Shown here one piece after another: positions 1 to 64,000 of a stretch of 64,000 nucleotides of DNA. The position numbers and the translations under genes were made by a program. The number at the start of each line of letters is the position of its first letter. Position 1 is the stretch's first letter. Origin of the DNA: Sabellastarte sp. h YS-2021 (Eukaryota > Annelida > Polychaeta > Sabellida > Sabellidae); assembly GCA_964017235.1 (NCBI GenBank), contig OZ024935.1, positions 93,495,207-93,559,206 of the forward strand. The letters are read 5' to 3'. A model generated the notes under the pieces. It did not search any database. It was given only the letters and a program-made list of their open reading frames with translations, and was not told where the DNA came from.

Positions 1-495
1 AGGTGAACTGAATAAGAAACAATGATCACATAATATTCTTTATTTAATTGCAAAGCATTACTTATTTGACTGCGCAAAGAAAAAGAGAAGTCCAAACTTC
101 CAAGGGATGCGATTACATTTAAAAAATATTTATAATGAACAACAATTCTTGTCTAAATTAACACACAAAGAGGAACTTTTCGACAAACAATGGCAGATAA
201 TAGAACACTATATAATCAACTAACCTATACAGTAATGCAATAGCAAGAAAGTAATATCATTATATTCAATCCCAAGAGAGATATTTCTGGATGTTCAGAG
301 TGGTATAAATATATAAATATGTATGTAAATGTATCTGGAAATGTAGTACAAATATTTTTGAAATTTGACCAGAGAGGTAGTAATTGTACAACCAGTAAAG
401 TACAAAGGGCAAAATCCAACATGTTGGATGTGTCTAATGTGAATCAAATGATCAAAAAATTTGCTGTAATGAAGATACTAAAAACTTGGTAAACT

Positions 496-496
<1 letters not shown>

Positions 497-541
<45 letters not shown>
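497..541. repeat. poly(A) tract of about 45 nt
   Basis: An uninterrupted run of A. It could be the tail of a retroposed copy, but no recognisable body precedes it. Its length is likely to vary in assembly. Confidence 0.9.
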
Positions 542-546
<5 letters not shown>

Positions 547-1206
547 GTTGATGCTTTGGTATCTGACAGTATGATAGTTGTATGTGTGAAAACATAAATT
601 TGAACATATTGCGTAATATTTGATTTTTGAGCCTGCCTTTATACAATGCAAGCATCTCTAATGGTGAAATGTTAATGTGATGAAAGAACACAGGTATTTG
701 CTAATGACTGATGCTTTACGTTGCAGTTTCAAACCATAAAGAATACTTGAATTCTGTAAAAAGTTTTTCCACATAAGAAATTGCATGCTTTAATAACACC
801 TAAACTGTATGTTAAAATGAATGCAAAATCCAATGAAATTCAAACTCAGTGATATTAAATTTTTGGACCTCTCAAAGATCTGCTTCACTTTTTCAGAAGC
901 TTTACAGCACACATCTCATGCAGGATAACCACCATTTAGCTCACTATCGGACAAAATTAATTTTATTTTCAGGATGAAATAATTTTTGTAATGTAAGATA
1001 ACATGTGAAGTATTTGTATTGTGTATAGAAGTTTGTATTATATAATTAAATGTATATGTTCTAGATATTGTGTGGTATGTTTCATAATCAAAACTCTAGG
1101 TGGTAATCTTTAAAAAGTTTTGTGTTGGGATGAAAAGAAATTGTTTTTTTTTTTAAATATCTATGTACAACATGATGTAAGTCAGTGATGAATAAAGGAT
1201 AAAACT

Positions 1207-1213
<7 letters not shown>

Positions 1214-1242
<29 letters not shown>
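1214..1242. repeat. poly(A) tract of about 29 nt
   Basis: An uninterrupted run of A in AT-rich sequence. No retroposon body or flanking target duplication was recognised. Confidence 0.9.
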
Positions 1243-1246
<4 letters not shown>

Positions 1247-2014
1247 AACAGTAACTTTGAACACAAAACACTGAAGTTTGGAAATCAATTGCAGCTGAAG
1301 TAAATTCTGTAGGAGGATGTAGTAGGAGAGCTGATGAGGTGAAAAAGTGGTATAACATCAAAGCAAACTCTGTGAAGGCAGTGAGGACTTTTAACAAGTA
1401 TTCTTGGGGCACAGGTGAATTTATACGTTTATTTATTTATTTAGAAATCGGCGTTTGGAGAACCAGAGGGATGGAGAGGGGGGAGTGTATGCAAATTACG
1501 TACTTGTCAATTATGTTGAATTAAGCCATGCCCAAAATTATTTCCCTGTACTCATTACAAGACAAGCACTGATAAAATGAATGCATATGAGACTTCTAGT
1601 GAATCGATCATTACAACTTTTGTCTTTTGTCTTTACATGTCCAAGGGGCAGTCTCAGGATTAATACTGTTATTCAAGTAACACAGCATCAAAACAAGATT
1701 ACCCAATTGCATGCAAATAGACACGTGTATAGGTCAATCTTCTATAAATATCCTTTTCTCATTATGCACATGTTCAATATCCAAATGCAAAATAAGCTTG
1801 ACACAGATGTCTAGGTTAAGTGTGATCTCTGAAAATGTGTTGTCTCCGAAAGTTACTATCGTCCCTCTCTATATTAAGTTTTCTCTCAATGCAACACAAC
1901 CATCCATGTTGAAAAACTTGGAACACAAACATAAGCAATCTTACATGAGTAATTTTTAAGTACCAACTGTTACTTAAGAATAACTTATACATGGCCCAGT
2001 GCTATCTTAACTTT

Positions 2015-2225
2015 AAGCCATTTTAAGTAAGAATTCTTACAAAGAATTTTTGTGAAGTCCAACACTGTTGTACTTAAGTACTCCTGCTTATAAAGTTGCG
2101 CCTTAGAGTCTGTCACTTTGGCAGAGATTAAGCGCTATAAAAGTTGAATTGGAATTGCCTAAATATCACCACAGATGTACTTAAGTAAGAATTCTTACTT
2201 AGAATCTTTGTGAATCCCGACCCTG
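2015..2225. mobile_element. decayed fold-back MITE pieces (TTAAGTAAGAATTCTTACTTAA family)
   Basis: Pieces around 2020-2060 and 2173-2215 carry the palindromic box TAAGTAAGAATTCTTACTTA followed by TTTGTGAATCC. These are the terminal sequences of the complete MITE at 56601-56725. They look like decayed or half copies, interrupted by a LINE tail. Confidence 0.55.
2095..2146 (+). mobile_element. CR1-like LINE 3' tail fragment
   Basis: The segment with CTTAGAGTCTG and CAGAGATTAAGCGCTATA matches the 3' end of the LINE at 48.36-49.57 kb in this window. Only the extreme 3' end is present, as expected for a heavily 5'-truncated LINE insertion. It sits beside a cluster of fold-back MITEs. Confidence 0.6.
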
Positions 2226-2228
2226 GGC

Positions 2229-2693
2229 CCAGATTCATAAGTAAGAATTCTTACTTAAGTACAACATTTGTTGATGTAGAAATAACACACGACAAGCGTG
2301 GGGTTATGCAGGGTTTTACAACGAATAGTGATATTAGTAACACGAAGGGGAAGCCTGAGTGTTTCTAATACGCTATGAGTTGTAAAACCCTGCATAACCC
2401 CACGCTTGGAGTGTGTTATTTCTATTCTAACATGACATTTCATTTTTGACATTTATTCCTTGTCTTCTTACTGTTTTGATGAAGATATGTAGTGCATACT
2501 CTTTGTAATTTGACTTTTAAAAAGTGAAGCGGGATTATCGCCCACTCATGAAAAACTGGCCGTGAGGTTATGCTCGGTTTTACAACTGGAATAGACCAAT
2601 CAGAATCGCGGACACAAGCGTGTCATGTTAGAATTATATTTAACCACAATTCTACCACACATGTTGTACTTAAGTAAGATTCTTTGTGAATCC
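2229..2693. mobile_element. fold-back MITE carrying a nested insertion
   Basis: The left end (2229-2270) and right end (about 2655-2693) are the two arms of the same TTAAGTAAGAATTC fold-back MITE seen whole at 56601-56725. The whole copy is 125 bp, but here the arms are about 370 bp apart. The extra sequence between them is itself a large hairpin, listed next. Confidence 0.65.
2276..2640. mobile_element. inner hairpin element nested in a MITE
   Basis: The arm starting AGAAATAACACAC at about 2277 and running through GGGGTTATGCAGGGTTTTAC pairs with GTAAAACCCTGCATAACCCC and GTGTGTTATTTCT ending near 2425. The result is a nearly complete 150-bp hairpin. Downstream (2550-2640) a diverged relative of the same arm (GAGGTTATGCTCGGTTTTAC) appears, followed by TGTCATGTTAGAAT, the inverse of 2430-2443. 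This suggests two hairpins or a longer element. No coding capacity. Confidence 0.6.
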
Positions 2694-2870
2694 TAGTGAA
2701 CAAGTCCTGAAGAACTTGCCCTCAAAAACATTTGTAATCGAGTCTGTCTGTTTTTTTGTGTATTCTCAGACACTGCTTGTAAATATGTCTAGGAACACCT
2801 AGATCATTAAAGTCGTTCTCTTGGAACACTTTATGGGATCAATGCTTTGAATATTAACTACACTCCTTAT
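2694..2870 (+). repeat. dispersed core element, singleton copy (diverged)
   Basis: It starts with ACAAGTCCTGAAGAACTTG and ends with TTATGGGATCAATGCTTTGAATATTAAC-like sequence at 2832-2860, the 5' and 3' boxes of the family arrayed at 3.9-5.4 and 11.2-15.9 kb. The middle is diverged. See the family entry at 11200-15900. Confidence 0.55.
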
Positions 2871-3874
2871 TGGCTTACAGTACTCCTTGCTGGCATAGCA
2901 TGTATTAAGCGTGGTAAATATCTTGATGCAACCACATGGAGACCAAAGGGAAGCTATTGAGATTCGTAAATATTAAGAGCTTAAATTTTTGTGCAGAAAA
3001 TAAACGTAAGTGTTAAAGTCAAGGGATGGGAGATTTGAATTAAATAGGAATAATGTAAAATGGCCAGACTTTTAAAATAAATTTTAAGTGGTTATAAAGT
3101 AGGACATAATCACGTCTTTCTCACAGAAGTGATTTTGGGTTGCAGTACCAAGCGGGTGTGTGTTCAAAATAAGTAAATAAAAAGTTTAAAATAAAATTAA
3201 TTACCTAATATAACAATAATAATTCATTCAAAATGTTTTAAACATAACCATTGGGCACAATACTATTTTCACCTTTTCAAGAATTTCTGAAATAATACTT
3301 TAATGAATAACTTCTTGTACATAAGAACAAGGGGTGATATAGTGTTGGGCGCCAACTCGCGGGGGGTGAGTTGTTCCAAACATTTGAGATGTACTGCCAC
3401 ATCTTGAGTGGGAGCTGCGCCAACTTTATCCTATCATTGAATCTAATTATACCTTTATAGACCATAATCTCTGAAGAAGATGTTATGTAGACAATCAAAA
3501 GAATGGAATTGCACTGAGTATTCTGCCGTACATTGTAAGGTTACCAAAAATGTGTGTGTGCTATTATCTACCACGCCATGTGTTCACCTAAATATTGGGA
3601 CTTCCTGTAACTTTAATGATAGACTTATTTTACTTATTGTTCATATATTATGGTGGGTAATAAATTCAAAACATTCCTCATTTTCTTCTTTTTCCAGTCG
3701 TCTTCTTAACAGCCGGGAATGATTCCATCTGTATGATTAGCCATCAACAGTGAAATTTTATTATTTAGAAAAAAAACCTGCTCAAAGAAAACTTAAAAAT
3801 CAAGAATTCATGTCATGATGTCCACAATTATAAAGCACTACCTACAAACAACTCATGGTCAGTTTTTATTAACA

Positions 3875-5410
3875 CAACAAGTTCAGAAAAACTTGTCCTC
3901 AAAAATGTTAAAACACAAAGTCATGTACAAAAGTACAAGACCCAGAGACGACGAAATGTGAAGAAGGTAACTATATATCATCTATTCATCTGACCGTTTT
4001 ATGGGTTTAATTGTTTGAATAAAAATACAACCCATTGACATAAAGATGAGCGTCAAAAGGCAGGGAATTGGCAAATCATTGTATGGATGTGTATTTCATT
4101 TTCTCTTGACTAGTTATATGTAATAGTGATTGAAATGATATATATAGATATCCAATTGAACAGAAGAATGTTGACTCCCAAAATTCATATCATTTCACTA
4201 TTACTTTCAGATTGGACGTCTCTCTTTGTATACGCAAAGGTACCACTAATGAATAAATACAGACAGACCACATTATAAATTTATTTTTCAGACAACAAGT
4301 ACAAAAAACTTGTCCTCAAAAATGTTAAAACACAAAGTCAAGTACAAAAGTACAAGACCCAGAGACAACCAAATAGTGAAGAAGGTACGTATATATTATC
4401 TATTGTCCTCACTCCTCTATGGGTTTAATGTTTTGAATATGATTACAACTTTTTAAAGTGAATATATGAGTATGTGCGTAAAAGGGTAGGGAAATTGGTA
4501 AATCTTTTTTGTATATGTATTCTATTTTCTCTTGATGCTGGCCATGTGCAACAATGATTGAATGGAGTAAATATAGCTTTTCTATTGAACAAATATTGGT
4601 TAAATATTATAAGTTTCAGCTGGACAGAAGAAAGTTGACTGCCAAAATTTACTTAACTAGAATATACTATTATGTGTTAGTTTAGTACTTTCAGAACAGA
4701 TTTCATTCTCTCGCACAATCAATGAAGCACTAATGATTAACCATTTGGGTGCAGATGGTTTACACTGATTAATTTCTTTGAACATAACAAGCTCCGAAGA
4801 ACTCATCTCAAAAATGTTAAAAACACAAAGTCAAGCACAAAAGTACAAGACCTAGAGACATTTAAACAGCAAGAGAAGTCAAAACATATTATCTATTGAT
4901 CTCTCCCATTTATGGGTTTAATGGTTTGAATATGAATATGGCTCTTTTAACTGAATATCTTATTACTGAGTCAAAAAGGTTAGTGAATTGGTAAATCCTC
5001 TTATGTATGTGTATTTTACAACCTCTTGACTGTGGACATATGCAAAAAAAAATGAAAGAGTAAATGTTCGAATTGATTTAATGCTACAACTGGACAGAAG
5101 AAAATCGACTCCCGAAATTCACTTCACCAAGATTCATTTTCATCTGTGCTTTAGTTTCAGATCTTCAGAAGAAACTTCTTTCTCTTTCAAACAGATAAAC
5201 AATAATAACCAACAAATGGGTAAACATGATTGTCATTATAAAAAAAAATTTAATGTAACAAGTTCCAAAGAACTTATCTTAAAAATGTTAAAACACAAAG
5301 TCATGTACAAAACTACAAGACCCAGAGACATACCAAAACTGCAGAGAAGGTACTTTATATCATCTACTGTTCTCACCCATTTATGGGTTTAATGTTTTGA
5401 ATATGAATAC
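3875..5410 (+). repeat. old tandem array of four core elements
   Basis: Four copies start near 3877, 4288, 4787 and 5258. Each has an ACAAGTTC-type hairpin, then AAAATGTTAAAACACAAAGTC, then AAGTACAAGACC(C/T)AGAGAC. The 3' box ATGGGTTTAATG(T/G)TTTGAATAT follows near 3999, 4417, 4911 and 5381. Spacing is 410-500 bp. Copies are clearly diverged from one another, so this array is older than the one at 11.2-15.9 kb. Three copies have GAAGGTA just after the conserved block, which resembles a splice donor, but no continuous reading frame is shared. Confidence 0.7.
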
Positions 5411-6165
5411 AGGGGTCACAGTGGCAGACTGGTAACCTCTGAGATCGGAGTTCAATTCTCCGCCCTGCCTCAATTGGGAAAGCTGGTAGCTGCTTATCAT
5501 TAGTCAGCAGTTTACAGTACAGAACCTTGACCAACTGTATGTGGCGGGACGGGCCCCCACCCCCGTGTAAACCCAATGGAGGGTCGAGCCCCCGGTCCCA
5601 TCACCATATTCCCATGGACCCGCAGACCTGCCCTGCACAGGTGTCTTATGAACAGGGACCCCCATGAAAGCAAGAGATCCCCCTTAAATGAGAGCCCTGT
5701 GGACAGGGATCCATCCTATATGGGTACATTATGGACCAGAACCCACCCTTGCCACCATAAACTTACATAGAGGGGTGAGTTTTACCACCTACCACCCGCC
5801 CCGGAACCACTGGGGTGACACGTCCCACAACCAGAGGGTACAGCCCCTGTCAGGCAAAGAGGCTGACGGCACCCCGGCACTCTACAGACCGGAGGCGCCC
5901 GCTCTCAAGCGACCCAAAGGTGCGCCCCTGCTTATATACTGCGAAGGCCGCCTCCCTGCTCACCCAACGACTGTGCAGATTTGAACCCGTGACCCTCAGA
6001 TTGTTCACCTGGAACCCAAATCCAACCAACTCAATCCCGAGCAGGAGAGTGGACGTGTCCTGGTTTTTCCCTGAACCCTGAAAAACCCTGGTAACTTGTC
6101 AAAATTGCATTGTTTTACCAACTGACTTAACTCAAAATTGTAAAATACAACCATGAACCCAATTT

Positions 6166-6259
6166 ACTTATGCTGCCACCAGGTCATTATTGAGGTTGAC
6201 CAACCTATAGAATTCACTTATGCTGCCACCAGGTCATTTTGAGGTTGACCAACCTATAA
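6166..6259. repeat. two-copy tandem duplication, ~46 bp unit
   Basis: The unit ACTTATGCTGCCACCAGGTC ... GAGGTTGACCAACCTATA occurs twice in succession within the 4.28-kb insertion. Differences are few, so the duplication is young. Confidence 0.85.
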
Positions 6260-9200
6260 TATTGTTTTCAACTCTTGGTATTGTGACCTAAACTGTAGAG
6301 TAGGAGAACGTGGATAAGATGACTTATTGTGATCTGAGTGCTCTAGGACCAAGAATTTCAAGATGTTACCCATTTCAACTTCAAGGTACTAAGATTCATT
6401 TAACTAAAATGACATACCCAAAGGTGTATTAATCAGGGGAAGATGGACTACAGTGTCATAAAGTCTAAAAACTCTCAATATCAGGTGCTTCTAACCAATC
6501 CCAATATGACCATTGTGCTGTCGATGTTAACATTCACTGGCATGATATAACCATTTATCATCAATCAGGCGCCATATAACCACGAGGTGTGAGGTCCAGT
6601 TCAGGTAAGTTACCAGTCAAGTTCCTGCTAAAACTCTGCAAAGGTCTCCTGGGACAAGATCAACTAGACCAAGTTTCAGAAAGTGAAGTCAAAGTTCAGA
6701 CCCTAATACAGGTCTTCTTAAAATAAACAAAGTGAAAACACAAGTATTGAAATTCATAATATATATTGACAACAAAAAGAAATAGTAACAAGGTAAAAGA
6801 ATGTGTGTAAAAACAGAATATTGACAAGGGAAAGACTATAATCAACAAATTATGTAATTTAGAGAAAGTGTAGATGTATTAAATTTTATGAAAGTAAAAC
6901 AATCAAATGAAACAAGTATGGAGTTAAAGATTATTTGAGAAATTATACAATTAGAGACTAAAGAAAGGCTTAATTTAGTTACAAACCAGAAACCCAATAA
7001 TTAAAGCAAGAGACTTAAGGAAGGCTAAATTTAGTTAAGATCCAAAACCTGAATAATTAATTGTATAAGAGACTTAAGCAAGGCTATTATATCAAACACC
7101 AAAATTTAAGGAGTATTTACAATTAACATTTTGTAAAAAAAAGGGGTAATAAATTTTAATAGTTAAACAAATTACAAAAAAAAAAACAATGGAACTCCAA
7201 TACCTGTAAACCCAACCTAAAGTGACAACACACATGACATTTATATAACATGACATTGGGCAACATGACATTTAACATGGATAAATCAGTGCACACGACA
7301 GCAAGCTTATGCAACACCACAAAAAAAATAAAGGCATCAAGCATAAGATAAAAGCATAAATGAACCATTGAGGGTGTCAAATATAATGTAGAAATCATTA
7401 CACACAACCAAAGTAAAATAGTAAAGGCTAATAGTTTAAAGGGAAACAGAAATGACAGGTGAACATTCAATAAAAGCAGACTTTAATAAGAATGTGCCGC
7501 AAGGCTAATTTGGAGCACCAACTAGCTGTCATGTTAACTCAAGGAAATAACTTTATAAGGGATGTTTGGGCTATAATTCTGGAAGGCTAATAATTTAAGT
7601 TAATATTATACCACAGTAAAAAAAACATGAAGTGAAACAATAAGAACAATATTTTTAAATGGATAAACAAAGGTATTGACTTTAACATAAAAAATAAGAT
7701 ATGTAAATGTAAAGCCCAGTGCAAGGCTAGTAATATTACACAAGCATTAATTAATAATAATAATTGACCCCAAAAAAGTAAGCTGGAAGATTAAAATTAG
7801 TTTATTTAATAAAATTTACTGTAGGACCAAGGAGGGCCACTGGGAAGGCTAATATGGTTCCAGGATAAAAAGAAGGAGGAAGAAAAAAAAAACACAGTTT
7901 GACAGCTAGTTGTGCAGGAGTTGAAGAAAAAAAAAAGGCAAGCTTCACAGCAGAAATAATCAAATACACACAACAGAAAAGCAGTGAACCAAGCATTAGA
8001 ATTTGGAAAGAGGATGCATTAATTAATAAATGGCACACAAAGCTTAATTACAGAAGTTTTACCAAATCCAGTTTTAATGGCTGAAAAACACTTGACACAC
8101 AACTTAAGTACCAGTAATTTGGAACTGTTTCAAATCAATCTTTAAACATAAATAATTAAACTTATACTATGAAATATTTTTAATCAAAGGGAGTCAGTAT
8201 CAGCAAAAGTTAGCAGATTAAAATAAAGGTACACTTCAAAATCTAAGATATTGATTTACCAGAGATAAATTAATTATAACCACTCAGAAAGTTTAAATTA
8301 CTTGGTGAATTACTTTACTTTATCTTTAAAACATTACAAAATAGGCACATATCAGCCATTAAACCAAATACACAGAAAAGTATATACAGGTTAACCTTCA
8401 AATTAACCAATTTAATCCCCACAAAATCTGACCCATAAACCAAATATTTCTACCCATACCATACCAAAGGGCCCTGCTCACTGTTCTGAACTGTGGCATC
8501 CTCATTCCTGGGAGGGGGATCTCCCAGAAAGTGACTGGAAACGAGACCCTCCCTGAGAGTGCTCCACCACCTACCCAGGGCGGGGACTAGACTAGAAAGG
8601 ACATGGTGATTGTGTAAAAGATCAAGGGACCTGTGATTAAAAGCCCAACCATCCCTGATGATTTATGAACCCAATAATGATTAACATTTGGGTAAATGCA
8701 TTCACCTCTTGGAGCCAATCCCAAACTTAGGCATCCACTAGATGACACCTGCTCTAACTAATTAGATGCATTTACTCTCTGGTTGTTAAAGACCTGTAGA
8801 GAGGGATGGAAACCCATGTAGCCAGATACACCCCAAATATGTAACAGTACCTGCCCTTCCCCCTCTCCAAGATGAAATGAATGATGAATTATGGCCCAGG
8901 AAGATGAATGGATTTGAATGGTATAGCCGTAATAAGGTTGGCCAGCCTTAATTACAACATATTCCCCAAATCCCCTCTTACAAGTTCAAAATTTACAGCT
9001 CAAGACTATTGGGTCAAAATTAGGAGTGTTATAGTAACATCAAATTTGATAAATTTACCCCCTGGGTCCCCCCCTATCCTTCCAAATATGTTAGTAAAAT
9101 AAATTAAATAAAAACCATACCTTTAGATTGAGTTTTCCAACAAAAACCAACACAATTGGAATCACCAAAAAAAAACACTTCCTATCCCAGTCAAGTCCAG

Positions 9201-9576
9201 AACAGAAGAGAGTGATGCCAAGCTAAACCCAAGCTAACAGCACTTGTCCAGCTTCCTTATCTAGGGCTGTGATTGGCCAGGATGCCTCAGGCAAAGGTCA
9301 CCCCATAATCTGGGGGAGGAGATTGGATAGGGGAGATGCATGCTGCATCCACATGCTTACCTATTTGGCGCTAAATCTATTTTAATACAAGGCCTGGATT
9401 ACCTCACTTTGATTTACATCCTGGAGTAAACATGTGTGGGCCCACTTAGCACAAACTCAGGGTTACTGGGAATATTTGCATTTCACACCTAATTATATCA
9501 CAAAATAGTACAAAATAGACCAGAAAAGTCGGCAATTTCAGCCGAGAATTAACAGGAAAAAGTAATTAAAAACAGG

Positions 9577-9772
9577 AAATTTAGAAGGAAAATACCGCTA
9601 ATTAATGAACAAATAACCAGGCAAATAAAGTAAACAGGGAGTTTAGACGGAAATACCCCTAATTAGTGGACAAATACCCAGACAAATCAATAAAATAAAC
9701 GGGGAGTTTAGACAGAAATACCGCTAATTAGTGGACAAATAACCAGACAAATAAAATAAAATAAACGGGCCC
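9577..9772. repeat. minisatellite of about 64-bp units (three copies)
   Basis: Three imperfect units contain GGGAGTTTAGACGGAAATAC, CTAATTAGTGGACAAATA and CCAGACAAATAAA-type sequence. They lie near the right end of the 4.28-kb insertion, just before a C9 tract. Confidence 0.8.
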
Positions 9773-10239
9773 CCCCCCTATAGAAGTAAATAGCGGGAAC
9801 GATCCACGATCGTCACATGTATGTACTGGTTTCCTCTGCCCTTCCAACTACCCGTCATGATATGACCTGTACATTGTTGAAAGTGACATAAAGTCCCAAA
9901 TAAATAAATGAAATAAATATGAATACAGCTCTTTTAACTGCGTACCTGATTATGTGTGTAAAAAGTTGAGGGAATTGGCAAATCCTTTTATGTATGTGTA
10001 GTTTATGATGTTTTGTCTTAGGACAAATGCAATATATGAAATCGCAATGATAGAAATGATTAAATATTGTGAGTTTCAGCTGGACAGAAGAAAATTGACT
10101 CCCAAAGACTCACTTAACTGAAATATATTATTATTTATGCTATTACTTTAATATTTTCAGAATAGATTTCGTTCTCTTGAACTCTGGAGAAGCATTAATG
10201 ACTAACCAACTTAGTGAACATGATTTACACTTATTAATA

Positions 10240-10400
10240 TACCTTGACATAACAAGCTCCGAAAAAGTTGTCTGAAAAATGTTAAAACACAAAGTCATGT
10301 ACTAAACTACAAGACCTAGAGACGAAGACACTCTAGAGAAGGCAATTATATATAATCTTTTGATCTCACCCATTTATGAGTTTGATGTTTTGAATATAAA
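10240..10400 (+). repeat. core element copy in duplicated block A
   Basis: ACAAGCTCCGAAAAAGTTGTC begins the copy and TTATGAGTTTGATGTTTTG ends it at about 10373-10395. The matching copy in block B is at 13070-13225. The hairpin arms are partly eroded. Confidence 0.65.
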
Positions 10401-10490
10401 TATGTTCTTTTAACTGAATATCTGAGTATGTGCATAACAAGGTTAGGGAATTTGCAAATCTTTTTATGAATGTATATTTCATTATCTCTA

Positions 10491-10709
10491 ATTTGATTTA
10501 TTTGTTGTTTTACGTCGCGTTCAAAAGCCAGGGTCATATTGCGACGGGTAGTTTATGGGTGGAGGAAACCAGTGCATACTGCACTGTAAACCACCGGGCA
10601 TCGGCAAGTAACTACCAACTTTCCAACATAAAGCTCCCGGCCCAAGATTCGAACCAGCGGCCACAGAGGTTGGAGGCAAGAACTCTAACCACTACACCAC
10701 CGAGCCCCC
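10491..10709 (-). mobile_element. tRNA-headed SINE (family 1), full length
   Basis: Read on the minus strand it starts GGGGGCTCGGTGGTGTAGTG (A-box region) with the B box GGTTCGAATC, and ends in AAACAACAAATAAAT. A 14-bp duplication TTTCATTATCTCTA flanks it at 10477-10490 and 10710-10723, which shows retrotransposition. The same insertion occurs in the paralogous block at 13317-13535. Confidence 0.85.
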
Positions 10710-10735
10710 TTTCATTATCTCTAGACCATGGCAAT

Positions 10736-11154
10736 TAGTGCTGGGAATCGCCTCCAATTTTTATGGTCGATTAGTAGTCCATTTTTCCGAGCGATGATCG
10801 ATCCATAATCGATTATTTTACTCCATTATTGTTTATTATTTTAAAAACACTTTCCGGGATAAAGTAAATATCAATCCGGTAAGAATAACGGTGTTTCGAC
10901 ATTTAGAATCTATCGAAAGAACCCACTTCCTGTAAATATGGCGGTACACATAAACAATGAAATTTGAGACAAAACTGTCAGTTTATTAAGTAAAAATACC
11001 TAAAATATTTTTAAAATACGTGGATATTGATATAAATCAGGAAAGGTAAGATATAAGCTTAATAATCGATCATTAGAAAACGTCAGTGACCGACCGCGAT
11101 CCTACACTGTCACCGACGATTAATCGACAATACGTCTAATCGTTACACCACAAG
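10736..11154. mobile_element. 419-bp hAT-like non-autonomous element
   Basis: It interrupts the core-repeat unit between TGGCAAT (10729-10735) and TGGCAAT (11155-11161). One mismatch in the preceding base would make this an 8-bp duplication, typical of hAT. The ends are TAGTGCTGGGAATCG and a right end whose reverse complement is CTTGTGGTGTAACGATTAG. Several CGATTA boxes occur in inverted orientation inside. Non-coding. The hAT assignment is inferred from duplication length and general end shape. Confidence 0.6.
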
Positions 11155-12519
11155 TGGCAATATACAATAAATATAAGAGCAAATTTTTGAAATGACTAAA
11201 TATTTTAAACTTCATTTGGACAGAGAAAAGTTGACTCCCAAAATTTCCTCACCAAAATATAGTAATATCTATGTTATTTGTTTCACGTTTTCAGAATGGA
11301 ATTTATTTTCTTGCAACATTCAAACACGCCTATAATTAAAAACCTGGAACACACAGCTCTCAAAAGCTATTTCTGTACTATTTATTTATTATAACAAGTC
11401 CAAAAGAACTTATCTCAAAAATGTTAAAAACACAAAGTCATGAACAAAAGTACAAGACCTAGAGACAAGCACTTTTATGTGGAACTTAAGCATATATCGT
11501 CTAATGTACTCACCCATTTATGGGTTTGATGGTTTGAATATAAATATGCTCTTTTAACTGAATATCTGAGTATGTGCGTAAAAAAGGTTAGGGAATTTGC
11601 AAATCTTTTTACGAATGTATATTTCATTATCTCTAGACCGTGGCAATATACAATAAATATAAGAGTAAATTTTTGAAATGACTAAATATTTTAAACTTCA
11701 TTTGGACAGAGGAAAGTTGACTCCCAAAATTTCCTCACTAAAATATAGTAATATCTATGTTATTTGTTTCACGTTTTCAGAATGGAATTTATTTTCTTAC
11801 AACATTCAAACACGCCTATAATTAAAAACCTGGAACACACAGCTCTCGAAAGCTATTTCTGTACTATTTATTTATTATAACAAGTTCAGAAGAACTTATC
11901 TCAAAAATGTCAAAAACACAAAGTCATGTACAAAAGTACAAGACCTAGAGACAAGCACTTTTATGTGGAACTTAAGCATATATTGCCTAATGTACTCACC
12001 CATTTATGGGTTTGATGGTTTGAATATAAATATGCTCTTTTAACTGAATATCTCAGTATGTGCGTAAAAAAGGTTAGGGAATTTGCAAATCTTTTTACGA
12101 ATGTATATTTCATTATCTCTAGACCGTGGCAATGTACAATAAATATGAGTAAATTTTTGAAATGACTAAATATTTTGAACTTCATTTGGACAGAGGAAAG
12201 TTGACTCCCAAAATTTGCTCACTAAAATATAGTAATATCTATGTTATTTGTTTCACATTTTCAGAATGGAATTTATTTCCTTGCAACATTCAAACACGCC
12301 TATAATTAAAAACCCTGGAACACACAGCTCTCGAAAGCTATTTCTGTACTATTTATTTATTATAACAAGCTCCAAAGAACTTATCTTAAAAATGTTAAAA
12401 CACAAAGTCATGTACAAAACTACAAGACCCAAAGACATACCAAAACTGCAGAGAAGGTACTTTATATCATCTACTGTTCTCACCCATTTATGGGTTTAAT
12501 GTTTTGAATATGAATACAG

Positions 12520-12740
12520 GGGTCACAGTGGCAGACTGGTAACCTCTGAGATCGGAGTTCAATTCTCTGCCCTGCCTCAATTGGGAAAGCTGGTAGCTGC
12601 TTATCATTAGTCAGCAGTTTACAGTACAGAACCTTGACCAACTGTATATACTGGTTTCCTCTGCCCTTCCAACTACCCGTCATGATATGACCTGTACATT
12701 GTTGAAAGCGACATAAAGTCCCAAATAAATAAATAAAATA
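12520..12740 (+). mobile_element. tRNA-headed SINE (family 2), uninterrupted copy
   Basis: It runs from GGTCACAGTGGCAGACTGG to AAATAAATAAATAAAATA and is flanked by AATATGAATACAG at 12507-12519 and 12741-12753. It is the intact counterpart of the split SINE at 5413-9915, and ACTGTATATACTGG at about 12647-12660 is the empty site. Confidence 0.85.
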
Positions 12741-13316
12741 AATATGAATACAGCTCTTTTAACTGCGTACCTGATTATGTGTGTAAAAAGTTGAGGGAAT
12801 TGGCAAATCCTTTTATGTATGTGTAGTTTATGATGTTTTGTCTTAGGACAAATGCAATAAATGAAATCGCAATGATAGAAATGATTAAATATTGTGAGTT
12901 TCAGCTGGACAGAAGAAAATTGACTCCCAAAGACTCACTTAACTGAAATATATTATTATTTATGCTATTACTTTAATATTTTCAGAATGGATTTCGTTCT
13001 CTTGAACTCTGGAGAAGCATTAATGACTAACCAACTTAGTGAACATGATTTACACTTATTAATATACCTTGACATAACAAGCTCCGAAAAAGTTGTCTGG
13101 AAAATGTTAAAACACAAAGTCATGTACTAAACTACAAGACCTAGAGACAAAGACACTTTAGAGAAGGCAATTATATATCATCTTTTGATCTCACCCATTT
13201 ATGGGTTTGATGTTTTGAATATAAATATGTTCTTTTAACTGAATATCTGAGTATGTGCGTAAAAAAGGTTAGGGAATTTGCAAATCTTTTTATGAATGTA
13301 TATTTCATTATCTCTA

Positions 13317-13535
13317 ATTTGATTTATTTGTTGTTTTATGTCGCGTTCAAAAGCCAGGGTCATATTGCGACGGGTAGTTTACGGGTGGAGGAAACCAGTG
13401 CATACTGCACTGTAAACCACCGGGCATCGGCAAGTAACTACCAACTTTCCAACATGAAGCTCCCGGCCCAAGATTCGAACCGGCGGCCACAGAGGTTGGA
13501 GGCAAGAACTCTAACCACTACACCACCGAGCCCCC
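13317..13535 (-). mobile_element. tRNA-headed SINE (family 1), paralogous copy
   Basis: Near-identical to 10491-10709, with the same 14-bp flanks TTTCATTATCTCTA at 13303-13316 and 13536-13549. The B box GGTTCGAATC on the minus strand is intact. Confidence 0.85.
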
Positions 13536-15959
13536 TTTCATTATCTCTAGACCGTGGCAATATACAATAAATATAAGAGCAAATTTTTGAAATGACTAAA
13601 TATTTTAAACTTCATTTGGACAGAGAAAAGTTGACTCCCAAAATTTGCTCACTAAAATATAGTAATATCTATGTTATTTGTTTCACGTTTTCAGAATGGA
13701 ATTTATTTTCTTGCAACATTCAAACACGCCTGTAATTAAAAACCTGGAACACACAGCTCTCAAAAGCTATTTCTGTACTATTTATTTATTATAACAAGTT
13801 CAAAAGAACTTATCTCAAAAATGTTAAAAACACAAAGTCATGTACAAAAGTACAAGACCTAGAGACAAGCACTTTTATGTGGAACTTAAGCATATATCGT
13901 CTAATGTACTCACCCATTTATGGGTTTGATGGTTTGAATATAAATATGCTCTTTTAACTGAATATCTCAGTATGTGCGTGAAAAAGGTTAGGGAATTTGC
14001 AAATCTTTTTACGAATGTATATTTCATTATCTCTAGACCGTGGCAATATACAATAAATATAAGAGTAAATTTTTGAAATGACTAAATATTTTAAACTTCA
14101 TTTGGACAGAGGAAAGTTGACTCCCAAAATTTCCTCACTAAAATATGGTAATATCTATGTTATTTGTTTCACGTTTTCAGAATGGAATTTATTTTCTTGC
14201 AACATTCAAACACGCCTATAATTAAAAACCTGGAACACACAGCTCTCGAAAGCTATTTCTGTACTATTTATTTATTATAACAAGTTCAGAAGAACTTATC
14301 TCAAAAATGTCAAAAACACAAAGTCATGTACAAAAGTACAAGACCTAGAGACAAGCACTTTTATGTGGAACTTAAGCATATATTGCCTAATGTACTCACC
14401 CATTTATGGGTTTGATGGTTTGAATATAAATATGCTCTTTTAACTGAATATCTCAGTATGTGCGTAAAAAAGGTTAGGGAATTTGCAAATCTTTTTACGA
14501 ATGTATATTTCATTATCTCTAGACCGTGGCAATGTACAATAAATATGAGTAAATTTTTGAAATGACTAAATATTTTGAACTTCATTTGGACAGAGGAAAG
14601 TTGACTCTCAAAATTTGCTCACTAAAATATAGTAATATCTATGTTATTTGTTTCACGTTTTCAGAATGGAATTTATTTTCTTGCAACATTCAAACACGCC
14701 TATAATTAAAAACCTGGAACACACAGCTCTCGAAAGCTATTTCTGTACTATTTATTTATTATAACAAGTTCAGAAGAACTTATCTCAAAAATGTCAAAAA
14801 CACAAAGTCATGTACAAAAGTACAAGACCTAGAGACAAGCACTTTTATGTGGAACTTAAGCATATATTGCCTAATGTACTCACCCATTTATGGGTTTGAT
14901 GGTTTGAATATAAATATGCTCTTTTAACTGAATATCTGAGTATGTGCGTAAAAAAGGTTACGGAATTTGCAAATATTTTTACGAATGTATATTTCATTAT
15001 CTCTAGACCGTGGCAATATACAATAAATATAAGAGTAAATTTTTGAAATGACTAAATATTTTAAACTTCATTTGGACAGAGGAAAGTTGACTCCCAAAAT
15101 TTCCTCACTAAAATATGGTAATATCTATGTTATTTGTTTCATGTTTTCAGAATGGAATTTATTTTCTTGCAACATTCAAACACGCCTATAATTAAAAACC
15201 TGGAACACACAGCTCTCAAAAGCTATTTCTGTACTATTTATTTATTATAACAAGTTCAGAAGAACTTATCTCAAAAATGTCAAAAACACAAAGTCATGTA
15301 CAAAAGTACAAGACCTAGAGACAAGCACTTTTATGTGGAACTTAAGCATATATTGCCTAATGTACTCACCCATTTATGGGTTTGATGGTTTGAATATAAA
15401 TATGCTCTTTTAACTGAATATCTCAGTATGTGCGTAAAAAAGGTTAGGGAATTTGCAAATCTTTTTACGAATGTATATTTCATGATCTCTAGACCGTGGC
15501 AATGTACAATAAATATGAGTAAATTTTTGAAATGACTAAATATTTTAAACTTCATTTGGACAGAGGAAAGTTGACTCCCAAAATTTGCTCACTAAAATAT
15601 AGTAATATCTATGTTATTTGTTTCACGTTTTCAGAATGGAATTTATTTCCTTGCAACATTCAAACACGCCTATGTTTAAAAACCCTGGAACACACAGCTC
15701 TCGAAAGCTATTTCTGTACTATTTATTTATTATAACAAGTTCAGAAGAACTTATCTCAAAAATGTCAAAAACACAAAGTCATGTACAAAAGTACAAGACC
15801 TAGAGACAACCACTTTCATGTGGAACTTAAGCATATATCGTCTATTGTACTCACCCATTTATGGGTTTGATGGTTTGAATATTAACACAGCTCTTTTGAC
15901 GGAATATTTGATTATATGCGTAAAAAGGTGTGGGAATGTAAGGGCGGTCAGGTCGAAAT

Positions 15960-16600
15960 TCTGTGTCATGTGACCATTATGATTTATCTAGAGTCTCAAA
16001 AGATTGATCTAATGGCGAATCCTTTTATGTATGTGTATTTTACCATCTGTGGACATATGCAATAAATAAAAGAGTAAATGACTGAAATGATTAAATATGG
16101 ATTAAATATGCACCAGCTGGTCAGAAGAGTAGGTATCGTCGCCTTATGTAACCTCAACGCATATATACAACTTCAAGGTAGTACGCATGTACAAATTTTA
16201 ATTTTAATAATTGCACATTTTCATCATATCTGACGAGTTTCCAAAGAAAACCTTTAAATATGCAGTCTAAACAGGTATGTACTATACATTTTATAGCTAA
16301 GGTGTTTAATGATTTGTTACCTCAGGCTATATTATAAAACTTTCTTAAATTAACCAAGCACAGACATTTTGCTCCTGTTGAAATATCCTAAAAACCAGTA
16401 CTGGGTGCAAAAAGGCTACCCTCACCCTCAGACACAAACTAAGTGATGATCAAATGTTTTTAAGCATATGATTGATTTGAAAATCGTTGATTTGGCATGA
16501 TATATGTAAGTGCAACTATGTTTAGATAAAATAATGGTATAGTTGTGAACATTTAATATGCAAATTTTTATAACCAAAAGTATGAAATGTTTCTTTAATG
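15960..16600. other. stretch without a recognisable gene
   Basis: This follows the last unit of the 485-bp array. No open frame with a recognisable domain and no clear repeat ends were seen. Confidence 0.4.
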
Positions 16601-16611
16601 TCTTTATTTAG

Positions 16612-16795
16612 ATTAAGCTCTACAAGGTTCAAACAGGTTATAGAAACGATACCAAAGATAATTTGGAAGTAGCAATTTTACTTATAGAAAAGGGAATTTC
16701 AGTTTGCAAAGCATCAGAATTGATAGGTGTTCCTCAGACTATACCATCAATGTTAGTAAAGACTGTATTTTCACTGGGGTTCCAACAGAATTTAC
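16612..16795 (+). pseudogene. possible Pipsqueak-type helix-turn-helix exon remnant
   Basis: After a TTTATTTAG acceptor-like sequence, an open frame reads about 60 residues. It contains a segment ending in EKGISVCKASELIGVPQTIP, which resembles the Psq/CENP-B-like DNA-binding helix-turn-helix found in pogo-type transposases and in host regulators. The usual basic residues around the turn are only partly present. The frame then runs into a MITE at 16802. No upstream or downstream exon was found. It may be a transposase relic. The call rests on motif resemblance only. Confidence 0.35.
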
Positions 16796-16801
16796 TCTTG
16801 A

Positions 16802-16975
16802 GCAGGGCCCGTACTCGCTAAACCTCCTTTATTTTTAAGGTCCCTTTATCAAAGGAAGGTGAAAAATCTCCTTTGGTAAGGTGACCTTTAAAATGCTATT
16901 CACTAAACTTCCTTTATGGCTTCCTTACCAAAGAGACCTTAAATAAAGGATCCTTTATTAAAGGAGTGCATTCAG
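16802..16975. mobile_element. fold-back MITE with CTTTATCAAAGGAAGG-type arms
   Basis: The boxes CTAAACCTCCTTTAT, CCTTTATCAAAGGAAGGT, CCTTTGGTAAGGTGACCTTT, CTTCCTTACCAAAGAGACCTT and GGATCCTTTATTAAAGGAG are mutually inverted. They would fold into a long imperfect hairpin. Non-coding. Exact ends are uncertain. Confidence 0.6.
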
Positions 16976-17171
16976 TCATCTGATTGGTTAAAAACGTTTG
17001 TTCATAAAGGCTGCTTTATCTTTTCCTAATTTTTGTATTTTCTTCTTTCCATGTTTATTACTAGTATAAGATCAAATAATTAATAGTTTTAGCAAATTAT
17101 ATGGCTTTACCAGTATTCAGGCTGAAGTATATTTTACTGCCATTAACTCAGTAGGACATTTTATTTTATAT

Positions 17172-17380
17172 TGTGTCCAAGAGCCAGGGACATATTACGA
17201 CGGGTAGTTTATGGGTGGAGGAACCAGTGCATACTAGTTGGTCAAGATTTCGCAGTGTGATCCACTGGGAATGGCCAAGTAACTACCGACTTTCCAGCAT
17301 GAAGTCCCCCGCCCAAGATTCGAACAGGCGACCTCAGAGGTTGAAGGTAAGCACTCTAACCGCTACACCACCGAGCCCCC
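17172..17380 (-). mobile_element. tRNA-headed SINE (family 1), diverged copy
   Basis: On the minus strand it begins GGGGGCTCGGTGGTGTAGCG and keeps a recognisable though altered B box, then AGTCGGTAGTTACTTGGCC and the ACGTAATATGTCCC-type 3' region. The tail is short and a flanking duplication was not identified. Confidence 0.75.
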
Positions 17381-17389
17381 TGGCTCGGT

Positions 17390-18180
17390 ATCGAGAGCAT
17401 TTTACTGAAATACTGTGATGAAATTTAACAACCACATATTCACCTGTCAACACATATGATGAAAGGAAGAGTTAAAATATTAAAAATATACCCAAATTCA
17501 GAAGAAATTATAGGATTTTATCCCCGATTTTCATGCTTTTGCAGACTTTATACTGTACTAGTGATTATACTGAGAAGAATTGGCATGTTTTGGTTATGTC
17601 ACTTTGTAGCCTCAGTCTCGCATGTCAGCACATAAAATGGAAGCAAAAAGGTAAAATATTAGAAATAAACCAAAAAATCTGAAATAAAATATGCACACAT
17701 TTATCTCGTATTTTTCTCATTTGAGGACTTTTGTTGTGATGTCATTAACAGGAAATGTCAATGAATGGTTGGGTGTACTAAACCACGGAGTCCAGGAATG
17801 GTTATGGTTATACATTACACATTCTTTATATTCAACCATCCCTAATTAAAGTCAAAAAGAGTGTGAGATCAAATGGTGGAGTGTAAGATCCTAACTTTGA
17901 CCGCATGTATGAAAACTGAGTACGATCTGTAGACTGTCAGTTTTATACCTACAAAATTGGCTGATCATGTGTGAACTGTTGTGTAATGTCTGTGATCCAT
18001 CTATTTGTATTAATATCAGATTAATGTTGTATAGTATGCGTTAAAAAGTACTGGGAACTTCAAATAAGGTCAGGGATGGTCAGGATTAGGTTCCCAGGAC
18101 AATGGAGACAGTTCCCAAAATGACCCCAGGGGTTGTGACGAGTTTGAATATTCTTGCCTTCCTACCTTTTTAAGCGCAAG
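17390..18180. other. stretch without a recognisable gene
   Basis: No recognisable coding or repeat structure was seen between the SINE and the 5S-derived repeat. Confidence 0.35.
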
Positions 18181-18460
18181 CCTCAATAGAGCTCACGCTT
18201 CTAGGAATCACTTGTTTTGGGTGTCTGGACTTTCATGAATTGTGGCACAGCGTGATGAGTATTTGTCTGCTCATTGAAGTTAAGTGGCAATGGGCTACGT
18301 TAGTACTTGGATGGGTGACCGTCTGAGTTCTATACCAGCTGCTGGATGTGTCTCTGTTGGAATTTTCTTTGTGTCACCAGACTTTCGTAAATTCTAGTGC
18401 ACTACTCGTACCGCTGATGGCTTTGAGCTCACACTAAGGGACCGAAACACCTTTCAGCCT
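18181..18460 (+). repeat. 5S rRNA-derived repeat (SINE3-like)
   Basis: Positions 18270-18347 match the 3' two thirds of 5S rRNA: GAAGTTAAG (box A), TGGGCTACGTTAGTAC (intermediate element) and CTTGGATGGGTGACC (box C), followed by a diverged 3' strand. It is preceded by TCATGAATTGTGGCACAGCG and followed by unrelated sequence. The same arrangement recurs in inverse orientation at 41.3-42.3 kb. It lacks the 5' third of 5S, so it is a derived repeat rather than a functional 5S gene. Confidence 0.75.
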
Positions 18461-18540
18461 TGTTTCAGCTATTTATTTGCCACTATTCTAACCTAACTCT
18501 AGCCGATTTTAAAGTTGGAACCTCTGTCTCTTCATTTTTC

Positions 18541-18554
18541 TTGTGTGTGTGTGT

Positions 18555-18601
<47 letters not shown>

Positions 18602-18606
18602 GGGGG
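18541..18606. repeat. (TG)n followed by a 32-nt G run
   Basis: TG dinucleotides run from about 18543, then G from 18569 to 18600, then AGGGGG. It could form a G-quadruplex on the plus strand and is hard to sequence accurately. Confidence 0.9.
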
Positions 18607-19261
18607 TGTGAGAGTGTACACAGACAAATCTGGGTAACACTCGTAAAAAGAGTAACCTTTGTCTTATATTGAGGGTTCACCATTTTGAGATTTCAATACA
18701 TACACAACACAAAAATGTACAAATAAAATCATGTGATCACTCTTTCTGTATTCCTTTAACTTCATATTATATACCATTTTACGTGTCTTTTCAATTACAT
18801 TTGCATGGTTCTAGGTTTACATTATTTTGATGTATCACTATACATTTTCTTAGATTTACTTTATATACATCTCATGTGGGTAAATGAATCATTTTACACT
18901 TGTCCCGCATGCCCCCATAATATGGAACCAAGTCTTCAGCAGGAGTCATATTTGTTACATTACAATCTTTTAACGACTGACTGTACAGAAAAAAAGATAT
19001 GGACACCTTAGCTTTTGTAATTCTAATTGAACTTTTATCACTTAGAGATATTGTACAGTTACACATGTATTAATAGTTGTGTCCAACAAAGAATTAAGGA
19101 AATGTTATGATTTGTACAGTAAATCCCCATGAAGACCCCTTGTGCATTCAAAATAAACACAATTACCCGAGGAGTACTAGACCAGAAAGGAAGTTGAGTC
19201 TATTAAGCAGAATACATAAGCTCTACTGTGACTCACGCGAAGTAAGCTGCAACATTTAATT

Positions 19262-19415
19262 CTATGAAACAAGTTCAAAGAACTTGCCGCCCACAAATAA
19301 ACAGCTAAGGTCATATCGGGACAAGGCCCATTAATGCTAAATGCAAGACAAAGCTTATTATCCCCACATACTGGCAGCAGATTATGGGCACAATGCTTTG
19401 AATATTAACTAGGCT
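19262..19415 (+). repeat. dispersed core element, subfamily with AATAAACAG
   Basis: ACAAGTTCAAAGAACTTG forms the hairpin, then AATAAACAGCTAAGGTCATA, GGGACAAGGCCC and the 3' box TTATGGGCACAATGCTTTG with AATATTAAC. It shares its middle with the copies at 22.08 and 37.06 kb and its ends with the arrays. Confidence 0.7.
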
Positions 19416-19922
19416 CTACTTTTGAATCTATGTTTGTGTCTTAAGTTTTATTTCATTTCAATATTCTTGAAATTCGTACCTTGCAATATTTGTTTATTTA
19501 CCTATTTATTTTTAGCTATTTATTGACCTATGAATTTATTTTTTTCTTGTTTATTTATTTCTTCATTTTTTTATGGGGGTGGGGGCGCAATGTTTACAAC
19601 ATGGCTAAAACTATATATATAAAATTCATATTTATGCTTGTGCAAATAAATTAGAATGTAACAAAGTATATAAATAATGTAAATAACAAAACGGAAATTG
19701 AGAAAAAATCTTATTGTTTGTTTTATGGGTCAATTCTAACATTATTTACTATCTTCACTCTGAAGTTACTAATATTACTAAATGCCAAAAGCTGTCAAAC
19801 TTGTGAACATAAGAGGGCTGTTGCTTTATTGTGATTGAGACAACGGAAAACCTCAATAATACATGGGTGTAGTTTAAGATCGAATTAAAATGAGGATCTA
19901 ATATGGATTCACTAGCAAATCA

Positions 19923-20180
19923 AGGGGGGGGGGGGGGGGGGGTTCAGGGGTTCGAACCCCCACCCTTGAAAAATAATGTAAAGGGGATCAACCCAAAGTA
20001 AAAAAAAAATATTTCTTGAGGGTGGTGTTAAATTTACAGGAAATGCACTATATTTTTACCAAAAAAATATTTTTTCCCTGGGGCTATGTCCCCGACACCC
20101 CCCCCCCCCCCCATCAGTTGTGGTATGTCTAATGTGACACCCCCCCCACCCCACTTACTTATAAGCTGGATCCACCCCTG
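19923..20180. mobile_element. hAT-like non-autonomous fragment with G/C runs
   Basis: The right end, read in reverse, is CCAGGGGTGGATCCAGC, resembling hAT-type termini. The left side has a G run and a short inverted stretch GGGGTTCGAACCCC. Homopolymer runs of G (19925-19942) and C (20098-20112) flank the middle. No coding capacity. Confidence 0.4.
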
Positions 20181-20400
20181 GGATTGGGAGCACTTTGTGA
20201 AAAATTTTAAAAGTATGATATTGTCATAAATTGTTCCCGGTAAATTCCCGATAGCACCAGGTTGGGAACCCATCAGGAAGTTCCAGAACTTCTGTACACA
20301 ATGGATGTAATTGTTGTTTGCAGTGAGTACAAGATTGTTCCAATAGAAAACATCAACCTCCCGAAATGGCAAAACTAAGGGATTGTATTCCAATCAGTGA

Positions 20401-20635
20401 AGTGGGCTCGGTGGTGTAGTGGTTAGAGTGCTCGCCTCCAACCTCTGAGGCCGCCGGTTCGAATCTCGGGCCGGGCGCTTCACGTTGGAAAGTTGGTAGT
20501 TACCTGCCAATGCCTGGTGGTTTACAGTGCAGAATCTCGACAACTAATATGGACTGGTTCCTCCACCCGTAAACTACCCATCTCAATATGACCCTAGCTG
20601 TTGAACGTGACGTAAAACAACAAATAAATCCAAAT
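20401..20635 (+). mobile_element. tRNA-headed SINE (family 1), full length reference copy
   Basis: The head carries GGTGTAGTGGTTAGAGTG (A box) and GGTTCGAATCTC (B box). The body has CACGTTGGAAAGTTGGTAG and TGACGTAAAACAACAAATAA. An 11-bp duplication CCAATCAGTGA flanks it (20390-20400 and 20636-20646). This is the best-preserved copy and defines the family used in other entries. Confidence 0.9.
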
Positions 20636-20659
20636 CCAATCAGTGAAACAATAGTAATA

Positions 20660-22070
20660 ATGGAACAGCTCACTAAATAACTAAACAAGTCTTTACACCT
20701 TGGTCAAATTTTCCATCAACAGATATAGACGTATTTCAGTAGGACACATTTAGTGCAAGTCAGTGGAATTAGCATTTTGATAAGGTGGTGTTCGTCACAA
20801 TTTGATACAGCTCAGAAAGTAATTTGCATAGGGACATTTTTTTTTAAACGTTTGAAAAATCTGACATGACCTTTCAAAAGCTGTATTTAATCCAAAAGTC
20901 ATAGAGTACATATATATCACACAAGAGGCAAAATATCTTGATGAAAGTCTAACACACAAGATCTCTGTTAAGATCAGTAAGGGTAGGGTCATCTAGAGGA
21001 AATCAAATATGGTGACCCATGGGGTTTTCATGCCATTAGAAATGTCTGATTTCTATTAGAGCTGTTACAAATTAATTTCAAATATATAACATGCTTAATG
21101 AATAGGAATTTATATATACTTTGAAGCTACAGAACAGAAATAAATATTTTAAGTTTTATAACATATTTACTGTGGAGTTTTCGTGTTACATGATAATTAG
21201 TCAATTTGCAGGTTTTCTGGATTGTACCTTTGAAAAATATTGCTCATAAAAATGTAATTTATATAGATTAATATACTATTCAAATGGCATGGAGTCATGT
21301 GACAACAGAAAAAAAATACAATTTTCTTATTTAAGTTAAATCATCCATTAATCTCACGAAATTCAATGTGTAGAGCAACACTTCTCTGTAAAATCATTTT
21401 TCCGTGTTATTTTTAGTGAAATACCTATATTTCCAATAATAAAAATAGTAATTCAAGACGAATTTACCCCGCTGGGGTGGGGGGCGCGTAAAAAAATAGA
21501 ATTTTAGCTAGGCTTGTAAAAAAAAATGTTAGCACAAGTACCCATGATAGGAATGCCACATGAGCTCAAAAACCTACAGACTCAAACTATACTTTTGCAC
21601 TGGGGACCAACACAAGGATCATTGTCTTGTTTCTCAGAGAGTTTACATGAATATCTAAAAAAAACTATACATGTATGTCCTGAAATTCCGAAGATTTCTA
21701 GTTCAGATATAAAATGAAAGTTATTTATAATGTCATTATTAATACTTATCAATTAAATGTTTGTAGAAACATATATGTTCTGTAATTTTGTGTGTGTTAC
21801 AAAATTAGAGTCTATATTCTAAATATAGGACATTTCCTTGTATAATTAACATGTATATGCAGACTGTAACAGAAGGGTTTGCGCATACGTGTGTAGATAC
21901 ATATTATTGTACAATTCACTTTCATACTGCTTCTAAGGTATTTTTCAGTACCTTCAAGAAGTATAAAAACCAGACACATGTGAAAATTCTTGAAACGTTA
22001 CAAAGATCAAGCTTTATTTGAAACACTCAACGATTTTAAACAAAAAAAAAACTTATTTACAGAATACAAA
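20660..22070. other. stretch without a recognisable gene
   Basis: AT-rich sequence. Short open frames at 20795-20992 (minus) and 21526-21717 (plus) have no recognisable domain and no splice context I could support. Confidence 0.4.
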
Positions 22071-22079
22071 AGTCTTTAT

Positions 22080-22232
22080 CATTCAAGTTCCGAAGAACTT
22101 GACTTCAGAAATAAACAGCTAAGGTCATATTGGGACAAGGCCCTTAATCACACGATCCTAGCCGTAGGTTATTATCCTCAAGTAACCAATACTAAATATG
22201 GGTTCAATGGTTTGAATATTATCAAGGCCTTG
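22080..22232 (+). repeat. dispersed core element, best-preserved AATAAACAG subfamily copy
   Basis: It has a perfect 7-bp stem CAAGTTC/GAACTTG with loop CGAA, AAATAAACAGCTAAGGTC, GGGACAAGGCCC, and the 3' box TATGGGTTCAATGGTTTG plus AATATT. An 87-codon open frame (21990-22253) crosses the whole copy. The equivalent frame is interrupted in the other copies, so coding is not supported. Confidence 0.7.
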
Positions 22233-22451
22233 TATGAAGTTGGTGTGTTATAACAATCGTTTGCCACTTTCTACATATCAGCATTTTTTATTTGTATCAA
22301 CAGGGGTTATTTAAAGTGTATACTTTTATCAACCTAATGGATTATTAAGATAGTTAAGGGTTTATTTCTTTATAGCAGTGACGTATGTGTTGTACATAAT
22401 TATATAAACGTTGTATACAGCAAAAAAATAATTCCCAGTCCGTCGAGGCTT

Positions 22452-22508
22452 GTAAATTTTTTTTTTTATTTTTTTTTTTTTTTTGGGGGGGTGGGGGGGG
22501 GGGGGGGT
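22452..22508. repeat. T-rich then G-rich homopolymer tract
   Basis: Long T runs followed by runs of G with one T interruption. A low-complexity tract. Confidence 0.9.
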
Positions 22509-22509
22509 C

Positions 22510-23130
22510 TGTCACGAAACAGCACTTTTCAGAACTACCACGATCATTCAGAATATAACTAAATTTTATTTCACCATCTGAAGTTTGGAAATCTGAAATA
22601 AATTTTGTATCATAAGGAGCAAAGTATTTCTTATTAACTCAAATTTCCTACAAATACATATGAATTCGTATTCAGTTAAATTGGAAGAACAGAACACCAC
22701 CTCCCCACCCGGGGTGGGCAAATAACAGGCTAGTTGGGTTAAATTCATTTATTTCAACTTAATTTGCATATTTTTATATATATTGTTTCATCACTAAAAT
22801 ATTAGTAAATGTGACATGATAACAAAATACTGAAATAATGTTTGGTTAATTTAGGAAGATTTTTTGATAGCAAAGCAAAAGTTAGCCCCGATTACTTTCT
22901 TCCCCTCAGCCTTGCTATAAGGTGTAATTATATTATGAGAAAACCTATAAGAGGACACTATAGACCCAATAATTGTAAAAAAAACCTTTTGCCCCCAGAC
23001 CCAAAGCCCTGGAGTACCATAAAACCACGTCTAAAAGGGTATTTGCAATGTTGTAAAACTATTTCAGTTTTATCCTCATCGCCAATTATAACGTTTGTTG
23101 TCTGTATTAATTAAAACAAACTTAGTTTAA
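22510..23130. other. stretch without a recognisable gene
   Basis: The short open frame at 22842-23114 (plus) has no recognisable domain. Nothing else is supported here. Confidence 0.35.
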
Positions 23131-23135
23131 CATAT

Positions 23136-23305
23136 GCTCCAAGGGGTCATGGTGGCAGAGTGGTAACACTCTCGCCTCCCACCTCTGAGGATGGGGTTCG
23201 GTTCCCGGCACAGCCTCAAGCGAGAAAGCTAGTAGTTGCTTGCCGTTGGTTGGCAGTTTACAGTACAGAACCCTAACAAACTGTAAAAACCCCCAAATAA
23301 ATAAA
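23136..23305 (+). mobile_element. tRNA-headed SINE (family 2), internally deleted
   Basis: The head GGTGGCAGAGTGGTAACACT and the middle TGGCAGTTTACAGTACAGAA are present, then the copy jumps to CCCCCAAATAAATAAA. The GGTTTCC...GACAT segment is lost. TTAACATAT flanks the copy on both sides. It lies about 200 bp left of the DIRS element. Confidence 0.8.
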
Positions 23306-23550
23306 TTAACATATATTTCAAGTTATTTTTTAACCCTTAGCTGTCATACAGAACTCTGAGTCTTTATGTTTGTGCAGTTTTATCTTTATAACAAACTCGA
23401 CATTACATATTTATGAGCCTCATTTTGAAGTACACGGATGATACATTTTCGGATTAATGATACATCTTAAATGAGAACATTGTGGATACCAACTCATGGT
23501 AATGCAATATATTGGAAAATTTAATAAGTAAATTAAATTTTTATAAGTTA

Positions 23551-23739
23551 ATATCTTACCTAGTGGACAGATGCATTTGTCCGGCGCGCAGCCGGTCCCG
23601 CCAAACGTTAGAGAAAAACGCCTCGAGCTGGGCTCTGGCCCGGACCGGTAGTGTCCTGTTTACTCGCCAGGTGGCTGTATAGCCTCCCTGCCGGTGCACT
23701 GCGCGTGCGCGCGCATGCGTACTTCCTCCTTTTCTTTGC
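23551..23739. repeat. DIRS left inverted terminal repeat
   Basis: About 189 bp, GC-rich, from ATATCTTACCTAGTGGACAG inward to CTTCCTCCTTTTCTTTG. It is the inverse of 29754-29937. The two arms differ mainly by a 4-6 bp length change in the alternating GCGCGTGCGC part and at the inner edge. The extension 23513-23550 lies outside the shared ITR and is matched only by the ICR. Confidence 0.9.
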
Positions 23740-23795
23740 ACCCTGTTTGAGTCCCCTGGGAATGTTTGTTGCGGGGAAGGCAGGGTGGGAATCCC

Positions 23796-23894
23796 TCTGT
23801 CCACTAGGTAAGATATTAACTTATAAAAATTTAATTTACTTATTAAATTTTCCATTTTGTTGCGTTAATATATCTTACCTAGTGGACAGATGCA
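23796..23894. repeat. DIRS internal complementary region
   Basis: A 99-bp segment made of two halves meeting at about 23854/23855. The left half is the reverse complement of the element's left end and the right half is the reverse complement of its right end. The join therefore reproduces the two outer ends side by side, as expected of a template for circle formation in DIRS elements. Confidence 0.9.
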
Positions 23895-24259
23895 GAATAA
23901 CTACCCATTGGATGGAGGGCAGCTAAACTCAACAGTGACTCTTGTCAGAACTCTGGGCCTCCGGCCCAAGGGTTAGGGATCCTTCCCATACCCTACACCA
24001 TAGTTTTTTGCCGTCTACCGAGCCACCTGGGCTAGGACTATAGGAGAGAGGAGGTAAGAGTTCAGTCCCAAGGATTCCGGAGGAAGCAGAACAGGATAAA
24101 CTAGAAATAACTCATACCCCACACCAGCCCTTCCGGTTGAGAACTGCGCTCTGGGGTTACCAAACAAGATAACTAAAAAAGAAGGAGCCAACTAAAACAA
24201 CCCACTACTCCTTCTAAACGCTTTACACTATATACAAGTTATCCTTTCAAGGATACCAG
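23895..24259 (-). other. DIRS 3' untranslated segment
   Basis: A non-coding stretch between the recombinase stop and the ICR. It has no recognisable separate feature apart from short pyrimidine and purine runs. Confidence 0.5.
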
Positions 24260-25606
24260 TTACTCGCGTATGTGCTGGGCTGCGACCACTGGTCCTAAAT
24301 GGTACAGGTCAGCATCAGCCCATGCTACATCCTTCAAATAAAATTGGGTGAAGGTATTGTGCGACTTCCAGTGGCAGGCTGAGAGGATCTGGTCCAAGGA
24401 CACACCTCCTTGAAAAGCCTTAGAAGCTGCAAAGGCCCGCACATCATGGGCTCTGACCTGATGTAATTGTTGTGCATCCTCATTGGACAATTGATAGCAC
24501 AACAAGATGGTTTGTTTAATCCAAGAAGAAATCGTAGCAGGAGCGATGTCCTTATTGAAGTTCTTCTTGAAAGACACAAAGACCAACTGTTTGCCGGAAC
24601 GGAGGTCTTTGGTCTTGTCCAGGTAATAACGCAAAGCCCGAACTGGACATAAGGTTCTATCCTCCTTGAGAGACTTATCCAACGTAGGGGCCAAGGCCGG
24701 AATAATTACCGGAGCTACTGAAGAAGGCCCTTCTTTAGCCAACTGATTCTTGGACAAGAAACAAGGAGAAGGGAATAAAGAAACATTAGCCCAATCTTCC
24801 TGATGTCTAATGTTCCTGTGTACCCATGCATGAATCTCACTCCTTCTTTTGCCCGAGCCCAAAGCCAGGAGAAACATCGTTTTGAAGGTAAGATGTTTCA
24901 GAGACGCCTTTCGAAGGGGTTCAAAGGGGGACTGGGTTAATTGATGCAAGACCAGAGACAGATTCCAGCTAGGGACTCCTCGAAGACCCTTGGGTTTATC
25001 TCTATGGAAACTGTCTAGCAAGCGGGTAAGGTTTTCGTCTTTACCAAAATTAACCTTGTCACAACCAATTTTGTCGGCTATAGCAGTTCTATAGCCATCT
25101 ATGGTGATAGGTTGAAGATTTTTCTCCTTGAAAAGGAATAGGAGAAATTCCGCTACCTGAGTTAAAGAAGGTGACCCGAAGTCCACCTTGTGTGACTCGC
25201 ACCATTTGACAAATATGGACCACTTCGATTCATAGATGGCTCTGGTTGATTGTCTTTGAGGAGCCTCAATTCTCGTTGCCACTTCATCAGAGAATCCTTG
25301 TGCCTGTATGCTAGAGGCTCTAGGAGCCAGGCGTGGAGGTTGAGCCCTAGGAGATCTCTGTGGGGACACTGATTGAACGGTTGGGTCAGCAGGTTCTCCA
25401 CGTTTGGAAGGGAGAGAGGAATCTGAACAGACATGCTGACTAGATCCCAGAACCAAGGCATGTTGGGCCACCCTGGAGCAATCAGAACCAACCTGTGAAC
25501 TCCCTGATCTAGGATCTTGGACACCACCTTGCCCAAAAGAGACACAGGAGGGAACGCGTAGGCATCCATATTCTCCCAATTCAGGCTGAGAGCATCTACT
25601 CTCCAT
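24260..25606 (-). CDS. DIRS tyrosine recombinase ORF
   Basis: A 448-residue open frame. The catalytic domain of a phage-integrase-type tyrosine recombinase is recognisable in its C-terminal two thirds. Arg lies in GSGKRRSE (about residues 250-257), HDVR is at 387-390, His in the CHW motif at 412, and the nucleophile Tyr in QFYL at 423. A core-binding-like helical region precedes it (about 115-210). The first ~115 residues are low-complexity and overlap the end of the RT frame by about 445 nt, so true translation may begin later or by frameshifting. The enzyme is expected to integrate a circular DNA copy. All key residues are present, so it could be active. Confidence 0.88.
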   Translation of the reverse strand: MESRCSQPELGEYGCLRVPSCVSFGQGGVQDPRSGSSQVGSDCSRVAQHALVLGSSQHVCSDSSLPSKRGEPADPTVQSVSPQRSPRAQPPRLAPRASSIQAQGFSDEVATRIEAPQRQSTRAIYESKWSIFVKWCESHKVDFGSPSLTQVAEFLLFLFKEKNLQPITIDGYRTAIADKIGCDKVNFGKDENLTRLLDSFHRDKPKGLRGVPSWNLSLVLHQLTQSPFEPLRKASLKHLTFKTMFLLALGSGKRRSEIHAWVHRNIRHQEDWANVSLFPSPCFLSKNQLAKEGPSSVAPVIIPALAPTLDKSLKEDRTLCPVRALRYYLDKTKDLRSGKQLVFVSFKKNFNKDIAPATISSWIKQTILLCYQLSNEDAQQLHQVRAHDVRAFAASKAFQGGVSLDQILSACHWKSHNTFTQFYLKDVAWADADLYHLGPVVAAQHIRE

Positions 25607-27453
25607 GCCTGTGGATCGGGTACTGGGGACACAAACTTGGGTAGTTTGTGATTATACCTTGTTGCAAAGAGATCCACTCGGGGAGTGTGCCACCTGGCAC
25701 ATAAGTGGTCGAAGACTTCCTGCAGGAGGGACCATTCTGTCTGAATAACCTGAGTGCTCCTGGACAATTTGTCTGCTATCACATTCAGCCTTCCCGGAAT
25801 GTGCCTGGCCCTTAGAACTATCTGTCTGCGATTGCACCAGGAAAGCAGTCTCCAGAGGAGGGCACAAAGTGAGCCTGATCTCATACCCCCCTCCTTGTTG
25901 ATGTATGAGACAACCGTTGTGTTGTCCGTGGCTATCAAAATGATCTGGCCCCAACACTGTTGCTCGAACTTCTTGAGGGCCAGAAGGACCGCCTTTAGCT
26001 CGAGAAAGTTTATGTGCAACTGGCTTTCTGAGTCCGACCAAACTCCTTTTGCCGTGTGGTCTCCTAAGTGCGCGCCCCAACCTTCGTTTGAGGCGTCGGT
26101 AAACAACTGCAGAGCATGTTGTAGAGGATGAAGAGGTTGGCCGCTGAGCACATTGTTTTCGTCCAGCCACCACTGCAGATGAGGGTATAGAGATCTGGGA
26201 AGAGGAATCTCCTTCTCTAGTACCTCTGGCACGTGCCAGTGATTCTTCAAGTGCCACTGAATCGGTCTCATGTGAAGGCGCCCCGAAACCACCTGTTTCT
26301 CTGTGGCTGTCAACAAACCTATGAGAGACATGAACTCTCGGACAGAACAATGGTCTCTGTTCATTAGCATCTTTATTTTTTGAGTTAGGGTTTGCCACCT
26401 CTCCTGAGTCGGCTTCACTAGACCCTTGGAGAGGTCGAAATGATAACCGACAAAGTTGAACTCCTGTTGGGGAACAAGTTCCGACTTTTGCAAATTGACT
26501 AACCATCCCAACTGCTGACACAGAGCCATCAGGGTCCGCGTTTGGTTCACACAAGCCTCCCGAAAGGGCGCTCGAAGCAACCAGTCGTCTAGGTACTGGT
26601 GGATCCTTATACCCCTGGACTGGGCCATCAATTTCACCTCCTTCACCACCTTTGTGAATTCCAAAGGAGCCGTCGCTAGGCCGAACGGCAGAGCCCTGAA
26701 CTGGAAGGTTTGACCGTGCAGGTGAAACCGGAGATACTTCCTCGACCTTGGGTTGATGGGAATGTGGAAATAGGCATCGCTGAAATCCAGCGATGTGACC
26801 CATTCGCCTTTTTGAAGGGATAGCCGGATGGTCTCCGGAGTTTCCATTTTGAAGGTTTCCGAGTGGAGGAAAAGATTGAGTTTGCTCAAATCCAAGATTG
26901 GACGCCATTTGTTGTTTGGTTTGGGAACTATGAACAGCCGGTTGTAAAAGGCCAGAGAAGCCCGAACCACTACTTTTTCTACGGCCTGTTTTGTAATCAG
27001 GGACTGCAATGCCTCCTTCAAAACTTGTTTCTGCGAGGGTTGGCGTATCCGCTGATTATCAGAGGACACCTGGTCAATGGGGGCCTCATCTTGAAAGGGA
27101 GGTTGTAACCGTCCTTCAAGATGGAGACTACCCGAGGATTTGAACCCAGGCTGAGCCACGTTTCCCAGAACCTGTGCAACCTGCATCCTACAGGAGGATT
27201 TTCTGCAACACTGTGGACATTTGGTACATGAGGGACAGAACGACAAGGAGAGACAAAAGAAGCACTTTCGACATGTTTTATTTCTGTCTGACAAAGATCG
27301 GGACTTAGGCCTTTCTTTTGCGGCTGCCCGGGACCGACAACAATAGGAACAGGAATTACAGCAGTTCTTGAGTATACAGTCTTTGAAATGTTTTGAGGGC
27401 TGATGTTTTGACCCACTATCTTTGGAATTATTTGGTTGTGTGGGTTTGTACAA
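25162..27453 (-). CDS. DIRS reverse transcriptase / RNase H polyprotein
   Basis: A 763-residue frame starting 6 nt after the Gag stop. Residues 26-88 are cysteine-rich (many C-x2-C pairs), suggesting a zinc-binding segment. RT motifs follow: KWRPILDLSKLN (~182), SLDFSDAYFHIPI (~221), FRALPFGLATAP (~252) and the catalytic YLDD at 287-290. RNase H follows with FTDAS (~451), ELKAVLLALK (~485), TDNTT (~509) and RHIPGRLNVIADKLSR (~550). The last part has VDLFATRYNHKLPKFVSP and AYAFPP, a segment conserved in DIRS polyproteins in the place where a methyltransferase-like domain is described; a clear DPPY motif is not seen. Intact and likely functional. Confidence 0.9.
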   Translation of the reverse strand: MYKPTQPNNSKDSGSKHQPSKHFKDCILKNCCNSCSYCCRSRAAAKERPKSRSLSDRNKTCRKCFFCLSLSFCPSCTKCPQCCRKSSCRMQVAQVLGNVAQPGFKSSGSLHLEGRLQPPFQDEAPIDQVSSDNQRIRQPSQKQVLKEALQSLITKQAVEKVVVRASLAFYNRLFIVPKPNNKWRPILDLSKLNLFLHSETFKMETPETIRLSLQKGEWVTSLDFSDAYFHIPINPRSRKYLRFHLHGQTFQFRALPFGLATAPLEFTKVVKEVKLMAQSRGIRIHQYLDDWLLRAPFREACVNQTRTLMALCQQLGWLVNLQKSELVPQQEFNFVGYHFDLSKGLVKPTQERWQTLTQKIKMLMNRDHCSVREFMSLIGLLTATEKQVVSGRLHMRPIQWHLKNHWHVPEVLEKEIPLPRSLYPHLQWWLDENNVLSGQPLHPLQHALQLFTDASNEGWGAHLGDHTAKGVWSDSESQLHINFLELKAVLLALKKFEQQCWGQIILIATDNTTVVSYINKEGGMRSGSLCALLWRLLSWCNRRQIVLRARHIPGRLNVIADKLSRSTQVIQTEWSLLQEVFDHLCARWHTPRVDLFATRYNHKLPKFVSPVPDPQAWRVDALSLNWENMDAYAFPPVSLLGKVVSKILDQGVHRLVLIAPGWPNMPWFWDLVSMSVQIPLSLPNVENLLTQPFNQCPHRDLLGLNLHAWLLEPLAYRHKDSLMKWQRELRLLKDNQPEPSMNRSGPYLSNGASHTRWTSGHLL

Positions 27454-27459
27454 TGACTG

Positions 27460-29643
27460 TCATTTATAATTTTTGCCACCCCGGGCATACTTGGAAAAAC
27501 GGTGGTTAGTAGAACCACGCCCACGGCCACGACCTCGTGACCCAAACTGTTGCCAAGGTTGTTGAGGAGCAGATGACGGCTGAACCATGATCTTAGCCTC
27601 CTTCTTCTCATACGGTTTATAGCGATACTTGGTCTTCTGTTGGTGCTGGGGACCAACTCGAGACTGGACCGACACATGTTGTGTCTCAAACTTGTTGATA
27701 TCTTGTTCCGCGACATTCAAGGCCGCGTCGGGAAATAACCCATATCCAAAAAGAGCAGCATTCCTCAGTTCATTCCAAGTGTCCATCTTCATACCGAGAC
27801 GAACATGATCTAAATAAGAGTCCCGACGCATCAGAATGAAGTTCCCCAGCTGCACAAAAAGGCTATCAGCCAGGTGCTGTAGAGCTGTCCCAAGAGAGAC
27901 AGATACATTCTGGTGGAAAGCACATAAATCCCTTAACTCCTTAAGTGCTTCAGACACCTCCTTGGCTGACTTGCCCTTACTGAGATGAGTATGTAGGAAA
28001 GTTATGTGATGTGCCATCTGATCTTGAATCTCGCTAGTGCATCTGCTGAAACCAGCTGCATGGTTCACTGTGTAAGTACCCTCTCGGGCGCACCTTTCCC
28101 ATCTGCGTAGTACTTCTTGCGATATGGGACGAGACACGGGACCTGTTGCGAGATATGCAGCTGGTTTGACAATTCTTGAGAATTGAGCATTTAGTTTTGC
28201 CTCAGAACCATGCCAGTTGAACAGCTTTCTACCTGGTCGCTGGGGACCATCTGTCTTTAACTTATGCATGGGATACCATTTATCCTGTGGTTTAGGGGTG
28301 CGTATGAATGGGTCAGTATGCAAACCACCAGCTTCTTGACTTCGGGAAGGGTAACCCTCAGCTACAGTCAGATTAATCCTCTCCAGCTTCTGACAGAGCC
28401 AATCGTCTGCTGGCATGGCTACTGACACCTTTGAACTTGTCTTCGGATTTTTTCCACGCCACGGATTGTTGGACTTATCCGGGTCACTGTACTCAAACTC
28501 AAAGTCTGGGATAAAGTTCCAGCCCATAAAGGCCCTGATGGAACGAACTGTTTCCCTGTAACTCATTTCTTCATTCTTTTCTGGTTTATCAGTGTCTGAT
28601 TCAGAAAGTTCACCATCCTCGCTATCCAAAACATCTGGTGATGTATGATCCCTATCCACAACATCTGTTGATGTATGATCCCCAAAGAGTGGTTCGTCTG
28701 AAGCCACAGGCAAGACATCTGTTAAGGGGTGTTCAACATTGGACATATCATCTGAGCCACCAGCAGAAGCAAGGTTTCTCATAAACGGCTCCCCAGCCGG
28801 TGCAGCCGGTTCCGGACCGGTAAAAGATCCATCCACAACCGGAACCGGTTCCTTGGGTACAAAGGTGTCAGTTTGGTATGCCCTGACCAGACCGGTCATC
28901 TCCCCGACCGGTACCGGTTTAGCTTGTTGAAGTGCAGTGTCAGAGGGCTTTTTCTGTACCGGACCGGTATTTTCCTCAACCGGAACCGGTTTTACTTTGG
29001 AAGATTTATGATGAGAAGACTTGTGCTTCTTCTTTGAATCTTTCTTGCCATCTGATCCTGTACTAGCCTGTACTGCCGGAAACCGCACCGGACCGGTGGT
29101 TCGGGCAGAGGCAGGATCTATGAATGGCTGATCAGAAACCGGTGGGTTTGAAACCTGAACCGGTACTTTGGGGGTAGCAAATATATTGCCTCTTGATAAG
29201 AGTGCTTCAAAATGAGAGAATTTCTCATCTAGCTGGTCACTTAATTTGTCAAAATCTTTTTTGGAAACAAAATCTGAAGAACTCACATTATCGCTACCCC
29301 CAGGGAGGTCCTGCGCATGCGCACTGTCATCTTCAGAAATCGTCTGCTGAGCATGCGCAGTACTAGCTGGCTGTTGAGAAGAATTAACTGGAGACAGCAC
29401 AGTTACATCTCGTGGTGACACTAGCAAACCCGCTTTCTTGTCCTTGCGAATTTGATACTGTGGAGTGGCCAGCATCTCACGTTGAATTGCTGTAAAATTG
29501 TCACAAATCTTGCATATCGCACCTCCCACAATGCAGGGATCTTTACCCAGACCTTTGTCTCGACAACGAGCACACTTCTCATGCATATCAAATCCAGCCA
29601 TCTTATGGCCGCACGATCCCCGCCTTTGTCCTGGTGAATCCAT
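27460..29643 (-). CDS. DIRS Gag-like ORF
   Basis: A 727-residue frame. Near the N terminus (residues 11-50) there is a Cys/His cluster, HEKCARCRDK and later CKICDNF, as in Gag-like proteins of animal DIRS elements. The middle (about 190-350) is low-complexity, with repeated Pro-Val and Thr-Gly-Pro-Val words encoded by ACCGGT-rich DNA. The region about 360-640 is more ordered and probably forms the structural part. The C terminus is RG-rich (GRGRGRG, then YARGGKNYK), suggesting RNA binding. The first ATG after the right ITR was taken as the start. Gag identity is inferred from position and these features. Confidence 0.75.
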   Translation of the reverse strand: MDSPGQRRGSCGHKMAGFDMHEKCARCRDKGLGKDPCIVGGAICKICDNFTAIQREMLATPQYQIRKDKKAGLLVSPRDVTVLSPVNSSQQPASTAHAQQTISEDDSAHAQDLPGGSDNVSSSDFVSKKDFDKLSDQLDEKFSHFEALLSRGNIFATPKVPVQVSNPPVSDQPFIDPASARTTGPVRFPAVQASTGSDGKKDSKKKHKSSHHKSSKVKPVPVEENTGPVQKKPSDTALQQAKPVPVGEMTGLVRAYQTDTFVPKEPVPVVDGSFTGPEPAAPAGEPFMRNLASAGGSDDMSNVEHPLTDVLPVASDEPLFGDHTSTDVVDRDHTSPDVLDSEDGELSESDTDKPEKNEEMSYRETVRSIRAFMGWNFIPDFEFEYSDPDKSNNPWRGKNPKTSSKVSVAMPADDWLCQKLERINLTVAEGYPSRSQEAGGLHTDPFIRTPKPQDKWYPMHKLKTDGPQRPGRKLFNWHGSEAKLNAQFSRIVKPAAYLATGPVSRPISQEVLRRWERCAREGTYTVNHAAGFSRCTSEIQDQMAHHITFLHTHLSKGKSAKEVSEALKELRDLCAFHQNVSVSLGTALQHLADSLFVQLGNFILMRRDSYLDHVRLGMKMDTWNELRNAALFGYGLFPDAALNVAEQDINKFETQHVSVQSRVGPQHQQKTKYRYKPYEKKEAKIMVQPSSAPQQPWQQFGSRGRGRGRGSTNHRFSKYARGGKNYK

Positions 29644-29753
29644 AGTTATTAAACAACACTTCTACACAAAGAATTTATTAAAATATATCCTGTAACAGAT
29701 ATAAAATAAAATAAAAGTTTCTCCAAAAAACAGACGACCTCTCGTCTTCGCGC

Positions 29754-29937
29754 CAAACAAAAGGAGGAAGTACGCGCGCACGCGCAGTGCACCGGCAGGG
29801 AGGCTATACAGCCACCTGGCGAGTAAACAGGACACTACCGGTCCGGGCCAGAGCCCAGCTCGAGGCGTTTTTCTCTAACGTTTGGCGGGACCGGCTGCGC
29901 GCCGGACAAATGCATCTGTCCACTAGGTAAGATATAT
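29754..29937. repeat. DIRS right inverted terminal repeat (5' end of the element)
   Basis: The inverse of 23551-23739. As the 5' end of the minus-strand element it should hold the promoter. It includes GCGCACGCGC, a CCGGTCCGG palindrome and CTGTCCACTAGGTAAGATAT at the outer edge. The extension to 29950 is matched by the ICR only. Confidence 0.88.
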
Positions 29938-30532
29938 TAACGCAATAAAAAAGTATATTTTAAATGAGAACGTCACAAATACTACACTATATTGTATAAT
30001 ACTGAACCCAGGAGTAAGGATAAGCAAGGAGGAAGGTAGGGTACCCACTAAGCCGATTACAAGGGGAAATTTGAAATTTCTTAGGTTAAAAACATGGAGC
30101 ATTGTGGCAATACCTGTACCAATACCTGTGTATATGTTGAAAAAAATGTGGTACAAATCTGAGCCTGACTAAAAGGCTACTTCAAATAACACCACCTAAA
30201 AGTAGTTTATGGAAGCATTTATGTGATTACAAGTTCTTCATTTCAAACAGCATTTTCCCTAAGAGAAAATGCTTCTAATAGGTGTATATATCATTGGTAG
30301 TATATTTTGAGTAGACATTAAGGGTCATACAACACAAAAAAAAACATTGTGGCTATTTCAAAAAGCAGTCTACGGTTTGTTTCAGCTACGCCCTCTTTTG
30401 TGAAAGCTGCATGTGCCCAAAACTAAGCCAAGTCAACTTTTTTATTTATTTATGTCACGCCTGGTACCTTATTGGTGCTATTGTGATGAATAATTGGAAC
30501 AGCAGAGAAATCCACTACATACAGTTAGTTAA

Positions 30533-30549
30533 AGAGCCTGTAGCACCAA
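30533..30549 (+). repeat. left terminal inverted repeat of the TTAA transposon
   Basis: AGAGCCTGTAGCACCAA immediately follows TTAA and pairs with 35060-35076, with one mismatch in the first 16 positions. Confidence 0.85.
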
Positions 30550-30822
30550 TTTTGACATATCCCTTTTTCTGTTTTTCTATAAAATACATTCCCAGAGAAA
30601 TCAATTTACACTAATAGCAGTTACAACAAGCCAATGTTTATACCACTATTTCACTTTTATCGCACAAATTTCTCTCCCTCTTGGAAGGAGAAAAACTCAA
30701 GGCCAAAAGTCCAAAGTTTGTGTGTACTACGTAATACGATGGCAAGAGATTTCCACTTGCATAAAAAAACACACTGTAACTGTACAGTTTTCTTATACTT
30801 ATTTGCTGGTGTGTAAAATTTA

Positions 30823-31810
30823 ATGATGTCTTCTGATGATGATGATACCTTTATACATTTATCATGCACAAATTCAGATGTAGGTATCAGTGAAAATGAA
30901 TCAGATTGTAGTGATAACAATAGTGACAAGGCAATAAACATTGTACCTTATAACTTTGAACCATATCTGTCTGATGATGATGACAGAAATGTTGAAAGTG
31001 AAGAATTGGATAGAAATGACAGTGGTGGTGTTGTTAGTGATATTCAGAAATTACAAAACACTGAATGGTAAGCAAACCTTTTTCAAAAGTTAAGAGTATT
31101 TTGACTTTATTAATAAATCATACAATTTCAAAAACAACATCATACATGTGGGCTAATAATGTCACCCCTTATATGTTTGTAACATTACTTTCTTCACACT
31201 CAAAACCATTTCTTTCCTGAATGTGTAACACAATGATATTTACTTTAGTATTATCAGGACTTTTGTATAGAAATATTCAAAAAAAAAATAAAAAAATGAA
31301 TTTAAGTTTGTTTACAACCTCCATCATATAAAGTTTGAGAACTGACCATTTATAATGTCTGGTAAAGGGTGACCAATTGAAGAAGGAAGCTACAAAATGA
31401 CTTAAAGGTAGAAATTTCTTATTGTAGGTGTAAATGCTTCAACTGTCACACTTCCTTTAGTAGAAGAATGTGTTTGTTGCTGTGAAATAGATCAAGTGTC
31501 AGATAAAAAGGGTGACTATCCATGCATCATTGGTCACCCAGGATTCACTACAGTTTACCTTGATCCATGGGTATTACAAACTGCCTATTATGCATACAAA
31601 CAGCAGTATGGTCAGAATAAAGATCAACCTCTCAATCAGAGATATCGCTATATTGCTTATAGACAATTAGCAAGATGGTGTTGGGGATTCTTGGGCAAAG
31701 AAATAAGAGTGGCACTTCCATCTTGTGCTGTGAACAGAATAAGGGAAGAATTTCCTTCTCCTGATTATGAAGGCTTTAAACCATATCCACAGTTACCAGA
31801 TTTAAACTAG
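30823..31810 (+). pseudogene. P2X7 C-terminal (ballast) domain-like gene, two exons, frameshifted
   Basis: Exon 1 (30823-31067) encodes an acidic leader rich in Ser/Asp, then NIVPYNFEPYL, and ends in a TGG split by GTAAGC. Exon 2 starts at 31428 after TTATTGTAG. It continues in frame with WCKCFNCHT, then a one-base shift is needed to reach the frame with EECVCCCE, CIIGHPGF, LQTAYYAYKQQYG, YIAYRQLARWCW, LPSCAVNRIREEFPSP and YEGFKPYP. That order is the zinc-binding ballast domain of P2X7 receptors, here without any channel part. In the uncorrected frame exon 2 stops after about 20 codons. The cause is either a decayed copy or a sequence error. Function in transposition is unknown. Confidence 0.75.
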
Positions 31811-32200
31811 AAGACTAAAACACATTTGTGCTGTATATATATGGAAATCTGTGACTTCATAATACACGTGAATAACATTACCATATTTGTATAACATTGA
31901 CTTTTGATTTTGCTATGAATGTTCCTGGCTGTTTCACAACTTCAGCCGTTTCAAAACGGCCAAGTTATTTTATTTGGGCATTTACTTGGTTTCAAAACGG
32001 CTTGCCCATTTCAAATCTAACAGATCTAAGTAAATTAAGCATGTTGGAAAATGGCAAGTAACATGAATCACTACTGTTTATGTGTAACACACATAGAAAT
32101 ATATCTTGGAACACTTAGAAGAGCTGTATGTATGGATCCATGTCCAAAGTTATGTAAATGAAAATCACTTTGCAAGTAGCTTTACCAAATTTAAAATTCT
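31811..32200. other. shared 3' region between the two transposon genes
   Basis: A non-coding stretch between the convergent genes. It contains a small inverted repeat (TTTCAAAACGGCCAAGT with ACTTGGTTTCAAAACGGC) near 31950-32005 and AT-rich polyadenylation-like sequence on both strands. Confidence 0.45.
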
Positions 32201-34477
32201 TCATTTCATGTGCTTGTATCTTGATGCATGCTCTTCAATAGCTTTTTCTTTGTCAGGATGTTCAAAGTTCGCACACAGATTAGGAGGTAGTGTAATCGCA
32301 GAGGCCACTTGTTTCCTTGCTTCAGATGGTTTTTGGCATTCCTTCTCCACTTGTGTCCAAAGATTGTCAACGTAATCAAATGTTTGATTCTTCAAAACTT
32401 TTCTAACAATATACCCTCCCTTTTTATACTTCGGATATTTTATCTGAAATACTGGCTCCCCACTGTGTGTATGCATTTGTTGTCTGCCTGCATTTTCATT
32501 ATAATGGATTGCAGCTAATTTTACCCTACATTCCATACCAACTGGTGTGAACGAAAACATTTTTGGTGCAAACTGGTTTAGTAGACTGTGAAAGGCTTCA
32601 AGGTTCCATGTTTGTTCGTCTCCTGAAAGTTTAGAAATGTCGCTTAAAAGGGCCTTTTTTAGACAAATTTCTTCAATTTGAAATGAAGCCTTAGATCCTG
32701 ACTTTATCCACTTTTTCCTTGCTTCTCTGCCTACTAGTTCTTCATGGGCACATTTTGAAAATAGCTCATTGCTGTGATTATGCTTATTAATCACATGGTT
32801 AACAACAGATGACCATTTTGCAACAATTAACTCTCCATAACCTGGTTCTATTGAAACTGCAGACCAGTAGAGGTGATTAATAATACTTTGAATCCATGGT
32901 CGAATGTCTTCACAGTCCTTTAATTTGGCTGCAGACTCCAATTTTTTGCCAACCGATTTGGCCACATGCCAAATATCATAAACATGGAGTATTGCACTGT
33001 GGTTTTCTCTTATCCATTTAGCTATAGATCTGTGCCTATCTGTCACAATTTTGACAATATTTAACCACTCTATCAGATGATTCAGAGATTTTTGAAGTCC
33101 AGCAAGTTCCATGTGATAACTTCCACCTACTTCAGTGCTTGTTATTAATTGAATGTCTAAAATACAGTTCCAGTTAAGCTCCATGCATGTATAAATGTCA
33201 TACTTTGCACAGTGACCCATGCTATCTGCACGCCCATCTCCTCCTATTGTAATACCATCTCCTCTTGCCCTTAAAAGGCCTATTAGATTTTGCTGTTGCT
33301 CATTCCATATTTTATTTATTGCTGGAAAGAGTAATTCTTTTTGATGGCGGAAAAAAGTGCTTTTTTCAATGCAAGCAAGTCTCATGTGATTAAAAAGTCT
33401 GAGCACCTTGGAGAACATTGAGCTACTGAACAATACTGCAGCTAAAAGAAGTATATTTCCAGCTGGATAGTCTCTCACGAAAGGTTGGGCCTTCCATTCT
33501 GTTGTTTTACCACAACTTTCACAAAAGAGTTTAACAGTTAACAGGGTACCCAAATTTACAGGACTGCGAAGGGAAATTATATCATGGCTACCACATGATG
33601 GACAATGGGTCCATGAAAGCAGGACCTGTAGTGCAGACCAAAAGACAATAAACTTTGGCTGATCTAAGATTCTTGAATTTTCTACACCGGGTTGTTCTTC
33701 AAAAGAAGGAATTTCTTCTCTGTCTACTTCATTTTCACTGTCTGGAGATGGCAAATACTCTGACAGTATTTCAACTTGTTCATCTACCGACTGACTATAT
33801 GAGCTTTCAAAACTTTCATCTGAGCTATGGATTGTTCCATCACCAACCTGAACACATTGATCTATCTGAGTTCTTATACTTTCAGTCTGTGTTGCCTTTT
33901 TATGTCCGCCTTTGATAACCACTTGAACTTTTTTATTTTTTTTCTCCATAAGTGTTTGAGTAGATGATGTCACACAACCACTTTTTTCACTATTATCATC
34001 AACAAATGTATCCATATCTGATGTGAAACTATTATCTTCAGTATCACTTAATTCTGTCATCTGGGATACAGTATGGCTGCTCAAAGCATCTTGAATAGCC
34101 CTTTGTCTTTCCCTTTTGTCATAAGCTGTACGTCGTTTCTTAACTGCAACTTCTTCAGATGTTTTACCCCTGCTGAACAGAGTAGGAACTGCACTGGGTT
34201 TGAGCTTTTTGACTGTTGACACAGAAAATCCCATTTCCTTCATCATGACTGGCCGAATTTCATAACAGTCTGGAGTAAAATGATCACTACAAACATAAGC
34301 ATATTGTGAAGCTGGACCGTTCCATTCAGCCCGAGTCTTCTGGACTTGCTTCCCCCATTCATCATATCTTTTCAATTCTGCTTCATCTTTCCCTTTGTTT
34401 GGGAAAGAATGAAATGTCATATCTCTGTGCTTGTCTGACCGATTGGTACAATTAGCTGCCACACAAGTCTTTCCCAT
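32201..34477 (-). CDS. THAP-domain DDE transposase (Kolobok type)
   Basis: A 758-residue single-exon frame. Residues 1-101 form a THAP zinc finger: C5, C10, C63, H66 and the closing AVPTLF box at 96-101. This is the DNA-binding part, expected to recognise the transposon ends. Residues 105-270 are low-complexity and acidic. A second zinc-binding pair, CPSCGS (292) and CESCG (319), follows. The catalytic core has candidate acidic residues in GGDGRADS (~414), VTDRHRSIAKW (~480), VYDIWHVAKS (~501) and NLEAFHSLLNQFAPK (~627). The C terminus is basic and may bind DNA or zinc. No internal stop, so the copy may encode active enzyme. The assignment of catalytic residues is inference from motif context. 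Confidence 0.88.
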   Translation of the reverse strand: MGKTCVAANCTNRSDKHRDMTFHSFPNKGKDEAELKRYDEWGKQVQKTRAEWNGPASQYAYVCSDHFTPDCYEIRPVMMKEMGFSVSTVKKLKPSAVPTLFSRGKTSEEVAVKKRRTAYDKRERQRAIQDALSSHTVSQMTELSDTEDNSFTSDMDTFVDDNSEKSGCVTSSTQTLMEKKNKKVQVVIKGGHKKATQTESIRTQIDQCVQVGDGTIHSSDESFESSYSQSVDEQVEILSEYLPSPDSENEVDREEIPSFEEQPGVENSRILDQPKFIVFWSALQVLLSWTHCPSCGSHDIISLRSPVNLGTLLTVKLFCESCGKTTEWKAQPFVRDYPAGNILLLAAVLFSSSMFSKVLRLFNHMRLACIEKSTFFRHQKELLFPAINKIWNEQQQNLIGLLRARGDGITIGGDGRADSMGHCAKYDIYTCMELNWNCILDIQLITSTEVGGSYHMELAGLQKSLNHLIEWLNIVKIVTDRHRSIAKWIRENHSAILHVYDIWHVAKSVGKKLESAAKLKDCEDIRPWIQSIINHLYWSAVSIEPGYGELIVAKWSSVVNHVINKHNHSNELFSKCAHEELVGREARKKWIKSGSKASFQIEEICLKKALLSDISKLSGDEQTWNLEAFHSLLNQFAPKMFSFTPVGMECRVKLAAIHYNENAGRQQMHTHSGEPVFQIKYPKYKKGGYIVRKVLKNQTFDYVDNLWTQVEKECQKPSEARKQVASAITLPPNLCANFEHPDKEKAIEEHASRYKHMK

Positions 34478-35059
34478 GATAGTAAGCAGTTAAGGATGCT
34501 GATATATACACTTTATATACATGTGAATGTATATGTTCACATTTCAAGCCTTTAAATACAGCTTTTGTTAACAATTATTTATATTTATACAATTTGTTTG
34601 TAAGCAGTTATTAATGTAATTGATAATATTTTTCTTTGTAACTATTTCATATACACTGTCACTATTTTTACAAGTATATATAAACAAAACTTACATTTGT
34701 TTCTGTGTGGTTTAATTTCCAAATTATAAATGGTATAACAAACACATTTTTGAATATCTGTTGGTAATTTAATAAAGTGAAATAGCTTTCAATGTAAATT
34801 AAAACAATTTGTGTGCACAGAAGAAAATGTAATAGTACAGCTCATGGTACTTATAACCAGGATATAAATGGCCCTGAGAAAGCAATCCATTGAGTGACGT
34901 CACTGCTTTCTGTTAACATGGATGTTTATGTTTGGAAGCAGTGTGGAGAGAGCTGCACAAAGAGGGAAATATCTCCCGTATAACATGGCAGTTTTCAAAA
35001 TAGTGTATATAGGTGTTTTATGTGTGTGATTTTTTAACTGCTTGTGTTAAGTTGTGTTG

Positions 35060-35076
35060 GTGGTGCTATAGGCTCT
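35060..35076 (-). repeat. right terminal inverted repeat of the TTAA transposon
   Basis: Read on the minus strand it is AGAGCCTATAGCACCAC, and it is followed outward by the TTAA duplication at 35077-35080. The transposase start lies about 580 bp inward. Confidence 0.85.
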
Positions 35077-35104
35077 TTAAGGTTATAAAACGGCTGAATA
35101 ATAG

Positions 35105-35215
35105 CATTCATCTAGGAGCTTTCCCACATGAGGTCAGTTGGGGTTTTGAACTGTGATAAAAGAGGTGGGAGGCAAGTGTGTCCCCATTCTGCCACAATAA
35201 CCCCTGCCTGTCCAA
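35105..35215 (-). mobile_element. SINE (family 2) fragment
   Basis: AGCTTTCCCACATGAGGT, GAGGTGGGAGGCAAGTGTG and CATTCTGCCACAATAACCCC are a diverged version of the head half of the family-2 SINE in inverse orientation. The tail half is absent. It lies directly outside the TTAA transposon. Confidence 0.6.
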
Positions 35216-35587
35216 GTCAACTGTTTTAGATTTGCTGTCTCTGACTTGGCCAAAAAGTTGGTGAAGTTTAAGACCATTTCTGAAACTGTCCTTAGGCAAC
35301 ATCTCTTTTGTATTGTTTAAGATTGTATATGCATCCATGAACATAATTTAAAAAAAATAACTGGCAAGCCACGAATACTGGTTGGTTATCAAATAATCAG
35401 CAGAAAATATATTTTTATAACCAAAAAAAAAAATCCCTTTCCCTCAATCTGCAAAGCTCTTAGCCAAAATTTAGGCAAAATTTTTCATACCATAATATAT
35501 ACTAATGTAATAGCCAATTTAAACCTGAGATTTTGCAAAGACATTTGATGATGTGGCTGCTTATGTACCATTTGAAGCCAATTCCTG

Positions 35588-35957
35588 GGTGTTGGGCAAA
35601 ACTCCCCATCCTTCAACTTACCTTCAACTACCATCCGAGGTTTGTATGTGACCTAGTGACAGAGTGGCAAAATGTCCATTACCTCGTGTCTATGGACGTT
35701 TTAAAATGTTTAAAATTTCCACCGCTGAATTTGGTATTGTGGGCATACAGAGATGAATGAGCATTTGCAGATGAATTTCATGCTACGACAACTCAAGGTA
35801 TAGTCCACGGTGTATTTATGGTTGTGTCTCGTCTTCTTTCGGTGTAACACCGCAAAATAATTCGAGTGCAGCTAAATGGACGTTTCGCCACTAAGTCACA
35901 ACTTTTCATACGAACCTCACACAGAAGTTAAAGGACAGGGGCATTTTGCCCAACACC
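35588..35957. mobile_element. 370-bp MITE with GGTGTTGGGCAAAA ends
   Basis: The left end GGTGTTGGGCAAAACTCCCC is the inverse of the right end GGGGCATTTTGCCCAACACC with two mismatches. An inner pair (GAGTGGCAAAATGTCCATT and AAATGGACGTTTCGCCACT) lies inside, so the whole can fold back on itself. No coding capacity. A target duplication was not settled. Confidence 0.7.
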
Positions 35958-35959
35958 AT

Positions 35960-37050
35960 TAACCCTGGCTTATATTGCCTTTAGGAAGATTGAAGTACCT
36001 AATCTCAGAAGGTATGAGGCTTCCTTACGCGGTTCCACTGCTAAGTAAAACCTCTAACCATAGGAAATACAGCATGTAATGTGACTCTGTTATAACATTT
36101 ATTATTTATCAAGAGCAATACTGGAACTAAATAGGGAAACAATAATGTATCACTCCAACGTGGATGATCAACTATCATAAAGACCGGAAGTGTGCAGACT
36201 ACACAAAACAATGCAGTGCGCATATTTTTGCGTACATTTATCGGAGGCAATAACTGGACGATCGCCGATAATAGAGAACCAAACGATACAGACAAAATAT
36301 AGTGCGACAACTGGGTGTGTATGGTTGAGATCCGGGGTTTAGCAGTCACCGAAGATCGGGGACCAGCTTAAAAACGTAAGTAGAGGAAGTACGCACTCTT
36401 TGGTTTGAAACTGAACTGACAAGAAGCAAATAATAAATATTGTCAAGGAGTTCAACTGAAGAGCGGCTGGCCTGTGTTTTATAACACAGTCCAGGTATTT
36501 ACAGAGCATCTATTGTGTGCTACATATTGAAGTCCTGTTATAAAGCAGGGTAAGTGGCAGTTTTACTTTAATATTTACAATAATATTTATGGATTAATAA
36601 ATGAAACCGGTCTTTATTTCTACACCAGTCATGTTAAATGGTGTATTACTCACAAAGGAAACACAAATTTCATTAGTTATTCCAGAGGGAATCTTGTGAA
36701 CTCTTTCTACGAGGGAAGTATACAAGAAATCTTTCATAACCAATTTAGTTTTTTTTTCTGTTGCATAGAAATACACAACTGGATAAATTTACAGTATATA
36801 AATTTTCTAAAATCACGTAAAAATATGTCACAATTATTTCTCTGAAGCCCAAAAGGTATAGAAATAATCATATATTACTTTTTAAATACCCTTCTGAGAG
36901 ATTTACTTAAAATCAGCGCCCAAAATTAACACTATTCAATGTACAGGCATAACAGCTTACACGTGGACCTAAATGGCAATGAAATCGATGATAATACACA
37001 CATAAAGTGTGCTCTGGTGTGAGTCTTTTCAGCTACATGCTACTCAGTTC
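35960..37050. other. stretch without a recognisable gene
   Basis: Open frames at 36041-36349 and 36594-36776 (minus) have no recognised domain. No repeat ends were identified. Confidence 0.35.
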
Positions 37051-37055
37051 CACAT

Positions 37056-37215
37056 TTCCATTTTTACAAGACCTTTCGATCTTGCTTCAACAAATAAACA
37101 GTTAAGGTCATATTGGGACTAGGCCAGTCCATAGAATCAATACTTCATTACAAGTGAATATTCTATGCCACAAGTCGATGCTGATTATGGTTATGATGTT
37201 TTGAATATTAACACA
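37056..37215 (+). repeat. dispersed core element, singleton with altered stem
   Basis: ACAAGACCTTTCGATCTTG replaces the usual stem but still pairs (CAAGA with TCTTG). AAATAAACAGTTAAGGTC, TTGGGACTAGGCC and TTATGGTTATGATGTTTTG with AATATTAAC follow. Paired changes in the stem hint at a conserved RNA fold. Confidence 0.65.
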
Positions 37216-37848
37216 ACTTTATAAGCTACCTTTTGCCAAAGTAATGATTTTCAACAAATAACTAACATGGACCTTAGTTATGCATATCTTAGTAATGAAA
37301 ACACTTGACAGTAATGATTAATTTCATGTCCATGTATTGGAATAGGAGGGTTTGAACTCGTGTATATCAAAACAAAACCTATAGCCAAAGGTTTGTGTTC
37401 TTGTAAATTACTTCAAGAATATTACATCACACAAACATGGAAATACCTGTATATGTATTTGCATTCACTTTAATGTGCCCCTTGTGTGTTCGCAGAATAA
37501 AATAGAAACTACTTTCTGTGGCTGTTACAAAGATAAATTTAAACACAAATTAATAAATGAATGTGTAACCTAAGAATAATACAGTTTTGCACAGTGTCTT
37601 TTTTTTGCATTACGTTGAAGAAGACGGATGTAATATTTCTTTGCTAAATATTTAGGTAAGGTAATTTGAAAAACATGCCTCTGGTTGTCACATGGTCAAA
37701 AAACACACTTTTGATATGTTTGAGTAACGTTTGGTGGAGTTCTATGCTCTATGAGTCTTTTAAATTTTAACAGATTATTCAAATAACAAGGTTGATAAAA
37801 ATAAGTGTCTTATTAGATATATATACAACAAGGCCACTGCCGCAGCGG

Positions 37849-38882
37849 TTATCTCCCGCCTTGGAATCAGTAATAGTGGAGAACTAAAGGAGACATAAGG
37901 CCTTTGTAGTATGAAGAAAGGGTCAAAGGTAAAAGTCAGCAATTGGAAAATAGTCTCAGACCTTGACTTGGTACAAGTCGTGTTCACTTTTGGAACCCCT
38001 AGTAGCAATGATAAGGGATATAATGCCTTTTTAAATAGGATAATCCAATTTAACATGTGATATGACGGCCATTTTGTTTTTGAAACTAGGCTAAATTGCT
38101 ATTAGGCTAACTTTCCTAGCCATGTATATTTTGCACATATTTGATGAACCTAGCTGCAATAGTTTAAGTTTTAGAGCATATTAATTATTTTTAAATAATT
38201 GGCTATGGCGGCCATTTTATTTTTCAAAATAAGGCCAAAATTTTTCTCGGGCAAAACATTTGAAGGCCAGAACTTTTGATGGTCTGTCTTTATATTCAGA
38301 AGCCATAGCACCAATAATAAGGGAGAAATAAGGATGATTTAGTGTGATGACCTCATTTAAACTTGAAGCAGGGGTCGAAGGTCAAATGCAACACCTGAAA
38401 AGATTCCCAGGCCATGACTTCCTACAAGTTGTTTTCACATTCCGAACCTCTAGGAGCAATATTTGGCGAGATATAAGGCCTTTTTAACAGGATAACCCTG
38501 TTTGACATTAAACATGTGATATGGCAGCCATTTTGTTTTCGAACTAGGCCAAAATTACTATGAGGTTAGCTTTTCTAGCCATATAGCTTTTGTGCAAATT
38601 TGATGAAGCTAACTGGAATATTTCAAGATTTAGAGCACTTTTACGATTTTCAAACAATTAGCTATGGTGGCCATTTTGTTTTTCCAAATGAGGCTAAAAT
38701 TTTGCACAGACAGGTTTTGATAGCCATAAACATTCCCTGCAAATTTGGTGAAGATATCTTTATAAATGAATGAGATATTAAGGTTTATGCAAAAACGAAA
38801 TGAACGGACGGACGGACGGACACATGGACGGAAGGCATTTTATAATCTCCCGACCACGGCCTTCGGCCACAGGCGGGAGATA
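37849..38882. mobile_element. ~1-kb non-autonomous element with TTATCTCCCGCC ends
   Basis: The left end TTATCTCCCGCCTTGG is inverse to the right end CAGGCGGGAGATAA. The body repeats the phrase GCGGCCATTTT or a close variant and AGGCCAAAATT several times. Near the right end there is a (GGAC)n stretch at 38801-38832 followed by a hairpin, CTCCCGACCACGGCCTTCGG with CCACAGGCGGGAG. No coding frame. A 3' hairpin could also fit a Helitron-related element, but the terminal consensus for that was not found. Confidence 0.6.
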
Positions 38883-38889
38883 AAAAATT

Positions 38890-39170
38890 TACATACGCAA
38901 CCATAAAATGTTATTTTCATTCATAATATATTTTACTTGATAAGTCATTTGGCACATTTTGCTATTACATATCAAGCAAAATATCTGATGGATCCTAGCA
39001 ATCATATGCTCACAAGTTATTTCATAATATGTGCATTTGATAGGCAGAGGTTACAGTAATTTAGTTAAAGAAATGCCACGACCCTGCTTGTGCTCCTTTA
39101 CTGGGTCCTCTGTAGTTCAGACTTAACCAGCAGGAAAAATAACCAATTTGGTACTTTCATAGTGGCAGTG
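38890..39170. other. stretch without a recognisable gene
   Basis: AT-rich spacer. Nothing supported. Confidence 0.3.
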
Positions 39171-39171
39171 T

Positions 39172-39402
39172 ATTTATTTATTTGGGGTCTTGCGTCACTT
39201 TCAACACTGTACAGGTCATATCACAACTGGTAGTTGGAAGGTCAGAGGAAACCAGTACATACCGTTGGCCAAGGATCTGTACTGTAAACTGCCGACCAAC
39301 GGCAAGCAACTACCAGGTTTCCCACTTGAGGTAGAGGCGTGAACCAAACCCCCGGCCTCAGAGGTGGGAGGTGCGAGTGTTACCACTCTGCCACCTTGGT
39401 CT
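39172..39402 (-). mobile_element. tRNA-headed SINE (family 2)
   Basis: In inverse orientation it runs from TTATTTATTTGGGGTC (tail) through ACACTGTACAGGTCATATC and TGCCGACCAACGGCAAGCAA to GTTACCACTCTGCCACC (head). The head keeps tRNA-like A-box sequence. Confidence 0.85.
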
Positions 39403-39956
39403 CAGTGTAAGAGTTAATTTGCTAGTACCTGGTGGGAGTGCAACCTTAGTCATAATGCCTGAGTAGTTATATTATTATATGGGTGCTGCATCAGGCGCCT
39501 GTCTTATTGGTAACTATTTTATATGTAAGTATTGTGACTGTTATACTTTTCAATGTGATATATTAAGTATATTTGAACTGCACAATTTTACAAAGTAACT
39601 TCTTAACAAGTATTTACATTACTTTTTCATATGTATGTGTTATCTAACTTCAGTCAAGTCTTACAATTATGGATGGCCAAAAAAAAACATGGAGGTCATG
39701 TGACTCCTCAGACTTCACCTACAAGTGTGTCAACATAGGTCAACGTTGAAGGTTTTTAAGGCCTTATTCAACAATAGAAAACATGTCAGAACTGGTCTAT
39801 GAATCCACGAATCCCATGTTTTACCACCTGCAGGGTTTGAACCCACGGCTCCTGGAAGAGAAGCTTGTGATTGAAAGATAAGCAGGTTAAACCATTGCTT
39901 ACTGAGGTCTAAAATTATCTAGCTAACACCATTAGGCATTATAAGCCAACAATGAA

Positions 39957-40186
39957 TTTATTTATTTGGGGTTTTACGTCACTTCCAACACTGTACAGGT
40001 CATATCATGACGGGTAGTTGGAAGGGCAGAGGAAACCAGTACATACAGCTGGTCAAGGTTCTGTACTGTAAACTGCCGACCAACGGCAAGCAACTACTAG
40101 CTTTCCCACTTGAGGTAGAGCCGTGAACCAAACCCCAGCCTCAGAGGTGGGAGGCGAGAGTGTTACCACTCTGCCACCGTGGCCCC
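39957..40186 (-). mobile_element. tRNA-headed SINE (family 2) with 17-bp target duplication
   Basis: Near-identical to the copy 560 bp upstream. It is flanked by TATAAGCCAACAATGAA (39940-39956) and TATAAGCCAACTATGAA (40187-40203). A single mismatch in 17 bp indicates a fairly recent insertion. Confidence 0.88.
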
Positions 40187-40209
40187 TATAAGCCAACTAT
40201 GAAGTTATT

Positions 40210-41280
40210 TTGCATATATAGAATGGGTTTTACAAGGTTTGTAACTGAACATACATGATAGGCTTTTGTACTAAAAAGTAAACAAAATAACAACCATCTT
40301 TCTCAAAGATTATATAATAAAAAATATATGTGCCACATCATAAAAGCAGATATATTTCCTAGAGGGATCTTTAATACTGTCAGAATATACAGACACTAAA
40401 TTTACATAAATTTGTGTATTAAGAAATACTTGAAAAAAATGAAATTTTAACAATATGTTTTATGCAGAATTTCTGTTTGGTGAAGCATGGTATAACAGAT
40501 TTTTTAAACTGAATAAATAGTTGAAGCATGGAAATTAACTTTATGTATTAGTACTATACATAACATGGTGCATGAAGTTTTGAAAGTCTCTGATGAAGTG
40601 TTGGTTAGAATGTATAAATTCATCTAGGGATTTTATTCTGAACTCTTTCATAATGTGGTCATTCATGTGCATTTTAAAACGATTTTGGTCTTGTATGAGC
40701 ACGTTGTACAAATAACTCAAACCCCGCCTCATAACGTGCTCAAATACATCATAGTTTTAAATACATCAAAATGTACAGCAAATAATCACGAATATGTTAG
40801 TCACTACTACACATTTCACTAACAATGTGTTCTTGGCCTGATAATATTGTGTTTGTCTTGTACACATATATACCAATTATGCTCCCAACAAAATCCAACA
40901 CGTTCAAAAACCTTACTTTTTTATTTTATCGCTATGACGTTATGTTTCTGGGTGAGTTTGTATGTCTGTTTGTGTTCGACATGATGGCAAATGTGATGAA
41001 TACGTCTTTCAGAGAGTCTTTATGCGAGTAGGGCCCGAACAGAGGGACAAGTGATCCATAACAATTAGGGAAAGATCTGGATTTTATTCTGAATAAAGAA
41101 AAAAAATTTAAAAATTTCCAAAAGTTCCCATTTTTGATGTATTTCCAAAGAAAAATGTTCCCAAGGTTCCCATTTTCAAACTTTTTACAATGACAATGGG
41201 TTTCGGGGTAACATTGCCTGCAAAATAATAAGCGGATATAAAAATAAAATTTAAATATAAATTATAAAATTTTCAGAAAT
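40210..41280. other. stretch without a recognisable gene
   Basis: AT-rich. Open frames at 40541-40732 (minus) and 40825-41031 (plus) lack recognised domains. Confidence 0.35.
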
Positions 41281-41284
41281 ACAC

Positions 41285-42280
41285 CCTGTTAGAGGTCGGT
41301 CTTCTTCTAGTGCTTCTAGTTATCAAAGGAGTTTATTTTGCTGGTGACAGTTTCATTCTGTATTGATATTTTAAGCACAAATAGACCGTTAGAAAAATTA
41401 GATACAATAAATTGAAGACAAGGCCAAAAGGGAGTTCGGTCTTCTAACACCAACTGCAAAGCCTTCAGAGACATGAGCAGTGCACTGAGGCAGTCACCCA
41501 TTCAAATACTAATATAGCCCATTGCTGTTTAACTTCAATGATGAGAAGGGTACTCATCACGCTATGCCATAATTCATGAAAAATAAAACAAATGATCCCT
41601 AGAAACATGAGTCTCACTAGAGCTCTCGCTGTACAATCATAGCATCCTCAAGATCGACTGTACCTGTGTTATCCAAGAAAAGATTGACCATGAATATTAA
41701 GTATCGTTGTAATATCCAAAGAACAAGGCCAAAAGGTGTTCTGGTGTACAAGCTTGAAGCACTGAAAGCCATCAGAGACACGAGTAGTGAACTGAAGCAT
41801 TCACCCGTCCAAGTACTAATGTAGCCCATTGCTGCTTAACTTAAGTGAAGAGACAGATACTCATCACACTACACCACAATTCATGAAAATAAAATACAAA
41901 AATGATCCCTAGAAGCATGAGCCTCACTAGAGCTGGTGTTTTACAATCGTAGCATCCTCAAGACCTATTGTACCTGCCTTATTATAGAAAAGCTTGATCA
42001 TGAGTACTAAGGGCAGAAAAACTAACACATAAAGGTTTATATGGAAGTTGTGACTACCATAAATAAAAAAAAGTTTTAAAACCAACATCATTACACTCAG
42101 AACTGCATGTTCAGAACAGTTGGGAAGCAAACTCACCACAATGAAACAGGAATATAAACATTGGCTACTCCACTGAACAAAAGGATTTTTCAAGCAATTC
42201 CTACAGAGACACACACCAGAAATAATAAAACTAAAAGAAATAGTGATTTCTAGAAGTGCCAGCCTGGCTAGAGCTTAAAA
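41285..42280 (-). repeat. tandem 5S rRNA-derived repeats (about 305-bp units)
   Basis: Two units contain a 5S-like segment on the minus strand, at 41485-41545 and 41790-41850. Each has GAAGTTAAGCAG or a near match, TGGGCTA, TTAGTA and a box C-like ATGGGTGA. A third, headless unit follows to about 42260. Each unit carries the shared downstream phrases CCTTTTGGCCTTGTC or similar, GATCTTGAGGATGCTATG and TCTAGGGATCATTTG, and the junction ATTTTCATGAATTGTGG. The arrangement is head-to-tail with moderate divergence. The single copy at 18.2 kb has the same junction. These are derived repeats, not working 5S genes. Confidence 0.75.
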
Positions 42281-42344
42281 AATCACTGAAAATTGTGATT
42301 AACATTTTTCCTTTGTATATAGTAAAATCACTTGGGAGAATATA

Positions 42345-42487
42345 AGGTTGGGGCTTTATGTCCCATTTATCAGTCAGGGTCATAAATGGGACGGTTCCTC
42401 AGGAGTGTCACTGTGAGACTCAAACTCACACTGAGGTAACATCGTGTGATTGGATGGTAAACCTACTAACCCGTTACGCCATTGATG
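42345..42487 (-). mobile_element. tRNA-headed SINE (family C)
   Basis: In inverse orientation: GGGGCTTTATGTCCCATT (tail), CAGTCAGGGTCATAAATGGG, GAGTGTCACTGTGAGACTC, then GATTGGATGGTAAACCTACTAACCC towards the head. The same phrases recur at 48.06, 51.24, 53.03 and 55.90 kb. Confidence 0.55.
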
Positions 42488-42499
42488 ACCATATTTTTT

Positions 42500-43790
42500 G
42501 AAAATATAAAATATACTGCATGGCTAGCTTTAGCTTGGGACCAACAGAAACCTTGTCTATATTGTGGCTTTTAATTAATTCATACTCACAAGGAGAGGCA
42601 ATGTGAATACTGTACCCTTTTCTAATAAACAAGCATCACATTGAAACATGTTATTTTAATGTATTCATGCTTGATCTCATCACCAGTTAAAGCAGTAAAA
42701 TACATGGAATGTAATATTAAATGCCATTTAATTTGACTTATCCAAGTCCTCAATATCCTCAATGTCTGGACGCATTAACTGGTTTGATATGTATTCATTT
42801 GGTCCTTATCTATGAAGTCACTGTTGACACAGGTTATTTAATTTAGCTGTTGTAAAGGATGTGTATTGGCCAAAAGTATAAAATATCACTTGACTTTTAT
42901 TTTCAGAATGATCGTCTTATCCTCAAAATAGGATACATTGACTTAATATATGTTCGTCGTAATCTTTAAGAGATATGACAAAGTCTGTAACTTGTACATA
43001 TTTTGTATACTTGATTGTACAAACTACACATTGTGCATAATTCTGTTAAAGTTATTACCAGAAATTTCACAAGGCATGTACCAGGGGTATTTAAGCTATT
43101 TCAGCTCAATTTAGGCAGATAATATTGTGCAAAAGTATGGATTTTGAATACATTTGAAAATTACATAATATAGAGATATGTAGAAATAACTGTAACAAAC
43201 ACTTGACCTTTCCGATACAGGTTTAGTTATATATTGGGCTCTAAGTCTAGTCATGTGACTACTTGTATGGATATCTATAAAAAAACTGTAGGATGGCTAA
43301 TGAAATATTTATAAGCATCCAGGTAATTATGAGAAGTACTAGATCAGAGACTGATGTGCAAATAAAGAAATAAATTTATTTACACAAAACTCTTCACTTT
43401 ACAGCTACTGTTTATGGAGAAAAAATCTTGTAATTTTATGAGGTACTTAGTGACTAGTTCATATAAAAATTAAGAGTGTTCAGAAATCATTTCGAGAAGC
43501 TTTAAAAATGACAAATAAACCAGTTTATGGAGCAATTTTGGTTAGAAATTTCGTAACAATATTTACACTGATCTTAAGTGACCAAATTCTTATAATTTCT
43601 TGCAGCAAAAAAAACAACAAAAAACCTTGTTTTAAAAGTTAGCAAAGTTTTAACTAAAGATAAGAATACTGGATCAACTGCTAAAGCCCTATTTCATTGT
43701 TCCCTTTAGGTGACCTGGTTGCTGCAAGTTGTAGCATAAATAATTATGATATGTAAACGAACTCTTTGGTAATACATTGAATTACGACTC
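42500..43790. other. stretch without a recognisable gene
   Basis: AT-rich intergenic sequence. No coding or repeat structure that I can support. Confidence 0.35.
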
Positions 43791-43804
43791 CAAACATGAA
43801 ATTC

Positions 43805-43990
43805 TTCCTTCCAACCTCTGAGGCCGCTGGTTCGAATCTCGGGCAGGGGCGCCTCATGTTGGAAAGTTGGTAGTTACTTGCCGATGCCCAGTGGTTTACA
43901 GAGCAGTATGCACTGGTTTCCTCCACCTGTAAACTACCCGTCGCAATATGACCCTGGCTGTTGAATGCGACGTAAAACAACAAATGAACA
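43805..43990 (+). mobile_element. SINE (family 1), 5'-truncated
   Basis: It starts inside the tRNA-like head, just before CCAACCTCTGAGGCCGCTGG and the B box GGTTCGAATCTC. It continues through CATGTTGGAAAGTTGGTAG to TGCGACGTAAAACAACAAAT. The A box is missing. Confidence 0.8.
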
Positions 43991-43999
43991 AAACATAAA

Positions 44000-45170
44000 A
44001 TACTAAACATATTCGGCTTATTTCCGCTACTTGGTATAATTTGAGCACAAAATCATTGGGATTGCTATTTGCTGTTTGAAACAATTGACCATTTCAAAAT
44101 AGTCCTGGCTTGTTGTAAACTATACCTGGTCACTGAACTAAAGAAATACTTATCAGGAGGTATGAAGATAAATCTTAAACTAAAGTTTTAAAAAGTAGTT
44201 TAAATTACATCATTAATTTGTTACTCAGGAAATTGTTTCAGGCCAGAGTACATTATTGAATTTCAAAGCCTAATGATAGCTATTCACGTCACCAATAACC
44301 AACTCAGGAAATATTTTCATACGTTATTCAGATTTATGTACTTTGATGAGTTAGACTTTAAATACGATTTATTGCTTTTGTAAACAAAAATTGATTACTT
44401 AAATAATGATAAGATATATGACCAAGATCCATAAACATTCAATAGAAATATCAAATAAGTAACCCTTTCAATGAAATTTTAAGTGTAATCATGTTACTTT
44501 TCTACATAAAATTGGCACCCAAACTTTTCACACGAACAATCAGCAAACACTTATAATTGTATGTCAGAAATGTTAATAGGATTGGATTTAAATAAATTGC
44601 ATTGGTATTGTCATATTTATACTGATTAGAAAGTCTCCTTTATGAAGTGACTCAAGGCACTATTTGACCTATACCATCTGCAAAAAAGTACAACTCAGAC
44701 TCTCTATTGACTGACAAACAACTAAAAGACAGAGTCTCTGGGATTGCCATTTATCAATGTCTTGGAAGCTCTTTAGGTTTCCAGTGGGGATAAGATCCAA
44801 TGACAGAGGATGGCCATTTTAGGCAGTCACCAAAGTCATTATGTATCTGTGTGTACGTGGAATCAAAGCCTGGTCTTTAGTGGTCCTAGACGTGTTTCCC
44901 ACTAGGTCAAAGGAGCAAATAATTCTCACTTCCTGTTTGTGCCAATTTGAGACTTGTGTCAAATTATTGAGTCAAGTGGCACTATCAAAGGTGGCCAAGA
45001 TATGTTTTTCTGATAGCATTCATTGGTCCAAAGTTATGTTAAAACTTGACCAATATTTCTTATTCCAAGACATAAATTTATAAAATTAGAATTTAAAGTG
45101 ACATTAAACTATCCTTGCTGCCAAATTCTAAATATTAACAAATATTGCTTTTATGTACCACTGGTTAAGT
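44000..45170. other. stretch without a recognisable gene
   Basis: The open frame at 44841-45083 (plus) was inspected and shows no recognised domain. Confidence 0.35.
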
Positions 45171-45177
45171 CCACTAT

Positions 45178-45535
45178 TGTGGCCTAGTGGGTATCACAGT
45201 TGCCTAGTAAAACTGAGGACATGCGTTCCATCCTTGGCACAGAATAGCATATGGTGGCTCACTTGACCACTTAAAATGGTAGTTCTCTGGAGGTCATTGA
45301 GTACTATTGCCAGTGCCAGGCTGAAGAGCCTCATGTCACTGACTTCTTGTAGAAGTTAAAGCCATTGTAAAAGATTTGTTAACTTACTTATTTGTCATGT
45401 GTTTTTTTTGTACTAAGTTGAGTGACTTTCCAACTTATGAAGCAAAACATTAGCTTTATTTATATGAGCTTAATGAACCTGTCCGAATATGACCCTAGCT
45501 TTTCAATGGGATGGAAAACCCCAAGTTTGACTTTG
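45178..45535 (+). mobile_element. SINE-like copy, diverged
   Basis: The head resembles a tRNA-like start (GTGGCCTAGTGGGTATCAC). Later CATGCGTTCCATCC stands where a B box would be. The phrase ATATGACCCTAGCTTTTCAA with GGGATGGAAAACCCC at 45487-45525 matches the family-C tail. The middle does not match other copies, so it may be a composite. Confidence 0.4.
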
Positions 45536-45959
45536 AATGTCATGACTATATATTTGAAATCAGAACTAATAGCCCAATACTTAACAATATATTTTCTAGT
45601 CATTTTTTGTGTTATATGACCACTTAATGGGGAAACAGAAATTGGTGAAATATACCATTGCAGAATGTTATAGCGTGTAGCAGGAAAAAATAACAGCTCA
45701 AATTTATCAATTTTATTAAAGAATATCACACACTTTTGTCCACAAACATTATTAAATATCTAGTTCAGAGATATGACATATGTATATTAAAATCAGTATA
45801 TTTGATGATCCTTAATATTCATCAACAGGCTATGTCAATATTATTCAGTCTCTCATTAGCAATTATTCTAAATTATAATCCCAGCCACCATTGTACTATA
45901 AATTTATAAACTTAAAAAAATTAAAAAAAAAATATTGTCAATAATCCTTGGGAAACGCT

Positions 45960-46246
45960 TTATACCATTGCTATAACCAAATCCAACATGAAGGTTATTA
46001 ATGCAGAATACCATTGCAGAGTTGAGGCTGCATTTCTTTCACCAACAAACACACAAAGATCAGGCTTTGGATCATCAGTTGCCTCCGGAATAGGTACTAC
46101 TGGTGGATAGTATTTGCAGGAGCTCTGCATCCTGGCGAATTCTCCATGGCTTTTGAAGATGGCTGAACGCTTGTCTTCATCCAGGCAAGTGTGGTTTGCG
46201 AAAGCCCATTGCAATGTTTCATTGCAGTTTTCCTTGCACACCAACC
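45960..46246 (-). CDS. monooxygenase last exon with hydrophobic tail
   Basis: 287 nt including the stop. It encodes a Cys-bearing stretch (VCKENCNETLQWAFANHTC), then PPVVPIPEATDDPKPDLCVF and a hydrophobic end LITFMLDLVIAMV. The tail could be a membrane anchor or a GPI-attachment signal. The acceptor is ATATAACAG. Confidence 0.85.
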
Positions 46247-49200
46247 CTGTTATATGGGCAATGCAATATTTGTATCAATTTGGTAAAGTATCTAAATAAA
46301 TAAATATATATATATAACGATAAAACCATAAGTTTATAGTTTATTGTTTATTACTAATTATGTGGGACATCTATCACTAATAGGATAATAAAAATATCTA
46401 TGATAACTCTAATGAATAGATTCTGTACTTACATGTACATATAAGATAAATCTATAATAAAAATTGGTGATAATGTAATTTCTGAGAAATTAAATCAGAA
46501 ACTTTCATATAGTTGGAATTTCAAATAGGATTGTTAGACACAATGCCTATGTCGCTGTATCACTTTAGCTTTAAAAAATATTGTACATGATACAATGTGA
46601 GATACATAGAATTCATGCAAAAAATTACATAAAAAGTAAAATAAAAGTAAAAAAAAACAGAAAATTTAACAAAACAAAAGATGGTTCTGTTTTTTTTTTT
46701 TTTGTTTTTTTTTTGAAATAATGGGGCTGGTCCACAATTTTATATAAGAAATTAAAGATTGGGTTAGATATTCATTACAATAGCTAATATGATCTTAGGA
46801 CAGGCTCTAAGATGGGGCCAAGAACAGAACCCTGGAGAACCTCAAACAGGAATTAGATTTATCAAAATCCAAGGCTGCATTTGTTGTGAGATATATGAAC
46901 AACAACTGAGTGTTATTGGCACAAAGGTTGGATCAGATGTGGTATGCCTTCCAGTAACCTTATATTAAAAGGAGTTGTATATAAAGAGAACAGCAGGGGA
47001 CCACGGACTATGCCTTGTGGAACACCAAACCACAGCTCGTACAATTCATGGACAGTTCACCCAATTTTAATTGTTTGGAATCATGACTGAGATAATATGT
47101 GAACCACTTTAAGGCCATGCTGCAAACACCACACCATAACTTAAGATCAAGTAAACAAGTGCAGGGGGCTCACCACATGAGAGTGGATTTTATTTTTGAT
47201 TTACACTAAGGTAGTTCCAATGGAGTGACCAGTTTTGTACAGAGATTGCGGAGTATTGTAAAGATTATTATTGTCGATATATATTGCATAAGCTGTTTAA
47301 CAGCTACCTGCTCCCAACAGTTTACACATGAAAAATTGTCCTGATACCGGATGAAAGTTCTTCAAATCTTCACTTGGAAGTCATACTTTCTTAATAAGAG
47401 GGGTTACAATTGCTTTCATGATTTTTTTGGGGAAAATGCACTGGATCCACGAGACATTACTTGGCTGGGAAATATTTGATGATCTTAAGTATCTTACTCT
47501 CTGAGACTTCATCAAAATGAGACAGGCTAGGAGTTGACGTCATAGGTTGTATTACTGCATAGGAAGATGGTGGAAACATATGAAAGATGATTTTAATTGT
47601 TTGACTGAAGAAAGAAGCAAGAATGTTTTTGTCAAGGATTGCCAAGACCCTAATCAAGAAGTTGCCAAAGCGTCTTTCATAGCTTCTTTGGTTCATGGCT
47701 ATTGTCATTAATGACAGAGCAGTAGTATTCAGCCATGTTCATGACTGCATTTCACAAGTCAATATGCCTGCACAATCTGGTTCTGTTCAACTGAGACCTA
47801 TCTTTAGGCCACATATGCTCAAACTAACATCTGAAAGATTTGGCTCCACAATATGAATCCGACATACATCCAGCAGCATTATTCTTAGTTTTTTTCTAAA
47901 AAGTCAATTGTGCATACCTGTCTCACGAACTACCAAGTTCATGAATGTACTGATCACATGGGCCAGATGCAGTACTAACACATTTTACAGTGAGTAGGAT
48001 TGGAACTCCTGACCCCAGAGATGAGTTGCGACCATATCTTGGTTCACATATTAATATTAGCATGGAGGCCCATGGTGGCCTGGTGAGTCACAAGTTAGGT
48101 ATCTAATCACATCTATGTGGGTTCAACTCCCACAAGTGGATGGCATTACTCAGGACCTGTCCCTATATCATCACAGTTATTGAACTGGATGTAAAACTCT
48201 AACCAATGCGTTATATTCTTATCTGTAAACCCCATTTTACACAGAGAAAGATTTACTTCTTCTTAAATACTGAATAAAGTATGGATTTAATCACTTAATA
48301 CTTTTCTCTGGGGTCATGGGTTAGAAACCTACTCATCGCGAAATCTGTATATAAAGGTCTTAGGGTCACCCTCTACACAAACCCAAGCAGCTCAATCATT
48401 CACTCGTACAGTAGTATCAAGTATCATTTCTATGCTGATGATAAACAATTATACATAACAATCACCAGCTAATCTCTCACTCTATAGAAACACTTAGGAA
48501 TTGCCTCAATGACATTCAAAATATCAAGTTCACAAACAAGTTAAAACTAATCCCTGACAAAACTGAATTCCTCTAGATAAGCTTCAAAAATAATTATAAA
48601 CAACTCCTTCTACATTTTCCAATCGATATTCTGGGTAATCAGGTATTACCAGCACAAAATGTCAAGAACCTGGCAGTGGTGTTTGACTCCAACTTATCTC
48701 TCTGAATATGTAAATCCACCAGAGTTCATGCAAGAAACCTTTACAGAATTTGTTCCCTCCTGGAACTTAAAAAATCGGTCCTCCTGGCAAATGCTTTGGT
48801 GAGCAGCAGATTGGGCTACTGCAATTCACCCTTTGCATCACTCACTGAGTTTTGACCTAAGATGATTGCAACATGTCCACAACTCACTCTGCGGAGTTAT
48901 CACTCTTTTAAGTTTCCCACATAACCCCCCAATGGAAAAAAAAACGTCAATGGCTCACAGTAAAGTATAATATACAAATTAAAATAAACCTTATCACATA
49001 GAAAATTCTAAAACATGGCCAACCAGCTTACCTAAGTAAATTAATTCTCCCCCACAACCTTCATAGAAATACCAGACTAAGCGGCCCTAAACTTAAGTTC
49101 CTTGACCATAAAGTGCACAAATCACATAAATATTTTTCTAATTCCTTCAGTTAAAACTATAACTATTTGAGCCATCATCTGTCTATTCGTTGCGCAAGGT

Positions 49201-52200
49201 TTGGCACAAGATACAACCACCCAGATTAGAGGTTCCTGATAGATCCTCACTTCTACCAATCTGTACACAAATAAAAAAAACACTTTGATCACAGTTTTGC
49301 CTTTGATGCTCCCACACTCTGGAATGACTCGCCTGATGATGTACATTGTGCTCCAACTCTTGCCTGTTTCAGGAAAAAAACTAAAATCTTATCTCTTTGA
49401 TGAAGCTTTCCCACCTTAGTATCTAAATTTCCTGGCATCTCAGTGGTGTTGACCTGGCTATGTCTCTGGAACGATGATTATTGAATAAGACTTGGTGTTG
49501 CGCCTTAGAGTCTGCCTTGGCAGAGATTAAGCGCTATAGAAGAAAAGAATAGAATAGAATAGAATTATGAACCTGCTCTTTAGAACTCTATACCCTTCAA
49601 AATAAGAAAGTCACTTCCTTCAAGTTCCAACTTTGACTGCCCCTAGACTATCCTAATGATCAATATTTTTGCTTACTTAGCAGACTGAGTTCCCCACTGT
49701 GGAGACGATATTGTGCCTGCAAAACAGTAGATTAGATTAAATAATTCATCAGGGTGTTCAAGGATGCAATCACGTATGCTTAAATTAAATCCTGATAAAA
49801 TGGAGTTTATCATCTTTGGGTCTCATGCTCAGCTCAAGAAATATAGAATCCCACTTCCCTGCCAGGAAAAATGATAATTACCAGTTGTCGAAAAGAACCT
49901 TTGTGTTTGGTTTGATGCTAATTTTTTTAATTCGCTGATCATGTCCACATTATTTGTAAGACTTGTTGCATTAAAATTCGTGATCTCAGGCAGGTTAGAC
50001 AGTATCTGATAGATGAGGTGGCTGTCCTGGTGTCTAATGCCTTAGTGAGTAGTTGTCTTGACGACTTCAACTCTGTCTTCAGAAATCTGTCCAGTTTTAA
50101 CATGCTCAAACTGCTGTGTATTTAAAACACACTTGCTAGGATTGTCTCAAACTCTTATAGACACACAAGAGCATCTCCTATTCTCTAACAATTCACTTTG
50201 GTTGCCAATCAAGTTTCACTGTATCTTCAAAAACTGCCGCTTTGGTTTATAAGTTTCTTTACTGCTATTTTTGGTACTCTTTTGCCTATTAATTGTGAAA
50301 GGTATGACATAAGATACAACCGCCAAGATGAAAGATTCCTGGAGATGCCTCAAAATAACCAATCTGTACACAAATAAAAAAACACTTTGGCCACCAGTTT
50401 ACTTTTGATACTCCCAAAGCTTGAGGGTTACCTGATGATGTTTGTTCTGCCCCGACTCTTACCTGTTTCAGATAAAAGCTAAAATCTTATCTCTTCAAAC
50501 AAGCTTTCCCACCTTAGCATATAAACTATTCAGCATCTTTTTATGGTATTGATCCAGCTATGCCAGTGGAATTATGATTATTAAATTGGTTCTGGTGTTG
50601 AAACTTAGAGTCTGCCTTTGCAGGGATTATGGCTATAAAAATACAGAATAGAAAAGAATACAATACAATACAATGACCAGAATTAAAACAGAAGGGTTAA
50701 GCAACGTACCGTCAACATCACACGCTGCAGTTAGAGCATCCTCCATGTAACCATTATAAACACGTAAAAAGTCATCTCTGTCACACACCTTATCCCAGAA
50801 TGTTTCCTTTGATCGGTCTTTATAATTACATGTCTCCAGCTTGTGAAGAAAAGTAAAACAATGTTTCATGATATCCTTAATCATATATGGATATATGGAT
50901 ATCCTTAGTAATGCATGGTTATGCAATTCACAAATACATAAATACATGACACAAAAAGAAATAAAAAAGACACACATACATTAAAACAAAACACATTGTA
51001 AATATGATTAATAAACTTTGAAAAATGTCTTATAGAATCAATTCTTTCTTTCAGTACCCTCATTGCATCTATATATTGTGTATTGCTTAGAATAGCTTTC
51101 ATATGTCTTCTTGTTTTATTATTAACTCCTCCAGCATTATCACAGTAGTCTGGGAGTTTTGAAAATATTTTAGTTTAAATATAATATTTCTTTAAGCATT
51201 AATGTTTTTCAGTGGGATACAAAGTGAAAGTTGGACTTTTGGGGGACAGGTCTACAGCATTGTCACTTGTGGGAGATGAACCCCTAGTGACAATTTGTGA
51301 TCAAATGCCAAAGTTGCTAACCCACTAGGGCACCATGGACGTCTCCATGAGACACAGGATGACAAATAGTTTAACTAGGAAATGAAGAAGTACATATATG
51401 CTACTAAGAATTGCAGCACTTTAAACTGCATTCATCAAATTTATAACATACTTTTCCTTAAACGAGGTCTTAATGTTAAACATTTCAGATGAGAAAATTT
51501 AAGGTAACCCTTGCTTTTGGGGAACTTTAAATTAAGAGGTATGACATAGGACTTATTGAATATGGCTTATTTATCCCCGACTTAATCAACTGTACTTACT
51601 AAGCAGGGGCATGGTAATATAATGGGAACACAATACCATCACAACTGTCAGGTATTGGTTTGGAATGTAGATTAATTTTACATTAATGCTTCCTTGTTAT
51701 TAGTATTGCAGTATATGATATTACCCTTATATATTTTTTAATTTCCCAGTATTTCGGTCACATACGTCATATGGTGGATAATAAGACACTTACAGCCCCA
51801 TTGTTGAAGCAGGATGAGAGGTTCTGTGCTGGGTAATACACAAAGTAGGCATGACACATCTCATCCGTGGCAGCCTGGCCTCTCCAGGTTATGCCTTTTC
51901 TGTTTCGGGAGTGGAAGCGGCAGTAATGTTTGATGGTGTCTCCTGGTTTAACATGGATCGGTTGTGGAAAGCTGTTTGGAGAAAAAAATTGTGAAAGAAT
52001 ACTTCTCAGTCATGTATAAGTGGCATTTTAAGAACATTATGTACATGTCTTGATGAAAAAGTGTCATTATAGAACAGTACATTGTTTTAGGAAGCTCTTG
52101 TTCCCTATCTCTTTATTTAGAGGGCATGGGTGTACATTCAGTACTCATAACTGAGCAGTTTGTAAATAAAGTTGCAAGTGATTTATTAGGAAGTTTTAAA

Positions 52201-55200
52201 TGGACAATGCTCCTGAAAATAAGCTATCACAGTACTATAAATGTTTCATGACTTGATTTACTGTATAAGAAGATATTTTAGTTGGAAGGAAATTTCACTG
52301 ATTCTTCATTTTTAAGGAATTAATTTTCACCAATGGCTAGTTTCTTCTTGAGATATTAACAAATATTGAAAATTTTACAAGGAATTAATTTTCAGTATCC
52401 AAGTTCATTATGTAAAAAATAGCTAAAATGTATGCCTAATGTGAAAATGTTAACTTAGATAATAATGTATTTGGATCATTTTTGGATTTTATTTTGGGTC
52501 CATTTAATCACATTACATAGGTTATATCAAGATGAGTGACACAGGCCATGAGTGAAATCAGTATGTGGTGAAGTTTCTACACTGTGAACCACCAGGCTCC
52601 AATAAACAGGTACCAAGTTTCACTTTGCTGGTTAGGCCAGAAACCTATTCCATGACACTAGCAGTGATAGGCGAGAGTTTTTTCCGCGAGTATGGTCTAA
52701 TATTTAAAAATAATAATACTTCTCTATGTGTGGTGCATTGTAGTCATAAAAATCCTGATACATGATGTCCTGTAGCTTTTGTCCATTCCTCCAAATTTCA
52801 GAATATCCACCCGTTCCTGAAGATACATTTCAACAATAATATGCTAAATATTTATTTTAAACACGGCCAACCAGCATATTCCTTAGTAAAACACTTCACC
52901 TGTACACCTCATCTAGAAATATTAGAGACATAGATGTCCAAAATTGAAATTCCTTCATATCATCTCCATTAACCATAAAATCCACAAATCACACTCAACA
53001 TTTTTTTCTACATTCTAGGTTCTAGACCGCCCAGGGGTTAGCAAGTTTGGCATCTAATCACAGGCTGTCGATTCTGTGTGGGTTTGAGTCCTGTCCCAAT
53101 ATCAACGGGACGTAAAACCCCAACTTTAAACTAACTTATATATTATACCCAGGCCCTCTGGACCTGTCTTTCCTCTCCATATAAGAAATAGATCATCTGT
53201 TATACCTTGGAAACATCTTAATGCACCCTCTTATCTCAAAGTTCTTCACTTAGTATTTTTGCTTCTGGTGTAAACTCTGAAAGTACCCCAAGGCAGATTC
53301 TGGTGGCCTCCCAGAATCTACTCACCCTCCCAGATTACCCCCAGGGGTAGTGGGCACACCTACAAGCCTGGATTACTGATCTAGATTGTCCCTTGACTTT
53401 CCTTCTGAACACTACTTTTGAAAGCTAAGTGCATACATTTATTGAGTTCTCATTGCAGGGAAGATATTGTGTCTGCAAAGCTGTAATAATTTGAAGTAAT
53501 TTGCCACTGTTCAAACACATAACTCTAAACGTTGATTAGTGTCTTAACGTGGCAAATGCAGGCTCGTTATAAAACTCGGAGCTGGAGTTGGAGTTGGAAA
53601 TTTTCCTTGGAGCCACACCTCTACCGCGCCTTTTTACCACACCCCAACTCCGATTGAACATTGTGAAGGAAATATTAGGCCATGACACAAATACATGATC
53701 CAGCAACATTTTATTGCCACCGGACCTAATACTGTCTTCTCCCAATAGTAACCAAATGAAATATCAAATGCGGGTACTTGCACACCCACGGAGTGAATAT
53801 GAGGCCACGATGTGGTTTTCTAACAATATTTTACAAATATATGATCCAGCAATACTTTATTTGTCACCATACCTAATGCTGTCTTCTCGCAAATATTATT
53901 ACTGCACCAAACTGCACCCTCACCATACCCCTCTGACCGCACCTCCGGAGCTCCGAGTTTTATAAGGAACCACAAATGCATCAATTTGGCACAAACCGGA
54001 GGATGGAATACAGATGCAAAATAGTCATCCACCACATGTATGTGTTACTGGGATGTTTTAATACAACTATAATACAGCCGAAGTGCCAATTGTCACAAAT
54101 ATTATTTAGGAATTTCAATATTTAAATTTCATAGGCTTGTGCCGATTTGGGGCACTCAGTTCAAGTAGAAATTATGTTGTCGCCCCTTAAAACATCGTGA
54201 AATATTTATTGGTTTCAATTTTTGTGGTTAAAGCATATTAATTGCTTGCCCTTGTGCTCATGATTCTTTTATTCAATAGAAAGCTATTGCGTTAAGCATA
54301 AGACAAGCACAAATACGTTTCTGTGTCCAGTTTGTACAAACTTTAGACGAGGTGCAGTGTATAGATATTGGTAAGAATTTCCCTTTTTAATAGAATATAG
54401 AAATAAAATAAGCGCATGGGAATAAATGTACTTTGAACAATATTGTAACAGGTATCAGGCTGATGTGGCTCTGCCTCTTTATAAATAACCCAGGTTTCCA
54501 AAGTTTTAGAATTAATTTGACAATACCTGCAGTATTACTTAAAGCTTTGAATTGCAATTTGGTCTTATTTAGACACAAAGTGGGTCTACCAGATAATTTT
54601 TGAGAATAATCCAGCCCCAGGTATATCCCACCTAGTATCAAAGTATGACAAAGATCTGGTGCATACTTATCCACACAGATAAACAGACACAATTGTAAAC
54701 AAACATTTGATTTTGCCCTTGCAAAATAGAATAGAATAGAAACTTTTACGTTGAACAAAATTGAAACGACATCCTCTAATGTGCTTGAATTGAAATGGGG
54801 CATGTCAGGTCGCGACCCTAATTGGAGCCCACCAGGTGGATATATACTATGGTGGAGGATATGCTAGTCTAAATAACTAAGGTTTTTTAGTGGCTTCGAA
54901 AACCATATTGTGGTGTGCTGTGATCAGACCGATTGTATGAGTCTGTTCCATTCAGTTGGGGAAGCCATTGTAAATCTCATCTACCAATGACCTTTCTACA
55001 CAAGCTGGGGAAAGAGACAGCCAATTTCCATGAATGAGGCTACTGGTTTTGATCAATGATGATAAGTATGTTGGCTGGGAGAATGTAACGGCATGTAATG
55101 TTATGATATTATATTTAAACAACATGTGGTAGGAAATGGGGAACCAGCATATTTTGTAAAGATACGGAGTATCATGGCTTGATCCATTGAGTCAAAAGAC

Positions 55201-58200
55201 TATTCTACAAAGAGCATTCTGATTCGTTTGGAGTTTAGCGACATTATATTTATTTGCGCTATAGAGTAAAGAATTGCTGTAGTCAATTCGACTGCTAATC
55301 ATTGAATGTGCAAGCAGGGCTGCACTCCCCACACTGAGGAATTTCTGGATGTGCAAAGGGCAACGGTATAAAAATTCAAATTTATCTTACCCAGATAATG
55401 CATATGCATGGCTCCGAACACAAGGTAGACATCATGTTCCCAGTCCTGTGTACACAGATCACTACATTTGGCCTCCGCAAAGAACTCTGTCTGGCCTGGA
55501 GGAATTTCCAGATACATCTGACCTATATTTAGGACCTTGGCATCATTTCGGTTGGTGTTTGAAGTGAGATGAAACTTCAGGCCAGAACTATCGGTTTCAT
55601 TCTCCCGATGGAACGGGTTGTGATAATGGATCTACAAAAAGATGTTCAAAGTTTATTTATATTTTTAATTATATGGGGTTTAACGTCACTGTCAATACTG
55701 AATAGGTCATATCACAATGAGTAGTTTTATGGGCAGAGGAAACCAGTACATACAGTTGGTCAAGGTTCTGTTGTGTAAACTACCAGCCATTGGTAAAAAA
55801 ACTACCATCTTCCCCATATAGAGCATGGGGTTTGAACCACCAATCTCAGAGGTTGGAGGTGAGTGTGTTACCTACACAGCCATGTCCCCCCATTCAAAGT
55901 CTAAGTTTAGATTTTGCATCCCATTCAACAACCAGGGTCATTTTGGCCCAGGTCCTCGGCATTGTCACTTGTAGGACTCGAACCCACACATAGGTGACTG
56001 TCTGCGATTAAATACCAAAATGGCTAGACACTGGGCCAAAATTACCAGACAGAGTTGCCCAAAACTGAAGTTCCTCCAGGTCCTTTAGTTCGACTATACA
56101 GTCGACAAATCCGGGAACATTTTTCTACAACTATCACTAAATTTGCTCCAACTTTCAGGCTCTTCCTAAAAGTAAAAATCCAAAAGTAATCTGCTTTAGC
56201 AGCATCTTAAGACCCACTTCTACGACTCAAGATTCACTGATTTGTAGTGCATGCAAAAATTACTGACAAAGCAAAATTTATTTACAGAATTTACATGATT
56301 GGTGAAACTAAATTTAGAATCAAACAGTCCACCCAGATTTCGAACAACATCCCTTGGGGAGAGGCAGTTTCCCAAAATGTTCACAGGGAAGGAATCTTTG
56401 AGCCGTTTATACCTATCTGTAGAACCAAAGACTATAAACTCATTTTTTTCAGGATTTAATTTAAGCTTATTTTCAAACATCCATGTATGGATCTCACTCA
56501 AGCAGGCCTTTAACTGGTGAAATGAGTTGGCACAATTTCCAGGAGACAGGTGGATGAACAACTGGAAGTCGTCAGCATAAAAATGGTATTTGACATCCAT
56601 GGCCGGGATTCACAAAGATTCTTAAGTAAGAATTCTTACTTAAGTACAATATTCGTGGTTAAATAAAACCACAAATGTTGTACTTAAGTAAAAATTCTTA
56701 CTTAAGAATCTTTGTGAATCCGGTCCCATATGTTTTGCAATTACTTGATTTAGGGGAGAAGAGTAATGGAGAACAGCAGGGGACCAAGAACAGAGCCCTG
56801 AGGTATCCCGAAAGTTAATTTGAAACATTTGAAATCACTGAACTAATTTTGACAGATTGAAAATGATCCAGGCGATATGTTGTAAACCACCTAAGGACAG
56901 TTCAAGAGAAACCAAAGCTTGCTGACAGACAGGTGAGGAGTGTGTCATGGTCCATTGTGTCAAAGGCTGCCGACAGGTCAAAGAAGAACAGGGTCATACA
57001 CATACCCTTGGACAGGAACAAGTGTATCTCATTCTGAATGCACAACAGGGCAGTTTCTGTTGAGTGTTCAGCTTTGTAGGCAGACTGGAATGCGTTACCA
57101 AGATCATTTAAGACAATGTGAGACCTTATTTGAGCAGCAACTACACGCTCCACCAAGTTCGACAAGAAACTTAGCCCCAAGACAGGCTGATAATTCTTGA
57201 GTTCTTCCTTGGGCAATGAGGTCTTCATTGACCATTTGTCATAACAAGTGAGGTGGCTTATTTGTATAGTGGCTAACACACTTGCCTCACACTTCTGAGG
57301 TTTGGGGTTCAACCTTGGATGCCATGTGGGAAATTTGGTAGTTGCTTTTTGATGACCAGTGTTTCACAGAGCAGAATTTTGACCAATAGGTATATAATGG
57401 TTTCCTCTGCCCATAAAACTTTACATTGTGAAATAATCTATAAAATTTGTTGAAAGTAGCGTTAAACTCAAATAAATCAAAATCATTCCTGGAGTAAAAT
57501 GTAATTAGATTTTTGTTTTGGGACACTTTCCCCTTTAATTTTGATCCCCTTTTTCTGAGCACTGGGAAATAACGATCACTTGTAACATGAAGTTCCAATC
57601 ATGAAGTTCCGATAAATTTGCCAACTGTTGTCAGAAGAATTTTGAATGGATGTCATGTTGATATGTTTTTGTAACGTAGAGACTTCTGGTTCCCAGACCC
57701 TTTTTCTCTCTGTAATAAAGGTGAGATATCGGCCAACAATTAAGATAATTAGCAAAAGTAGTTACACTTGACAATAGTACAGAAAAATGTTATATAACAT
57801 ATTTTTACTTAACTCATCTCTTGCACATTTTGATATTATGTCACATTTTTATTGTACAGTGTTATCATATAAGTAAGTTTAACTTTAAATGTTATATAAT
57901 CATATAAATCAGTTTAAGTGTTTTAAATCTCCTATTATTGCTCTTAAATACATCTTTGCGTTTAAATCAACTATTAAACCAAATATTATTTATTTCTTAT
58001 GAGTCCCACATTATAATAGTAAAAATAATATGAACACATACAGAATTGATAACTAATTTAATTATTTACAAATTATCAAAAAGTGTCCTGATTCACGGAT
58101 TAGTAGGCTGGTGAACTGGCCACTTTAAAATTCTAATAATAGTATTTTTATGCACTTAATGTCCATCTATTGACAGACTCTACGGTTCATAATGCCACAA

Positions 58201-61200
58201 ATCAGAGATTGTAATCAGAAACATTGCAGGGGTTAGTGCCATAGAGAAAGGCCAAAACAAGACCAAAAAACTAGGGTGGGTAAGCTTTTGCAAAGATAAT
58301 AGATTGTCAACTTCTTCCTGAATGAAGAGAGAGAACTAGCCGAGTGCACATCATCAGGCAGATCATTCCAAATCCTTGGAGCATGGTATGTAAAGCTGTA
58401 GCCAAAATGTTTTTCTAGATTTACATATTGGTGCAAGGTGCTGGACTTGAAGCACCATGCCATACGATTGACTTCTACAAGTTCTTTACACCCTATGTCT
58501 GGGTTTAAGGAAAGTTTTGAGGGGCCACGGTGGCAGAGTGGTAACACTCTCACCTCCCACCTCTGAGGCCAGGGTTCGATTCTCGGCACGGCCTCAAGTT
58601 GGAAAGCTGGTAGTTGCTTGCCGTTGGTCATCAGTTTACAATACAGAACCCTGATGAACTGAATGTACTGGTTTCCGAGGTATTTTCGGATAACTACTAT
58701 GTAGAAACCTATAGCTGCCTTGAAAACAGAACGAAACTTGATGGGCAACCAATAAAATAAAACTTTTATAACAATCAGACTAGTTGAAGTTCACCATGGA
58801 CATTACAAGTCTTTTTTGCCAAATGGGACAGTCTGTACAGAGACTTTCTACTGGAGACACAGGAAGGTACGAAGGAACAGATGAACGAAATGGGGAAGGG
58901 AAATTCCCACACTGAGTGTGGTTATAAGCACAGGCCGCAGGTCAGTGCATTGATTTAAGAAGTCGATAAGAAAACATGAAATATAATGGTTCTGGGAAAT
59001 TCCCACACTGACTGTGGTTATATATGCCTTATGTGAATAAACGCTGTAGGCTACCACATTGATTTACTCCAAGGAGCACACTTTATTTGTAGAAATATTA
59101 ACGCTAGTTCACTGCAATAGTTAATTTACACTTCCAACTAAAAGTCCACGGTGCATGAAAAAAAACGTTTCTTTAAAATTTTGTATGTGTATGCCAGTGA
59201 ATAAGACAATCCCAAGAATGAAAACTAGACATCAATCAGAGCATCCCTACTGATATAAAACCTTTCAAAGTGCATATGGAATAACATCCAATCAATCAAT
59301 CAGTTGTTCAAGTGCTTAATCTCTGTATCTACAGATTCTAAGGCACACCATCCAATTTGTAAGGCATAAATCTTCAGGCATGATCCAAGTCGTACCTAGG
59401 GAGGCAATCCGGTGTTTGGTAGTTCGAAGCTAAGGTGGAAAAGATTTCTGAAATAGGTAGGTTTTCAGTTGACTTTTAAAACATGAGAGATCTGGAGCAC
59501 TGTTGATATGATATGGAAGATCATTCCATAGCTTTGGGGCATCATATGAGAAACTGTTGTTGAAGTGGACCCTTGATTTATGGATGGAAGCACAATAATG
59601 AGGAACCTGGAGGAACAAATGTTTGGGGTTAGAGCGTCTTGTATTAACGGCTCATTTGTACAAGGAGCGATATGGTGCAAAATACTTAGGCTGACCAATA
59701 GTGAGGTACTTGTACACAAGAACATCCCTGAAAACATGTGTGGAAACACAAGGAACACAAGTGTAGATTTGCTGTGGTTTTTGTTATTAATGTATTGGGA
59801 AGAATTGGATGAAATTGAATATGTAGCTGATTTAATTGCATTTGGAAGTTACTTTTTTTTGAAGTTTAACTTTAACTGAGTAAGGGTCATTTTGTTTGAA
59901 AAGTTTTTATAATTTGATATAATAATTAGCATTTATTGTTTAATATGAAAGCTCTCAATCAGATGTCATCTAAAACTATCAATGATAATGTTCAAGAGTG
60001 AGGAGATAACATTTTAAATATTAACCACAAATAACATAATTCTAAGAGCAGGTTGGGTTACAGTCATACATTTATTAATGTGTATCAATCATTGTTAGTA
60101 AAGTGTTACTTTTTTTCTTTTGGCTTGGGTTGTAAAAGTTTCAATGAAATTTTTGAGTATAGTCTTTAACTTGGTTAGTTCTTGCGTACAATGCCACCAA
60201 AGTACATTAAAATGTTTTTATAATCAACAAAATACACTACTCTTCTCTATGACAAACAAGAATTTCATATTTTAAAAGTATTAACATTCAGGTGAAAATT
60301 TACATGAACATTGCAGTCTGACCCCTACAGCTATTAAAAGTAGATATCATGAAAGACACACTGTTGTCAATAAAATGTCAGAATGTGGTTCAGATCTCAA
60401 GTGTATTAAACTCTACATCCTGGTACTGAACCAGTGTGATTAGTTCAGATCTCCAGTGTAATAAACTCTACATCCTGGTACTGAACCAGTGTGCTTAAAC
60501 ATTTGGTCATTTCAGTCTGCTTACTTTCAATATTGGCAGCAGTGTAGCCCAATATAAAAGAGCCTAATACACTGAGTCTTTTACAGTGTGTTTTGACCAG
60601 CTGGTTTTATAAATTGTCACTGTCAGTTCTTAATTGTCAACTAGATCAAGTAATGAATATTGATCTGTTCATAAGAACTAATACAATGTAATATTGACTA
60701 TTGAACCTTGGGGCTAGCTCTTTCTGTTCTGATAATACAGAGTTTGGATAATCAAGGGTGTCTTAAAATTTTATCACGTTTTGAGAAAATGTGGACAAGA
60801 ACTGGGTTAAAAACTCGCTTATCAGTTTTGTAGCAACTGATACACTGTCAGAAACTGCATTGTTACACTAAAAGCTACACTTATTCACAATTTTGAACAC
60901 AAGTTACAGTCAAATTGTAGTGTTAATTATTATAAAAGACCATTATATGCGTGTGACCCTTTCAAAGCCAGTTTATGAATAGGTTAATAGCCAAGTAAGT
61001 GTCCAATATTGAAAAATAATGGACTGTTTACGAGGTCCCGAAGGGAACGAGTCAACAGTTCATTATTTTCCAATACTGGACACTTACGAGGCTATTAACC
61101 TATTTAAATTACACCTCTTCCTTAATTTATAATTTTAAAGATGTTGTTTAACATCATTACTTTTCATTTTTGTATTCCTGGTGTGTATTTTTTTTAGTTT

Positions 61201-63858
61201 TATGATAATTTTAGTTGAAATAAATGTAAAAGGGTTTCTTTTAAAATGTGCTAAAAAGACTTCCATATATGGTCAAAATCACAAAGTGGCCAATAGTGAA
61301 AGATATTGGACACTTTTAACAAAAGAAAAACTCGCAGGTGTAATTTAAAAAACGCTAATTTCACTTCGTTTTACACTATTTTGTATTGTACACACAGAGA
61401 TGAGAGTGGGAAATCACCTAGTGTGATGTGGAACAGTTTCAGAGATGGGTTTGTTTTGTTTTCCAACTGTCAGATTTAACTGGCTTTTAATGTGCTTTCT
61501 AGTGGGAGTTTTGGCAGATGTGTTGCTACACACATAATTTGTACAATAATGCAAACAAAAAAGTTTCATGCACTGTGGTCTTTAAAACAATCATTCACCT
61601 ACTAAATTTTACTAAAAGTATAAATGTATAGATTTTAAAGCTCATCAGTTTTTAATATCCATGCTGACTAAATGAAAAGTAGCTAAAACAAGACCAATTG
61701 AAGAATGCATTCCTCCACAAAGGCATTTATAACTTTCTGAAAAGAAAAGGCTCAATAATAAGTAAATGGGAAAATCCATGGGCCGATTTCACAACAAGAC
61801 TTAGACTTAGCCAAGTTTTTGGCTAAGTCAGGCACTTAAATCTAAGAAGACTTTGGTCTTAGCTAGGTCTGGGACTTAAATGGATTTCACAAAGGGTGAC
61901 TTAGCTAAGTCCTAGCTTATCAAATAACCAGAGTGTTTTTTTTGTGTCATGTAACCTTTTATTTCTGTTCAAAATATAATATTGATGATATATATCCTCC
62001 ATTTAATGCATTTTATCAAAGGATAAGTGCTGTTTTGATATGGAAAACCTTGTTACCACATATAAACTTCCCAAAGACTACTTTAGTAAGGTGTTCTGTA
62101 TAATTATATTTTATTTACAGCCCTTTCAAATTTTGAAGTGAAGAAAAGTTTATGGCAGCCATATTTAAGTCCTCTTTACAAAATTTAAACCCACTACCTA
62201 CCAGACTTCAATTTCATGGACTTAACTGCTTTGTGAAATCCACTAAGTCTTAGATCACAGACTTAGCATTCTGTTGACAAAATTTAAGACCAAAGTCTCA
62301 AACCTAAGTCTAAATCTTGGCTTAAGTCCCTTTGTGAAATCAGCCCCGGGTCTTTATATTTTTCCAATATTCAGATGGTGATCCAGATCATTTTCAAAAT
62401 TTAAAGGGATCTAAGTTGGATCAAGATCCATCTTCATCCATTTTTTTTCAAGGAGATATGACCAGCAGTATTTGCATGAACCAGCTAACAAACAAAGAGA
62501 GAAATAAACAGTCATGAATTTAACACATGTTTAATGGAGGAAATCATTAATCAAGTGAAAACTTAGATAAACAGTATTCTGCATCATAAACACTAACACT
62601 TACCCTAAGAGAGGCTACTTTGGCTCCGTATTTTCCAACGCGGATGCCAACATTGTCATTCATACACAAGCCATTGATTCCCACTGCCCAGGCTGCCAGC
62701 ATACCCCCTCCACAGCCACCCATCTGATCACAGAGCTGGGGTGGCTGACCCACCTTATCAACTTTAATGACAGGGAAAAAAGAGAAAAAAAACAGTTATT
62801 TACCCTTTCAGGTTTTCCGATAAAATTATTGTTATATCTTCTGATTTTAAGCTTATGTGATTAAACCAGGACCTGTAGTAAAGATTTCATAAAAAAGTTA
62901 AGATCATGTTAAATCTTGCTCATAAACTCGCTAAAGCTCGCAACACTGGGTGTGATCGTGCATGAGCCACAATTTATTGGAAATGTCTTTGCTAGATATT
63001 ACAAAGATAATGAACACCATTTCTTTACCAAAATTAAATTGGAAATGTGACACATTTAACCTACATTTTAGGTTATTTATCAGTTCAATCAAATGTATTA
63101 TAATTATAAAAGGGTAAAAATTATTTTTGGCTAGCTTTGGTGTTACAGGCCAGAGTAACCCTGACCCTAAATTTACCTCGGTTAAACTAGGTTTGTCCCA
63201 AATTAACCCCAGGCCCCCTGTGCCCTAAACCGTACCTCAGATTATTCTGGGAAAGGGCTAATACACCTGTTTATCTAGTATTCATTTTACGATAAATAGA
63301 TTGAGAGTCACCTTCTGAGTATGGGCATTCATACATATCTATATGGTGAACCAAAGCTTCATTGATGACGATGGGTTCCATAGCAAAGGCTTGCAGGTCA
63401 CGTGTTTCATCAAACTTCACCTACGGTGCACAGAAGAGTCATTTGAAGATACTATAAGGACACAGTGATTTTTATTTTGACATATAGTAAGCTTGCCGTC
63501 ACTAGAAGATCTCTTGAACACAACTTTTTTATGTGGTGATCAGCTTAAAACCTTCTCTTCCACTTGTAGGAGTGGGAACCGACACAGAGGTGACAGCCTG
63601 TTATTAGACGCCACACAAGATGACCACACGGCTACTGAGAATCTGTTGTGCCAAGTAAAGTATGTTCCATGTAAAGTCACCAAAGATGCTGAATTTAATG
63701 TTTATGTTATTTGGTGCAAAGTGTATGTGTATGCTAACTAACAAGCCCAGGAGCAAGCTTTATAATGAAAGGTTTTGAACTTACATAAGTGCAATAGTAT
63801 GTAGTCTCCTCAGCTGGAATGACAACTTCACTGAATCTAAGGTCTAGTTCTTCTGTGT
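45960..63858 (-). CDS. DBH/MOXD1-like copper monooxygenase gene, 3' part
   Basis: Seven visible exons: 63785-63858, 63312-63420, 62604-62761, 55391-55631, 51794-51971, 50710-50839 and 45960-46246, all with GT..AG borders. They encode a copper type II ascorbate-dependent monooxygenase. The CuH-site pair is in ALVHHIDMYECP, the CuM HxH is in GAMHMHYL, and the CuM methionine region is in ATDEMCHAYFVYYP. Family members hydroxylate dopamine, tyramine or peptides; MOXD1 is an orphan relative. The C terminus is hydrophobic, as in membrane-tethered MOXD1. Phases agree across every junction except 55391 to 51971, where one exon is missing. The N-terminal DOMON part would lie beyond 64000. MOXD1-like is preferred to DBH because of the tail. 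Confidence 0.85.
46780..47720 (-). mobile_element. CR1-like LINE fragment, RT N-terminal part
   Basis: The minus strand reads, with frame breaks, LSHFDEVSESKILKIIKYFP, then KKIMKAIVTPLIKK, and later FGVPQGIVRGPLLFSLYTT. These are the pre-RT, motif and VPQG blocks of CR1-type reverse transcriptase. It is broken by stops. It lies in the last intron of the monooxygenase gene, in the same orientation. Confidence 0.7.
48063..48205 (+). mobile_element. tRNA-headed SINE (family C)
   Basis: GGCCCATGGTGGCCTGGTGA at the head, GTGGGTTCAACTCCCACAAG as B box, and ACTGGATGTAAAACTC at the tail. The gene copy at 53.03 kb is similar. Confidence 0.6.
48340..49567 (+). mobile_element. CR1-like LINE 3' part with (TAGAA)n tail
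   Basis: KYHFYADDKQLYI (RT catalytic box) is near 48430, followed by VKNLAVVFDSNLSL, NALVSSRLGYCNS and C-terminal YLSKLILP-type blocks, with several stops. The 3' UTR has CTTAGAGTCTGCC and CAGAGATTAAGCGCTATAGA, then AGAATAGAATAGAAT. 5'-truncated and dead. Confidence 0.75.
49740..50675 (+). mobile_element. second CR1-like LINE 3' fragment
   Basis: MLKLNPDKMEFIIFGSHAQL and later diverged copies of the same C-terminal and 3' UTR blocks as the previous LINE, ending in AATACAATACAATACAAT. It stops about 35 bp from the exon at 50710. Confidence 0.7.
50710..50839 (-). CDS. monooxygenase exon: C-terminal region
   Basis: 130 nt. It encodes LETCNYKDRSKETFWDKVCD then RVYNGYMEDALTAACDVD. The region is outside the catalytic core and not strongly conserved. 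The phase (0 in, 1 out) matches both neighbours. The 3' end of a LINE insertion lies only about 35 bp downstream in the intron. Confidence 0.8.
51238..51347 (-). mobile_element. SINE (family C) fragment
   Basis: In inverse orientation, CTACAGCATTGTCACTTGTG, GGAGATGAACCCC and CAAAGTTGCTAACCCACTAG match the head half of family C. The tail is not recognised. Confidence 0.5.
51794..51971 (-). CDS. monooxygenase exon: CuM methionine region
   Basis: 178 nt. It needs two bases from an unseen upstream exon, then encodes FPQPIHVKPGDTIKHYCRFH, ITWRGQAATDEMCHAYF and YYPAQNLSSC. The Met in DEMC is the CuM ligand of the family and the cysteines form conserved disulfides. The acceptor follows a clear pyrimidine tract. 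Confidence 0.9.
52855..53010 (+). mobile_element. CR1-like LINE C-terminal fragment
   Basis: It begins at ACACGGCCAACCAGCATATT and reads LSKTLHLYTSSRNI then STNHTQHFF. This parallels the PAYLSKLILP and HKSHKYFSNS block of the LINE at 49.0-49.1 kb. Confidence 0.5.
53028..53135 (+). mobile_element. SINE (family C) copy
   Basis: GGGGTTAGCAAGTTTGGC, ATCTAATCACAGGCTGTCGA, GTGTGGGTTTGAGTCCTG (B box) and ACGGGACGTAAAACCCCAAC. Confidence 0.6.
53558..53967. mobile_element. ~410-bp MITE with TTATAAAACTCGGAGCT ends
   Basis: CGTTATAAAACTCGGAGCT at about 53565 is inverted as AGCTCCGAGTTTTATAAGG ending near 53967. CAAATGCA lies just outside each end, suggesting a hAT-like duplication of about 8 bp with small edge changes. 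Inside, a ~56-bp block (ATGATCCAGCAACATTTTAT to CTGTCTTCTCCCAATA) is repeated directly at about 53694 and 53838. Non-coding. Confidence 0.65.
54387..54803 (-). other. 138-codon open frame of unknown nature
   Basis: An uninterrupted frame within an intron of the monooxygenase gene. It shows no recognisable domain, no Kozak-like or splice context I trust, and a short (AATAG)n stretch at its 5' side. It may be part of an unrecognised retroelement. Listed only because it is long for this AT content. Confidence 0.25.
54880..55372 (-). mobile_element. CR1-like LINE fragment, post-RT region
   Basis: The minus strand reads LHIQKFLSVGSAALLAHSMI then SSRIDYSNSLLYSANKYNVA and KLQTNQNALCRIVF, with later stops. 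This is the conserved region after the RT domain. It begins only about 20 bp downstream of the splice donor at 55390. Confidence 0.65.
55391..55631 (-). CDS. monooxygenase exon: third CuH His and CuM HxH
   Basis: 241 nt. It opens with IHYHNPF, where the family places the third CuH histidine, then DSSGLKFHL, EIPPGQTEFFAEAKCSDLC and VYLVFGAMHMHYL. The HMH pair corresponds to the CuM HxH ligands. It ends with one extra base (first of a Gly codon) before GTAAGA. Confidence 0.9.
55653..55892 (-). mobile_element. tRNA-headed SINE (family 2)
   Basis: Inverse orientation, from ATATGGGGTTTAACGTCAC to TACACAGCCATGTCCCCC. TTCAAAGT flanks it on both sides (55645-55652 and 55893-55900). It begins about 20 bp upstream of the exon at 55631, within the polypyrimidine side of that intron. 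Confidence 0.75.
55903..56040 (-). mobile_element. tRNA-headed SINE (family C)
   Basis: CATCCCATTCAACAACCAGG (tail side), GGCATTGTCACTTGTAGGAC, TCGAACCCACAC (B box, inverse) and AATGGCTAGACACTGGGCC (head). Confidence 0.6.
56200..57245 (-). mobile_element. CR1-like LINE RT fragment interrupted by a MITE
   Basis: The minus strand reads ELKNYQPVLGLSFLSNLVER, NAFQSAYKAEHSTETALL and FFFDLSAAFDTMDHDTLL, then (after a shift) a diverged GSVLGPLL-type block. A MITE interrupts at 56601-56725. The RT then resumes with KYHFYADDFQLFIHLSPG, NKLKLNPEKNEFIVFGS and NLGGLFDSKFSFTNHVNS. RT motifs including YADD are clear, but stops and shifts make it non-functional. 5' and 3' ends are missing. Confidence 0.85.
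56601..56725. mobile_element. complete 125-bp fold-back MITE inside the LINE
   Basis: Ends GGCCGGGATTCACAAAG and CTTTGTGAATCCGGTC are inverse. Inside them each arm has TTAAGTAAGAATTCTTACTT or a one-base variant, then AAGTACAA. A short loop holds GTGGTTAAATAAAACCAC. The duplicated target is CCAT (56597-56600 and 56726-56729), cleanly splitting the LINE reading frame. Partial relatives lie at 2.0-2.7 kb. Confidence 0.85.
57250..57482 (+). mobile_element. SINE (family 2 relative), diverged
   Basis: TAGTGGCTAACACACTTGCC and GGGTTCAACCTTGG stand for the A- and B-box parts. GGTTTCCTCTGCCC and GTTGAAAGTAGCGTTAAAC are the conserved 3' half. It is more diverged than other copies. Confidence 0.65.
57490..58225. 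other. intronic stretch without a recognised feature
   Basis: AT-rich sequence in the large intron between the exons at 62604 and 55631. Nothing supported. Confidence 0.35.
58235..58515 (-). mobile_element. CR1-like LINE C-terminal fragment
   Basis: The minus strand reads HFGYSFTYHAPRIWNDLPDD and VHSASSLSSFRKKLTIYYL, the family's conserved C-terminal box. It is joined upstream to a SINE. Confidence 0.75.
58521..58679 (+). mobile_element. tRNA-headed SINE (family 2), 3'-truncated
   Basis: GGGGCCACGGTGGCAGAGTG, AGGGTTCGATTCTCGGC (B box), TGGTAGTTGCTTGCCGTTGG and TGTACTGGTTTCC, then the copy stops. The tail is missing. Confidence 0.8.
59300..59720 (-). mobile_element. CR1-like LINE C-terminus and 3' end
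   Basis: The minus strand reads FNNSFSYDAPKLWNDLPYHI and LSCFKSQLKTYLFQKSFPP. Downstream the 3' UTR has CCTTAGAATCTG and CAGAGATTAAGCACTTG, matching the 3' end of the plus-strand LINE at 49.5 kb. Confidence 0.75.
59900..60380. other. intronic stretch without a recognised feature
   Basis: AT-rich. Nothing supported. Confidence 0.3.
60388..60497. repeat. two-copy tandem duplication, 55-bp unit
   Basis: GTTCAGATCTCAAGTGTATT through ACCAGTGTGATTA is repeated directly with a few changes. Intronic. Confidence 0.9.
60979..61103. mobile_element. fold-back MITE-like palindrome
   Basis: ATAGGTTAATAGCCAAGTAA, GTGTCCAATATTG and AATAATGGACTGTT on the left pair with AACAGTTCATTATTTTCC, CAATACTGGACACTTAC and GAGGCTATTAACCTAT on the right. 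The loop contains GAGGTCCCGAAGGGAAC. Diverged pieces of the same arm (ATATTGGACACTT) recur near 61303, so the element may extend to about 61350. Confidence 0.65.
61110..61770. other. intronic stretch without a recognised gene
   Basis: Holds only arm-like pieces of the palindrome at 60979-61103 near 61290-61345. Nothing else supported. Confidence 0.35.
61779..62347. mobile_element. ~570-bp MITE with GGGCCGATTTCACAA ends
   Basis: The left end GGGCCGATTTCACAACAAG is inverse to the right end CTTTGTGAAATCAGCCCC. Repeated AGACTTAG and TTAGCTAAGTC boxes lie inside both arms. An inner pair of near ends (GGATTTCACAAAGGGTGACT and AACTGCTTTGTGAAATCC) suggests a nested or duplicated end. No coding capacity. 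Confidence 0.7.
62604..62761 (-). CDS. monooxygenase exon: end of the N-terminal copper domain
   Basis: 158 nt. It encodes VGQPPQLCDQMGGCGGGMLA and AWAVGINGLCMNDNVGIRVG. The MLAAWAVG word is the family's conserved strand with the linking disulfide. The Cys- and Gly-rich CDQMGGCGGG part is unusual in its density of glycines. It ends in phase 0 before GTAAGT. Confidence 0.85.
63312..63420 (-). CDS. monooxygenase exon: CuH His-His motif
   Basis: 109 nt. It encodes AFAMEPIVINEALVHHIDMY followed by ECPYSE. The adjacent histidines correspond to two of the three CuH ligands of DBH/PHM. It ends with one extra base, completed by the next exon to give Val. Confidence 0.88.
63785..63858 (-). CDS. monooxygenase exon: start of the N-terminal copper domain
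   Basis: 74 nt after TTTTTTAG and before GTAAGT. It encodes a segment containing LRFSEVVIPAEETTYYCTY, the conserved beta-strand with Cys that opens the first copper domain in DBH and PHM relatives. It ends in phase 0. Confidence 0.85.
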
Positions 63859-64000
63859 CTAAAAAATCAAAATAAATCAGTAAACAAACAAACAAAAAAA
63901 AATGAATAGTGCACCTAATCAAAACTTGTCACAGGTTAAAATACATAATCCGCATTTGTGCTTATTCTGTATATGAATACATTTATCTTATTTGATCAAA

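Follow-up and report, generated by a model that had tools for sequence, protein, structure and literature searches.

A probable Kol0-type Kolobok transposon pairing a THAP transposase with a P2X7 ballast-like gene in Sabellastarte sp.

The locus considered here raises the question of whether a gene for the C-terminal ballast domain of P2X7, with no channel attached, belongs to the transposon in which it appears to lie, and what such a gene would do there. The locus sits in a window of 64,000 nucleotides from Sabellastarte sp. h YS-2021 (the whole stretch of DNA analysed, whose numbering is used throughout). We conclude that the element is very probably a Kol0-type Kolobok DNA transposon, the type being assigned by the pair of transposase and KolX genes. 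The sections of Kojima and Bao (2022; PMC9587614) that concern this type describe Kol0 elements as holding a transposase and KolX, in hosts that include vertebrates, annelids, cnidarians, and sponges. They treat KolX as homologous to the P2X7 ballast domain, regard P2X7 as a likely product of fusion with KolX, and propose that the tail of the receptor derives from that gene. Both the pairing and the link to P2X7 were therefore already published in 2022 and are not new; that a transposon gene should be linked to the tail of so well studied an immune receptor is striking, though published.

Structure of the element and its two genes

The element runs from 30533 to 35076, exactly as in the preliminary description, which had also claimed matching TTAA duplications and 16-bp inverted ends with one mismatch; the ends, AGAGCCTGTAGCACCA and AGAGCCTATAGCACCA, are indeed identical at 15 of 16 positions (Table 1). 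The termini, AGAGCC...GGCTCT, have the form 5'-RR ... YY-3', which in the relevant part of PMC9587614 is given for Kolobok elements in contrast with piggyBac. The TTAA duplication of Kolobok elements is present in the window copy and in seven others.

Table 1. Features of the element, in window positions
Feature	Position	Strand	Evidence
Left target-site duplication, TTAA	30529..30532	.	also at left end in seven other copies
Left terminal inverted repeat, AGAGCCTGTAGCACCA, 5'-RR start	30533..30548	+	
KolX exon 1, N-terminal part, Asp/Glu-rich by eye	30823..31067	+	donor site conserved
KolX intron, GT...AG	31068..31427	+	GT donor and AG acceptor in 9/9 aligned copies
KolX exon 2, ballast domain (PF20478)	31428..31810	+	Pfam, solved-chain matches, copy alignment
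Junction of intergenic deletion (about 540–580 bp), 2-nt microhomology GT, window copy	32043..32044	.	segment present in 7/7 other copies examined
Kolobok transposase, 758 aa, frame intact	32201..34477	-	ORF read 34477–32201; Pfam and motifs
Right terminal inverted repeat	35061..35076	-	
Right target-site duplication, TTAA	35077..35080	.	

The larger gene had been described as a THAP/DDE transposase, a reading borne out by a Pfam THAP match (PF05485; E = 1.7e-15, 58 bits) and by catalytic motifs in their places. Motif definitions were taken from PMC6004289 and PMC9587614. A THAP domain with C2CH and an AVPTIF box is part of the Kolobok definition in PMC6004289 and is common to this transposase and the Xenopus Koloboks of that paper; here, C5, C10, and C63 were located by motif, H66 was read off the sequence, and the box is AVPTLF, with Leu replacing Ile. 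Judged by motif, the transposase has the D, D, E triad (first Asp at D414 or D418, then D480 and E627), the C/DxxH motif of Koloboks between the second Asp and the Glu (DxxH at 501–504), and an H2CH finger (H561, H566, C576, and H578). These motifs recur among homologs of 33–64% identity (the L035 row stops short of the E motif).

The second gene, KolX, had been said to hold the P2X7 ballast domain, and profile search agrees: the open reading frame first reported (31496–31810, + strand) matches Pfam P2RX7_C (PF20478) at 51.5 bits, and KolX spliced from copy L015 reaches 73.4 bits, against a curated cut-off of 23.5. A somewhat longer frame, 31427–31807, is similar in sequence to solved P2X7 chains (best E = 2.3e-05 among 4 distinct sequences), and the claimed absence of a P2X channel holds, with no PF00864 in the scanned proteins. 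KolX comprises two exons separated by a GT-AG intron, of which the reported frame covers only part of exon 2; in other copies, the first ATG of exon 1 is the one at 30826. The spliced reading is open in five of nine copies, the window copy not among them. KolX is broken in the window because a 2-bp deletion after 31443 leaves its first three cysteines (CKCFNC) in a different frame from the remainder, with a stop at codon 100; both bases are present in eight aligned copies (one of them changed in L011). Seven cysteines are conserved across 11 aligned ballast proteins, the exceptions being an Arg at C17 in L026 and the window row, which began only at 31457. The KolX of Kol0 elements, a ballast domain with seven cysteines, is thus represented by the open-frame copies, the first three cysteines of the window copy being out of frame. 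AlphaFold2 run on the window KolX piece with single-sequence input gave a mean pLDDT of 43.8, too low to be informative about its structure.

The window copy also bears an internal deletion between the two genes. We considered whether this junction could instead mark an insertion in the other copies and rejected this reading: the segment is in seven of seven of them, and its edges, inspected by eye, display only the GT microhomology and no target duplication. In L012, the alignment past the junction picks up 28 bp further on than it does in the remaining six copies.

Copies and pairing across the genome

A search of the same genome, as the preliminary description had proposed, found seven further copies at about 94–98% identity, with TTAA at both ends and different flanking sites; the KolX region is kept in all seven and lies inside the TTAA borders in each. 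The right end of L011, GGCTCT followed by TTAA, comes after an internal loss. Copies sharing the transposase and ends without the ballast gene, named beforehand as the outcome that would speak against the pairing, are absent among these seven and were seen only in two decayed copies: L017 (about 85%), which retains KolX DNA without a match in the P2RX7_C search, and L018, a short remnant that retains part of the transposase region and has no KolX exon 2. A second, distant Kolobok family in this genome starts with TTAA followed by AGGGGATAGGC at six of seven loci and by AGGGGATATGC at L044.

The claim that transposase and ballast genes occur as convergent pairs extends well beyond this family. 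A Kolobok transposase match lies no more than 8 kb from 47 of the 86 ballast-like matches, and all 47 pairs of this union set are convergent. When ballast matches are defined by Pfam, 38 of 38 pairs are convergent, whereas about 0.03 pairs are expected by chance.

No ballast partner was detected for 27 of 74 transposase clusters, and no transposase for 39 of the 86 ballast matches. Some unpaired matches are fragments or intron-bearing genes, and some elements may truly be without one partner. Six unpaired ballast loci were inspected more closely. Downstream of L032 (C6:26379219), five colinear blocks of transposase sequence occur in convergent orientation in the stretch L053, and convergent transposase pieces are likewise present at L043; for L023, the downstream stretch L054 yielded a single weak piece (32%, E = 1.5e-5), and L026, L027, and L040 have no transposase pieces within their 1.5-kb flanks. 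The unpaired status of ballast matches is in part a limit of the search.

Relation to known ballast proteins and Kol0 elements

KolX and the P2X7 C-terminal ballast domain (PF20478; chains 6u9v and 9e3m) are alike in their cysteine pattern and in the AYR..W and LPSC...IR.EFP blocks; unlike P2X7, KolX has no P2X channel and is located in a transposon. A P2X7-like fusion was sought in this genome, and no PF00864 match was found close to a ballast match: P2X matches are confined to C7:29.69–29.79 Mb, and a distance of about 0.93 Mb separates the nearest of them from the closest ballast match on that contig (30720352), which lies 0.98 Mb away from the centre of the P2X region. KolX also resembles Nanor and other stand-alone ZCD proteins, which in the portion of PMC7016195 devoted to them are stand-alone ballast proteins with a short N-terminal part. 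Nanor is described there as a host gene, whereas KolX here lies inside a transposon; a passage of PMC9587614 regards Nanor as a likely domesticated KolX. With the Kol0 elements (Kolobok-1_XT type) as characterized in part of PMC9587614, the present element shares the TTAA duplication, the 5'-RR ends, a DDE transposase that has both DxxH and a zinc finger, and, as its other gene, a KolX whose P2X7 ballast domain has the seven conserved cysteines. It differs from the Kol0 elements given there in that the family is from another genome and its KolX is damaged in the window copy.

Role and origin of KolX

By analogy with the Kolobok family, the THAP domain of the transposase would bind the inverted ends, and the RNase-H-type D, D, E catalytic site of the same protein would excise the element for insertion into TTAA. 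KolX, with an acidic N-terminal part and a putative two-zinc cysteine domain, might tentatively be taken as an accessory protein for transposition or for the regulation of that process. It would then act together with the transposase and could serve damaged copies in trans. In the window copy, the transposase frame is intact, KolX is broken, and there is an internal deletion, so KolX would have to come from another copy, if it is needed at all. It is conceivable, at rather less than even probability, that the Kol0 transposase requires KolX as a zinc-binding partner and that the two have been retained together in distant families, in strictly convergent orientation.

Unlikely, but the strongest of the alternatives, is that KolX began as a ballast gene of the host and was picked up by an ancestral Kolobok, to persist now as cargo or a host-chromatin regulator dispensable for transposition. 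Ballast (ZCD) genes across Metazoa, whose ancestral synteny with two markers extends from sponge to molluscs (as set out in part of PMC7016195), are in keeping with capture, as are the few ballast ORFs without a clear adjoining transposase (L023–L027) and the transposase clusters lacking a detected ballast partner. The convergence of every pair, however, persists among transposases as little as about 38% identical, and constraint on KolX resembles that on the transposase. Between the window's family and that of L028, pN and pS are 0.23 and 0.78 for KolX, compared with pN of 0.21 and 0.24 and pS of 0.77 and 0.81 for the transposase (pN and pS are quoted in place of dN/dS because synonymous sites are saturated between families). 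These similar values show that the KolX protein is under selection about as strict, and together with the convergent layout they indicate long co-inheritance of KolX with the transposase. The one within-family pair compared (L029 versus L030) has zero synonymous and few non-synonymous differences, too few to reveal constraint.

It is extremely improbable that the element is instead a ballast-bearing member of piggyBac, the other superfamily with TTAA duplications. The TTAA duplication would fit, but the ends start 5'-AG, following the Kolobok rule in the cited part of PMC9587614; the transposase has a THAP domain and Kolobok motifs, and its Pfam scan returned THAP, a weak MULE match, and a weak zinc ribbon, with no piggyBac model at E <= 1. 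Moreover, the piggyBac proteins in question are without most of the seven cysteines conserved here. Least credible of all is that the transposon landed in an older, unrelated locus to which the ballast ORF belongs, or that this ORF is a chance neighbour; we found no supporting point for this reading, and it is refuted by KolX lying within TTAA borders at differing sites in the window and seven other copies and by the recurrence of the pairing through the genome.

Returning to KolX as a part of the Kolobok element, if it were a required partner of the transposase, the P2X7 tail would be a repurposed transposition factor, and the zinc- and nucleotide-binding properties of that tail would be open to study in a transposon setting. 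With several Kolobok families that hold the pair, open-frame KolX copies, and a clear gene structure, this genome is a practical place to study KolX.

The element and its copies in the genome

The preliminary description had placed the transposon exactly: it lies between TTAA target-site duplications in the window, and its inverted ends, described there as 16 bp long with one mismatch, are identical at 15 of 16 positions. The element, which carries a transposase and KolX, a gene of the P2X7 C-terminal ballast family (P2RX7_C, PF20478), is very probably a Kolobok transposon of the Kol0 type. Three long minus-strand ORFs, 0.9 kb to its left at 24260-29643, form a unit that resembles a DIRS-type retrotransposon.

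Features of the Kolobok element and of the DIRS-like unit beside it
Feature	Position or residues	Strand	Details
TTAA target-site duplications	30529-30532 and 35077-35080		4544 bp enclosed
KolX exon 1	30823-31067	+	nine-copy alignment
KolX intron, GT-AG	31068-31427	+	predicted from nine-copy alignment
KolX exon 2	31428-31810	+	nine-copy alignment
Ballast ORF	31496-31810	+	Pfam P2RX7_C, 51.5 bits (cut-off 23.5)
Transposase ORF	34477-32201	-	758 aa; THAP domain, E=1.7e-15 (Pfam)
THAP motifs	C5, C10, C63, H66; AVPTLF		window transposase
DDE motifs	first D, D414 or D418; D480; DIWH 501-504; E627		window transposase
Zinc finger residues	H561, H566, C576, H578		window transposase
DIRS-like, gag-like ORF	27460-29643	-	no Pfam match
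DIRS-like, reverse transcriptase/RNase H ORF	25162-27453	-	RVT_1, E=4.8e-22
DIRS-like, tyrosine-recombinase ORF	24260-25606	-	weak match below cut-off, E=0.00072

Elsewhere in the 1.786-Gb genome, seven close copies (L009-L013, L015, and L016) align to the element in blocks of 94.3-98.5% identity, except for a 401-bp block of L013, which reaches 99.8%; L014 aligns at about 88-91% and L017 at about 85%. All seven close copies have the left-end TTAA, and six have a complete right end with adjoining TTAA; in L011, GGCTCT is directly followed by TTAA after internal loss near the right end. Because the outer flanks of the seven differ, they are separate insertions, and the presence of TTAA-bounded copies at different sites shows that the element was mobile in the past. 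An intergenic segment of about 540-580 bp is present in all seven and missing from the window copy. At this junction the alignment blocks overlap by 2 nt (GT) in six copies, and in L012 the second block begins 28 bp later. We read the difference, from these alignments, as a probable deletion in the window copy.

A search with the terminal sequence, suggested in the preliminary description, was run with the first 108 bp; of 181 candidates, 40 were scored, and every one was a match (93-100% in 8 of them, 79-84% in the other 32). Many shorter elements have only the outer ends in common with the window element. L022, the one short relative in which both ends were checked, is 1437 bp long with TTAA on both sides and is 77-79% identical over 578 + 361 bp. 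These short relatives are internally deleted or MITE-like; at 25 places there is 76-78% identity over roughly the first 578 bp. The expectation that the ballast gene always lies within the same borders held for the KolX region of the seven close copies and failed for L018, a decayed remnant in which part of the transposase region was matched and KolX exon 2 was not. Also decayed are L019 and L020, in which the KolX side alone was matched in the stretches fetched, and L017, which gave no P2RX7_C match in the Pfam search of the genome despite DNA matching the KolX region.

The transposase and KolX genes

The assignment of one gene as a THAP/DDE transposase was borne out by the THAP match and by placement of the D, D, and E motifs, using definitions from parts of PMC6004289 and PMC9587614. 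The same motifs turn up in homologs at 33-64% identity, each represented by a partial piece. When the window transposase was searched against the genome, only the window copy matched over the full length (1-758) free of stops; the next three matches have one stop (contig C4), two stops and no first 18 residues (C6), or an end at residue 728 (C18).

The profile search likewise upheld the second gene as a ballast gene, and a longer frame (31427-31807) shows sequence similarity to structurally solved P2X7 chains (best E=2.3e-05). Alignment of the window and eight copies predicts two exons, whose splicing would join codons to read ...TEWCKCFNC..., with which the ballast cysteine pattern begins. 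Five of the nine copies keep this spliced frame open to its end: L011, where Tyr replaces the third cysteine, L012, L013, L015 (73.4 bits against P2RX7_C), and L016. It is broken in the other four: the window copy has a 2-bp deletion and a stop at codon 100; L009 has an in-frame stop and has lost 1 bp, both in exon 1; exon 1 of L010 (C11:91.918 Mb) contains some 230 bp of inserted sequence, by eye resembling a tRNA-derived SINE; and L014 carries an exon 1 insert and lacks 4 bp of exon 2. The window copy pairs an intact transposase frame with a broken KolX; in the five copies with open KolX, the transposase has stops, is in pieces, or (L012) is matched to residue 728 only. Across 11 aligned ballast proteins of this genome, with the window row running from 31457 on and so without the first three cysteines, C1, C3, C6, C17, C18, C33, and C100 (L029 numbering) are fully or almost fully conserved; in L026, C17 is replaced by Arg.

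Between families, KolX gave pS of 0.76-0.89 and pN of 0.14-0.37 (four comparisons), and the transposase pS of 0.77-0.81 and pN of 0.21-0.24 (two comparisons); no pN/pS ratio is given because synonymous sites are saturated. For the families of the window and L028, the sole pair with both genes compared, pN is alike for KolX (0.23) and the transposase (0.21 and 0.24).

Pairing across the genome and further families

The pairing noted in the window recurs. Searches gave 58 P2RX7_C matches, 70 pieces of the window transposase, and 95 of a second-family transposase. With the window transposase, 32/58 ballast matches have a transposase cluster at most 6 kb away, and with both sets 38/58 are paired, where about 0.03 pairs are expected by chance; every pair is convergent (32/32 and 38/38). 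Adding 28 ballast matches and allowing 8 kb, 47 of 86 are paired, again all convergent (47/47), and a ballast partner was found for 47 of the 74 transposase clusters. No partner was detected within 8 kb for 27 clusters and 39 ballast matches; repeat counts are lower bounds, and matching was exon by exon. Beside the "unpaired" ballast match L032 lie five colinear transposase blocks (L053), also convergent.

The second Kolobok family (L044-L050; L046 transposase 40% identical to that of the window) starts on the KolX side with TTAA followed by AGGGGATAGGC in six of seven loci and by AGGGGATATGC in L044. Its copies are 97-99.9% identical, and seven listed places have a stop-free transposase frame of 645-666 codons, so the family may be young or active. 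The genome's best ballast matches, L023-L025 (C3:4.18 Mb, C3:172.0 Mb, and C6:45.4 Mb), each consist of a single open frame (154-172 aa) in a repeat that extends over at least 3.4 kb and is 97-99.6% identical. The sole transposase piece detected near them is a weak one about 3 kb downstream of L023. Further KolX copies (L031-L033 and L039) lie on four contigs in a repeat whose copies are 97-100% identical across about 3.4 kb, possibly a recent burst; the transposase beside L032 is seemingly split by introns.

KolX, P2X7, and a possible role in transposition

The P2X channel profile (PF00864) gave six exon-sized matches, all on contig C7 at 29.69-29.79 Mb, with the nearest ballast match on C7 about 0.93 Mb away; no P2X7-type fusion was seen in the genome at the sensitivity of these profile searches. 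The pairing of KolX with a transposase and the link to P2X7 are already published: sections of PMC9587614 describe Kol0 elements as encoding both genes, KolX as resembling residues 476-595 of P2X7 and sharing seven conserved cysteines, P2X7 as a P2X4-like gene fused with KolX, and Nanor as a likely domesticated KolX. In the literature searched, the word KolX occurs in that paper only, and among the papers listed no other on the ballast-Kolobok link was found, judged by title. PMC7016195 surveys the ballast domain in animals and reports ancestral synteny, a point in favor of an old host gene; the word stem "transpos" is absent from its main text.

The analysis establishes the anatomy, past mobility, gene pairing, and constraint. 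The transposase would move the element by cut-and-paste, and KolX could serve as its accessory factor, a partnership that we put forward tentatively, as possible but less likely than not.
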